DNA from: Cyanodermella asteris
Lineage: Eukaryota > Ascomycota > Lecanoromycetes > Ostropales > Stictidaceae
Length of the DNA stretch: 64,000 bases
Direction of reading: 5' to 3'
Assembly (NCBI GenBank): GCA_900618795.1
Contig: UYJD01000004.1
Span: forward strand, 1,261,110 to 1,325,109
Below the pieces are notes generated by a model that worked only from the letters and a program-made list of their open reading frames with translations, ran no database searches and was not told the origin of the DNA. The stretch's first letter is position 1. Every line of letters starts with the position of its first letter. Shown here one piece after another: positions 1 through 64,000 of the stretch. Made by a program: the position numbers and the translations under genes.

Positions 1-725
1 GTGCCCGCGTTACAACGGGGTCGCAGTGAAGGTATGCAGAAAACATCCCTGCGATAGTACCGACAAAGTAGACTACGTCCCATCTATCACTGAAATATTA
101 GGGCTGGATACGGTCCTACATAAAACTAGTCGAACCCGTAGGCGACAGCATACTGCAACCGAGGTAAGCTTTGACGAGGATGCACTCGAGTCGAGAGGGG
201 ATGTCTATAGTGTATCGTACGGCTCATTTCGTATCGCACGTGGCTACCAACCTACGTAGATAGGTCCAGTGCCTGACAGGAAGAGCTAGGGGATTCCTCA
301 GACCGGTGAGCGTTGAGCACAAACACATTACTGGGGGCCGTTGACAGCCAGCAAGCGGTCGCTGAGGGTGGTCTTTTTCCTGCGCGATGCTTTCTTGAAC
401 GACGAATCAACTACGGGCAGAGCTAGGGAACGGTGGTGCCAAGGCGGGTATTCAAAAGTCTTGGCGCATACTGAGCACTATGGCACGGCAAAAGTATACA
501 CTACGACTTTTGAATACCCGCCTTAGTACTACTATCGCAGGGATGTTTTTTGTGCACCTCCATCGCGTTGTTAGCGTACCAGACCTAACGCGTCGACGCT
601 TTACCGAAGAGAGAAGAGAAGTCACCAATCGTAAGAGCTCGATCAACATGCGGAAGCTAATACCAAGATTGTCACGCCGAGCCACTGATGGAGGTGCACA
701 AAAAACCTCCCTGCGACACTGTACT
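1..725. repeat. Dispersed and inverted repeat block at the left edge
   Basis: Three copies of a related motif occur: about 26-60 (forward), 524-566 (reverse complement) and 684-725 (forward). Positions 40-59 are a perfect 20-base inverted match to 530-549. The 524-566 and 684-725 copies match over about 40 bases with few differences, including a shared GGAGGTGCACAAAAAAC core. No coding frame explains the copies. Remains of a non-autonomous DNA element or of nested insertions are likely, but no transposase is visible and the block may continue beyond the window. Confidence 0.55.
441..524. repeat. Perfect 20-bp inverted repeat with 44-base loop
   Basis: The arms 441-460 and 505-524 are exact reverse complements (left arm AAGGCGGGTATTCAAAAGTC). 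The right arm directly abuts the 524-566 repeat copy, so it is part of the same nested repeat structure. The transcript could fold into a hairpin, or the arms could be terminal repeats of a tiny element. No flanking target duplication is evident. Confidence 0.7.
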
Positions 726-875
726 CTCTATGCTTGTACTCTCGGCTGAGGCATCGAGTCAATGAGAACAGACTCCGTCCCGGCAATTATCCGGTCATGC
801 CACCTCTGGCCATCGCTTCAATCTCGATAAATGGCGGGTAATTGTCGTTCTATACGACCTGGTCTTGGCCGCGTG

Positions 876-883
876 TATATAAG
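876..883 (+). promoter_or_regulatory. TATA box of the small secreted protein gene
   Basis: TATATAAG lies 84 bases upstream of the ATG at 960. The leader between them carries a short CCCCAACT tandem repeat (about 913-936). The distance and the strong match suit a core promoter for a highly inducible gene. Confidence 0.5.
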
Positions 884-959
884 ATGAGCAATGCCGCATC
901 AAACCTTTGTATCCCCAACTCCCCAACTCCCCAACCCAGCTCCAAAACAAACTTCAATC

Positions 960-1286
960 ATGGCGCGCTTTTTCTCTCTTGCCTGCATTTTGGCCCTTGC
1001 CGTCACGTCGCAGGCCTGTAAGGCCTATTATCAGTGTAAATACGCTGACGGTTCTCACTGCTGCGTATGAGGTCTCCTCCCTCTTGTGATAGTTTGACGG
1101 GCTGATAGTTCTTCTTCCAAAGGTCGTCGACGCCAGTAGCGGCGCGGGTAGCTGCCCATCGAGATGCAACGGAGGCTCCGCGTGGCCACCACAGTGCATC
1201 GGCCAAGTAACCGGTAACTCCCGGACGCAGTAAGTCATCGCCCTGCTGTACGCTCTTCCTTCTGCTAATGTTATTTTAGTTGTTAA
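960..1286 (+). CDS. Small secreted cysteine-rich protein (72 aa)
   Basis: Three exons are proposed: 960-1064, 1123-1229 and 1280-1286, with GTATGA..AAG and GTAAGT..TAG introns of 58 and 50 bases. The product is 72 residues. Residues 1-19 form a signal peptide (MARFFSLACILALAVTSQA, cleavage expected after A19). The mature part of 53 residues has eight cysteines in the order C-x5-C-x7-CC-x10-C-x3-C-x9-C-x11-C and ends in THC. This is the layout of a disulfide-stabilised apoplastic or effector-like protein. The spacing does not fit hydrophobins, which need two CC pairs. No enzymatic motif is present and no function can be assigned. The last exon adds only the final Cys, part of the His codon and the stop. 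Expression and homologues are unverified; the reading frame, splice sites and TATA box support each other. Confidence 0.7.
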
Positions 1287-1623
1287 AGAACGTGCCGAGG
1301 CAGGTGGCTGCTTGGTACTTTGGCAATGAGTATCCTGAGCAAACGAGAGTGCTCCTGGAAGGCCATCACCAAACCAACGATGAGCCGGCTGGATCCTTAT
1401 GGGAACACGGACTTGGCAGTTTCTTTTGTTTAGATAGTCGCTCTTTAGGCTCTGTCAATCATCGAATCTACTTCGTTGCATTGCACGCAATGACTTCTCT
1501 GGGATCCGTAAAGTTGCACTTGCCTGCGGTAAACCCGTGCTTATAAAGTTGTCCTTGACCTTCAAACATATGGATCCCTGCTCCGCAGCCATCCTGTCAC
1601 GGACAAAGGAAAGACCGATCAGA

Positions 1624-1834
1624 TGTCGGGGACTCTGATCCAATCAGGCACTACTCACGGTACTCGGGGACGTACCTGGTCGGAGTTGGACTCCGTAACC
1701 TGTTCGACCTGTTTGACCTGCTCGACAGGTCTGACAGGTTAGACAGGTTATCTAACTCACCACCTAAGTCTAACAAGTATATAGTCGTGCGACTTCGTCG
1801 CACCTAGATAGGAGCCCTTAGGCTTAACTCAACA
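1624..1834. mobile_element. LTR-like block, possible retroelement fossil
   Basis: The block begins TGT and ends ACA and holds a TATATA sequence. It also holds a perfect hairpin (GTGCGAC, TTC loop, GTCGCAC) and a run of CGACCTG/GACAGGT direct and inverted units. These are typical features of a fungal long terminal repeat, probably copia-like. No matching five-base target duplication was found and no second copy occurs in the window. It could be a solo or fragmentary LTR, clearly old and broken, or a false positive. Confidence 0.25.
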
Positions 1835-2940
1835 GTATTAATGCTACCTCATTGATCGTAACCTTGCACACTCAGTTCACCGCACCCCGTGAAGACCCAG
1901 ACCTACGAGCAACACCTTTAGACTTGACGCCGACCTTCATTGGTCGCCTACACAGTCAACCACCCCGTGCCCGCGTTACACATCCACCCCGATCAATCAA
2001 GGCTCGGTTTCTGCCTCCATCATCGATCATACGATCCCACAGGGCCCAGCACCTGACGCCTTACCACAACCAGTTAATCGAAACAGCCCCGCCTGCGACA
2101 GCCATTTCAGAGCAGCCGCCAGTTGCACAGGCCGATGGAATGGCCCCGCTCCTTCCAACAGCGACCGCTCAGCAACGACAACCCTGAAAGCCAGCTTCCT
2201 TAAACCATCTTTCTTGCCTGTACCATACCTGAATACTTTGCTAGAGTATTGAAATAATGGCGAGCGAAGATACGTGTCGTGCGAAGTGAGGGTATTTGAA
2301 CTAGCATTATTATTATACACGTTGTCCTCCACAAATACCTAGAATCGATTTAGCTTGTGCTTGTGTCCGGTCTGTGACAAGCGCCAAAGGTGGCACGCAA
2401 CAATTATAGTTGTTTTAGCCTACCTAGATCCGTTTTCAGGTATTGTGTTAGATGCTTGTTGGAAGCATGTTGGATAGAAACAACGTAAAGCGTTCAGAGT
2501 AGTCTCCATATGGAGGCTGCTAACTTGTTGATAGAACTTAGAACCTTAATGGATTTTCCTACCTCTTGAAAACAACTGTTATCGTTCATGGATCCATATG
2601 ACTTACCTAAGATACTCACGATTGTCCTTTGTGACTCCGCACGTCTTTGACTAGACGGAACGCTTGGAGCCTGGCGAGCTACGGAGCTCTGCTTATAATT
2701 TTTGCAACCGGGATCCTCTTGACCATGCGAACTTGAATTACATAGTTATTTATCCGAATTATTTGGATTCTTTTGTACAGCCTGTAATATACAGCCAACG
2801 CTCTCGGCGGCGGTCAAGCTAGAAAGACATTCATGAGAAGAGTGGAGTCACAGATTCCAGCCTGAGGCTCACCCAATGAACCCCGGCTATGCATCAAGTG
2901 AGAAACGCCATGTGCCATCGTCAAAATCTGGGCAGCGTGC
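1835..2940. other. Gene-free stretch between LTR-like block and HSP60
   Basis: No supported gene is seen. A proline-rich open frame near 1852-2187 lacks an ATG start and any recognisable domain. The last few hundred bases are AT-richer and probably hold the HSP60 3' UTR. Confidence 0.4.
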
Positions 2941-4816
<1,876 letters not shown>

Positions 4817-5640
4817 TGTGAAAGTGTAAGAGAGAACAAATACAGAGACCAGAAAGACAGAGACGTTGACACCGGTAGGATTGACACGCGGGAGAGGTTG
4901 ACGAAATTCGAAGGACGGAGTCAAAATATTGCGTCCTGCTGGAAAGAAAGTCGAAGAAACCGAAGCTCGGGCCACCCCCGAGTTCGACGCCGAGCTTGGC
5001 AAATCTGGACCCAGCCCATGTACAACACTTTGCTTTAGCTTCAGATATGCTGCACCAGCTTTCGTGATCACTGGAAAATCATCCAGAAATACAACTTGCC
5101 CATGTGAGCGATGACCAGGTGGACTCTTCAAGACCACATAGCGACTTGCGGTACAGCACATGCATAAGCTACGAGCTCGCAATGAGGTTGCTTATTGATT
5201 TGATACACTATCTAACCATCTTTTGTGTTCATACAAGTCATTATGTCGAGAAGGATTGCCCGAGGACCCCAAGCCCGACCTTTCGTGCTCCATTGGGCTT
5301 CGAATTGTCGTATGTTTCGCCAGGCCACCCCAGGCCCTGCTCCATTGAGCCTCAAATTTTCGAAGCCGTATGTGATGTTACGCGGACAAGACAAGAGATC
5401 TCAAATGGTGATATTGAGCAGTCAGAGGCCAATCCGTTTTTTTGATGCCGGGTGGCCAACGTGATGACCCAATCAGTGGCACGAACATCCTGCCAGCAGC
5501 CGTTGTTTTGCCTGGTTTGTCGCCGAGAAACACCCGCAGATCAATTTCTGCCTCGAACTGCCATCCCGTTGAGGGCACTTATGGGTGGCAACAATCAAGA
5601 CAAGCCCAATCACCAACCCGGAGATTCTCAAAGAAACATC
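4817..5640. other. Intergenic: HSP60 promoter and 3' flank of Myb gene A
   Basis: An 824-base spacer should contain the HSP60 promoter (reading leftward) and the 3' UTR of gene A. I see no further gene in it. Heat-shock elements were not resolved by eye. Confidence 0.5.
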
Positions 5641-7230
5641 TCAGATGTCGAGATAGACATAATCGCCTGCAACCTCCCGCCAGAGGCCCGCTCTGCTCTG
5701 GGAAAGGGGTTCCTGGTCCTGAGTGTCAAAGTCCAAGTCCCCGTGGATGTCGTATTCAATTGATGCTGGCCGAGTCTCAGGGCCCACCGGGATGCCGGAA
5801 TGCACTGGCGACAGCGATGCTGGTTGTTGAAAGTGAAGACCTTGCACGTTCGTCTGTGCAAAGGGGTCGGGATCGAAGTCGTCAGCATATGCCACGCCAA
5901 AGTTGAGGTGAGGTGCATGAGTCTCGAAGCCATGGTCGTGTTCCAAGTCGCTTGCATAAGCGGAGTTCGCCACACCCAATTGTGCGATTCCAAAGTCGTT
6001 AGCAAAGCTGTGGGCTGCAGGTTTCTGGTCAACGTTCTCCTCATGGTCCCACGTGGTCACCAGATCTCGATACTCCTGGAGCTTTTTTGCAAACTGGAAT
6101 GTGGACACCTTGCTGGTACCATTGCCTTGCGAGGGGAAAACAAAGCCACGAACAGAGTCAGCTCCAGAGGCCTCAAGCTTGATCTTCTTAGGGCTGCCAG
6201 CTATTGGTGCCAAATCATTGCGTTCCCGATCATCTTCAACATCGTCATCGTCCACTACACGAACACGCTTCATCGGACTCGACTGACGGTCGTCGATGGT
6301 ATAGTTGGTGCTTTGGCCAGTGCTGTCTGCGCTGTCGTCGGAGTCGTCGCTGTCAGCTTCCCGTTTGATGGGGATGACTTTCTTGCGAAGCCGTGGCGTG
6401 TTCTTGGGTTTTTCGCGCGCCTGCCTGCTCGGTTTGGGACGGGCCCTGATGCTCGTTCCCGGCTTTCTAGAGACTCGATTTGCAGCGCCATTCGGATCGT
6501 CACTCTCCTGTGTCGCCGATTTGCCCAGTGCCATCTGCGCGTTCCGTCTATCACCGAAGCCAGCAGCCGCCATCATGCCGAAGCTTGCTGGGTTGCCAAC
6601 GGGCTCTTTCGGCTCAGGAACGGCAAGCCCCATCTCGTCACGCTTCTTCGTCTCCTTCGCCATGTGCTGAAGAAGGGCATTGCCTGCGTATGTCAATCGA
6701 TGATGAGCGGTTTTGACAAAGCATACGTACCGCTGACGTGTGGGCCGACTGCAAGGTTTTAGCAAACGATACATTGGTCTCAAGCAGATGGAAACGTACC
6801 ATAGGCAGCGACCTCTCCCCAAGGAAACTTGATCCCTCGTCTCGCCATGACACGCGGGATTGCCAAAAAGCACAGCATGTCCATCTCGGCTGCTTGAATA
6901 TTAGCGTAGGAACGCGAAGGCAACGGCAATCAAGAATGCGGCCGGCAAAGATGGTTTCTGCGAGTGCCATCCCGTGGAATGATGGCATGGACTAGACATC
7001 AATGCCAATGGTCGTCGCGGCAAGTGACAGGTCTGGGGCCATATCCCGCAAAGGGGGAGACAGGGGCGTCTCATCCTAACCATGCCCAAGCTGTGGGGAT
7101 GCATTCTTGTCACGAAGGAGCTTCACTTACTGTCCCATCTGTCTGCTGTTAGTTCAAATTGCCCTAATATCAGCTTGCTGGCCACTCACCTCACAAGCTT
7201 GCGCGGTGCGTTTCGCTCGGCACGGACCAT
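5641..7230 (-). CDS. Myb/SANT-like nuclear protein, array gene A
   Basis: Five exons (minus strand) restore a complete domain: 7190-7230, 7131-7138 (8 nt), 6800-6892, 6731-6748 (18 nt) and 5641-6683; 400 residues. Residues 14-69 form a single Myb-like helix bundle: RWDTAEMDML opens helix 1, KFPWGEVAAYV is helix 2, SGNALLQHMAKETKKRDE is helix 3. Without the 8-nt exon the conserved Trp is lost, and without the 18-nt exon the turn before helix 3 is lost. The rest is low-complexity: basic stretches (PRLRKKVIPIK, SPMKRVRVV, SPKKIKLE), acidic runs, and a C-terminal half rich in Asp, Phe and Gln. IKREADSDDSDD and IKLE fit SUMO consensus sites. It is the largest member of the array. The role is inferred to be nuclear DNA or chromatin binding; the target is unknown. 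Upstream exon choice is supported by frame and homology only. Confidence 0.75.
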
Positions 7231-8777
7231 TGTGGCGACTCAATCGCAGTGGACTGGCTGGTATCAAATCAGAGAGTGACGGAACAGCTCGTTGAGGCTC
7301 CAATGTGGCTGTGAATGAGAATGAGGGTGTCTCAAGGGTTCTCAATTATCAAAGAGGACAAAGAATGTGACAATAATCAATCAAGTTGGCGAGAGCTTAG
7401 TGGTGTTGAGTCCTAACTATGTTGGTGGTCACCTCCGGGATGAGCCCCATGAAGCTGTGAAGCAAGCAAGTAAGCAAAGACTGTTGCGAGTGGTGTAAGT
7501 GAAATGCGGGTGAAAAAGGGGTAGAGGTAAGCTCAGAGGTGAGAGCAAGCTCAGAGACAAGAATTTGAAGGGCAGTGACTTCTTGGCAGGTGAGTGAGGG
7601 TACGGCCACGGTCCCAGCCACAGGCGATTTCTATTGTTGTTCTCCGCGCCTGCCTTTGCGAGAAGAGAGGACATGGGCGGAAGGTGCTTCAGAAACCCGA
7701 CTGCTTCCAGCTTCCAGGCATGTGCTTCACGTCCTGTCACTTACCGCAGTGCGTTCAGCATCGATTGCGCAGTTGTGCTGATACTCGGGACGGCATCGTA
7801 GCTCTCTTTCGCGGCGCTTCGTCTTCTTCGAGGCGAATTGCTTTGCAGCCTTCCTCCGCGTCTTGAACGCTGCTTTACATCTCCGACAATCCGTTCTTCC
7901 AAAATGATTGAGGAGGTTTACGACTTACTCGTTTGAGCTCCAACTGTGACAGACTCAAAGTAGCCACGAGCAGAGTCTGCGCTGTCTTTTCCCATTCATC
8001 CCGGCAAAGTACTTCATACCTACCACCTAGACGACGTTCGCAGTCGCTCAACGTCAACCTTGCTCGCTGATCTTGATGGCACGTGCAAAGTATCAGCGTT
8101 TGCCCCACAGTTATCTTCATTGGCAGAGCTGATGCGCTGTCCACTGCAGTGGCGGATCGTCCAGCTCTGTTTAGGAATCAAAGGGGACAAAGGACGCGCA
8201 AGAACGCATATCAGCTGGCATCTTCGCTATCAATTGGGCTGCGTGCGAATAGACCTGTAATCGGGGGTTTCCAGACCTCTATACTGATGCAGTCCTCGAT
8301 GTGAGATGCTTTAACCTCAAGGCTCCGTGATCGGCGGAATGAAGTCGTTGCGCAGATACCTGTTTCAGCAATACATTTGTAGGGTAGCGGGTTGAAGTGG
8401 CTATACGGAAGGTCTTCTGACTGCCTGACTACATCTTACACAGGCCGTTACAGCATTGGTAGCAGAAGACATCGAAAAGGATATGCGCAACGACTTAACT
8501 TGCCCGCTCGCATCGAAACACTCTAACAATCTTTTGATCTACATCACCGTCACAATCATGGCACTGGCAATGGAATTTGGATAGCAGACAACGTACTATC
8601 ACACACGCGAGTTGTCTCGGTTGCTGGGGATGTATTACGGAGCTACCTTTGTCCATGTCACAGGTGCCTGTTTCAAAAACACTCATACCTTGACCCGCCC
8701 CTGAAGATAAGCCACAAGTCCTTTTCATGAGACATACCATCCCCAAACTCTACACACTGATTCGCGCTCAACACTGG
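7231..8777. other. Intergenic: promoter of gene A, 3' flank of gene B
   Basis: This 1.5-kb spacer has no supported gene. On the minus strand, 7450-7740 is pyrimidine-rich, as is common in fungal promoters just upstream of the start, here serving gene A. No Myb-like remnant was found in any frame. Confidence 0.4.
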
Positions 8778-9331
8778 TTAGCCACAAGCAGCCTCCTCGA
8801 GCTTCAGGTCCACGTGTCCAAGCTCTGTCTCCTCCTTGAAGGAGGCTTCATCGTCTTCTTCTTTCTTGACGACTCCGAAATCATCGTCATCATCAGACTG
8901 GTCTTCAGTGACGGCAGGCGAGGGCAGAGCGCTCAAATTCATCCGCTTGCGCTTCTTAGGAGCTGGTCCCTCCGCAGTCTTCTTGTTCGCCTTGTGCTTA
9001 AGTGGTTGGACGTTGGTGTCCCGTCCTGTCGGACCCTGAGACTGATGGATACCATGCGCCTTCATCAAGCGCTCATACCGCTTCGCACTGCAAGAAGTCA
9101 GCTTGTCAGATTTTGATCACGGTAAGCCGTGGTGGTATGGAACTGACGCTGCTCCCTTGCTGGTAATATCACACTCCTGCGCGACTTTGTCAAAGTTGAC
9201 CTGAAGCATGGGTTAGATCGAGGTAGAGCATGTTAGTAGTCTGAGTGGAGTGTCACCTTGCCGTTGTTGGAATGCCTGATGCATGCAATGAGGAAGAGGA
9301 GTTGACCATCGTTGGTCGCAGACTTTGCCAT
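8778..9331 (-). CDS. Myb/SANT-like nuclear protein, array gene B
   Basis: Exons (minus): 9257-9331, 9148-9200 and 8778-9087; 145 residues. The N-terminus MAKSATNDGQLLFLIACI is helix 1, VNFDKVAQECDI helix 2, and GAAAKRYERLMKAHG helix 3 of the Myb-like domain. Unlike most members it has no Trp before helix 1. Intron 1 is phase 0 between helices 1 and 2; intron 2 is phase 2 inside helix 3. B thus carries both intron positions that are otherwise split among other members. The tail has APKKRKRMN (NLS-like), an acidic stretch, and SUMO-type sites VKKE and LKLE near the C-terminus. Its N-terminal ATNDG is shared with gene D, suggesting the two are close relatives. Function is inferred as a small nuclear DNA-binding protein. 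Confidence 0.8.
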
Positions 9332-9960
9332 ATTGATTCAAGGCGGTGACGTGAGAAGACTTGAGTGTGCTGTCTTTGGTTGAGGTTGGTATTGAGGAAG
9401 ATGTTGTTCGTGAAGCAGCTGTTGATCAAACGTCGGAAGAATAGTTTCAGAAAGGATGTCTTAAGCAGTGAGGCAGAGAGCTAGAATGTGTAGGGCTTGG
9501 GGTCTTGCCTTTCTAGACACGAATGAGCCAAGCGGGCAATCCATCTGTCTGTGAGATAACAATGAGCCGCTGCACCTGCATCCTGCCCGTTGCCGCAGTA
9601 GCGAAGTGTATGGTGAGCTGACACTGATACGTTGCCAAACACCTGCTTGCCATTTACAAGAACCCTCCCGGTTTACGGTTACGAAGGACATCCCCATTTG
9701 CTGCTCAGGTTCGTATCACGTATAGCTGCAGCTCTTGCCTTCCCAGCCCGACAACCTTTGCCAACTCACACCATCACATAATCATAGAACACCTCGCTTG
9801 TCAGAACACCATAATCGAGGGAAAGTCTACTATATTGAGTGTTTTTGACCAGTCCCTTTGCCATCTAACACTGTTCCAGTCTTCCTTTCATTCACACGCA
9901 CCACTGAGCAACTGCAGCCAATTTCCGCCTACCTTCCAACTCAAATCCGACTTCTCAATC
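9332..9960. promoter_or_regulatory. Divergent promoter between Myb genes B and C
   Basis: A 629-base spacer separates two start codons pointing outward. The right 150 bases before gene C are C/T-rich, typical of fungal 5' leaders. No further gene is seen. Confidence 0.4.
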
Positions 9961-10366
9961 ATGTCTACTCAGGATGGGTTGTTTATGCTTCAGGTCATTC
10001 TGAATCTGAAAGATGCAAAAACCCCGGATGTAAGTTGAGCATCATCACCGGATTCGCTGAAACTGACTGGACCAGGCCAATTGGGATGCCGTGGCCGCGG
10101 CAATGGGCCTGAAATCTGCTGGAGTGGCGCGGACCAGGTTCGGCCAGATCAAGAAGAAGCTCGTACAGATGAACGGTCTGCAGCCTGCGACTCCAAAGAA
10201 AACAATGCCGACGAAGAAGCGCAAGCTTGCGGAGTCCGACTTAAAGTACGTGTTCCACCACGTCTGAGTGAGCATAACTAACATCAGCGACAGGACCAAT
10301 TATGCCAGCGATGCGGACGAATCCCCTCTGATGAAGAAATGGAAGAAGGAGAGTGACTCGGAGTGA
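9961..10366 (+). CDS. Myb/SANT-like nuclear protein, array gene C
   Basis: Exons: 9961-10029, 10076-10245 and 10288-10366; only 105 residues, the smallest member. MSTQDGLFMLQVILNL is helix 1, ANWDAVAAAMGLK helix 2, and GVARTRFGQIKKKL helix 3, the textbook form of the fungal Myb-like domain. Intron 1 is phase 0 between helices 1 and 2, the same position as in B, D and I. The second intron splits the short basic tail (TPKKTMPTKKRKLAE, NLS-like), and the protein ends in a basic/acidic mix, KKWKKESDSE. With almost nothing outside the DNA-binding unit, it could act as a competitor or a partner of longer paralogs (inference). Confidence 0.8.
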
Positions 10367-10622
10367 GCTTGTCGATTTTCAGCAAGCCAGAATGGAGGTG
10401 TGGGCAAGATATTATGGCGCGAATGCATATATCGCCACTGCTGTTACTGCAAGGGGTGGTTATGGCATCAATTGATGAGATCTTCACGTGACGTGTGCGG
10501 TAGTGCTTGTTGGCTTCTTAGCTGTCCAAGGTGGTATTTCAAAATCCGCTGCGAGCATATAGATGTAGTAGTCGACCTGCCCGCCATCATCTGTGATGCT
10601 GCTTGCTCTCCTCACCGCGACC

Positions 10623-11202
10623 TTAGAACAAGTATTGGTTCAAGCCATAGTCCGCCTCCCGACAAACTTGAAGGAAGTCTTCTCTCATCTCTGCAACCTC
10701 CATGTCCTCGGCAGCGCCCATGGTCTGCTGATCAGCTGCCTCCTCTTTGATCATATCATCCGGCTCTGGCTCTGGCTCTGGCTTGATATAAGCCTCGTCA
10801 TGCTGTGTTGTCGTGGTCGCAGTCTCCTCATCCGGAGCTTCGGGTTTCGCGTGGACTTCCTCAACCTGTTTGGCTCTGTTCCTTCGATGCACTTTTTTGC
10901 GTTGGATGGTTTTCTGTTGGCGCCCTTCTTGCGGGTCTTCGGGTTGGGTGCTTGCGGTACTGGTGCCTCCCTCCATGTGCTGTCTGAACCTGGAGTATCT
11001 CATCCGGGCTGCGTGTCCGTTCGTGAGCTCCACGTTCCCAGCTACCTCGTCCCAGTCAATCTGTAAGTCAAGTCAGCTTTGATGAGAGTCATGGCCAAGA
11101 GCCATTGTATACCGATTTTGTGTTAAATTGCCTGAGGATGGCGTACAAGAACCTCGCTGTAGGTCCATCGTTTGTTGCGGTGCTTCGGCGTAAGCTTGCC
11201 AT
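10623..11202 (-). CDS. Myb/SANT-like nuclear protein, array gene D
   Basis: Exons (minus): 11113-11202 and 10623-11060; 175 residues. Helix 1 is ARFLYAILRQFN, helix 2 SIDWDEVAGNVEL, helix 3 GHAARMRYSRFRQHM. The single intron is phase 0 between helices 1 and 2, at the same place as in B, C and I; the helix-3 intron of B is absent. The tail holds a basic cluster (IQRKKVHRRNRAK), then Glu/Pro-rich sequence with SUMO-type IKPE and IKEE sites, and ends in LNQYLF. It runs tail-to-tail with gene C, with 256 bases between the stop codons. Confidence 0.8.
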
Positions 11203-12915
11203 GATACGGGACTCGTGATGTTGAGAGGAAACGGTACATACAGGTTGCCCTGCCTTGTCATCTTAATTCTGGGCTTCCAGGTAGCTATTTGTCGGCCCAG
11301 CCGCATTTCAGTTTCCAGGTAGCTACGATACACTCTTTGAAAGACAAAGGAGAGTTCTCCAAACTCATGCGGGCCGCCGATAGTCAATTCTATACGACAT
11401 AGAAACCGAGACTGGTACCGTCAGGAGCCTTGATCGGAGCTTGCCGAAGGCGCTCGCGGACCGCTGCATCGGCGATGTCAAAGAAGTTGCACCATTTAGT
11501 CATACCAGCAGTGGCCTACGAATACAAGCTTGCCTGGCAAGAGGCATCATTGCTTGAGCTGATGATGAGAAACACAATCTGGAGTCACAGAAGCTTCCTG
11601 GTATACGATATACAGGCACAGACATGAAAGGCGACTGGTGGTTATCGTGATGAAGCAGCCCGAGCTCCGAAAGGAGAGACTAGTAGTAGATCCGCGCACA
11701 TGACGTCTCATCAGGGACATGGCCGTATTCGGAAGATTGTCCAAGCGCCCAAAGCCGCAAAACCATGAATTCGTAAATCCTCGAATCTCTGATTCTCTGA
11801 AAGTCCGATTCGGACACAGAAGTTGCACCTTCTCGGAGCACAACGTTGGCCGATCTGATTCCCAAAGGCAAGATCACATCCATGGCGGCACGCTAGCAAG
11901 TCATGCCCAGCCAGCTGCGTCAGCTTCACATCTACTTTCGGCGCTCAATGCTACTATCAAATTGCATTGACCGATCATTTGATAAAGCCATGCTGGAGTC
12001 GCCCTGTTCTCCGGATGTGGGCAGCGACTGAAGAGCAAATTCGCCACGATTTCATGACCTCTGCGACATGGATCGTACAGTCTATAACGCTTTGCGTCTT
12101 CTATTATGCCTATCTTACTCGTGACCGATATGTGCCCCTAGCCGAGTAGTGCCCGCGTGTATCGTCGACTGTTACGAAGGATGGGACCGGTCTTGATATC
12201 ATGTCTACCACTATTTGGCACGGGCTTGACTATCCGAGAACCGATGCTGCAGAGTCCGACGAAGGCTTTCAGGCTCCGCGAGATTACCCCAAATCCAGCA
12301 GTCCAATGGCCCCGCAATACGCTGTGACGGAACGAAGTTTCAACGTGGAAAGCCGGTATCGATCGGATCATGGTGTATACCGATCGTTCACGTTGCGTTG
12401 GCAATTCTGAGAGGTTTTCGATACCAAGGCACGGAACAGAAGCAAAAGCATGGTTCTATGGGATGCCTGAGTCCACGTATGAGCTGGCAGTGCATATGAA
12501 CCGGTGAAGACCTGTTGAGTGAGCTATTACCCTTGTTGATGAGGGGCACTACGATAAACTCACAAGGATGGCGCACTAAGGATCACTGATCTGGAAGGAC
12601 CTGCGAGGTGTCTGCGGGCCCAATGCACGATAAAACGCAGAGTGATCGAAGTATGAGTGAGTGGTGGCAGTATTATCCATCGATTGCCCGGACAACAGCT
12701 CACGCCTTCCCCGAACATTCGATCCCCTCATAAACACTTGCCAACAAATACTTGCATTGTTTCCCATCCTCAGCCAGCAACAACAAAGCATATCACCTCG
12801 CCCAGCTACTTTACAATCCAGAACAGCCAACTCGCCAGCTAGCTTCGTCTATAACGGCTCGCTACCATTCACAAAACCTCTCACGCGTTCACTTGAGAAA
12901 TCATCGACCGCAACT
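11203..12915. other. 1.7-kb divergent spacer between genes D and E
   Basis: The spacer should contain the promoters of D (leftward) and E (rightward); the last about 200 bases before E are C/A/T-rich leader-like sequence. No gene or decayed Myb domain was recognised, though short frames are present on both strands. Confidence 0.4.
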
Positions 12916-13388
12916 ATGCCGATCAAGTGGAACGCTGATGCGGATGTCGCACTGCTGATGGCAATGATTGAGGTGTCCGGCGTCAAGACCTCCTCCAAAG
13001 GGTTTTGGAAAGCCGTGATTGAGAAGATAGGCGAGGGAACGGACCGGTCCTTTGAGTAAGTGAAGCCCACTTCTTGAACCCTGAGACTTGCCTCCTACCC
13101 TTGTATGCTCCAGACTAACCCTGGTCAATCAGACAACATTACGCCGCTCTCAAGAAGCGCCGTGACGCCAATGGCATGGGACTTGCGGGTACTTGCAGTA
13201 CGCCTACCTCGACACGCACGCAGACCCCACGAAAGCGGAAGGCCGGCGCCGCAGAGACTCCCACGAAGAAGCGAACGAAATTTCTGAGCTACGAAGACGA
13301 TGGCAACAACGAAAGAGACGGGATTTTGGATGAGAAGCCGGCTGAGGTGGTGCCGAATCTTGAGGAAGATGGGGAAATTCCGTTCTGA
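12916..13388 (+). CDS. Myb/SANT-like nuclear protein, array gene E
   Basis: Exons: 12916-13055 and 13133-13388; 131 residues. MPIKWNADADVALLMAMIEV gives the conserved Trp and helix 1, FWKAVIEKIGEG helix 2, and RSFEQHYAALKKRRD helix 3. This is the clearest family member. The intron is phase 2 within helix 3, as in B. The tail has QTPRKRKAGAAETPTKKRTK, a bipartite NLS-like segment, then acidic sequence ending EEDGEIPF. No psi-K-x-E site is present. A 5' leader with CT/CA-rich sequence precedes the ATG. Confidence 0.88.
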
Positions 13389-13861
13389 ATTGGCTAATGC
13401 TACTGAGGGACACGCGAAGCTAATTTACGGCCCATGCATGTATGAAGTGAATGTGAGACGGAAGGGCAAGTCGATCGAGTATCATTGTTTGCAATTGCCA
13501 TAGCAGCTGTCAAACAGATGTTTGAACAAGTTAGGCGGTGAACGAGTAACGGTGGGTTAAATGTGAACGATTGCACTAGCATGAAGCATTTAGCTCTCAA
13601 AGGATCAGTTCCCTGTAACTTAAGTACATTACAGACCCTGCTGGTAGCGACATTCTGGAGCAGCCAACGCACGGCCGAGGGTGTGCGCTGTCCTCCTGTC
13701 CTCCTGCCCTCTACAGCTTTACTGCATTCTCACCTACAACGTAAACACATCAGCTACCGCGCTCGACACACTCACCCCTGTACCCATTTAATCTTTCCCA
13801 AATTTATCATTGCATCCCACACGGCAACGATAATAATCATAAGCCACTCACAATCGCAAAT
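13389..13861. other. Intergenic: gene E 3' flank and gene F promoter
   Basis: A 473-base spacer between two same-strand genes. The last about 150 bases are pyrimidine- and A-rich leader sequence of F. No gene seen. Confidence 0.4.
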
Positions 13862-14424
13862 ATGCCACCTTGGAGCCCCGAATCGCAGCTCAAGTTGCTT
13901 TTGACCATGATTTGTGCCATCGACACAAAGTCGATCCCGCCATGGACTGAAATCGCCAGCAAGATGGGACCCGAGTACACCGCAGAAGCCGTCCGTAAGT
14001 CCACCCACCCACCCACATCATGCCACTTGAACTCCGTACATTGCATTACATACCTGCCTGTTCACAATCGAGCTTCGTGCCGAAAGCAGCTCACGTCCAT
14101 CGGCCAAGCTAACATTCCTTTCCAGGCCAACAGTTCGGCAAGCTGAAGCGCACAAACGCCGATGCTGGCGGTACCAGTGGTGATGATACTCCTACTGGTG
14201 AACCGACTCCGAAAAAGACGCCTCGCCGTGCAACACCTTCCAAGCGCAAGGCGAACGGCGGCGATGCCGCTCCCGGAACGCCGATGCCGAAGAAGAGAAA
14301 GGCCGCTCTGCCAAAGTCCGCTGCAAAGATCACTGAGGAGGATACCGAGGACGACGATACGAAGCTGGCGCAGGCCGTGAAGGCTGAGCCTTCCGACGCG
14401 GACGCCACTGAGCCGGACTTCTGA
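13862..14424 (+). CDS. Myb/SANT-like nuclear protein, array gene F
   Basis: Exons: 13862-13994 and 14126-14424; 143 residues. MPPWSPESQLKLLLTMI is the Trp plus helix 1, PPWTEIASKMGPEY helix 2, AEAVRQQFGKLKRTN helix 3. The intron is phase 1 at the Arg opening the QQFGKL helix, close to the helix-3 introns of A, B and E. The tail is dominated by TPKKTPRR, PSKRK and MPKKRK basic repeats typical of nuclear proteins, then an acidic end with SUMO-type VKAE and terminus ATEPDF. E and F lie in tandem on the same strand and are the most alike pair in layout, so they may be a local duplicate pair. Confidence 0.88.
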
Positions 14425-15093
14425 AAGCTGTCGGAGCGATGTGTCTCTAGCGTAAGCGGAATGCGGACATGATGCGCTGTGCAACCAGATTGAAGATCGA
14501 TTTACGGATAGAGACAAGGGAGAAAGACACTGGATGCAAGTTTGTGCGGACAGAGCTAGTCAGTAGATGATTGACGAGAATGGGCGCCGAATACATTACG
14601 GAAACACAAGTGTGGTATCAGGTCAGCCGTTTTTTGACACTATGTAGATCTCATGCATGGCGTGTAAAGTAAAGTCATGGCAGCATTGTGGAGACGGATA
14701 CTTACAACAGTGCCTGTGCCCACATTTGCGGGAATATCCGACCACAAACGTGAACAGTTCCGAGGATTGGACTCGTAGCTGGACCTCCCCACGTATCTGC
14801 AGCAGCACGCAACCGGCGAATGCGAATGTTGGACCAGCTAATGGGACCATCCCAGTTCTCGAGGACCCTGGCTTAAAGGTAAGGATCGAGAAATTCAGAA
14901 CGCCATTCATGGCACGGCGGGTAAAAGACCGGAACTATTTACCGCAACATCATTCTTGTATAGCTTCTCGCGAGTCTCGCCTTGCGTCCAGCAGACTGGT
15001 CTCAGAACACTAAGAAAGCCAGTCCCGTCCGTCTGCAAAGTTTCGAGGTCTATGGCACACTTCTGCTGCACGATGAGTTATACAATCATCCCC
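14425..15093. other. Convergent spacer between genes F and G
   Basis: A 669-base spacer between two stop codons should hold both 3' UTRs. No gene recognised. Confidence 0.4.
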
Positions 15094-15769
15094 CTACCAC
15101 AGTTCCGACATCTTGTCTGGTGTCATGTACTCCGCAGCACCATCGAACCGCCCAATGTCGCCTCCACCGGAGCTAGGAGCTAATGCAGACCCGTCATCAA
15201 ACTCATGAGCGAAGTCGTCCGTCTTAGTCTTCTTCGTGGGGCTTTCTTCAGTCTCGCTCTTGATCGGCACAGGCAGATCCTCATCCTCATCCTCATCATC
15301 GTCGGGCTCCGGCCTGACCTCGAGGTCTCGCTTGCGCTTTGGAGTCTGAGCCGGGGTCCGGGACTTCGGTGTGTCCTTGCCTGGAGTTTTAGACTTGCGA
15401 GGAGTAGCAGGAGTCTGCTTGTCGGTAGTGATGGTTCCATTGCCCTTGCCAAGGCGCTTCAACTTCGCAATGCGTTCGGATATGGCCTTCGGCGTGGGTT
15501 TGTCGTCTCCGATTCCTGCATTGGTGGTAAGCATGTGAGTAAAGCAGAAATTGGTACGAGTAATGCGTACCCCAAGCATTGGAAATTGCTGAGTAGTCGA
15601 GAGTTACATTGCAATTCTCCAAGATCTTCACCAGCAACTGTACTTGTCAGCGTGATGATGGCATAACACTCCGTTGGTCTCATACATGCGCGTCGTTTTC
15701 TGAAGCACTGTTAGCAGCAGAATGATCTTGGGACGAAGAAACCTCACCAGGAGTCCAACGAATAGGCAT
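15094..15769 (-). CDS. Myb/SANT-like nuclear protein, array gene G
   Basis: Four exons (minus): 15748-15769, 15686-15699 (14 nt), 15571-15637 and 15094-15515; 174 residues. MPIRWTPENDAHLLVKILEN supplies the Trp and helix 1, and it exists only if the 14-nt exon is spliced in. LDYSAISNAWG is helix 2 and TPKAISERIAKLKR helix 3. The third intron is phase 1 immediately after helix 2, at exactly the same place as in A and H. The tail has repeated TPRKSKTPGKDTPKSRTP motifs (possible phospho- and DNA-contact sites), the basic TPKRKRD, a long Asp/Glu run, SUMO-type IKSE followed by acidic residues and SP, and ends KMSELW. Confidence 0.82.
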
Positions 15770-17414
15770 CGTGGCTGCTTTCGGTAATGAACTTGTGGGT
15801 TTGGTGAATAGTGTTTGGCTTGAAGGACAATTCGCGAACTCAGGATACGAGAAGATAGCTGTAGCAAGCAGAGAATATGTCAGGGTTGAGGAACTAAGAA
15901 GTCTGAAGTTCGTCACCAGGGCAATCTCTCTTGATAAGTGGCAGAGATGCAGCTGAGCGAACGGTACACAGCTCACGGCAGGAGCGGCTTGCGCCTCAGA
16001 TATGCAGGAGAGGAGATTGCAGAAGTGAGTTGGCCTTCGGTGTCATCCTCAAGTGTGCTCATCACCTTCGTCGTAGCAAAGTGCCAAAGGACACGCGCTG
16101 GAAGCAACGGTCACGACAGGCTGAAACAATTGTACAAGTCAGGCCACGCCACTGTTGCTCTGAAGTATCAAATAGGCGTCTACCGTAGCCACAGTCCTTC
16201 GCCACGGCTTTTGTCTCGTAACGAATTCGTTCGGAGCGAATGTACCTGGTGTGCGGTGCGCGCATGAGAAGGCCCGGCAGCAAATCGACACGACACGGTG
16301 CACGCCAAGCCTGTCCTGAGCTGAGGGAACACTTAGCAGAAAGGTAAACTAGCATCTCCTTCAGCTGTCTATCTATGCTACGCCCACACCAAGTCCGACC
16401 GCGTGAGTCCAGCGCTAATGTCGTAGCTCGACCTGGACTCGCCGCTCCCGTATGGATCTCATGTCTGTGTCATGACTTGTGCGTAGCACTGATGGCCAGG
16501 TTGACCATACGTCCGCGTCGGCCGCGCTTGTCTAGCCATCAACAACCTCGGTGAATATTCCTTCTGCCTACAACTTGTTTTCCGGGCAAATCGCGGCCTG
16601 ACAGCAGTTGTGCTGGCTCTGTTCAAGTGTGATCGGAAGACAGGCTTGCTCCCCCGATGCCGTGACTCGAAAATGAGCTGGCAATCTACCCATTGGGTCG
16701 TACACGCGGCCTGCAAGGTGTGCTCGACAGCATGGACATGCCGTCTTTCGAAATCAACCTTATCCCATGCCTAGGACCCCGGAGGTGCTTTGAATTGAGA
16801 CACTGTGGGTCATGATTTCATCTGTTCTGTAGCCTACAATACTTACAGGCCTGTATGCAAAATCATGCAGCGGGTAGAGTCTTGAGAGCAATGTTCCAGG
16901 ATTGGAACGGGAACGCTGCATGTCCTCCGAAAGCCATTGTAATAAGTCAGTTTCGTGCATGCGATGGCAGTAGTGATAAGCAGCTGAGAGCTGATCGGGC
17001 AAGCCAGCTTTCCTGTCTGCCTTCCACTTTCTCGCTGGCGCCCTGGCGCGGTTTCTTGTCATTACGGGAAATGCTGTCGCCAGTGCAGCCAGGCAGTGAA
17101 AGAGCTCGCTGCTCACTTGCCATGTACTAAAGACTTCGTGGGCTCCTCACTTCTCTGCTCACCTTGTCCATGGTCCAGTCATCTAGATCCCATCCACACG
17201 GTCGTCTCAAACGTTTCCGATTTGCACTTTCCACAAGCAACTCATCTCCCCAGCGATCTACTCAGGCCACTTATTTCCCTATTACTCTTCTCAAGTATCC
17301 CATTGAAGTGACCAAACTTCAACACATTCGGGACCACAGAGCTGCACCGTCTGACCTTTCAAGCCACCGCCAAATCGAGAGCGTATCCCCCGTGCACCAA
17401 CTCCAATAGCGATA
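15770..17414. other. 1.6-kb divergent spacer between genes G and H
   Basis: The spacer should hold the promoters of G and H. The final about 250 bases before H are CT-rich leader. I see no gene or Myb-like remnant in either strand. Confidence 0.4.
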
Positions 17415-18062
17415 ATGCCGGGAATCAAATCAATCATCTGGAATGATTTCAATGACGCACGCTTATTACAAGCCTTGTGCTTCGCGACTGACCTGAGATT
17501 GGACGCCGCTATCGTCCAAAAGATCGCCGTAATTATGGGCAAGTATCTAAAACTTACCATGCTTGTCTATAACTAATTCCGGCTTGCAGGCAACGGTGTC
17601 ACCAACAAAGCGATTCGTCACCGCATCAACACCTTGAAAAACCAGCTGAAGAACAGTAGCACAGGCAGCCCAAGCCTTGCTTTGACTCCATCGTCGCGCA
17701 GGCGCACGGCACCAGCAGTCAGTACTCCAAAGGCCAGCGCCAAGAAGCGCCGTATTGCCGACATCAAGGCAGAAGACGACGACGACTTGGACGCGGACGA
17801 CCGAGACTTCTTGGATGCTGCTCTACGGAACGGTCCCGCAACGCCTACGCGCAGCCCCAAACGAGCCCGACGAGAGACGCCTCGCAAAGACTACGCCAAG
17901 CTGGCTGATCCGCATGCTGGCGAGATCACCGACGAAGCAGAAGACTACAGGGAGCTCAGGGAAACTCAGCTCAACGAGGAGCACCCGGAATCCGCCAACG
18001 AGGATGAATTTAAGTTCGAAGACAGCGTGTTTGGAGAGGACGAATCCGTCATTGGGTTTTGA
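17415..18062 (+). CDS. Myb/SANT-like nuclear protein, array gene H
   Basis: Exons: 17415-17538 and 17590-18062; 198 residues. IIWNDFNDARLLQALCFA is the Trp plus helix 1, AAIVQKIAVIMG helix 2, NKAIRHRINTLKNQLK helix 3. The only intron that keeps the frame begins GCAAGT and ends CAG, a GC-AG intron; using the nearby GTATCT as donor destroys the frame. It is phase 1 directly after helix 2, the same site as in A and G. The tail has basic PSSRRRTAP, AKKRRIA and SPKRARRETPRK blocks, a SUMO-type IKAE followed by DDDD, a second FKFE site, and the acidic end FGEDESVIGF. Confidence 0.82.
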
Positions 18063-19657
18063 AACGGCTTCGGAGGAAGAATATGGTGAAATGTGGCCGC
18101 GAAAGATAGGAAACATGAATTGCTGCATGTACTCATCTGCTTTGTGTTGTGATTTGGGGACGGGGCGTTCCTTTTTTGTTTCAGTACTTACCAGTATGTG
18201 GGGGAATACGGATCAACGCTGGAATCGGGCGATGAATACGTGCAACTGTATCCAATGATTTTGTCTGAGCCGTAATGGGGCCAAGGCGGGTGGACAGCGG
18301 GATTTCCGGAAATATTCAATCGTCACTGTGAACACACCGGTCCCGGGCCACTCCTCTGCGTGAATTTCGTAGTGCGGATAGAAGTAGCCATGCGAACAGC
18401 CGTACTTACAAGCCTAGAAGTAGACCCAGAAGGACTCGNNNNNNNNNNNNNNNNNNNNNNNNNNNNNNNNNNNNNNNNNNNNNNNNNNNNNNNNNNNNNN
18501 NNNNNNNNNNNNNNNNNNNNNNNNNNNNNNNNNNNNNNNNNNNNNNNNNNNNNNNNNNNNNNNNNNNNNNNNNNNNNNNNNNNNNNNNNNNNNNNNNNNN
18601 NNNNNNNNNNNNNNNNNNNNNNNNNNNNNNNNNNNNNNNNNNNNNNNNNNNNNNNNNNNNNNNNNNNNNNNNNNNNNNNNNNNNNNNNNNNNNNNNNNNN
18701 NNNNNNNNNNNNNNNNNNNNNNNNNNNNNNNNNNNNNNNNNNNNNNNNNNNNNNNNNNNNNNNNNNNNNNNNNNNNNNNNNNNNNNNNNNNNNNNNNNNN
18801 NNNNNNNNNNNNNNNNNNNNNNNNNNNNNNNNNNNNNNNNNNNNNNNNNNNNNNNNNNNNNNNNNNNNNNNNNNNNNNNNNNNNNNNNNNNNNNNNNNNN
18901 NNNNNNNNNNNNNNNNNNNNNNNNNNNNNNNNNNNNNNNNNNNNNNNNNNNNNNNNNNNNNNNNNNNNNNNNNNNNNNNNNNNNNTATCAGCCCGACCCA
19001 CAGCTGTAAGTAGACCAGAAGGCAGTACTGTAAAAAATAGACAGGGCACACAACTACACACGAGACTTTACGAGCGGCACCGATACCGTATCAGCAAGCT
19101 TGCTCGAAAATGTCCTTTGCCGTTTCTGCAACAGTCACATGTATTTCATGACAGAACATTTACTTACGACGGAAGCACGCATGCATGTTCCCCATCCATG
19201 GCGGTCCAAGGGTGTCTGCGCCAGGCCGGACGGCATCGGTCCGATTGGCCGGCGCACAACGCGACGCGCAGGCGTTTATTAGAATCTCCATCGCGCCAAT
19301 GAGAACTCGACCAGACGAGAGCTCCCATCTCCTTCTTTCGATTCTGTGCAATTCCCAGCATTTTGCCTAGCGGTTTTCACAGAGTCGGAGCCGTCGCTGT
19401 TGCTTGCCTGCTCGCTTTGCCTGCGCTCGTTGTTCTCCTTCACTGGCTTTCGCTGCTGCCTCTGCTGGATCCCAGCCACATCTCACCCTAGCATCACAGC
19501 CTTCGCTTCGGCTGGCCATCACTTCGTGGTCGCTTTCTTTGCTTGATACCGCGCCACAAGGGTCTAACTTCTTCCTGACATCTCATACCACACGGAGCAC
19601 ATCTTAAGCAGACGAGTCCTCATCTTGAGCACGTCCAATCACACTTTCAATTACACA
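18063..19657. other. Spacer with assembly gap between genes H and I
   Basis: The sequenced parts hold the H 3' flank and, from about 19300, a C/T-rich leader of gene I. No gene is supported; the long frames crossing here consist mainly of unknown bases. Confidence 0.5.
18439..18985. other. Assembly gap (547 N)
   Basis: Unsequenced bases. Both edges carry a near-identical short motif (AGTAGACCCAGAAGG at 18419-18433 and AGTAGACCAGAAGG at 19009-19022), so a tandem repeat that defeated assembly is plausible. The true length is unknown. Confidence 0.95.
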
Positions 19658-20370
19658 ATGGTCCAGTGGAAGACAATTGATGCGAAGGACCGCCTGCTGG
19701 CCGCTCTACTCGCCGCGCATCCAGATAAAAAGCTGGTAAGTAGCGCAAATGCTGTCTTGTGCATCGTGTATGACAAGTGTATTTATTCCATTGATCGCTG
19801 CGAACTTCTGTCGACTTCTCGTCATCCAATCCACCAACCAAGCTCTTTGCTGACAGCCCTAAACAGCTCGATTACCGCCGAATTGCCACATACTACGGCC
19901 AAGGCACCACATACGACTCCATCGAAGGCCAATTCCGCATACTCCGCGCCGAAGCAACGAAACTCCGCAACGCCGTCGACTCGGGCGAGCAACCTACGGC
20001 TCCTCCTCGCGGCGGCGCAACTCCCAAGCCATCCAAAACTGCCAAATCAACCCCCTTCAAGACTCCCGATCCCAAGACACCTCGCACCACGACCAGCACC
20101 GCCAAGACAAAAAAGCCCTCTTCGATCCTGACCGGTGGCGTAATCTCGGGTCGGGTCACAAAGGCGAAGACCCCAGAGGCGGCGGTGCGAAAGTCGATCC
20201 AGTCATTGTCGAAGACGAACGAAAATGTGCTTCTGAGCGGCATGGGCGAATTTCCGATGGGCACCCAGGAAAGTGTTGTGACGATCGAGGACGATGACGG
20301 CGTGGCGGACTTTGGAGGCTTTGGCGGTTATGATGATGTTGACTGGTCAGGAATCCCGCTTAAGATGTAG
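19658..20370 (+). CDS. Myb/SANT-like nuclear protein, array gene I
   Basis: Exons: 19658-19735 and 19867-20370; 193 residues. MVQWKTIDAKDRLLAALLAA gives the Trp and helix 1, LDYRRIATYYGQ helix 2, YDSIEGQFRILRAEATK helix 3. The intron is phase 0 between helices 1 and 2, as in B, C and D. The tail is rich in TPKPSKTAKSTPFKTP-type Thr-Pro-Lys repeats and ends in Asp/Gly-rich sequence with DDVDWSGIPLKM. There is no psi-K-x-E site. It is the last member of the array and faces the kinase gene tail-to-tail. Confidence 0.8.
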
Positions 20371-20765
20371 GGCTTGTTCCAGCTGAGAACTTGATGATTG
20401 TACTTATTGAGCGTGGCGTTCGGTTGGGAATAGAACTCGGATCCGTGTACGATCTAGGATCAAGTTGAGAGACAATATCGGGAAGGAACAAATTGATGAT
20501 ATGTTTTGCTGCCTGCGAGATCGAACACCCCGTAGAATTTTGGTTCATGCTGCGCAGTCAGTCTTTGTTGCTGTAGAGGCCAACCGCCCCGAGATGTGTC
20601 TGAGGCACGCTAGGAGGGCCTTATCATTTCTAGCGTGCGCGTGTTTGCACGTCATGGTACCGGCCTCATGGCGCAAGAATGAGTCCGGTCATGCCCTCGC
20701 ACATGTTCCAAGAGCCGCGGCTTTGGTGGTTCAGTCATTCGCGATCTAGAATCCATTTTCAGGCC
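20371..20765. other. Convergent spacer, gene I / kinase
   Basis: A 395-base spacer between two stop codons; no gene seen. Confidence 0.4.
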
Positions 20766-21835
20766 TTAATAAGGCCGTGGTGATCGTCGATCAATATTGG
20801 CCAGCATCTTCTTGGCAGCATCAAGCTTACTCCTTGCAGCAGCATCAGCCTTCATCTCAGACGTTTCCCAGGTCCAGTCCTCAAGCGGCACGAAAGGTAT
20901 GGTCTCCCTCATCAGTCTCCACGCTTCTCCCACATCTTTCGACAGCTGTCTGCTCTCGATGCGATTCTCCTTTGTGAACCGCAGACAGGAAAACATGCAA
21001 GTCTCCAGCTCCGGGCTGTATATTTTGTCGATGCCCCTGCCTATTCGCTTATTTTCTGGCGTATTGACCCAGATCAGTTTTTTCACGGGGTCGCTTTTGA
21101 TGTCATCTGGCATGGTTTTGACGACTGTTCGACCTAATGCGATTTCGTGTATGATACTTCCCAAGCCTGAAATGTGTTAGCACAATGTTGTTCAATACAG
21201 ACAGTAAAGCACTGCTTACCCCATACGTCCATTGACGGACCTCGATAAGGATCGGGTGGATGGTAGAGTATCGTATACGCCGGAGCAGCCATGGGATCAT
21301 AGCTCGGCTCGTCTTCGTGGGTGGCAGCGCCAAAATCAGCCAGAATCGGCTCCGGGTACTCTTTCCTGGGGTCGCGTTTGTCCCACTTGAGCAAGATGTT
21401 TGGAGGCTTGATATCGTGATGTACAACACCGTGATGGTGCATGTAGGCCAGAGCGTCGGCCATACGGCTGAATATTCTCCAGACAAATGAGTGTGGAAGA
21501 TGCGTCCCGACCTGCGAGTACATATCCATATATTGATACAAATCCCAGTCGCAGGCTTCGACGATCAACACAAAGTTCTTCTTCGTGACATACCAATCTT
21601 CCAGCCTGATTATATTTCGCATTCGCAGGACCTTGAGGAACCTTGCCTCGCGCGCGGTCATCTTGGCTCCTTGGGTTCCGTTGTTCACTGCCGATTTCAC
21701 CGCCACCAGCCCATGGTCTTGATGGCTTCGACAAAGGACCACCTCGCTCTGCGCACCTCTGCCGAGTACCTGTATAACATCGTAATTCTCCTCGAGCCAC
21801 GAATTAGAGCGCTTGTCTGGGTCAGTGGAGGTCAT
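20766..21835 (-). CDS. Serine/threonine protein kinase
   Basis: Exons (minus): 21220-21835 and 20766-21166; 338 residues, essentially one kinase domain. Visible motifs: glycine loop VLGRGAQSEVVL, VAVKS with the ATP Lys, catalytic loop HHDIKPPNILL (HHD in place of the usual HRD, with the catalytic Asp and Asn kept), ADFGAA (DFG), and DVWGLGSIIHEI for subdomain IX. The activation segment ends PAYTILYHPPD, where APE is expected, so the loop is atypical. The intron falls inside the DVWG codons. The start at 21835 is chosen because the upstream extension has no kinase-like features. It does not match a named family by eye. It is probably an active kinase of a fungus-specific group; the substrate is unknown. 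Confidence 0.85.
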
Positions 21836-22371
21836 TGTGGTGGAAGCTGATTCTTGTTGTGTGCGGCAAGGGATTCGACGAATCGAGCTTGCCACGGAAA
21901 GTAGGCAGCTGTCGCAAGGCCATTGAACATGGTCAGACCAACAAAGGAAATGCATGGCAGAAAACTACTAAGGGAGGAGCATGCCTCGGTACATTGGTTG
22001 CTTGGAATTCTTCCTTTGTCATTCGAGTAGCACAGGCTCTTGCTTAAAGCAAGCCGAGTCGCGACCGCATCCGCTCACGACCGATCTATTCATGATTCGT
22101 ATCTGCACCAAGCCCTCCGCGATTGCTCGAACATGTAATCAAGCGCATCAAGACCCTCTCCACGGGCTGAGATTCGTGTTGTCGTGTCGCGTTAACGGTT
22201 TACTGGCCTCACAGCTCGTGTGCGGCCCGTGAAGCTCTCCGCACTGAGCGCCCCCGGCGCGAAGCTCAATCAAAACTTCTATGTAGGGCCGTCAGGTGAC
22301 CATTTTTTCTCAGTCGACTTCGATCATCATGTTCTCGGGAGCGCATATTCTTTGTGTCATTAAAATGTCTT
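21836..22371. other. Intergenic: kinase promoter and UFD1 3' flank
   Basis: A 536-base spacer between two minus-strand genes. No additional gene seen. Confidence 0.4.
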
Positions 22372-23472
22372 TCATTTCTTCTTTGGAGCGCCCCGAAGCG
22401 ACTGTCCCTGTCCTTGAAATTTAACCTCTCCGGAATCGTCATCTTCTTTGTCCTCGTCCGTATTCTTTTTGACCGGCTTGACAGAGTACCCGAAGAATAG
22501 CTTGTTTGGTGGTAGACGCAGTGGCTGCGGCCCATTTGTAGATCTCTTTGCCACTGGTGGTGCTGTAGAGGCAGAGCTCGGAACAGGCGTGCTCGGCTTA
22601 GGTGTTGGAGTCTTGGAGCTTTTCTTAGAGCTGAGCTTGTGTCCACCCGATAGGAAATGCGATGACACTGCTTTTGCACCAGCCGCAGCTTGAGTTGATC
22701 CAGGAGCGATGGAAGCGTAGTTGATAGCTTGGGCCATGGAACCTTGTGTGTGTAGCACACCACCCGATGGTAGTCCACCTGCGACCGAGCTCGCTGGTGT
22801 GCTGGTGCCGCTAGGTCGCTTGGGCTCTTCGTAGCCTACCGGCTTTGCGAAGTCCACCTCCAAGTCGGTCTCCAGTACAACGATAGCTTTCGAGTCGCTC
22901 TGGGGCTTGACTTCCAAGACTTTCATGTCATAGGTGTTGTCGTTGTAGGAGAATGCGAAGGTGTCACCTTGCGTCAAGCACGAATAATTTCGAAGAACGT
23001 TTTCCAATACCGCCTTAGGATCTGAGATGTCCAGGAAATCTGGCGACTGAGGCTCGAGCTTGATGAAAGATCCCGAGGGCAGGTCCGTGGACTTGACTTG
23101 GAGCAAGTCACCGGGTTCCAGCTCCAGAACCTGCATAAGCCAATACGGGAGATAGATCTTGCCCTCGTCGGCATTGAACTCCAGTACACCTGCGTGTGTG
23201 ACCTTCTCTTTCGCCCCGTTGATGAGCTCGAACATCAAAGGATATGATACGTGTAATCTGGATAATATGTCCAAGGCACTCGCTGGCATAATGAGCTTTC
23301 CGCCATAGTTGACATGATCCCTCTCAGGACCAGGGAACATGATGGTCGGATAGCATCGATAGTATTCGTCAAAGCGTCGTGTTGACATGCCTGCTCTCGG
23401 CATCATACCATAGCCTCCCATCATGCCTCCCATGCCCATAGGTACATCTTCACCAAAGTTCCCCCCAAACAT
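22372..23472 (-). CDS. UFD1: Ubiquitin fusion degradation protein UFD1
   Basis: An intronless 366-residue protein. UFD1 pairs with NPL4 as cofactor of the CDC48/p97 ATPase and helps extract ubiquitylated proteins, for example from the ER membrane. After a Gly/Met-rich start, residues from about 32 on form the conserved UFD1 N-terminal double-psi barrel (RCYPTIMFPGPERDHVNYGG, KIYLPYWLMQ, GDLLQVKS, SFIKLEPQSPDFLDISDPKA). The C-terminal third is low-complexity with Ser/Thr/Pro and the short motif PLRLPPNKLFFGY, then a Lys/Glu tail ending APKKK; NPL4 and CDC48 contacts lie in this region in known homologues. Length and order match fungal UFD1. Confidence 0.97.
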   Translation of the reverse strand: MFGGNFGEDVPMGMGGMMGGYGMMPRAGMSTRRFDEYYRCYPTIMFPGPERDHVNYGGKLIMPASALDILSRLHVSYPLMFELINGAKEKVTHAGVLEFNADEGKIYLPYWLMQVLELEPGDLLQVKSTDLPSGSFIKLEPQSPDFLDISDPKAVLENVLRNYSCLTQGDTFAFSYNDNTYDMKVLEVKPQSDSKAIVVLETDLEVDFAKPVGYEEPKRPSGTSTPASSVAGGLPSGGVLHTQGSMAQAINYASIAPGSTQAAAGAKAVSSHFLSGGHKLSSKKSSKTPTPKPSTPVPSSASTAPPVAKRSTNGPQPLRLPPNKLFFGYSVKPVKKNTDEDKEDDDSGEVKFQGQGQSLRGAPKKK

Positions 23473-24410
23473 GGTGGTGCTTGAGCCCGCTGCGGTGGCG
23501 GGGCGGTGAGCTTAGAAGTGATGGCGCGAGGTTGATTGTGTGATGTAAAGGAAGAACGGGTCGGAGGCTTGTCAAACTGAGAAGGGCAGCTTCTCAGGGA
23601 ATAAAGTAGGCAACAGTTGTGAGAGTGACAAATGGTGTTAGCAGCAAGCAGCAAGCACGCGTGCATACGAGGATGCGGAGGAGCAAGCTCCGGATTTTGG
23701 AGCTCCCGCCAATGACATAATGCGTCGCTTCTCACGTACCTTACAATTGTTACTAAAGTTGTGTCTACGGCAATGCACTTTACATATATTGGTACGTCAG
23801 TGACGAATCGAAGCCACCTCTAAGCTATCTAAAATAAGGCGTGAAACACGGGTCTGCTTCACCGTGCTCGCGTCCGATTTTATTTGACTTTCAGTCTTGC
23901 CAGCCTCGCGCACTTCTCACAAATTGCCGCATCCGCAACAAACACTAAGTAATAGTCGATCTGAAAGCCACCGCCGCCATATTGAGTTGAGTGGCGCAGC
24001 CCACACGGGTCCCTCTGATGTCGGTCGCCGCTACCGCCGTAATTCCCATATCCTAGTGTGGCCCTTGGCTGTTCGATGTACGATTCTTGCCAAAGCTGAA
24101 CATGCGATAGCGAAATCAGCAGTCGTGGTCATGGAACGAGGGTTCGAGTTCTATGCCCCTATGTTAAGTTGAGTCTGCTCGTTTGAGTTTACTAGCGTCA
24201 TGCCAGGCGTCAGATCAGTCCGACCTGCCCTCAAAGAAGCACTGACACTTGGCCAACTGGAAGCCCGCAGTGATTTGTTTGGAATTTCCAGACTGCAGCA
24301 TGGGATGAGGTTCGGACGCTATCGATTGACGACCTGCACCGTAGGGTAGTAGCGCTTGCTCAGATGCTTGTCATGATGATTTGTCGTTCAAGATGGAGCT
24401 GGTGGACAGC
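23473..24410. other. Intergenic: UFD1 promoter and GT32 3' flank
   Basis: A 938-base spacer with no supported gene. A short frame at 23897-24172 has no domain, and a tRNA B-box-like sequence near 24138 lacks the rest of a tRNA. Confidence 0.4.
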
Positions 24411-25364
24411 TTACTCATTCCAGCCATGTTTCCAGAAGCCTTCGAACAGGTGCCTCACATTGCCGTTTGGTACAGGGTGGGGAGAGCTTCCTGAATGCTC
24501 TTGGCCTCCGGCAAAGGCGTTGATAGGAAGAATCAGCACGTCTCCAAACAGCTTGGGCTCGCTCATTCTGGTGACATTCTTCCAGCCGATCTTTTCGCCT
24601 GATACCCTCGACAATTCTTTGAAGATCAGTCTCGTCCACGCCGAAGGACCGGTCGTTCGCGTCACTTCGCGATCGGTCGGCTGCATGGTTTGGAGAGTTG
24701 AGCCATGCTGCTCTACCAGATCACGCAGGTCTGCCGTGACCTGATCCACCATGGCAAGCAGCAACGGATGCTTTGCCCAGCTGTAGATAGTCCACTGACA
24801 AAATTGTACCGGCCAATCCATTCCGTTCCACTCCATAGAGCCGTGGCTTTCAGGGCCGTGAGAATCTCGTTGATCAAATTCGAGCCCTATTGCAGCGTGG
24901 GCTTTGCCCTTGTATTCTGCCGGGATCCAGTCAACAATCGGCCTGAGCGGGACAGCGTCAAGATCGGCGTATACGCCGCCGCGGGATGCCAAGGCGAGAT
25001 ATCTGAGATAATCGGACCTGAAAATGCGAGATCCAAGGGCGTTCCATGTCTGTTGGACATCAGGTCGCGATTTGAACTCGGACTCGACCAAGGCATCGCC
25101 GCTTTCTAAGTCGAGAAAAACATAATTACTCCCTGGATTCATCTCAACCCACTTCTGCTTGCGCTCTTCCGACCTCTCGTCCGGCTGGAAGCGTATTTGC
25201 CAAATATACGGTGAGTCCGATACCTCGGAAGACCATGCTGGGGCTGCTCGCCAATGGGGAAATGCCGGACCGCTGGATCGCCACATGAGTATAAAGAGAG
25301 CACAAGAAACAAGTATGCCCATGCCGAGCATTCGGCTCGAGGTCCCCCTACGGGTTACTGCCAT
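24411..25364 (-). CDS. Och1-like GT32 glycosyltransferase
   Basis: 317 residues, intronless. It is a type II membrane protein: a short cytosolic tail (MAVTRRGTSSR), one transmembrane segment (about residues 12-28), then a luminal catalytic domain. The GT32 family of Golgi alpha-mannosyltransferases (OCH1, HOC1, SUR1) is indicated by YIWQIRFQPDE, the IFRSDYLRYLALASRGGVYA block and the metal-binding DxD in YADLDA (D134, D136), plus a late HPLLLAMVDQV and TGPSAWTR. It probably adds mannose to glycoproteins or sphingolipids; the acceptor cannot be told from sequence. The start at 25364 is preferred because it puts the transmembrane anchor near the N-terminus; the frame stays open further upstream to 25559. 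Confidence 0.87.
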   Translation of the reverse strand: MAVTRRGTSSRMLGMGILVSCALFILMWRSSGPAFPHWRAAPAWSSEVSDSPYIWQIRFQPDERSEERKQKWVEMNPGSNYVFLDLESGDALVESEFKSRPDVQQTWNALGSRIFRSDYLRYLALASRGGVYADLDAVPLRPIVDWIPAEYKGKAHAAIGLEFDQRDSHGPESHGSMEWNGMDWPVQFCQWTIYSWAKHPLLLAMVDQVTADLRDLVEQHGSTLQTMQPTDREVTRTTGPSAWTRLIFKELSRVSGEKIGWKNVTRMSEPKLFGDVLILPINAFAGGQEHSGSSPHPVPNGNVRHLFEGFWKHGWNE

Positions 25365-26298
25365 GGCTACGAGCGAAATTGCGTGAAAAAGAATTGTAGA
25401 GAACGGGGGGGGGAAACAAGTTGCAGCGACAAACTGCTGGCACAAAGGCAGGGTTATCAGGTATTCTGTAAGTCTCACGGGCAAGGAGAAGGTTTCAAAG
25501 ACGGCCGACATGGTCTCCATTAATGTCAATTTCATCAGCAACAGCAAGCAGCTGACCATCGATTGCAGTCTTAGATAGATGGGTCAGTCGCAAAATCCAC
25601 AAGTACGCCTTAAACAGACCACGGTTTTAGTCTTACCCGGCTGCTCATATTGCCTACCTCGAGCAGGGTACCGTCGGGGCAGCAACTACCGTTGGCAGCA
25701 AAAAGAGCAGTAGGCGCGGCGCAGCAGTGGCACCGACGATAAATAATACTGGCGAGGTTGGTAAGCCAAAGAGTGTCGTGCATTTCTCAAAAACTGTTTG
25801 GGAGAAAGGTTCGCCCTTGACGCTGGGAGGTTGACACTAATAGCCGCGGTACCACGCCGCACCGGACTGAACCGCCGCCATCAGGCGCTCGAGAAGCTTG
25901 CGATCATAAGGCACATGCCGCTTCTTCTTCTCATCATCAACGCCAACTCCATGAAACCTCTTGAACGGGCTCCGAGATCTCTTCTGGGGTGACCAGTTCC
26001 TTCTCACTTACTGGGCGTATAACCAGCGTGGCTCCGACAGTCATGCCGTAGATTCAAGTCTCCTACCGCACTTCCCAGAGCTGGCTGTCCGCGCGCTAAG
26101 ACGAAACGGGGAATCACGCGAAATCTACATGACGAGTGACGGAGCTCAGCAACCGAGATCCACCAGCTATCAAGCAATGAGGACCTTCATGTAAATCTTG
26201 AAAGCACCAGAAACCTGGTGTGTTCTTCATTCGACATCTAGCAATAACTGCGATGAGACTCTGTAATTCATAGCTGTGCAACCCACATTAGTGATACC
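25365..26298. other. Divergent spacer between GT32 gene and LIN1
   Basis: A 934-base spacer between outward-facing starts, carrying a G9 run near 25407. No supported gene. Confidence 0.4.
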
Positions 26299-27696
26299 AT
26301 GAACGGCCGACAAGCTCCCCGGCCAAAGCGCGCCGGCGAAGACTTCGCGCGAAGCCATCATGCCGACACCGACGAGTCCAGCGCCTCCAAGAAAGTTCGC
26401 TTCGACACACGAAACCCCGCCGCCCTTGCCGCCGATGCTCCCGAAGATGACGCCGTCCTCGATGCGGACGAGATAGGACGACGCGGCGGACAAACCAAGC
26501 GCAATGCGGTCAACATCGATGGCTACGAGTCGGATAGCTCCAACGAGGGCTTTGACGCGCGCGCAAATGCCAAAGCGCAAGCTGGGAAGAAGAATGCTGG
26601 GCCGGGGTCGAAGGATGAGGAGGAAGACGACATGTTCGCCGACGTAGAGGAGCAGCGATTCCCGGATGGAGACGAGGACGAAGACACAGGGAAAAAGGGG
26701 AGGAGAAGGAGGGATGCGAAGTTGGTCGATGTGGACAGAGACGTGGACGGGCAGGAATCCAGTAGTCGATCGGGAGGACATATACGAGCAGACATCCTTG
26801 CAGACCCGGAACGAATAGGATCTGATGAAGTCGAAAGTGAGTCGAGCGAGGATGACGAAGAAGCTGAAGCGCAAAGAGCTGCAGTTGAGGATGGGATGGA
26901 CGAAGAACTTGGTGCAGGCGGAAAGAAACGTCATGTGCCCAGGCTCGAAGCGTTCAATCTTCGAGAAGAGAAGGAGGAAGGAGGCTTTGACGATCAGCAC
27001 AACTTTGTTCGCAAGGCTGCAGATCCTGATGCTGTCTACGACAATTGGCTTGAGGGGACGAACAAGAAGGAAGTCCGCCGGGCTAAAGAAGCGCACGAGC
27101 GTCGCCAAAAAGAGCAGCGTTCTAAGGACAAGGAAGATGACGCGATGCCCACTGCCGACATTCTACGCAATCTGATCCCACACATCGAGAGAAGCGAAAC
27201 TGTAATGGAAGCGCTAGCGAGGTTAGGCAGAGCCAAAGCCTCCAAGCAGGCTAAGAAGCCGAAGTGGAAATCAAAAAGAAAGGGCACGGAGATGGACGTG
27301 GACGAATCGAAAACGGGTATATCGGAAGAAGATGCAGCCGAACGCGGTAGACGCGATGCAGTGGAAGCGATCACAGATTCTGCAGATCGACTGATGAAGC
27401 GAGGTCACGAAGAAATATACGATGAGGAACGAGAAATGCTGACACGATTGTTTAAGCGAGAGACTGGCGAGGACTGGATTGACAAAGTCAACTCGGATGA
27501 GGTTGCCGAACCGTCGAGTTCAAATGTGTGGGAGTACAGATGGTCTGATGCACGTGATGGAGGAGATATTCATGGTCCGTACGATGGAGCCACAATGAAT
27601 GCTTGGAACGACGCCGGGTACTTTGGTGAAGGCGTAGTATTTCGGCCGGTGGGCGCCAACGACGAAGTTTGGAAAAGCGCTGTCCAGTTCAACTGA
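26299..27696 (+). CDS. LIN1: LIN1/CD2BP2-like U5 snRNP GYF-domain protein
   Basis: 465 residues, no intron. In yeast and human this family joins the U5 snRNP during its assembly and links it to other nuclear machinery. The N-terminal two thirds are charged and acidic (long Asp/Glu runs, NLS-like RPKRAG and GKKGRRRRD). The family signature RLEAFNLREEKEEGGFDD lies at about residue 215, followed by YDNWLEG. The C-terminal GYF domain holds WEYRW, GDIHGPYDGATMNAW, then GYF (about residues 398-431). Each marker comes in the order seen in Lin1/CD2BP2. It is convergent with RVB2, stop codons 187 bases apart. Confidence 0.92.
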   Translation: MNGRQAPRPKRAGEDFARSHHADTDESSASKKVRFDTRNPAALAADAPEDDAVLDADEIGRRGGQTKRNAVNIDGYESDSSNEGFDARANAKAQAGKKNAGPGSKDEEEDDMFADVEEQRFPDGDEDEDTGKKGRRRRDAKLVDVDRDVDGQESSSRSGGHIRADILADPERIGSDEVESESSEDDEEAEAQRAAVEDGMDEELGAGGKKRHVPRLEAFNLREEKEEGGFDDQHNFVRKAADPDAVYDNWLEGTNKKEVRRAKEAHERRQKEQRSKDKEDDAMPTADILRNLIPHIERSETVMEALARLGRAKASKQAKKPKWKSKRKGTEMDVDESKTGISEEDAAERGRRDAVEAITDSADRLMKRGHEEIYDEEREMLTRLFKRETGEDWIDKVNSDEVAEPSSSNVWEYRWSDARDGGDIHGPYDGATMNAWNDAGYFGEGVVFRPVGANDEVWKSAVQFN

Positions 27697-27883
27697 TTAA
27701 CTACACGAGCCGGTACGATTTTCGAGAAAAGTGGTCTGAGCATCCGAATCAATTGCGCATTGCTAGCGATATGACCCAAGCTCTGTGCGCCTGACGCCTT
27801 GCACCTAGACCCGAGCCAACCCAAACAGAATATTCTTACAAGGTCTATCATAGCTTTTCGTGTCCGGTTGTGCATGCAATATT

Positions 27884-29602
<1,719 letters not shown>

Positions 29603-31082
29603 CTAACGGCCCATGCTGCTTATTCTATCCGCTCGGTCCAAGCATTGGTTCATACTCTGCCAGAATGCCTCCACATTCAAACTATCTGGCACGAAGGTAA
29701 GTCTAGACTGTGTTTCTGAGGTTCTGACAGTTCTGCCTAGCTCTGAGTCGTCCCCGTGTTGTCCTGCGGTAATTACCTTCACATCCTCAGGCTTTGCCTC
29801 ATGGCTCGGAGGCGAGAACGCAAAGTTTGGTTCCACTTCTTCTCGATGAAGCACGGCTGCCACCGCCACAGGGTCGTGTCTATTGATTATCAGTCTACAT
29901 TATCTCACTGGCTTGATCCGCCGGTGCGTCAGCGAAGTTGGAGCGCACTTACAAAGGAGGTCCAGCTGTCAATCCGAATTTGGAAGAATAAGTATGCGCA
30001 AAGAAAACAAGCAGATCATGCATCATTTGGCGTAGTGGTGTTTGCCTTTTCCGTGGCCCATACAGCACCTGTTTCTGAACCTCTGTCGTCGCGAGAACAG
30101 TGTGTGTGAGGTCCAGGGGTACGACAATAACCTTGCCCTTGAGGTCCGGGTGACTCAAAACTGCCTCAGCGCTCTCAGGGTCGCAATAAATGTTGAACTC
30201 GGCCCATGGAGTGGTATTTCCAATGCGCTTCGGCTCCGGTGTGCCATCTGCCGATTGTGCTCCGATGGTCGCCAATGTGTCTTCGAAGGCTCCACCCATG
30301 AGACTGACACCAGCCAGATGACTTGCAACGGCAGGGTAGACAGCGAGGAGGAGAGCGACGTTGGTCAATGTACCAGTGGCAACTATCCACGGTGTTCCTG
30401 CAGGATGAGCCATAACCGCCTCATACATTGCAGTCACTGCAGAAACTGCCTGCCTTGTTCCTTGTGGGACCTCCTTGGGTGTCGGCAATAGGTCGGTGCC
30501 ATCAAGCCCGCTGTCGCCGTGAATGTCTGGCGCATGAACGGCAGGCCGACAGAAAGGCTTTGGAGTCCCGGGATAAATTGGGATATCAGGACAGCCAAAA
30601 GCACTCAGTAAGCTGGATGCATTCTTGGTCGTCTGCTCCAAGGAAGCGTTGCCATGGACAGTGCTGATACCTAAGAAATTGATGCTAGGGTGATGCGCGC
30701 ACATCAAGATTGCAAATGCGTCCTTCAGAACAGTCAGAAATTACTTCAACACGTGGTGCAGAGATTGATAGATGTTCGCGCTTGCAACATACATCGTGGC
30801 CTGCAGATTATCGTCAGCCGAGATTGAGCGCAGGCAGTCAAGCCGTGCTAGTGAAAAGACCATGGCAAATAAACACATTCCGAGTTATGCAACATGCTAC
30901 TCAGAAGGTGTACATAAGCAAAGGTCTTTGCCAGCACAAAATAACACAAGGTCTACCAGTCGGGTGACGCACGTGAAAGTAGTCCAGATTGAGACTTTGG
31001 GTAACTAGCGGGGTTTTGGAGGAGTTATTGGGCTTATACCTGGATCACAATCGAGCCAAATTGGCACTCGCTTCGATGCCAT
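29603..31082 (-). CDS. Inosine-uridine-type nucleoside hydrolase
   Basis: Exons (minus): 31040-31082, 30793-30800 (8 nt), 29953-30722 and 29603-29879; 365 residues. It splits ribonucleosides into base and ribose for purine/pyrimidine salvage. The calcium-binding DxDPGxDD motif is rebuilt as DCDPGHDDAFA (D11-D18) only when the 8-nt exon GCCACGAT is included; it supplies the rest of Gly15 plus His16 and Asp17. Further family marks: STVHGNASLEQTTKNA, PWIVATGTLTNVALLL, LMGGAF, WAEFNIYCDPESAEAV, and the late metal ligand in GPPLHDPVAVAAVL, which spans the last intron. It has no signal peptide and is likely cytosolic. It lies head-to-head with the WW-domain gene, 386 bases apart. Confidence 0.92.
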
Positions 31083-31468
31083 GTTCTGCGGTATTTCCGT
31101 ACAACCTGGAAGATTCTTTTTGCTAAATTCGGATAATGATGGTACCAGGAAACTGGCAATGCCGGGAGAGCGAGCCAGATCTCGTCTAGTCGAGACCAGA
31201 AGTGGCATCGGTTGAGGCTGTGCATGTGGCTCAATGCAGGTGGCGCGGCCCTCCATGCCCGAACGTCATGCTGCCCAGGCTGCGATGTGCTATATTTCAT
31301 CGTTTGTCTCGTTCAAGCCCTTTTCATTTCCGACGTGCGCTGTTTCACACCTTTTCAACTCACTCATTCGTTTCTCAGCACGGCGCCTGATATCAATTCC
31401 ATTTTATCTCCCTAAAGTTCGCTTATCTCAAAGCCCTGCCGTGCCAAAGGTTCCCCGCATCTCAACTC
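31083..31468. promoter_or_regulatory. Bidirectional promoter, nucleoside hydrolase / WW protein
   Basis: A 386-base spacer between two outward-facing starts. The half next to the WW gene is pyrimidine-rich (about 31290-31400). No gene seen. Confidence 0.45.
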
Positions 31469-32317
31469 ATGGACGCTCCACCACCAGGACCGCCGCCTCC
31501 TAAGGTACCTCCGGGATGGAAGGCAGTCTACAATGAGCAGTATTTAGAATGGTTTTACGTCAATACCTACACGAAGAAGTCACAATGGGACAAGCCAACA
31601 GAACCTGCAGTCGATCCGAATGCAGATGCACCTCCAACAGGCCCCCCGCCATCCAAAGGTGGAGCTCCGCATATCCCATCTCACTCACAGCCCGATACCG
31701 TTGGCGACGCTGAATTGGCCGCTCGTCTTCAAGCCGAGGAGCAAAATCGTGCGTCATCGCGCGGTGCTGCAGACAGCTACTACGGCCATGGTGCTGGCGC
31801 AATACCCTCGCACAGTCCACAGCCGCAATCATATTCGCAAGGAGGGCCACCGCCTCAGCTCCCACCACAGGATCAGCAGCAGCGCGGGTTGATGGGCAAG
31901 TTGATGGGGAAACTCGGAGGTAGCGGTAGCAGGCCTCAGCAGGGATACGCGCAACAGGGATATCCACAGCAAGGCTACGGCTATCCTCCACAGCCACAAT
32001 ATGGCCAAGGCCCGTACGGTCCTCCTCAGCCTGGATATGGCGGCTATCCACCTCAGCAATATCCGCCACAAGGCTACTACGGCGGTCCGCCGCAGCAATA
32101 TGCTCAAGCCCCTCCTAGAAAGTCGGGTATGGGTGCAGGCGGTGCCGCAGCGTTGGGTGTTGGCGGGGGTCTTGTGGGTGGTATGCTCTTGGCAGACGTG
32201 ATGAATGATCATGATGAGCACGAAGCGTACGAAGATGGAAGAGAAGATGGTTATGATCAGGGCTACGACAATGGTGCCGACGGTGGAGGAGATGATTTTG
32301 GCGGTGGTGACTTTTAA
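31469..32317 (+). CDS. WW-domain, Pro/Gln/Tyr-rich protein (Wwm1-like)
   Basis: 282 residues, no intron. One WW domain at about 14-46 (PPGWKAVYNEQYLEWFYVN, then SQWDKPTEP) with both signature tryptophans and the closing Pro. The middle is a disordered region with QQGYPQQGYGYPPQP-type repeats, followed by a Gly/Ala-rich hydrophobic stretch (GGAAALGVGGGLVGGMLLADV) and an Asp/Gly/Tyr-rich end DDFGGGDF. This plan matches fungal homologues of yeast Wwm1, a WW protein reported to interact with the metacaspase Mca1. Orthology is likely but rests on domain order only. The repeats suggest a phase-separating or adaptor protein (inference). Confidence 0.82.
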   Translation: MDAPPPGPPPPKVPPGWKAVYNEQYLEWFYVNTYTKKSQWDKPTEPAVDPNADAPPTGPPPSKGGAPHIPSHSQPDTVGDAELAARLQAEEQNRASSRGAADSYYGHGAGAIPSHSPQPQSYSQGGPPPQLPPQDQQQRGLMGKLMGKLGGSGSRPQQGYAQQGYPQQGYGYPPQPQYGQGPYGPPQPGYGGYPPQQYPPQGYYGGPPQQYAQAPPRKSGMGAGGAAALGVGGGLVGGMLLADVMNDHDEHEAYEDGREDGYDQGYDNGADGGGDDFGGGDF

Positions 32318-32805
32318 GATAGACCTTCTGTCATCAAGATATGGCAATGAGTTTTTAGCCTTAGTGCTCTCCCCAATTTCAGAAAGGTTGGCACAATCGC
32401 AGTATGCAGATTATTCTGTTCCTAAGAAGGAAGCCCTTACCAGGTTCACCTGACCTCGGAGTGAGTGCATCAGTTGGGCTATGTGAAACATATTTGTCCT
32501 AGGCCGATGAAGAGATAGACAACTCCTAAAGACGTTGAGTGTTTTCGAATAGCCTCATGACGCTAGGCGGGAAGAGGAAATACCGTTGAAGTGACGTAGC
32601 TCGTGCACAGCTTTGCGGACCCCAGTTCCGCCACATGCTGAACAATCGAGTTAACCCCCCATTAGACAAGCCAAGCCTATAATTATCAGATTCAAGTGGC
32701 AATTAACGGCCTTTCCATCCATCCGTCATCTTCCCGCACCCAACGCGCCCTTCGCATACTGTCCTTCTGCATTTCATGATCTGAGCACATACCACACTCC
32801 ACCAT
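32318..32805. other. Intergenic: WW gene 3' flank and SelO promoter
   Basis: A 488-base spacer; the last 100 bases before SelO are C-rich leader. No gene seen. Confidence 0.4.
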
Positions 32806-34758
32806 ATGCTCACTTCCGCCGCTAGGCCGCTCTCCACCATCACGACTAACAACACTACTCACAGACTCGCCAAAATGGCAGCCCAGCTTTCGACGAACGG
32901 CGCCAATGGGACATCGCCCAATAAAGGTGTTTCCCTGGCGGACCTCCCGAAATCTAGCATCTTCACATCCAAACTCCCCACCGACGCGACATTCCCCACG
33001 CCTTCAGACTCACACAATGCCCCTCGAGAACGTCTCGGGCCCAGGATGGTCAAATCCGCGCTCTATACGTACGTCCGACCCGAAGAGAAGCCCAATCCCA
33101 TTCTAGCAGGTGTCTCACACCGAGCTATGCGCGATATCGGTATCAAGGCCGGTGACGAAGACACACGAGCCTTCAAAGACGTGATGGCTGGGAACAAAAT
33201 ATTTTGGGATGCTGAGAAACCGGAAGAGGGCGTATATCCTTGGGCACAGTGCTACGGCGGATGGCAATTCGGGTCATGGGCCGGCCAGCTAGGCGATGGG
33301 CGGGCAATTTCTCTTTTCGAGACAACGAACCCCGATACGAAGAAGAGATACGAGATCCAGCTGAAGGGTGCGGGAAAGACACCATACTCGAGGTTCGCGG
33401 ACGGCAAGGCGGTGGTTAGGTCGAGCGTGCGCGAATTTGTGGTTTCAGAGGCGTTGAATGGACTGGGCATTCTGACGACGAGGGCATTGGCGCTGACTCT
33501 CACGCCGGAGACGATGGTGCAGAGGGAGAAAATGGAGCCCGGAGCGATTGTTTGTCGCTTTGCTGAGAGTTGGCTGCGAATTGGAACGTACGACATACAA
33601 AGGGCGAGAGGCGAACGAGGGCTTATCAGAAGATTGACCGATTATGTCGCTGAGGAAGTTTATGGTGGCTGGGATAAGCTACCGAAAGAGCAGTTCCCCG
33701 ATTCTGACAAGAAGGAGATGGTTCTGCCTGGCGAGCCAGAGCCAGAAGACAACAAGACACCACATTCGAAGCTGACACTAAATCGGTATGCTGGCATATA
33801 CAGGGCTATATGCATCGCAAATGCGAAGACAGTGGCGGCATGGCAGGCTTACGGCTTCACGAACGGAGTGCTGAACACCGATAACACTTCTCTGCTCGGC
33901 TTGAGTTTGGACTTTGGGCCGTTTGCTTTCATTGACAACTTTGACCCAATGTTCACGCCGAATCACGACGACCACATGCTGAGGTACTGCTATCGAAACC
34001 AACCATCAATAATTTGGTGGAATCTCGTCCGTTTAGGAGAGTCGTTGGGCGAGCTTCTAGGCGCAGGCGACATGGTCGACGACAGGACATTCGTCGAGGA
34101 GGGCGTCAAAGAAGAGCAAGAGAAGGAACTCATCGAGCGCGCAGAAGGCATTATCATGGCCACTGGCGAAGAATATCAGCGAGAATTCCTCAACGAATAT
34201 AAACGCCTCATGACTCGTCGCCTGGGTCTCAAGCAGCACAAAGAGTCGGACTTCCAATCACTCTTCTCCGAAGCCCTTGACAGCCTCCAAGAATACGAAC
34301 TCGATTTCTCTCACTTCTTTCGCCGCCTAAGCAGCATCCCTCTCTCCGACATCTCCACTCCTGAGCAGCGCAAGGCAAAGGCAAGCATTTTCTTCCACAA
34401 CGAAGGCATAACGGCCATCGGCGCCAAGGAAGAAGACGCACGCGAACGCATCGCCAAGTGGCTCGACGCGTACCGTGCCCGAGCAATCGAAGACTGGGGC
34501 GAGTCTGACGAGGCAGATACGGAACGACAAGCTGCCATGAAGGCTGTCAACCCCAAGTTTGTTCCCAGGGGCTGGCTACTCGACGAGATCATCAAGAAAG
34601 TCCAGGACGAACATGACTTTGGGACGCTCAACTTGGCGACGAGGATGGCTGAGGATCCGTTTAGGGAGGAGTGGGGTGGGGATCGCGAGTTGGAAGAACG
34701 TTGGTGCGGTGAGGTGCCACGATCCGGCAGAGGCATCATGTGCAGCTGTAGTTCGTAA
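32806..34758 (+). CDS. SelO-family protein adenylyltransferase (Fmp40-like)
   Basis: 650 residues, intronless. SelO is a mitochondrial pseudokinase-fold enzyme that attaches AMP to proteins and takes part in redox homeostasis (yeast Fmp40, human SELENOO). The first about 25 residues (MLTSAARPLSTITTNNTTHR) look like a presequence; an internal Met before AAQLSTNG could start a shorter form. Family marks: YGGWQFGSWAGQLGDGRAI (nucleotide-binding loop), YEIQLKGAGKTPYSRFADG, RSSVREFVVSEAL, and the active-site block GVLNTDNTSLLGLSLDFGPF. The protein ends CSCSS, where the human enzyme has selenocysteine at the third-last position; here that site is Cys648. No SECIS is expected in fungi. Confidence 0.94.
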   Translation: MLTSAARPLSTITTNNTTHRLAKMAAQLSTNGANGTSPNKGVSLADLPKSSIFTSKLPTDATFPTPSDSHNAPRERLGPRMVKSALYTYVRPEEKPNPILAGVSHRAMRDIGIKAGDEDTRAFKDVMAGNKIFWDAEKPEEGVYPWAQCYGGWQFGSWAGQLGDGRAISLFETTNPDTKKRYEIQLKGAGKTPYSRFADGKAVVRSSVREFVVSEALNGLGILTTRALALTLTPETMVQREKMEPGAIVCRFAESWLRIGTYDIQRARGERGLIRRLTDYVAEEVYGGWDKLPKEQFPDSDKKEMVLPGEPEPEDNKTPHSKLTLNRYAGIYRAICIANAKTVAAWQAYGFTNGVLNTDNTSLLGLSLDFGPFAFIDNFDPMFTPNHDDHMLRYCYRNQPSIIWWNLVRLGESLGELLGAGDMVDDRTFVEEGVKEEQEKELIERAEGIIMATGEEYQREFLNEYKRLMTRRLGLKQHKESDFQSLFSEALDSLQEYELDFSHFFRRLSSIPLSDISTPEQRKAKASIFFHNEGITAIGAKEEDARERIAKWLDAYRARAIEDWGESDEADTERQAAMKAVNPKFVPRGWLLDEIIKKVQDEHDFGTLNLATRMAEDPFREEWGGDRELEERWCGEVPRSGRGIMCSCSS

Positions 34759-37700
34759 GAAGCATTCGAGGTTCGCCACATACAGTTCGGAGCCGATTTT
34801 GAGCACTGAATGTACATTCCATTGTTGGATACCTTATCTTCCGAGTGTTGAGACCATTTTATTTCAGTCACGTTTGCTGACCTTCAGCTTACACTGCGCA
34901 AGCTCGTCACCCCGCTCAGCGAACAGTGACGATATAGGAATCGATCTTGGTTACGAGGCTGAATCCGAAGCAGCGGCTGGTGCTTCTCCGATTTTTCCAT
35001 CAAAACATAATGAGGTGATCTCAAAACTCTGCAAATTGTGCCATCTCAACAGTCTCGATCTCTCGCCTCCGCTCGGAAGCCTACCACTCAGGACGGTGAC
35101 CATAGCGAAGGAAATTAGTAACGCGGAGATGGATCAGTTCTCGATTCCGGGGTTTTTTTTTTCGTCATGTCAGGGCAGGAAAAGTCTCATTTGGCCCATG
35201 CACGACATTACGCTCACCTTCGCCACGACAAGCGCGTCATGCTTCATTCGACTCCCAACCCGGAACCCTGCATCGCATACCTTTTGGGGGATCGGTCGTG
35301 ACTTTCACGCATCGGGACAAATTATCGTCGCCCCCCTGATTTTGCCACCACAACGGGGGGGGGGACCTGTGTTTGTCTTTCGAAAACAAAAACTCACCAA
35401 GACAAAATCTGTACGGTCTCTACGCAGTACCGCAAGCCGAAACGAGATCCGACATGGGGATCCGACCACGTACTCGTACCACGTACGTGGGCTTGTTGCA
35501 GTTGTTTTCGCCTTCCACCCATACAACAACTTTTCGTTTTCTCGTTTACATTTTCTTTTCCGCGCGGTCGGAGGCTCCTCGGGTTTGGCGAAAACGGAGC
35601 TATCTCCAATTCATTCGAAGTCGAATGAGCAGTAAGTTGGACTATACATCGCAGCGCAGCGCTTGCCCGCGACGCCCCTTCTTTGATCAATTTCGGTGTG
35701 TACTCTGGAAGTCCCCGGCTGGCCGATGGGTTGTTTTGTTGCAAAGGGGGCCTTTTACCGTACTAAAGTCGGGTTGCGGAGTCGGTCCGTAATCCATCCA
35801 AATGGACCTACTGGGATGGTTTAGACTATCGTAGCACCGAACTCGGCTGAAGACATTATCATTATTATACATGAGCTGCAGTCGGCTTACCCAGCGGGCG
35901 CAATGTCACGTTCGATCGTAACAGCGAATTCTACGAGCACGCGAATGACCTCCTTCGCACTGCTCGCATAGGCCTGATAGTTAGTTGTGCGACAGAGAGA
36001 GTCTGGCGTCATGGTTTGGGATCTGCAGCATCGTGCGATCAAGCCGGAGGAGGCCAATACTGAAGAAGCGGAGGTTTACAAAGCTTCACGAGTATGACGA
36101 GGACGGAATCTCTACACAAAAGCGAACGCCGCCTTGAGTGCGGATTTCCGCTTTCGCCGCAGTGCCCGGTTCTCGCTCAAAGTTCTGTACTTACGACGTA
36201 TGTACTAGTACAGAACGAAGACGTTGAGTCCGCGACGAGCATGCAGGGAGATTTGCTCTCGAATGTTTCATGACCTGAATTGAGGTTACGTTGCAAGCTG
36301 CTGCGAGCTGGGGGATTATCTGAGACAGCTACGACGGGGCTGTGAGCGACGCTCATCCACGTCGACCCGAGCTCGCTCGACGCCCGTTAGAGAAGCGAGT
36401 TCTGCCGCAACGGTACCATCGCCGATTGATTCGGGGACAAGATCAGAGCCTCACTGACCTGGCAGGTCATCTGAGAGGTCCGCGCTAGCCGCCAAACCAG
36501 GTCACTCTGTCAGACTGGAGACGTTCTCGGGCCCGGGTTGAGGCAGGGACGGTGACTGACAATATGCAATAATCGAAACCCTTGAACAAGATGCAAGATG
36601 ATTCTGGTGTCCAGCACTCCCCACGGGCTTGAGTCCTGTAAGTTGGAAGTCAAACCGTGCTGAACAAATGTCTCAGGTCCTGTGGAGTACTGTTACTTAC
36701 GCCGCGCTGCGAGCCTGTTGATCCTACTTGCATGGTGAAACAAAGGCGTCGAGGCGAAACCGAAAAGCAGCCTGCACTATGTGGAGGCAACTGTGTGTAA
36801 CACGGTGCAATTCATACCGAGGGTTTCGAGCAAGGATACATCTGATTCGTACATGCAAAAGCTCGTCGCTCAACAACAAAGTCCAGCCACATACGCAGGG
36901 CTATCGATTCGTCATTCCAGGTTTAGCGTCTTGCGTAGTGTTCTGGCTACGCAAGATAGCGTGTGACACCACTCCCAAAACACGATGTTGGAGCAAGTCG
37001 AGAGAAATCGTGCTGAAACTATACATTCAATACACACTTGGAGCGAATTGAGGCTCCTGAGCAAAGCGAGTTAGCTCAGCGCAAATTGTGACGTTAGCAA
37101 AGTGGTGGCGTTCCTCAACCGTCCTGGAGCATACCTCAAAGCCCCCACTCACGACATAGTCACGGCAATTCGCGAGCGCTGTAGACCCGAGTCCGTGGGG
37201 GATCCGGGCCAGGAAAGGAATTGGCGCAAAGCGAGTCAAGCAGGAACCTTGCGACATCCACCGAGAAACAGCATCAAGTGAAGAGCCTGCTATTGATCTT
37301 AGTCACAGAGGAAGGCAGCCATTACCAAGGCCTTCGGCAAGCGGTTCCTGCGGATGACAGTGTAGAGGCAGTGAAGCCGTGATGTTTTCATTTGGGCCAA
37401 GAAAGAGGACGTTTCGTCGTTGCCATCACAACACAATACCGGGCCACACAGCCTGCACATGATTGCCGATGGACCAACCGGCATACCCAACAACGGAGCA
37501 ATCTGTATCACGCTTCCTCCCGTTAGGGCCGCCAGCTCGAGCGCGGGATTTGAAGAATTCTCTTTGAGTAAGACAGCGAGAGTGGCGTTCGACTTGGTCA
37601 GTGCACCCTGCTCACCTTCTCATCGCATGACCATCAGGAGGCAAACCGGGATTTGCACGCACACCTGTGGTACAGTCCTGTAGCTGATCGAAGCAGGGCG

Positions 37701-40700
37701 CGTAGTGTAAGACGGGAAAGATGAGGATCAAAGATCGAGAACCAATAGATTGAGGGTCAGATGGTCTGGACATCGCGATTGCGGCGTAGTGGCTGGATAG
37801 ATGATGAAGCAGCGCCTAGCCAGGCTGAGGGAAAACGGCTTGGCTCCTGCTGTGCCGTTGACTAGGAAATATCCCGGGGTGAAGAGTGAGCGAGCCTATG
37901 GAGGATAGTCAGGACTTTAGCCGCATGGCAGTAGATCATCGATTGAGCCTTTCCCATCCTCACAGCTGATAGCGGTACGGAAGCCGCACGAGAACAACAA
38001 CCGTATGTTAGGGAGCCATTCAATTGTCACGACACGATACCAGAGGTCATAGCCGCGTACACAAAACCAAACCTGTCATGGAGGCGAAGCAACGAAAACG
38101 TCCCTCACCATATGCACTCGAAGCTTCAAATAGCCATGGACAGGCAGCAGCCAACGAGGTCCAATCAACCGAATGCAGAGGCCGTGTTGATTATCACATC
38201 GACACCGTCCAAAAAGCATAGAATATCTGGCAACCAATTGCGGTCACCTCCAGAACAACCGCGCCCGTCAGGAGTGTGGATAACATTGTCGGGACTTGAT
38301 GAGTTCAAGCGCGAGCTGCGAAGATGGGGGCATGAAGACGCGCCGGCAGCATGCAAATCAGGCCCATTGTGGCAGCGACGGTGTGTATCTGCAAGAACGA
38401 CGCTGACAAGTTCTTTGAAAGAACGATGAGACGTTGGCCCCGATTTTGCAGAACTCACAAACACGATCGAAATGTTGGACTTGGCACGGACAAAGTACAT
38501 GCAGGAGAGTAGTGCTCAGGCTGCCACGGTTCTGGAACAGAAACAGGAGACAATCGTGAGTCAGCGCAAACGGGCGAGTGACTCGAAGCGTGGCGGGTCT
38601 TTCCATCGACGCAGATGATGACATGCAAAGGATCCTTCAGAGGGACGGCGAGCCGATGGGAAACAAGAGCCCAGACATTCTCTGATGATGATGTGTTACG
38701 GCATGTGGCACGATGTGCGATTGGCAGGGTTTTTTGCTGTGTTATTGTTAGCAGTCCAGAGTAACGTAACGTCGTTTTCCTGTACAAAAGTGAGAGTCGT
38801 GACAAAGCGCTCGGTTGCCAGTAAGATGTGAAGGCAGTCATGTTTGGGCCATGATTTGGAGGTCGTTGAGGTAGCAGACGGTTCATCTCGCACCGAGAAG
38901 AGGAAGAAGCGTGGTCGGTTTAGAATTCGCAAGCCGCGGAGCGAGCTGCAGGGCCGGAGAATAGATAGTTCCGGCCCGTGGCAACTCGCAAACTCGCGAC
39001 TCGCAGCAACGTCAGAACATGCAATCAATGGCTGTCGTACCGAGTCGGCAGTGCTGCTTGTCGGTCGCATCTGCCACCCAGACCTTGCCCAGCCATGTCT
39101 CAATGTGATCATCGCGAGTCCGAAGCCGGAGATCGCATGTCTCCGAGCATTGCTCAAGGCAGGCTATATGGCCTCGCCGTGGCAGCTGGAGTACATGTAC
39201 AGTGCAGCCGCTCTGGGATTGGGAATGCTTTCCACGGCAAAAGCAGCGGGAGACGGCCAGGAACAAGCTGAAACTCGCCAAGCAGCTCGGAATCTTATCT
39301 CAGCAGACCTGCAGCTGCGCTAAGATCAGCAGACGGCGCTTGGAGGACGATCAACGGCCAGGCCGGCCAAGGAAAAAATCAAGGCAGTCCAGGTTTGCTC
39401 TCGAGTCAAGCACTCCAGCTCGCCAGCTTGTCCTGCGTACCGCTTTGTGCTTGTCTGCTACTTGTGCCATTGGCTACGCGCTTTTCGGGCTGAGCTGTTC
39501 TCCGCACTTCCAAGAATACATGTCATCTGTTGTCTGTGCTGTATCATACTCCGTCTGTGTCGAGCTGCGTGCCATGTGTGCCGGGGCCCAGCTGTACGTC
39601 GACCTGGAGCTGCCGATGAGGCTCAACTTGGGCCTCCAGACCAGGGATCGATGGTGGGCCGATATGTAGGTGTTGTCGAAGCACGACGGCAGCAGCGCCG
39701 CATGGACATGGTGTAAGAATGCTGTCTGTGGTGGATGCTGTTGACCGTAACGACATGCGCACAGCAGCGGGAGTCAGCGTGCAATCCGTTCTGCTGGGAA
39801 ACAGAGACGGCCTCGCCACGTGCGAGCTGGGAAAGGCGAGCCCCACAGACCCACCCACCTCGTGCCAGCCAACCTATGCACAAGGCGGCGAGGGTAAAGT
39901 ACAGAAGAGGTGTCGAGGCTCGCTGCTTTACCAGAAGAGACAACCACTTTGCACCGTGGACGAAAGACAACAGTGACTCGCGCTTTTTGTCGAATTATTT
40001 ATGGACAGGCATCTTTGGGTAACGAACCAAGATACGTGGTGGACATGGCTCAAGGACGTTCGCAAAGAGATTTGATCGCGTATCGTATTGTTGTTGCACT
40101 GCTGAGCAAAGGCCTTGTGTCGAATCGTGCTAGTCTCTGATATCGGCACGCCTCTTGTAACTTACTTGTTACTTACACAAGTATCTGCTCTGTTACCCTT
40201 CCCTCCGCCTCGTCGCTCTCCTACGAGGTTTGTGGCTGTCGAGTACGTACCTTGTGTACTCCGTACTTTTCTTATGTTCATTCTCATTTGTTCACTCGCC
40301 TCGCCCGAGTACTCACTCGGCATATCAGCTAGCGTGGCGATAAACCGCCGTGGTAGTAGCGTTGGAGGATCTTGCAGGTCATTGCAGACCTCGGTTTCTA
40401 GAAAGCATGCACGTACCCGGATCTCAACGCAAGCGTGTTGCTGGTGTCTCACTCGTTCCCCTTCTTCGACTGCTTCGCGAAAGCGCGGAAAACAGCAGCC
40501 ATGCGGTGAGCACGAGCTGGCGTGGGAACAGGATCGGCAGGACAAACATACGGCCGTCGCCCGGCAAACACGATGACCATCTCGGGTTCGCTCCCTTCAA
40601 AGTTGGTAGAACCAAAGACGATGCCCAATTATCACCCTCTCCACGCGGTCCGTGATACTAGGACCTTGTCGCCATAACCCGCTGGCGTAGCTTATCGCCG

Positions 40701-43700
40701 TCCCCTGGTAGCACTTCGCGCAATGGTTCTTCTTCTGACGGCCTTTGCAATAATTTCACAGGCACGATGCACCTGCTGAGCTGCCATTGAAGCTTCCCAC
40801 CGCAGAACGTATCCTCATTCGCCACCGCTCTTATTCCGCACTAATTTCTGTTCTGGCTCGTGGCAGAAGTTGCTACAGTGTTCCCGTCCCGGTCTAGTCA
40901 TGGTGCCGAAATTAGGATTTGTCCAGTTTTGCTCGTGTCGCATCGTTCTATCGGCGGCTTTCCAGCACTTATGAGCGCCCGACCGGCGGCCAGTCCATCT
41001 ATTAACAAAGTGTTGACAAATGGTCTGGATTCCTGTCCATGGTGCATGCCAACGGTGTGCGCCTCTCAAGTAATATCGAGTATCGACGCGACATTACGGC
41101 GACTCGCTGCACAGTCCTGAACTCTATACCCTCGGACACGACGCCTCATGTGGCTTTAATCTTCGCGCCAGAGAATGGGCTTGGCGAGATCGTCGTGGAA
41201 GCAATGCCATCCCAGTCTGATGGTGGACAGCCAAGTTTCCGGAAACGATCTCGAGCACGATGACGGTGCGTTTGTGTATTCACTCCTTCTTCACGCATGC
41301 GAATACGATCTCTCGAATTCGAACAGTAAGCTTCGGCCCGAACGAAGCTCCCCTTGCAACTCCTTTCAACGGTGCGGCTGGCCTGCATCGAGACCTGCAG
41401 CCTTGCCGGCAAGCCAATTTCACTCTGTCCTGGCAGCCGCAGTAACACGTCGTTGGTCCCGTCGTTGGCGCTGACGACCACCTCGACGGTCAAAATGCAT
41501 CCTGATAATCCCTCGACTATGCCAGTCTCCATGTGTCGTGACGCACTAGGAAACACCTAGTAGCATGCTGTGATACACACAGTCACACACACTGACTTCG
41601 GGACACGGATCTGCCTTGATGCCGGCTTGGGCTAATCTCAGCACGGACTTGCTTCAGGCCCTTACCCCTGCCGCTTCTTTGTACGATTAACTTCAGAGTA
41701 ACCATGTGGGGCGAAGTCGACCGTTTTCGCACGACATGGTCGTTTCGGGCAAGCAAGTCGCATACACCTGGGCTCAAAGGCGCGCATCGTCGCATGGCAG
41801 GTGTGGTTGTATGGGTGCACGAGCTGACCATTGACGAGTTGATTCAGCATTGAGCCCGGCTCCGGAGAGTCGGAGCGAGGAACTGCCGTACCCATTCGCG
41901 ACTGATCAACGGTCAAACTTCTGTCTTTATGTACCATGTTATACCTTACTCTTACCAGTGATACCACTCTAGACAGTAGTTGTGGCATTCTGGATGCCGA
42001 GGATTCCATGCACACAGTGTCAGCTTGCAGATTATTCACAGGTCGATTCGGGTGAGCACGCGAAAATTCGTCTTGAACCTGCGCTATTCCGACTTGGAGC
42101 GAAAGTTTCAATCAAGTATCCTTGGCGCTGCCAGGTGGTTGTAGTCTCGTCACTCCTGCATGCATTTGCTCTTGCATGGATATATACCCATGCTGTTTGC
42201 GTAGTCCAGTGGCTGGTTTGTCGATGGTTGAGCACGTCGTCTTTGCCGCCGCCGCAATTGTATTCTGCAGGCTCGTCGAGTTGGAACCCATAGGGTGCTG
42301 ACAGCCAGCGCGGTACGGCACGTCGACAGATGCTCTGCCGCTACAATAGGGCTTCCTGACTAAGTGGCAACATTGAGGCACAGCGCTATAGGGCAGAGAT
42401 CGAGTTAGAGTCGAGCCTCACTGCCGCTCAGACCAAGTAGAACGAAGTCGCTTTTGATGGGCTGGTGGGTAGGTGAGGACTCTTTGACTCCACCACGATG
42501 GATGGGTTTTCAAAGCGGTGACTCGGCCCGTCCTGTTCGCAGCTGACGAGACCTGGGCGAATGATCCTTTAGTTGACCAGCACCTTCTCATCTCGGCGAC
42601 CTGAACTCCAGGCTGAAGCTTTCGCGCTCCTTTGAATGATGATGATTGGGAGGCTTCGGTCATAGAAATCGATCATAGGAAGGTGCGAGCTGTATTCGGA
42701 CGGCCACGGAAGTCTACCTAGCTTACCAAATTTATAGTTCCGAATCAAACGTACGTTCAGCTTGTAAAATGTTTGGTATGGAGACGAAAGGTCAAGTCCG
42801 TTCCCTTTGTCGCTTTTCCCGATACTGGCCTGCTGATGATGCCGGGGTTCATCAGTGGTGATACGCACACGTAATCAGGCGTGCATGCAAGACATCAGAG
42901 CTAGCCTAGCGAAACGAGCAAGCTCGCATAGCCAGCGAGTCGCTGAAGCCGAAGCTGGATTCGAGTTTGGATAGCTAGACGGCGATCCCCCGGCTGACCG
43001 CAGCAGCTTCAATTGTCATCAGGCAGTCGCATTTTCAGTAGAAGTAGCAATCGAAGTCTTTCCCATTTCTCGCGTCCCCCGCTACAGGCGAGCTCAAGTA
43101 GGCTCGCCTAAAGCCGCGTTGCAGATGAGCTCATCGCGGTATCAGCTACAGTACTAGCAGCGTCAGCTACCAGCTATCACCGACCAGGCAGGCAAAACAT
43201 AGGTAATCAGCGACGCGAAGGTCGTGCGAGGCTTGACATGGCAGTCTGCCTCGTGAGTACAGTATCATCAATGCAGCTGCCGAGTTGTGACTGGAGCGAA
43301 TTGCGTCAATCTCGAGTCCTTCTATCCTAGTGACGACACCGAAACCAGCTCGTAGCGCTGACAGCCTCTGCGCATCCCACGACTTTGGGGGGCTCTGTCC
43401 GCAGAATAATCGGTTGGAGTGTAGTCGTCAAGGGATGCATGACTAGCCCGGTTTCGAGAAGCAAAAAAAAAAAAAAAAAGGCGAGGAATATGCCAACTTC
43501 CTGATGGGTGCCAGCCAAGCGATGGCCAAGAAGGCACCGAGCCGGCGGATTCGTTCTCAGCAGGCTTCTATGCAGATGGAAAGGGAAGTCGGGCACAAGG
43601 CGTGATCGTTGAGCTGACGATTTCGTGGGCACGCGGAAGCACGACGCTGCTCTCCGGTTCGTTCGCTTGAGGAATTCTCCACGAGCCGCGACGGGCGGGC

Positions 43701-45132
43701 ATTCGTCTGCTTGGACCAGGCCTCAGCAATCGGCATGCTAGGGTAGGGTGGAGGCTGCTGACGGAAGCAGGGAAGAGGGCTCGACGAAGCTTTCAGCTAA
43801 AGATTGTGTGAAGCATGAAGCGGTGATGAGGAGGCGGTGGACTCGTCGATTCGGCCAGCCCGGCCGACCGAGCAGCGCGATACCGTAATGTGAGTGGAGA
43901 GCAGATTTACGTGTGGGGAAAGCAGGCAACCGTTGAGATGTATCAGCGGTAGCATAACGGCGACTCCGCCATGACGCTTGGAGAGGAAGATGGAGTGCTG
44001 CGGCCATGGCGGTGGGAGTAATTCATCAATCAATCACATCCATCACACATTATTGCAGGCGCAGGGCTTCGGAGCCGCCGGTGCGACTCGCCAAGGAGAT
44101 CCCCGAGCGACCCCCCCTGGCGAAACCCCCCGGGGCAGCCGACTGCACAGCGGCTCCCAGCGTGACATTGCTTCATCCTGCTACCGAAAAACAGCCTCGC
44201 TCGCACCGATGCACTCTACTGCTACTGCATCTTCGTCAAGTCGGAAAGCCTTTCATATCGTACACGCTCGTGTGTCATCGTGCGGGCTATAATACACGTG
44301 TATGCTGATGGCGAGTATTTCGAACATCAACTGTACGCTGACATGCGCCAACTGTAATGCCTTGCCGTCAAGTAAATGCCTCCGACGGCTCCCTTCTAAA
44401 TCAACTGCCACCCATAGCTAGCTTGCCATCATCCTCTGATATCATCTCGCCGACTCTGTTGCGTAACATGGGCGCGTACGAGCTTCCATTGCGACCTCAG
44501 CCGTGCGTCGGCCGCGGTGAGACGGCGAGCTGACGCTTCCCAACTGCTCCTTGTTGGCGCCGCGCCTACAGCTCATGCCTCGACGTACATGTTCAAGTAG
44601 ATTTTGCCGTCCAACTCCACATCTTTGGTCACCGGTTTGCCCAGAATGGTGAAACCACGTTGACGGCCTAACGCAAGACCTTGTCAACCTTGTAGTCGGC
44701 GAGGCCGCCCGGAAGCGCGCGCCCTGGGGTAGCCGACCCTGCGAGGCAGTAGGTCGGCAACGGGTCGTCGCAGGGCCGGAGCAGAGCTGTAGCAGCTTCC
44801 ATCCAGGCTTGATGGGCACCATTGTCTCGCAGCCAAGGAGTTGGTGCGAAAAGCTCTCCATGCTGATGCCAAGCACCAATGGGCAAGCTGAGACATGCGG
44901 GGCTGTACACGCCTGCGGACTGGCATCAGGGCGTCAATTGCGTCTCGCGCTGACACTCGCAGACCCATGGCGGTGCATCGGCTCTGATACTGCTGCTGTA
45001 ACGCCTCTTATTGCTGTGCTTGGAGAGGGGGTGGGGGGCGCCGAGTGTGCGGCCGCTCTTGCTACTGCAGGAAATATAGGTCAACTGACTGACCCGTCTC
45101 CGCTCAGAGACTCATCGTCGCCAGCTTCGGCT
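34759..45132. other. About 10.4-kb gene-poor region
   Basis: Only short or unsupported frames occur. The longest, at 34559-35635, starts inside the SelO gene, has no domain and is treated as chance. Landmarks: a T8 run near 35157, a G10 run near 35357 and an A17 run near 43465. Base composition looks ordinary, not the AT-rich pattern left by RIP mutation. No rRNA or tRNA was recognised. A possible broken gene lies at 44573-44910. Unspliced small genes or non-coding RNAs could be hidden here. Confidence 0.5.
44573..44910 (-). pseudogene. Possible broken gene remnant, C-terminal part
   Basis: The minus strand reads as protein-like sequence in two adjoining frames. One (44910 to about 44680) contains PWLRDNGAHQAWMEAATAL and GGLADYKVDKVL and meets a stop at 44668-44670. 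The other (44665 to 44573) continues naturally as GFTILGKPVTKDVELDGKIY and closes with NMYVEA and TGA. The join implies a small frameshift; no intron of usable size fits. I cannot name the family. It may be a decayed host enzyme, or two chance frames. Confidence 0.3.
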
Positions 45133-46418
45133 TCACGCCTGATAGGGCGCAGCTGGTGGAGCCATCGCGTACGCAGGAAATGACGCGTGCATCAGCGGTT
45201 GCCCCATCGATGACGGCGCAGGATATGTCCACCGCGAGCCTGGCGGTGCCTGTTGCTGCTGCTGCTGTTGCTGTTGTTGCATCTGCGCTGCTGCTGCATC
45301 CCGGATGCCTAGCTCGAATCGCTTCGGACAGCCGTCCTCGGTATGTCTGCGCAGAGTGTCTCTTCGAGCAAATTTGTTGCCACAGAGGTGGCACTTGTGG
45401 TTGCGTGCCTTGAGATGAACCTGTACATGTCAGTCTAGCTCTCATATCGGTCGCTGGGAATCAAGCATACGCTATCGTAGTGACGATCGAGATCAGTCTT
45501 TCTCTGAAATCTCTTGGAGCACTGCTGGCTGCCCACCATCGCTGTGCATGGGTGGGGATACTTCCTCTCCGGATTGTGCGTCTCCAAATGTGACTTCCAG
45601 TTGTAGCTGCGCTTGAAAAGCTTGTGGCATATTCTGCATTCGTGTGTTGCCTCTTCTGGCGTGGTCCTCTTGCGTTTGGTCCTGGCCTTGGTGGCACTGG
45701 GCAGAACGGGGTGCATGTCGAAGTTCGGTAGTCTGCTATTTGGTCCCGGCTGCATGTCGGCAACGTACTTGTCGGGGCTTGCCCACTCTGCCGTCTGTGT
45801 TGTGGCGCGATACAGCTCCTCTGTCGATTGTGGTGGCATCATGCCGCCATTCGGTGCAAAGCCCATCTGGTCTCTTTGCAAGACGTGCTCGTTGGTAGTG
45901 GCAGGGTACCAACCACCGTTGCTGCCGTCAGGCTTGGCTCTTGTCGTCATGTTCATTTCCTCTGCTTCTGAAGTGTACGAGCAGACAGAGTTTCGGTGTG
46001 AGGGGAGCTCCGAGCTGGCTGCAGACTGGCAGTATTCTAGAGCTGGGGCTTCGGGCGAGGATAGGTTGGCCTGTGAGTGAGGTGTCTGTTGGTTGGGAGT
46101 GTAGCTGGGGTATGTGTCGAAAGATGTGTTCAAAGAATACATGTCCTGTTGGGCCGCTGTTCCAGGCGCAGGATAGCTCTGCTGCTCCGCCGAGCTTTGC
46201 GACCAGCTCGAGGCCGGGTGTGGCGAAGCTGTGCGGATGCTTGACTGGCGTGTCGAAGGTATACTCAAAGGGTAAAGGCCCAAGCCGGTCGGCGTCTGAG
46301 CCTGCTGTGAGGCTGGAGAGGCGACGAGAGATCGATCGGAGAAGTAAGATGGGCGCGAGTGGTGGGACTGGTGTTGATATGGTAAGACGGGTGACGCCAA
46401 GTGAGCGACGTTCATCAT
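45133..46418 (-). CDS. C2H2 zinc-finger transcription factor
   Basis: Exons (minus): 45471-46418 and 45133-45420, 50-base intron; 411 residues. The N-terminal about 235 residues are disordered, rich in Ser, Pro, Gln and Tyr, like an activation region. A basic ATKARTKRKRTTPEE segment (NLS-like) precedes three C2H2 units: ECRICHKLFKRSYNWKSHLE, a longer finger with CTAMVGSQQCSKRFQRKTD, and KCHLCGNKFARRDTLRRH. The intron interrupts the second finger between its two His residues (DRHYDS, then VH), so both exons are needed for a working finger. The third finger is followed by a run of ten Gln and a Pro/Ala-rich end. It is a sequence-specific regulator of unknown target; it sits alone between two gene-poor stretches. 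Confidence 0.87.
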
Positions 46419-49400
46419 GTCAGGTCCTCAGCAGGCACTGGAAAAGATCGCTGAGCTGTCCAAGGCGGCAGATGGCAGGACGGCGAGTGGTATGTTATAC
46501 TTGCGTACGAGATGGTGATGGCCAGTAGCGTCGTGAGTGAGCCGCGTGTTGTATTTGTGTTAGGGTGAAGAGGGCCTCGAGCGTGAGGAAGCCGGAAGTA
46601 TGTATCTCACGAGTATGCCTTCAGGCCGGTTGTTTCAGGATGGACAAGCGGCAGGACGTTAGGCAGTTGGTGATGGAGAAAGACAGTGTCAAATGGGGAC
46701 GAAGAATGATGATAACGAGCTAGATATATCTAGGAGCAACGGAAAGATGAGGACCAGAGAAGACTGGACGAGACAGGACCGGACAGAACGCATCCTGGTA
46801 CAGAGGTATGTTTGAAAGATACAGTATTGCATCTCGGACCGTCCCACCACGCGATTGAGGGTGAGTTAAGGCCTGGCAAAGTAACGGTCTGAGCACGGAT
46901 CATCGGTCATGGGCATCATGGCATGGCTGGTAGACGAGAGCGATTCCGCAATTACCTACTTGCAAAGGCCGCACAGGCCTATTCGAAGCAGGCCGACGGT
47001 CCATCGGACCAGGCGAAGGGCATGAAAGGTACTTTACGAGGTATCAAGCTAAGGTGCTTTTGGAACTGGGCTGGCGCGTGGTCGACAGACCGAAGCTGCA
47101 GGGGGTGTGGGTAAGAGTGTAAGAGGGGATCTGTAAGGCAGCGCTTGCAAAGGCCGCTTCGCTCTGGAACGGGCTTAGAGCGAAGTGTAACAAAGAGCAA
47201 CGATGGAGTGGCGTAAAGCAGCACCGTGCGAGGTGGCATCAGACGGGGGTGAAAAGTTACGTTGCTCATACCGTGTTACTTACTGTCTTTCTGTCCCTGG
47301 CGGGAGGAGCGGCCATGTGCCTCAGCAACCCCAGGTCAACGACGATGGATTACCACCGTTGCCTCCAGCCAGATTGGCAGTCGAGTAAGCAGACCTTTCC
47401 AACGGAAGTCCCGATAGCCACCTTGCCTCAAGGTAATCTGTTCGGAAAGTAGCCACGGACATTGATAGCCTCACCAACGGCGCAGCAACACAATGAAATC
47501 AGGAGCCCGGACAGCCGCCGGGCAAGGGCAGCGGCACTATCGACAGCCGTGACTAGAATAGAAAGCGATAGTGGCAGCCTCCGCTCCCATGGCTGTTAGC
47601 GGCAGCGTGGAAGAGGAGCCCGGGAACTTCGGACGGGCCATGGTCACCGCGCTCTTGTCTTGCAGTGTGTGGATGGGTGGATATGTCCTTGAAAGCAGCC
47701 CGTCAAGGGCTTGATCCCGAAAGCGAGAGAGTCTGTTGCGATGTCGACAAATCACAGCGTTGAGCCATGGAGCGATGTTTCGTCCTGATTTTCCTACGCG
47801 TGCCCTTAACGTGGGCGGTGCATTTACCACTTTCTGCAACCATCTCTCACCTGTCCAGATACTCGACACACGATGTCGCCACGCAGTTTACCGATCGAAT
47901 GCTCTCCACTTACAAGATCAGCCCTGCGTCTTCCAAGCTGAGAAGGCAACCAGAGCACGTTTGATATGAGGTGTCGAGTACAAGCGTATATGGCCTGTAA
48001 CGACTCTGACAGGCCACATGTTCAAGTGACCCCAGGTAGTCCTGATGTTGTATCTCTCGTTCCAAGTTCACTGATCTCTGCTGGAGACGCCCTCTCTGGA
48101 CTCGTTCCTGTGCCTTGCTACAGGCTAGCAGCTTACTGCTCGCATCGATAGTGCCTGACACGGCCTCAGATTTGCTGTCGGTTTCGGACGGTTTGGGCAT
48201 TCACACTTCTCACGTCGCAAGGGTTCACGAGGGCAGAAATACTCTATCAACAAACCCGACGCATTGCGAAGCTCGCAAGCATGAAGCTACTTGGAACTAA
48301 CACAATTGAGCTCAGCTTTGTTGCGGGTGCACCAGTCAGCCTGCCGTGCTCCTACATGATATGTCGCTTGCTCTGCTGACGATGCATGCTGGACAGTTGA
48401 TCGCCATCCCCGTCCCCCCAATAGCAGTACCTGATTTGATTGCAATCTCGGACGACATGATTCTTCGGTAGCGAGTGAAAGCGCTCCTTAGAGCAGGACT
48501 CATCCTCTCATCGTTCTCGATTTCCTCTTTTGTGCCAGGTCTGCCAGTAGAGGGTGGTTTGAACGGCGCCTCGCAATCTGTACAGGGCAACGCAACGCCA
48601 CCCTCTTCCAACATGTCGACCCGTACCTCAGACATAGACAACGTGTGCGGGCCGTCCGCCCAATTTGCTGGGATTCCTCAGCCCTCGCACCAGGCACAGC
48701 AACTCTTTAACTGCTCTGTCTTGAAACCCTTCTAAGCCTCAGCCTCACAATCCGTCACCATTGCCTACTTTGATTGCATTGTTATTATTGCGTCGAATTC
48801 GACCCCACCCTGCAGATCGTCGGAAACAGATGGTCGAAGCTATCCGAAGAACGGGCCTTTGTAGGCTCCGTTGCGGAACGCCGGGCACTTTGTTTCCGAA
48901 GCACCACACACGCGAAGTGCGGGTGATGGTCAGCTAATTCGCTTTCATCACTCGAGCTATTTTTGATGATCTTCCAGCCCGTCAAATGATTATGGCGACT
49001 GCCGTGTCGTGCTTGGTTGGTTTACCAAACCATCGCAGCCTGTTGTCGCTTTTACCCGGGGGATGAATTCTTATTTTGGGCGCGAACACGACGAGCACTC
49101 TGGTTGAATCAACCACGAAACCTCGGCCACCTTCAAGTCTAAGTGAAATTGGGATGCTTGTCAGCGAGAAATTGAGAAAAGATCAGGCCAGACGCACCGA
49201 TGTACCCCGTCGCTGGGCTGTCCCGTACTATATAGCAAGACAGGATATGAGATGCGTTTGGTGGCAGAAACAGTGTATGTCATAACATTCTAAGGAACGG
49301 CTTTCCAGAACTCCTTACATTGTCGAGATGTCCTGCAAGTGCTCAAATACCGCGCGCGACAGCCCGACAGCATGTGTTCAATGAGGTGATCGTTATCGCG

Positions 49401-51944
49401 GTAAATTCCGGCCGGTAGGCGTCGGTGGCTGCCACGCGCTCGCTGTGCAAGGTTACTGCAGAAGAAAGCCACCACAGCCCCGACCATGAAACAATGCTTG
49501 CTTCACAAACCCCACTGCGAAAGGACCGCAGGCCTATACAGCCTCATCGAAGCTGTCACAGACGCAGCTAATCTTCGATGGCCCTTGGCAAAAGCGGGTT
49601 AGACTCTTAATGCTCAGGCCACGCGCCTCTTGGGATACATCGCTGAAGCCACTTCCACATATTTGTAGCATTGTAAAGTAATGTCGCTCACAGACAAAGT
49701 GTACCTGTCATGAAAGGCTTGAAATGTCACGATGATGGCTTTTCGCGAGGTTTCGCCCAAACTCTAATGCAGCACCTTTAGGTCGGCAGTTGCTTACAGT
49801 CAGATAGCCGTGCCGTGAAGCGAATGTATGGCAGCATTGATCGCCAGTTCGACCTGGGTTGGCTCAAGCTTCAAGAGGCAGTGAGACACGGTAAGACCAG
49901 AAGCGTTGCAAATCGATACGTTGAGCCAGATGCTGCCAAAAAGGGACACTTGGTAACTCTCTAGGGCCGGCGAGCGAGGCAGACGATTGGCTTCTTCGTA
50001 CATGCATACCGTGATCTGCACTTGCCAGCATGCATGCATGCAACGGAGGGCTTTTTTTTACTGAAGTCACCGAACTTGATACCGCCAGCTCGGAGCAGAG
50101 AAACTTCCGTACCCAGATACGAAGAAACGTCGCGGCTGCCACGCTCGTGAGTCGAGAGAGCCGCCCGTGGTGGCTACGACTTGGTAGCGCACTTCTGTAA
50201 GGTAACGGCCTCTACACCATGGGCGAGCTCCTAAGATCATGCTGCGTTTCAGCTTCGGACCCTTGCACGAGCCGTTTCCAGTATCTCGGGGCGCGTTGGA
50301 TGGGCAGCATCCGAAGCAGTCCGAGCGCCATGACCTTCTCAACGGCCTCCCGCAACTACGATTGTCCGTACAATGACCGATTCCTTCGCATTGCTTGTTT
50401 CAAGCTGTCGAATCAGGCCTGTACAGCCTGAGGCAACTGGTCGAAACAAATGCATACTTCTCTACACTGGTTACAACCGTCTCAGGGCAGGGGCTTCTGT
50501 CATAGCGCCACCTTGTCCTTGCCTGGTACCTCACGACCGACCATGCCAATTCAAAAGAATGAACGAACGAGCTGAGCGAATAGAAGCAGAGAACACATCC
50601 CAAGGACACGAAGACTGCAAGACCGTCCAAGCATTGCCCCAGCGCCAAGGTTCCAGAGCCAGAAAACGGCTGACGGAGTTGTTCATCTTGTCAGCATGCT
50701 TCAGAGATTCACTACGACACCACGCTGCGATAATCTGCGTTTGACGTTGCTTCTGATTGGGTGAAAGCATTCATCGTCCTGTCCGTTCTGGGAAGAATGA
50801 TGCGAATGTCAAGATCATCACCATGGTGGATGCATCAGAACTTCGGCGTTCGTGTCGGACCTTTGCAACACCGCAGCAGGCCATCCCTCGTTGAGGAACG
50901 CTCACCCCGACGTGCCGGAAAGTGTGCTCGTGGCGGCTCCGATGCTTCTATCGAGTCTAGCTTGGCGGCCATCATGCCACATTCATACTTCCCCCTGCCT
51001 CGTCAACAGCGAATCCGGCACCGGCCTGGTGGCTAAGTGCCGCCTTCAAAGGCTTCTTGGAACTGGTTCCGAGCTTCAATAACCGCTGAGGTTTCATCCA
51101 GCATTTTACTACTTCTGCGTTGCGCCTGCCTCGCAACAACCAGGGCTTGATTAGGGTTCGGCATTCGATTACCAGCAACGATATGTCTTTCGGACAGACG
51201 TTTCAGCTAATCGATTATGTTGACCATCGAGCGTTGAGCATCACTCGCACAATAAAATCACGGGCCCCACGGCGGCAATCGTGGTTCTCTTTTTCCTGGC
51301 CGTCCTGCACGACTATTTGAATACCGTATCTGTTTCATGCGATATTTGCAATCCCAAGTATCATCTCCATGTTCTAAAGAGATGGCATGTCATATTTGTT
51401 GTTGTCTTTGCGTATTGTGTTCGCTTTCATGGTTAAAATCAACCCGGAGATTCCCGTTGCGGCTTCGCCCTCCCCTCTAATCAACTTTTCATGGCAGTGC
51501 AGTCTCGACCCTCAAGCTCAAGCCAGGGAAAATTGGGCCAATGCAGCAAGCTGAACACGATGCTCTTTCGAGTAACATTTCACGCTCAAGCTTAACGACT
51601 AATCTTTGCTAACGTTATGGGGATCATGCACGGCTACACTCCGGATAGCGGTGTTCGCTGTTACCGATATGATGGTCAGCTTGCATCTTGTCGACAGCCT
51701 CAAGTCCATCGTACAAGTCCTGAATACCGAGCACTCGTTTTGACCCCGCCGATACCAGCTGTGAACTATCGCACGTTTCAGATAGCTCGAGAAGGGTGAC
51801 CAGACGGAGAAATTTCAAGCTCGAGCATTCGATTGAATTCGGATAAGTCCAGACTTACGGCAAGTGAGCAATAGAGCCCCCCAAAACATTGCCACAGGGG
51901 CAAGTAGACAGAGCCTCAAGTGGCTACGCTTAGCTCAAACGCAC
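46419..51944. other. About 5.5-kb gene-poor region
   Basis: The first few hundred bases should hold the promoter and long leader of the C2H2 gene. Beyond that only short frames without domains occur on both strands. A signal-peptide-like frame at 48475-48735 has no ATG. No RNA gene recognised. Confidence 0.45.
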
Positions 51945-54900
51945 CTATGTCTGTGCCTCAAGTTTCTTTTGCAAATCCTGGACCTGCTTCCGCAGGCTCT
52001 CAACCACTTGAATCAGATCGTCGACACCTCGCTCGAGGGCCAGCCTGTCCTCGGAGGGGTCGATGGTCCGGGATGATCCAGACAGTTGCCCCGTCTCCTG
52101 CACGGGATCAGCAAGCATAGCGTCTGATCGATCATGACGCGGAGATATGCCCAAAGCCCTGGAGCCTGATGCTCGTGGGCGCCACCTATCCGTGTCACTG
52201 TGCCATCGACCACTCAACCTCTCGTACCCCAAGATGATGGCAAGCAAGGGTGCGTGGGTGGCTTTCAGAAGCACAATCCTGGCGCTTCGCATACTCGAAG
52301 CTGGTAATACAATACGCAGTGGTCTGAGAAAGATCAGAGGTATCAAGTTCTGAGGCAAGTCAGCATCAACTTCGCGTCTTGACAAGTTTACAGCTTTAAG
52401 GGGCAGTGGCCCCCCAAATCTCGCCTCCCGAGCAGGCTGACTGGTCATGGCATGCGGCGGCGTCTCCACGGCGCTCCGAGATTATCGAGACCGAGAGACG
52501 GGGCGCAGTGCGTTAGCTTGACCACGCCTTTACTCCACGCTTGCTAACCGCTGAAGCTGACGACGATCTAAATGGCGAGAAAACAGTGCGCTAGCCGACT
52601 ATCAAGTCTGGCATGAGTGCGAAGATGACGCGAGATGCTGTTGGCATGTACTTACCAGAGGAGGAAAGAAGTGGGTAAGTCGTTTGGACGCGCAAGACTA
52701 TCGACATCAGCAACGCTCCCCAGAATGGCCAATGCTGCTACTCGGAGCGACGACGACCGTGCTTCTCGTAACACTGTACGACATACCTCTAGGACGAGAA
52801 TAGAATACCTGCACATCAAGTCAGTCTTGAGCCTGGGTAAGTGGATATTCGTTTCCTGATCTCGTAGCGGGCAACGCCACCAGACGTAGGGGGCGACTTT
52901 CGAGCCACTGACGGGGGTTCACTTACTGAAACAAGAATTCCTCCCTTGCATTCCCCATGACCATTGTCAGACTGTTCGTGAGAAGGGAAATTAGCGTCGG
53001 CAGGAGAAGTATGTTCGTTATGCAGACAAAGATGATCATCAACGTCGGGCCGAGCTCGTGTGAGATCTTGCTCGATATGTCCAAGCCCATGTATCCGGAC
53101 CCGTTGAAGATGTAGACCAGCAGCCACATGATCTCACCGGCTCCGAAAGCGTTCCGGGCCAGCAGCACAAATGTCGACGCAAAACCGGCATACAGCACCA
53201 GTACAATGACGAGGAATTTCATCAAGTCCTTCGTCATTTGTGTCAGACTTGGGATCAGAGTGCCAAAGTATGGATGTAAGCTGAGCAATGAGAAAGTCCT
53301 GTGAGCTGTCAGCAAGCTGGGTCATACAAGGCTCAATAGAAGCCGCCATGGTGCTTTGGCTGGTCGTCAGCAGCCACGGTCTCTTTTGAGATCCATGCCT
53401 CACGTTTCTGCGTCCCAAGGTGCGATCACCCCAACCACTAGGCGAAGCTTCGGACGGTCATACACGCCGATGATTCAGGGGCTGACAAGTCCAGGTCCAG
53501 ATGTAAAAGGCGGGGTAAGACTTGGAACGGAATCTGAAGTATGATGAAGTTCCATTACGTACCTTGGCAGCAGTGGTATCGCCAACAGCGACAAGATGTC
53601 AAAGGCGATGTTGACCATGGCAGCGTCCCCTTTAATCAATCCAACGACACGTGTGATCGTGAAGGCGATCGAGACAACGGCTATGGCGAGATCCATCATA
53701 TTCCAGAGGTCAGCAGCATAGAAGCTGGAGCCCGTTTCCCAGAACGTCGAGAGCTCCTCATAAGTGAATGTCGCGACCCAGATGTAGAGGAATACCTCAG
53801 CGATCGTTACGTGGTCGGCGTTATCTTGCTGCATCACTACGTAGTACAGAACGAGAAGCCCCACGAAAAATGCGGCCTCGAAGGTCTTCTGGTACTTGGG
53901 CACCCTGAGGCGGCAGAACGGGTCCATCGAATGGCGGTCAACGAAGCTGGCTTTGCGACGCGAGTTGAGGCTGACGGATTCCCAGAACGTGATATCGCCG
54001 TTCCAAATGGAAGTGATCTCTTTCTGAACGACTCGCTGTGCAAGGAACCGCTTTGCATCCGCAACCTTGGACAAACATCAGATTGACTTCTTAGAGGTAT
54101 CACGAGGTACCTACCGCTGCGATTTCGAGTGCGTTCAGACCGATGAACGGGGTTGTCGGGTCGTCGTCATCGTCATCGTTCGCATGGTCTTTAGAAGCCC
54201 TCTATGTATTGTCAGCTCAGCGATATATTGTTCCTCCTTTCGACCCTTTTTCAATAAGCGAGGTCCATTGCGGCACTCTAGGCTCTATGGGTTGATTCTC
54301 GTGGGCCTGATCGATGCAATCCGATTACGGGCAAGAGGGTTCTTGAAGTATACGATGAACTGGATGATGCTTTACCTTGATCTGGGTTGCCTTCTTGGAG
54401 GCAAAGCTGCGCCAAAAGGAAAGCTCGTCTGGAATACTCAGGTAGTCGGACCTCGCTCGTAGCAATGGGAATTGTTCGTGAAGGTCTGGTCCATTCTCGG
54501 GGTCAGACGGCTCTGCGCCATCGCCCTCTGCTTCGGCTTGTCGACACGTCGGCGGTAAATCCGTCAGCAAAGCATGGAGTCTCTCCTTCCTACTCAGACC
54601 AAGCACCACTTTCCAGGCGACGATTTCACACGCGTACGCCCTCGTCTGGTTGATTCCTCGGTCATCGTGATCTTTGTAGTGATACCGTAAAGCTCTGTAC
54701 GCGTTAGGCCTCTTCGCTGCGACGCCTCAAACAGGAGTTTGACGGAAGTTCACCTACAGCAGTGCCGATACTATGAATGGATGCTCGCATTCAGTCGTCA
54801 GATAGCTCGTAAGTGGTCCGAGTTTTTGGCTTCCGGGACCGGTCTTGAGCTCTTGGAAGGATAGTGGCAAGTCGACCTCGGCTTCGATGAAAACACATAT

Positions 54901-54993
54901 CGTTCGGACAACTTCGATGAATTCGAGGTCAGGTTTGATCTCAATAGGTCGGCTCGTTTGGCCGCGTCGCCGGACACCGTTCTGGTGTGCCAT
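51945..54993 (-). CDS. Yvc1-like TRP-family cation channel
   Basis: Eight exons (minus): 54758-54993, 54376-54694, 54115-54201, 53563-54065, 52927-53298, 52787-52808 (22 nt), 52656-52697 (42 nt) and 51945-52349; 661 residues, close to other fungal Yvc1 proteins. Yvc1 releases calcium from the vacuole in response to stretch and calcium. The N-terminal third is cytosolic with an Asp run and NALEIAAVADAKRFLAQRVV. Transmembrane segments follow: AAFFVGLLVLYYVVMQQ, FLYIWVATFTYEEL, MMDLAIAVVSIAFTI, ILSLLAIPLLPR, FLVIVLVLYAGFASTFVLL; then the pore-side YIFNGSGYMGLD and the last helix LMIIFVCITNILLLPTLISL. The C-terminus ends in a coiled coil (VVESLRKQVQDLQKKLEAQ). An ATG at 55011 is an alternative start. 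The two tiny exons encode the conserved stretch after the last helix. Confidence 0.88.
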
Positions 54994-56066
54994 GGTTGTT
55001 TGCTTTTGCATGAATCGCGACGTGTTGGTGCCAAGAATGCGACTCTGTGAGCTTCGCGACCAAAGTAATCTACGGAGGCGACAACACCATCTACTGGAGA
55101 TTTTTGCTAGCAGTCACGGATCTCGGTGTACTTCTTAAATCACCTGTTCCTACGAACATTTGCCTTGGCTCTTATTAAGCATTTGAGCGCAAAGGCCAAA
55201 TCTCAGTGAGTAATGATGCTAACGAATAAATTGTCACTTTTTTCCGCGCTCCTCATCGGCGGAGATTGACTGTCATATTTTCATCTGGAGCGACAGCATC
55301 GAAATTGAAGCTAACAAACTCGAAAGGCCTGACTATAGTTGATACTACGTTCTCACCATGTCAATTGAACGCATCGCAAAAATTCACAGCTTCTGATAAT
55401 GGCCTGCGTTTCAAATAATCCTCAGTGGGGTCTGTCAGGCAACCCAACTGTCAAAGCCATGGCCGTCCATCCGCATTAGCAGGTACTCTTGTGCGAACGG
55501 ATCTTGCGCGACTATCGACACTGATTTGAAAACCGGAACAAAGTGTTCAGGTGCTCCAGACGGGGTCGTCGGAATTCTCGGCCGAGAATTTGTAGTCGCT
55601 TGAAACGGCCGTCGGTGGTCCTCATCATCCGTCAGCAAGACAGACTAGATGCAGTAACTACGATACCCTGCCATGATTCGGCGCTAGCAGGGCTGCCAGA
55701 CTGCGTTGGTGATGTCAAACGGCGAGAGCCGTGGGTCTTTGCAGCTTTTACACCACCAAGGATCATGTTGATTGGTGGTTCAATGGTAGTGATGATGGAT
55801 GAGGCGGATATCGCGGGGCATTCGGTGCCGACGACCAAAGCACCCGTGCATACAGCGTGGAATGTCCGAACCTAGTAAAGACTAGGATTGACGAGTGGTA
55901 ATAGCAAGCACAGAGTAAATTCGTACAACCTGCACCGAATCTGTTCATGCTCGCTGCAAATAGGCTGTTTTGTCTACGTCTTGCACAATCGGAAGTCAAG
56001 AGATCTAGTACTGCGTTGAAACCAGCTCCCTTTTACCGACCAAGTCAACTGGCAGGCCTCGCGACA
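54994..56066. other. Divergent spacer, Yvc1-like / aldo-keto reductase
   Basis: A 1.07-kb spacer. Frames of 60-110 codons at 55435-55875 on both strands show no clear domain. The AKR frame is open upstream of its ATG to 55947. Confidence 0.4.
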
Positions 56067-57076
56067 ATGTCAAAGCTCAATCTGGAAGTGCCGACGATTA
56101 AGCTCAACGATGGAACATCTATCCCACTGGTACGTCTTTCCCATTGCTAGCTAGCGAGATCTTGCCGAATCTCCTCACAAGAGGCCTTCTTGCTATTCTT
56201 CAAGCGATTATTCCAGCTAAGCACCCTTGACTGACCGTACAACAGCTCGGTTTCGGAACTGGCACAGCCATGTACAAGAAATCGGGCGAAACAGGTCTTG
56301 ACCGAACCAAGGTGGAGCAGATCAAGACGGCCATCAAAGTCGGTTACAGACACCTGGACGGCGCCGAAGTATACGGCACCGAACCCGAGCTCGGAATCGC
56401 GATGAAGGAGAGCAAAGTGCCTCGCAATGAGTTCTTCCTCACCACCAAGGTCAACCAGAGCATCGAAAACATCCCTGGTGCCATCGATGCCAGCTTGAAG
56501 AAGTTACAAACTGACTACGTGGACCTGTTTCTGATCCATCAGCCTTTCTTTGCAGAGGGCAACGAGGAGAAGCTTCAGAAAGCATGGGCTGAAATGGAGG
56601 GCGTTCAGGCATCTGGTAAAGCAAAATCAATCGGTGTCTCTAACTTCAGACAGGAGGAGATTGAGGCAATTTTGAAAACGGCCAAGGTCGTCCCGAGCAT
56701 CAACCAGACCGAGTTTCACGCTCATCTTCAGCGGGAGGGACTCTTGCCGTGGCAAAAAGAAAAGGGTATTGCCCTGGCCGCGTACGCTCCGCTGACTCCA
56801 ATCACAAAAGGCAGTGGTGGTCCGCTGGACGGTATTTTGCAGTCACTGGCGAAGAAGTACGCCGTCAATGAGGGCGAGATTCTTCTGCGATGGTGCTTGG
56901 ATCAGGGCGTCGTGGCGGTGACGACAAGCTCGAAGGAACAGCGGCTGAGCGACATGCTGAGGATCTGTACCTTCAGTCTGACGCCAAAGGAAGTCGCAGA
57001 TATCAGCAAAATTGGCGACGAGAAGAAGATCCGTGCTTTCTGGAAGCCCAAGTACCCCGAGAATGATTTCAGGTAA
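56067..57076 (+). CDS. Aldo-keto reductase
   Basis: Exons: 56067-56129 and 56246-57076; 297 residues. It is an NADPH-dependent reductase with a TIM barrel. The catalytic tetrad is visible: Asp and Tyr in GYRHLDGAEVYG, Lys in FLTTKVN, His in LFLIHQPF. Other family marks are LGFGTGTAMY, SIGVSNFRQEE, NQTEFHAHLQ and, near the end, the cofactor-binding VVAVTTSSKEQRLSDML, where many AKRs have IPKS. The substrate is not predictable. The single intron lies after the first beta strand (SIPL, then LGFG). The frame continues upstream to an ATG at 55947 with an Arg-rich extension (see findings). Confidence 0.92.
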
Positions 57077-57375
57077 TCGAGCGATGTACGTGAACCGGTT
57101 CGACGACGTGCCGGGACTACCTCTGAATTTCTGGTTGGATATAGATTTCGCGAACATCATTCTTGCGAGCCTCCTAATCTCGGATTGCATATCTGACCAT
57201 TGTCATAATTACACTCGTAGTTGTCCTAGGTCGCTTGGTGAAGACCGCGGTCAGATAAGGATTGCCAAGGCCGCTGCGTCACCAAGAGCTCACGCGAAAG
57301 TAAACATCGATTTTCTAGCTTGCCCGCTTGACAGGTACGCTACGAATCAACGAACTTGCTGCAAATTCTTTCGAT

Positions 57376-58505
57376 ATGTCGAGCGGTAAGCAAAAGCCTA
57401 TGTATGATTGGTGCGGCGCTAATGCTTTGCAGCTCAGCACGAGATATTGCAACCTCCCTCCGACGCCATCTCCGCCATCAAATTCTCACCCGATTCTCAC
57501 AAACTACTGGTATCATCATGGGACAAGAATGTCTACCTCTACGAAGTGGCGTCGGACGGCGAAAGCAAGCTTATGCAGACATATGAACACCGTGCACCCG
57601 TACTAGATGTGTGCTGGGGCGACAACGAAGAGGAGGCTTTCAGTGTCGGACTGGATTGGGACGTACGGCGGATCGATCTGAACAGCCAGGAACAGAAAGT
57701 GCTTTCGACACATCAAGCCGGCGTTTCCAGAGTGGCTTATTCCCGAGAACACAAACTCTTGATATCTGCATCATGGGATAAGACTCTGCACGTTCACATT
57801 CCGACACACCCGCAAGTGGTGCCGAGCCAAATTCCCCTACCGGCCAAGCCTTTTGCGCTTGCGCTCTCTCCTTCGAGGCTCGTCCTAGCCATGTCTGGTC
57901 GCCAGACGTCGGTCTACGAGCTCAAATCGCTTCTACGAATGGTCGAATCGAACGCGTCGAAGCTATCCGATGACTTGCCAGTCCTGGAACTCGAGCCTTG
58001 GCAGCGTAGAGAAAGCAGTCTCAAGTACATGACGCGGGCGGCAGCCTGCATGCCCGACGATCGAGGCTATGCCACGAGTAGCATCGAAGGACGCGTCGCA
58101 GTTGAGTGGTTCGCGGATGATGAAGCTACGCAGGCAAAGAAATACGCATTCAAGTGCCATCGGCAAGCAGCACCTGCGAGCGAAGGCGAAGGCATAGATG
58201 TGGTCTATCCAGTCAATGCGCTAGCTTTTCATCCTGAATACGGCACTTTCGCTAGTGGCGGCGGCGATGGAGTGGTCAGCGTCTGGGATGCAGCAGCAAA
58301 GAAGAGAATCAAGAACTACACTAAGCTGGGAGCCAGTGTGGCAGGCGTTGACTGGAGTCGCGATGGCAAGTTTCTTGCCATTGCCATCAGTCCCGGCTTC
58401 GAAGATGGAAAAGAGGACATCGAAACTGATGCATCAGCTGTGAAGCTGCTAGTTCGAGAACTTGCCGAAGGAGAAGCCAAAGCAAAGCCGAAAGGAGAAA
58501 AGTGA
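57376..58505 (+). CDS. BUB3: Mitotic checkpoint WD-repeat protein BUB3
   Basis: Exons: 57376-57385 (10 nt) and 57433-58505; 360 residues. BUB3 is a seven-bladed WD40 propeller that binds phosphorylated MELT motifs of the kinetochore protein Spc105/KNL1 and recruits BUB1 and BUBR1/MAD3. The N-terminus is rebuilt across a 47-base intron as MSSAQHEILQPPSDAISAIK. Characteristic stretches are LLVSSWDKNVYLYEV, HRAPVLDVCWGD, LLISASWDKTLHVH, TSSIEGRVAVEWF (the usual form is GRVAVEY), KYAFKCHR, VYPVNALAFHPEYGTFASGG and DGVVSVWD. The C-terminus has a Glu/Lys-rich tail beyond the last blade. The gene follows the aldo-keto reductase by 299 bases on the same strand. Confidence 0.95.
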
Positions 58506-59191
58506 AGACCCAGCGCTCCAATGGTGTCGGGGGAGCTTGAAGAAAAGGCAGGCTTCTAGGTGACGAGAGATGATGCTTGCGCCAGCTTGAAGGAACTGCT
58601 ACCAACACCCAGCATCGAAGAGGTCCGGGTTCATTCAAAGGAGTCGTCAAAATCGGAAAGCCACCAAATAGCTCCGCCCAAGTCGTATCGAGCACGCCAA
58701 TGACACGATCTGGGCGTGACAGCATACGCTCTTCTGGCTGTGTATCACAGCCGTCTGGAGCAAGAGAGGCTAGGTCCCCGCTCCTCAGCCCATGGTCCAA
58801 AGCAGACATACACGCTATTTGCGTGACCGGCCAATCCAAGCTTTCCAGCATCTATTGGTAGTGTGACCTTGTTGTCTACGTACCTATCTCTACATGTCGT
58901 GACATTGCTTCAAAACCTCTGTATCCTCAGCGATTGTGGTTTCTCGAGACAAATGTCAACATGGAGAGCAAGTAGGTAGCTTAGGTAGGCACCCACGGGC
59001 ATGTGTCACCGCCATTCTGGCGGAAGGCGCGACTGAGAGCCACCACGAATGTACTTTTGTGTGCCCTCTGTCCTTTTTTCCATACGTCAAGATGAATTAG
59101 CTGTCTATCGCGTTCATGTTCCTCCGTCCAACACGGATATACCCTTTACGACGTCTCTGCCAATTTTCGTACCATCCTTCATCCACGTACT
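58506..59191. other. Intergenic: BUB3 3' flank and promoter of the unknown nuclear gene
   Basis: A 686-base spacer; the last about 100 bases are pyrimidine-rich leader. No gene seen. Confidence 0.4.
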
Positions 59192-60118
59192 ATGGCCAGC
59201 TTGCCAGAACGTTTAGCGCAACTTTCACCGGGCAGGCTCGACGACTGTCCACGTCGCAGCATTCGCAATAAGTATTCTGTTCGCAAGCGGCCGCAACAGT
59301 CTTTGATTGTTGAGAAAGCTCAGGGCCGCTCCAGGCTTAAACATCAAGCTACCGACTCCAGCAAGGATGAGACTAGCATCACATCGTCTTCCAAGAAGCG
59401 CAGGCTGCCCACAGATCCACTACTCCTTACAGCATTGAGCGAATGTCATCAAGACGCAGCCCGTTCATCGCCATCTGTGCCGGATCCGCTTTCTACAGAC
59501 GTATGCACGCCATATGTATACTCAAATAACCTTGACCTAACACTTGCACAGGAACTATCCGCTGAACCTGATGAGATTGAGTCTGATCTCAACGTGGTAG
59601 GCGAGCAGAAGAGCCCGACCAATGCAGGCGAAGCGCCAGCACGACGTGACAAGACGATGCTCAAAGTAACTTTTGATGTTCCTGATCAGATCGAATTCCG
59701 AATGCCACCAAGAATGAGGAAGGCATACCGACAACCAAGGTTGGAGCCGGGCGATGGTTTCGAAAGTGTCACTACGGCCAGGAAGCCTGGATTCAAAGTG
59801 CAGAAACTGGCCAGTACCAAAGCAATGAGGGCATCGAGGTTCAGAAGCCTCTCACTTACGGCGCAGACGCAGACAAAGGGGGCAGTGTCTGTGAATGGCA
59901 AAGCCATTCAGCGAAGAATGCAGATCGACCTCGACAGCGAGGATGGAGAGACTGAGCCAGCTCAAAGTTTGGAGAGCCCCTTATCCAGGAAGCGTGTCGT
60001 TTTCGGTAGTTCACGCATCAATGCCGAGAACGTCCAGGTCTTGCAAAGAGCCGCAGCGGTGCTGCAAAATGGAATGCAAGTCAATCTCAGCATTCTGTAC
60101 AGCGACACCGAAGGGTAG
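59192..60118 (+). CDS. Uncharacterised basic, probably nuclear protein
   Basis: 308 residues, no intron. No known domain is recognised. The protein is hydrophilic and low in Trp and Cys, with NLS-like clusters (SSKKRRLP, SPLSRKRVVFG, RSIRNKYSVRKRPQ) and patches of Ser/Asp/Glu (IDLDSEDGETEP). A more ordered C-terminal part, FGSSRINAENVQVLQRAAAV followed by LQNGMQVNLSILY, could form one helix pair. A long single frame with a leader-like upstream region supports a real gene. Nuclear location is an inference from composition. Confidence 0.65.
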   Translation: MASLPERLAQLSPGRLDDCPRRSIRNKYSVRKRPQQSLIVEKAQGRSRLKHQATDSSKDETSITSSSKKRRLPTDPLLLTALSECHQDAARSSPSVPDPLSTDVCTPYVYSNNLDLTLAQELSAEPDEIESDLNVVGEQKSPTNAGEAPARRDKTMLKVTFDVPDQIEFRMPPRMRKAYRQPRLEPGDGFESVTTARKPGFKVQKLASTKAMRASRFRSLSLTAQTQTKGAVSVNGKAIQRRMQIDLDSEDGETEPAQSLESPLSRKRVVFGSSRINAENVQVLQRAAAVLQNGMQVNLSILYSDTEG

Positions 60119-60969
60119 TGTGCTAACACATCGAGCCAGTACAAGCACTGCCCACAGCCAACGAAGTCCAATCAACTATTTGCATGCAACCGCCGCCGAT
60201 GCAATGCTCTTGGACACTCTACAGATTCAGGGATCGCAAGGTCAAAATCTCACGGGCCAGGACTCGTGGGCTGGAACGAGCTTCGAAGCGGGACACCATG
60301 GTGATCCTGACTGTGAGATCATCTCTGGAGGCTGGACTTAGCGAGGTTCGGCAGTTAAATCCTCAGATAAGCCCGCCGGCGCGAGGTGGGCACGAGCTAC
60401 CGAAGGCCTGTCACATGCATTGTGTTGTTGGCGGGGGAGCTGAACGTGCTGTGACATCTATCTTGCATATATGATGCCCAATGGTATGGTTAATTTAATG
60501 CAGGCGACCCTGTTTGTCGCTGTTCGTGCTGACACCGGCATAGCGAAGCAGCGAGGTCGCCTTCGATTCGGTGCGGCGCGAAACATGACGTCATTTATCT
60601 TCATCTTTCTTGCTGGTATGCCTGTCAACCTCGTGTCCGTTCAGCTTAGACCGGAAATTCTCTTTGTGCTTCCATCTACTGGTCGTTGCAGATTACGGCA
60701 TCCAGTAGGCGTTGGCTACCGCAATCAGCCCCTTCTAGCTCTTCATGCGGTCATGAATTGAGCTCAAGCACACGTGAATATCGGACTGTGCCATGTATGA
60801 CCGTGAAGATGAGAGCCACGATGTCCGCGATCGATGCTGAGAACAACCTTGCGAGACTGCTGTATATAGAAAATGCAAGTCTCCGCTTTCTCTCATGCAT
60901 CTCGACTAGGTTCATTTTCCCGATGTCATAATACTGTCTCGTCAATCGATCATATCTGTATCCCTCATC
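60119..60969. other. Intergenic, unknown nuclear gene / FAD monooxygenase
   Basis: An 851-base spacer with no supported gene; AT-richer near 60830-60960, which should hold the monooxygenase promoter. Confidence 0.4.
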
Positions 60970-62256
60970 ATGACTATCAAATTCAACCCCGAACTCCCAG
61001 TCCTAATCATGGGCGGCGGGCCCGGAGGTCTAGCTCTCGCCCAAGGCCTACGCAAACGCCAGATTCCCTTCCGTGTCTTCGAACGCGACATCGACGAGCA
61101 CGCCCGCGGCCAAGGGTGGTCCGTCGCCCTCCGTTGGATAATCCCCCAGCTTCGTGAGAACTTGCCGGACGATGTGCCCGCACTGGAAACGTGCTCGCAC
61201 CTCTACTCCGAGGGCTTGGCCGACGAGCTGGCGGCGTTCGATGCCGAGGGCCACGATTTGTTTCGGCAAAGTCAAGACAACAGCTATTTCATCAGGGCAG
61301 ACCGACTGAAGCTAAGAGATCTGCTGAGGAGCGGAATCGACGTCGAGTGGAACAAGAGGTTTGCAAAGTACGACGAGTCGGAGGACAGGGTCAAGGTGAC
61401 GTTTGAGGACGGAAGCGAGGTGGAAGGATGCTGTGTCATCGGCGCCGACGGAGGCAACAGCCACGGTCAGTAAACATTCCTCTGCTCCGTCCCCAGTCCC
61501 CAGTCCCCAGTCCCCTGACGTCCCATCACGCAGTCCGCCGGCAGCTCATCCCAAACTCCACCGTCACCCCGCCCGCCTACCGCTCCATCCTCGGCCAAAT
61601 CCGCCTGACGCGCGCGCAAAACGACCACCTGACCGAGACGCTCGCCCGCTCCGTCAACGTCATCCAGGGCCGCGACGTCTTCCTCTTCGTCGGCCTGCAC
61701 GAGTTCGCCCCGGACGGGCAGTCTGCCGAGTGGTACTGGATGGCCTTTTACCCGCCTCCGGCGGGCACGGCGGCTTCCGACGTCGACGGCTGGAGCTGCG
61801 GGCAGCTGCACGAGGATGCGCTGGCGCGGACGCGGGAGCTGGCGCACGGGTTGAGGGAGATTGTGGAGTGGACCGGGGCGGAAGATGTCAGGAGCATGTC
61901 GGGTTTCATGCAGGTATGGAGCCCGGAGGGTGACGAGTGGGTTGGGGACAGGGTTTGTTTGGTCGGAGATGCGTTGCACAAGGTCACGCCTGGTGAGTTG
62001 ATGGTTCCCGGACTCTGAATCCCTTTGCTTTTTTTTTTTTTTTTTGATTCGTGTGCTGATAGTGGTGATTACAGCGGGTGGGACTGGTCTCAACCTTGCC
62101 ATTGAGGACACTATTGATCTGTGTCGGATGTTCGACGAAAATGATAGTATTGCGGCTGCTTTCAAGGCGTATGAGAAGGAAGTCACAGGGCGGGCGCAGG
62201 CTGCGACGGTTCGAGCTACGAAATGGCCGGTGATTTCACCCGGTGATACTTCATGA
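60970..62256 (+). CDS. FAD-dependent monooxygenase (aromatic hydroxylase type)
   Basis: Exons: 60970-61465, 61534-61992 and 62075-62256; 378 residues. It is a group A flavoprotein monooxygenase that uses NAD(P)H and oxygen to hydroxylate small aromatic or polyketide-like substrates. The three diagnostic motifs are present: the dinucleotide fold LIMGGGPGGLALAQGL at residues 11-26, the DG motif CCVIGADGGNSHVRRQL spanning intron 1, and the GD motif VCLVGDALHKVTPAGGTGLN spanning intron 2, with NLAIEDTIDL after it. Both introns thus interrupt cofactor motifs, so unspliced reading would look broken. There is no membrane anchor. The substrate is unknown and no biosynthetic cluster partners are visible nearby. 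Intron 1 has a CCCCAGT triplicate and intron 2 a long T run. Confidence 0.92.
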
Positions 62257-62640
62257 ATGTCAGAGTACTCACTGCCACTCAGCCTTCACGCATTGCAAGC
62301 AGGAGCATCCTGCATTGATGTCATATACCTCATCTGAGACTGTTGCTTAGCCCTGACGAAGTCATTGATCTCAATACCTCGTGACGGACTTGCAACATGG
62401 TGGAGACAAGCGTCTGTCTTCTTTTGATTTTGCAAGTTTGGAGGAGAACAATACAGGGGCAATGTCTAAGGAAAGCACTCGGAATAACGATGCGAAGAGA
62501 TTACACAACTGTGAACGATTCGCTGCATTCAATGCTGTCCAATGTCTATTGTCTGCTTCCACAGTGATCATCCAAAGCAGGCGCCCCTATATACAGGTCT
62601 ATGAGGTTTTGCTTATACAGGTCGTTCACCATTCGGTCAT
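62257..62640. other. Convergent spacer, FAD monooxygenase / GH72
   Basis: A 384-base spacer between two stop codons, expected to hold both 3' UTRs. Nothing further seen. Confidence 0.4.
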
Positions 62641-64000
62641 CTATAGCAGTGCAACAACAGCCGCACCGACGGCGAAAAGGCTGCCGGCACCGAAAACCTC
62701 ACTCTTGATGGCAGCACCAGTAGATGGAGCCGCGGACTTGGCAGCACCAGAAGCGGTCGCAGAGGCACCAGCACCAGCACCCGCACCCGCACCAGCGGGC
62801 ACCGACTGGGATGGGACCAGAGTAGAGGCTGCATAAGCCGGTCCAGTAGCGCTACCAGCACCGCCCGAGGTCGAGTTGCCCGTAGCAAGGGGTCCCACGC
62901 TGGCGCTGGCGGCAGTGCCCTTGAGGGCAACGTTCTTGGGGCCACCGAGGTTCTTAATCCCAGTGCTGTTGTTGGAGGAGGAGGAAGACTCGGCACCAGA
63001 CACGATCGTGATGGCGACGTCAGAAACAGTCTGACCGGAGGAGTCCTTGACGCTGAAGGGGCATGCGGTGGAGGATGGGGTAGCCATCTTGCCTTGCACA
63101 GTAGCGCTGACACCGTTGTCGATGAGGTCCTGGACTCCGTCGGGGATGGCGGGTAGGGTGAAGTTGTTGTTGAAACCGCTGTTCTTGATCAAGCTGGCAT
63201 CGCATTTGGCGGGTGTGGCGGAGACGGCAGAAGCGTTAACGGCCTTGAGCGCATCCTTGTCCAGCTTGGAAATCCGTTGAGCGAGGCTGTCGTAGTCGGA
63301 CATCAGCTGGCAGGATTGGTCGGAATCAATCTTAACGAGACCGTAGTTATTGGCCTCCTGAGTGTACTCGTAGGCGATTCCGCCAGAGAAGGTGCCTCGC
63401 ATTTCATCGCCGTAGATGGCGGCGACCTCTGTGAACTGGCGGGGAGTGACCGCGTTGCAGCCGTATTCCGAGAAGAAGACGGGCACAACGGACTCGGAGA
63501 AGTCCTTCATCAGAACATCGTAACCCGCCTTCTCTATCGACGAGTCGCCGCACCACGAATAGCTGTTCAGACCGAAGAAATCGATTCTGGAAGCGTCATC
63601 GGAATCGCCGGTGGTCGTGCATTGTAAGTAGTTGTTGGTGTCGGTGAGGATCTCACGGACGTCGGCGGCAGAGTAACCGACAGGGATAGCACGGTCGGGA
63701 GACTGCTTGGCGATGTAGTTCTTCATGTCACGAGTGACAGCACGAATATACGGAGGATCGATCTTGCCGGAGTTCAAGTCGTTGATGACCTCGTTGCCGG
63801 AGAAGAAACCAATCAAGTTGTCATAGCCCTTGAAGTTCTCAATGACCTGGAAGACACGGGTGAGGTAGTCCTTGGTGTAGGTGGTCCACGGCTCAGCGGC
63901 GTTGATGGACTCGCCCTGAAGCGGCGAGTTGACATCGAGAATCATGTAGATACCGGCGGCGTTAAAGACGGAAACACAATCGTCGTGGTTGATCTTGGGG
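62641..64000 (-). CDS. GPI-anchored beta-1,3-glucanosyltransferase, GH72 (partial, 5' end outside)
   Basis: The C-terminal about 453 residues are present; the signal peptide and start lie beyond the window. GH72 enzymes (Gas/Gel/Phr) cut and re-join beta-1,3-glucan chains in the cell wall. The catalytic domain shows both active-site glutamates: the acid/base in FFSGNEVINDL and the nucleophile in FFSEYGCN. The upstream NHDDCVSVFNAAGIY and YMILDVNSP are family hallmarks. The barrel is followed by a Cys-containing linker region, a Ser/Gly/Ala/Thr-rich stretch with N-glycosylation sites (NNST, GNST), and a hydrophobic end FGAGSLFAVGAAVVALL with a likely omega site around STGAA: a GPI signal. I see no clear Cys-box (CBM43) module, so it resembles the Gel1/Gas4 group. 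Confidence 0.93.
   Translation of the reverse strand, partial: PKINHDDCVSVFNAAGIYMILDVNSPLQGESINAAEPWTTYTKDYLTRVFQVIENFKGYDNLIGFFSGNEVINDLNSGKIDPPYIRAVTRDMKNYIAKQSPDRAIPVGYSAADVREILTDTNNYLQCTTTGDSDDASRIDFFGLNSYSWCGDSSIEKAGYDVLMKDFSESVVPVFFSEYGCNAVTPRQFTEVAAIYGDEMRGTFSGGIAYEYTQEANNYGLVKIDSDQSCQLMSDYDSLAQRISKLDKDALKAVNASAVSATPAKCDASLIKNSGFNNNFTLPAIPDGVQDLIDNGVSATVQGKMATPSSTACPFSVKDSSGQTVSDVAITIVSGAESSSSSNNSTGIKNLGGPKNVALKGTAASASVGPLATGNSTSGGAGSATGPAYAASTLVPSQSVPAGAGAGAGAGASATASGAAKSAAPSTGAAIKSEVFGAGSLFAVGAAVVALL

What the first reader, a model, noticed from the sequence alone, without database searches (positions are those of the whole stretch)
5641..20370. Nine-gene array of diverged Myb/SANT-like proteins
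Genes A-I (5641-7230, 8778-9331, 9961-10366, 10623-11202, 12916-13388, 13862-14424, 15094-15769, 17415-18062, 19658-20370) are consecutive, with no unrelated gene between them. Each has one N-terminal three-helix Myb-like domain of about 55 residues and a disordered basic/acidic tail (105-400 residues in total). Strands are mixed (- - + - + + - + +). The domains share the fold pattern and a few residues only, so the array is old; retention as a block suggests shared regulation, selection for clustering, or a local duplication hotspot. The fungal Myb-like family is established; this physical cluster and its role are, as far as I can tell, not described.
Basis: partly seen in the sequence, partly recalled or inferred. 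Interest (0 to 1): 0.85.

Follow-up and report, generated by a model that had tools for sequence, protein, structure and literature searches.

The report
Ancient linked fungal Myb-like gene array
A run of nine small neighbouring genes in this fungus encodes mostly old, diverged relatives of Myb-type DNA-binding proteins, many with SUMO-attachment motifs in their tails, and some of the same kinds of genes appear close together in distantly related fungi, which hints at a very old gene cluster that has not fallen apart.

Summary
All nine spans splice into complete frames (my splice models). A profile of 81 homologues from other organisms scores B-I above 1,000 of 1,000 shuffles each; A stays unproven (11 of 1,000 as good). 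A G-type orthologue folds like Myb/SANT.

Two things go beyond the finding. (1) B, D, G and I each group with orthologues from several classes. In the five assemblies where I saw two types listed, both lie on contigs of equal length; in the four with serial locus tags they are 2, 3, 6 and 10 tags apart, one of them an orbiliomycete. (2) Tails hold the SUMO consensus PsiKxE 11 times against about 1.2 expected; PsiRxE, PsiKxD and the reversed motif are not enriched there; four orthologue sets agree.

Best reading: an ancient tandem array of small SUMO-controlled Myb-like regulators, retained in linkage. Why it stays linked is not shown; no shared upstream word was found.

The parts
5641..7230 (-). 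Gene A, 399 aa, five exons; Myb-like N-terminus plausible, membership not proven
   Evidence: Spliced; no Pfam Myb hit; 2.2 bits with the family profile, 11 of 1,000 shuffles as good; two PsiKxE sites
8778..9331 (-). Gene B, 145 aa; PF22980 domain at residues 8-55; B-type homologues in many Pezizomycotina
   Evidence: 86.6 bits; 77 of 191 homologues are nearest to B
9961..10366 (+). Gene C, 105 aa; PF22980 domain at residues 7-51
   Evidence: 33.6 bits; 12.1 bits, 0 of 1,000 shuffles
10623..11202 (-). Gene D, 175 aa; PF22980 domain at residues 13-60; D-type homologues
   Evidence: 58.1 bits; 39 of 191 nearest to D
12916..13388 (+). Gene E, 131 aa; diverged domain, no Pfam hit
   Evidence: 9.8 bits all-type profile, 24.3 bits G-type profile; 0 of 1,000 shuffles
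13862..14424 (+). Gene F, 143 aa; diverged domain
   Evidence: 12.3 bits PF22980, below cut-off; 34.8 bits, 0 of 1,000
15094..15769 (-). Gene G, 174 aa; G-type, homologues in Lecanoromycetes, Eurotiomycetes, Pezizomycetes, Orbiliomycetes (class names recalled)
   Evidence: 42 of 191 nearest to G, 13.8-62.3 bits; 47.9 bits
17415..18062 (+). Gene H, 198 aa; diverged domain, GC-AG intron
   Evidence: 25.8 bits, 0 of 1,000
18439..18985 (.). Stretch that reads N between H and I; content unknown
19658..20370 (+). Gene I, 193 aa; I-type
   Evidence: 30 of 191 nearest to I; 77.9 bits

Best explanation
The array is an old series of tandem duplicates, made before classes of Pezizomycotina split and kept in linkage. 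Each gene makes a small protein: one N-terminal Myb-like three-helix domain with a positive third helix for DNA (or nucleosome) binding, usually a basic nuclear-import-like cluster, and a disordered tail, mostly acidic, that in most members carries SUMO acceptor motifs. Most likely these are SUMO-controlled chromatin or transcription regulators, probably repressors, with distinct targets per type. Supported by computation: the family (B-I), the age of types B, D, G and I, near-adjacent locus tags of type pairs in other classes, the SUMO-motif enrichment. Inferred: DNA binding, nuclear location, SUMO conjugation, repression, and selection for linkage.
Confidence: 0.6

Rival explanations
1. Passive relic: the genes arose by tandem duplication long ago and remain near each other only because filamentous ascomycetes shuffle genes within chromosomes but seldom between them. 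Clustering has no function.
For: Mesosynteny is described for filamentous Ascomycetes (abstract of PMC3219968). Strands are mixed, no shared upstream word, spacing varies between species (tag gaps 2 to 10).
Against: Mesosynteny randomises order along whole chromosomes, which should open larger gaps than 2-10 tags in 4 of 4 assemblies. Independent placement among an assumed 10,000 genes would give these gaps with a product of about 6e-13, but that is not the mesosynteny null, which I could not compute.
Confidence: 0.35
2. Histone-tail or protein-binding SANT-like adaptors in a chromatin complex, not DNA binders.
For: Single domain; fold matches include the DMAP1 SANT domain and TIP60 chains.
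Against: The third-helix segment is net positive in 9 of 9, which by a recalled rule fits Myb more than SANT; matches also include DNA-bound PHR1, ARR1, TRF1 and TRF2.
Confidence: 0.25
3. Not one family: unrelated small helical proteins that happen to be neighbours, lumped by loose resemblance.
For: 6 of 9 fail Pfam; A unproven; three of six profile pairs match poorly.
Against: B-I exceed 1,000 of 1,000 shuffles, three profile pairs align in register, array ORFs are enriched 12 of 359 vs 1 of 4,955.
Confidence: 0.05
4. Local duplication hotspot that keeps making new copies.
For: Nine genes side by side; C, E and H are long branches.
Against: No repeat longer than 29 bases in 5600-20400; types B, D, G, I are shared across classes.
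Confidence: 0.05

Closest known systems
Pfam PF22980 Myb_DNA-bind_8
   Same: B, C and D pass its curated cut-off; the family is widespread in Pezizomycotina
   Different: A, E, F, G, H, I do not pass it; I saw no account of its members clustering with G- or I-type genes
Classical Myb (PF00249)
   Same: Three-helix fold of the G type
   Different: PF00249 has 21 matches in this genome and none in the array; here a single diverged domain
Single-Myb DNA-binding domains of plants and animals: PHR1/2, ARR1, TRF1/2
   Different: No credible sequence match in PDB for the B- or G-type profile; different tails
MjkA of Aspergillus niger (Myb-like regulator; passages of PMC6344863 seen)
   Same: Fungal Myb-like regulator
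   Different: Said there to have plant orthologues; relation to this family was not tested
Ancient paralogous regulator clusters such as Hox (recalled)
   Same: Old tandem paralogues kept linked over deep time
   Different: No evidence here of collinearity, shared enhancers or a common target programme; mixed strands

Membership tests
PF22980 Myb_DNA-bind_8 | Score above curated cut-off, genes B, C, D | tested here: met
   86.6, 33.6, 58.1 vs 27 bits
PF22980 Myb_DNA-bind_8 | Score above curated cut-off, genes A, E, F, G, H, I | tested here: not met
   F 12.3, G 11.0, others no match
Myb/SANT fold | Three-helix Myb-like fold (G type) | tested here: met
Myb/SANT fold | Three-helix Myb-like fold (I type) | tested here: inconclusive
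Myb/SANT fold | Sequence-specific DNA binding | not testable with these tools
   Only the net positive third-helix segment in 9 of 9
Array family as defined here | Beats shuffles with profile of other organisms' homologues, genes B-I | tested here: met
   0 of 1,000 shuffles each; query seeding by window sequences is a limit
Array family as defined here | Same test, gene A | tested here: inconclusive
   2.2 bits, 11 of 1,000 shuffles
SUMO substrate | PsiKxE consensus enriched in tails | tested here: met
   6 of 9 window proteins, 11 sites vs 1.2 expected; four orthologue sets likewise
SUMO substrate | Conjugation to SUMO | not testable with these tools
   No proteomics on hand; PMC6673660 not held
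Anciently conserved gene cluster | Types linked in other classes | tested here: met
   5 of 5 assemblies seen with two types share a contig length, 4 of 4 with serial tags within 10; pairs only, tag order assumed positional
Anciently conserved gene cluster | Whole nine-gene block in other species | not tested
   No fungal genome collection with context was available

The most novel reading that the evidence does not exclude
A Hox-like case in fungi: a cluster of paralogous SUMO-target Myb-like regulators that formed in the ancestor of Pezizomycotina and has been held together by selection, against a background that scrambles gene order, because the members act as one regulatory unit.
Probability: 0.3. 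Interest if true: 0.82.

Novelty: new variant of a known kind. Interest (0 to 1): 0.6.

Why it matters
Filamentous ascomycetes scramble gene order, so a regulator array whose distinct types stay within a few genes of each other from Orbiliomycetes to Lecanoromycetes would be a rare fixed point. It would offer a ready test of why genes stay linked, and it points to a conserved set of probable SUMO targets with a Myb-like domain in genes that the sources mostly call hypothetical.

Tried and rejected
Recent duplication: not supported, no repeat longer than 29 bases. Common promoter word in 400 bases upstream of the nine genes: the best 6-, 7- and 8-mers are matched by shuffles. Extra family members elsewhere in the window: none at 10 bits or more. 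Classical Myb and trihelix: PF00249 has no hit in the array; PF13837 had no hit in the genome, but nothing rang in its controls either, so it shows nothing. Viral contigs as a source of fungal context: none, with B- and D-type alignments. Placing the host fungus in a class with an I-type tree: unresolved, long branches. I-type fold search gave weak unrelated rows. Two PDB sequence searches (B- and G-type profiles) gave nothing credible.

Paralogues elsewhere: PF22980 over the whole genome, exon by exon, rings in B, C, D and one further place below cut-off (C15, 25.0 bits) that overlaps a PF00249 hit of 31.8 bits, so probably a classical Myb. Single-protein searches found only the query itself, apart from one chance-level row for A (E 0.78). 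Orthologue queries P0008 and P0139 gave only chance-level rows and did not find the array, so these searches are too insensitive to exclude diverged copies.

Papers: I saw no description of this cluster in the open-licence library in the listings; two searches were for gene-order and SUMO background. Listings were capped (for example 10 of 205, 10 of 73, 10 of 15) and seen as titles and abstract openings only. Read further: passages of PMC8396895, PMC6344863 and PMC7096222, abstract and outline of PMC3219968.

Full report
What is there. The window lies at G000:C11:1261110-1325109 of a 28.5 Mb genome in 25 contigs. Between HSP60 (Cpn60) on the left and a protein kinase plus UFD1 on the right lie nine small genes. 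I spliced each by hand and every one gives a complete frame: A 399, B 145, C 105, D 175, E 131, F 143, G 174, H 198, I 193 residues (no RNA evidence). Nine ORFs in the gaps, one of them overlapping F on the other strand, were scanned and have no Pfam family at E 0.01. A run of N (18439-18985) sits between H and I and may hide something.

Is it one family? Pfam says so for three only: B, C and D pass Myb_DNA-bind_8 (PF22980) and the other six do not. I searched three times for homologues with alignments that held window genes B-I, E-I and E-I plus 18 homologues. I took all 191 proteins returned (one search lists 120 of its 261) and typed each by its best window domain: 77 B, 39 D, 42 G, 30 I, 3 weakly F (12.7-14.8 bits), none A, C, E or H. 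G assignments run from 62.3 down to 13.8 bits, so the weakest are uncertain. Profiles from 18, 17, 26 and 20 of these (B, D, G, I; chosen by eye for diversity, 81 in all, trimmed against the window domains, no window sequence inside) were run on the nine proteins. With the pooled profile B-I score 9.8-77.9 bits and none of 1,000 shuffles of each reaches that; A scores 2.2 bits and 11 of 1,000 shuffles do as well. The nine were scored at full length and decoys at 75 residues, and the seeding of the searches by window sequences leaves some circularity for C, E, F and H. Profile-profile comparison joins I with G (96.5%) and B with D (92.9%), I with B at 62% over 31 columns; the remaining three pairs are 17.7, 13.6 and 2.7%. 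So there are two firm halves and a weaker bridge. B, C, D and I have a phase-0 intron at the helix 1/2 boundary (place judged by eye), which crosses that bridge.

Age and order. In a domain tree of 51 rows (63 columns, many forks unresolved, bootstrap not settled) B lies with 10 of 10 B-type orthologues (96/95), I with 10 of 10 (99/99), G with 10 of 10 (95/85), and D with 10 of 10 plus C (90/85). A supported split separates B, C, D from A, E, F, G, H, I (96/88), and apart from A these are also the two neighbouring blocks on the DNA. A, C and H are long branches whose place is unsure. The orthologues come from Lecanoromycetes, Eurotiomycetes, Dothideomycetes, Sordariomycetes, Pezizomycetes and Orbiliomycetes among them (species names; classes recalled). 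The pattern is what serial tandem duplication before the classes split would leave.

Linkage elsewhere. I read the listed rows (120 of 261 shown; 27 of 27; 58 of 58) by eye for assemblies that show two different types. I found five, and in 5 of 5 the two proteins sit on contigs of identical length. Four have serial locus tags: Trapelia coarctata G 1419 and I 1421; Lecanora helva I 2187 and B 2190; Lambiella insularis I 6971 and B 6977; Orbilia javanica G 4245 and I 4255. The fifth, Usnea florida (B and D), has tags that do not look positional. In the window exactly one gene (H) lies between G and I, as the Trapelia tags would allow. That tags follow position is an assumption; that Orbiliomycetes branch early in Pezizomycotina is recalled. 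With independent placement among an assumed 10,000 genes the product of chances is about 6e-13; a mesosynteny null (PMC3219968, abstract) would be far less extreme and could not be computed here. Species that showed two proteins of the same type, from what look like different assemblies by tag and contig length (Clonostachys rosea, Neoarthrinium moseri, Orbilia brochopaga), were not counted.

Elsewhere in this genome. PF22980 rings in B, C, D and one sub-threshold place that also matches classical Myb. Single-protein searches gave no paralogue, but they also failed to see sibling array genes, and two orthologue queries missed the array, so absence of diverged copies is not shown. In a 200 kb sample (20 hand-picked stretches, 0.7% of the genome) 1 of 4,955 ORFs reaches 10 bits against 12 of 359 in the array and 0 of 1,280 in the rest of the window; that one lies in an AT-rich stretch without a plausible gene.

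A new handle on function. The tails are net acidic in 7 of 9 (-1 to -15; C and I are positive) and a short basic cluster of the nuclear-import kind is present in 7 of 9 (not D, I, pattern recalled). The SUMO consensus PsiKxE, as stated in PMC7096222, occurs 11 times in the nine tails against 1.2 in shuffles (0 of 5,000 as many), in 6 of 9 proteins (1 of 5,000 shuffles as many); C, E and I have none. In the orthologue subsets (tail taken as residue 71 onward) it occurs 23 vs 3.0 (I, 20 of 30 proteins), 27 vs 4.0 (G, 26 of 42), 43 vs 3.5 (B, 18 of 77) and 78 vs 4.9 (D, 17 of 39), 0 of 500 each. Charge- and order-matched controls: PsiRxE 1, PsiKxD 0, reversed 1, non-hydrophobic KxE 0 in the window, and ratios of 0.3-1.0 in the orthologues except PsiRxE in B (1.9, 2 vs 1.0). 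Shifted spacings are mildly up in some sets: PsiKE 1.6 in the window, 2.4 in I, 2.0 in D; PsiKxxE 1.6 in the window, 1.7 in B. PsiKxE itself is 6.6 to 17.5-fold. Orthologues are related, so counts are not independent, but the four types are separate lines. No set of unrelated nuclear proteins was run as a background.

Mechanism. I take these to be small nuclear proteins that bind DNA or nucleosomes by a Myb-like domain with a positive third helix (9 of 9, segments picked by me) and are switched, probably towards repression, by SUMO on the tail. The domain and motifs are computed; binding, SUMO conjugation and repression are inferred. Why the genes stay together is open: I found no shared upstream word and strands are mixed, so co-regulation has no support yet beyond the retention itself.

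Verdict. It is a new variant of a known kind: known domain superfamily, unusual deep clustering, unreported as far as the listings of the named searches in the open-licence library go.

Noticed in passing
window 18439-18985: 547 bases read N between genes H and I; an assembly gap or withheld stretch. Nothing can be said of its content.
   Followed up: no
window 17539-17589: Gene H is read here with a GC-AG intron, a rare splice type (recalled).
   Followed up: partly
window 9332-9960: B and C are divergently transcribed from a 629-base gap, a possible two-way promoter.
   Followed up: no
L051 4200-5300 (G000:C24, about 204200-205300): AT-rich, stop-rich stretch, of the look left by repeat-induced point mutation (recalled); it gave the only background profile hit at 10 bits or more.
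   Followed up: partly
window 27884-29494: A TIP49 (RuvB-like) ATPase gene lies some 7.5 kb from the array; G-type fold matches include TIP60 complex chains, probably coincidence.
   Followed up: no
D-type rows, such as P0090, P0063, P0066: Several D-type homologues without an organism name score higher to window D (up to 85.0 bits) than the best named row (Blastomyces percursus P0080, 78.8), hinting at unsampled relatives of this fungus in the environment.
   Followed up: no
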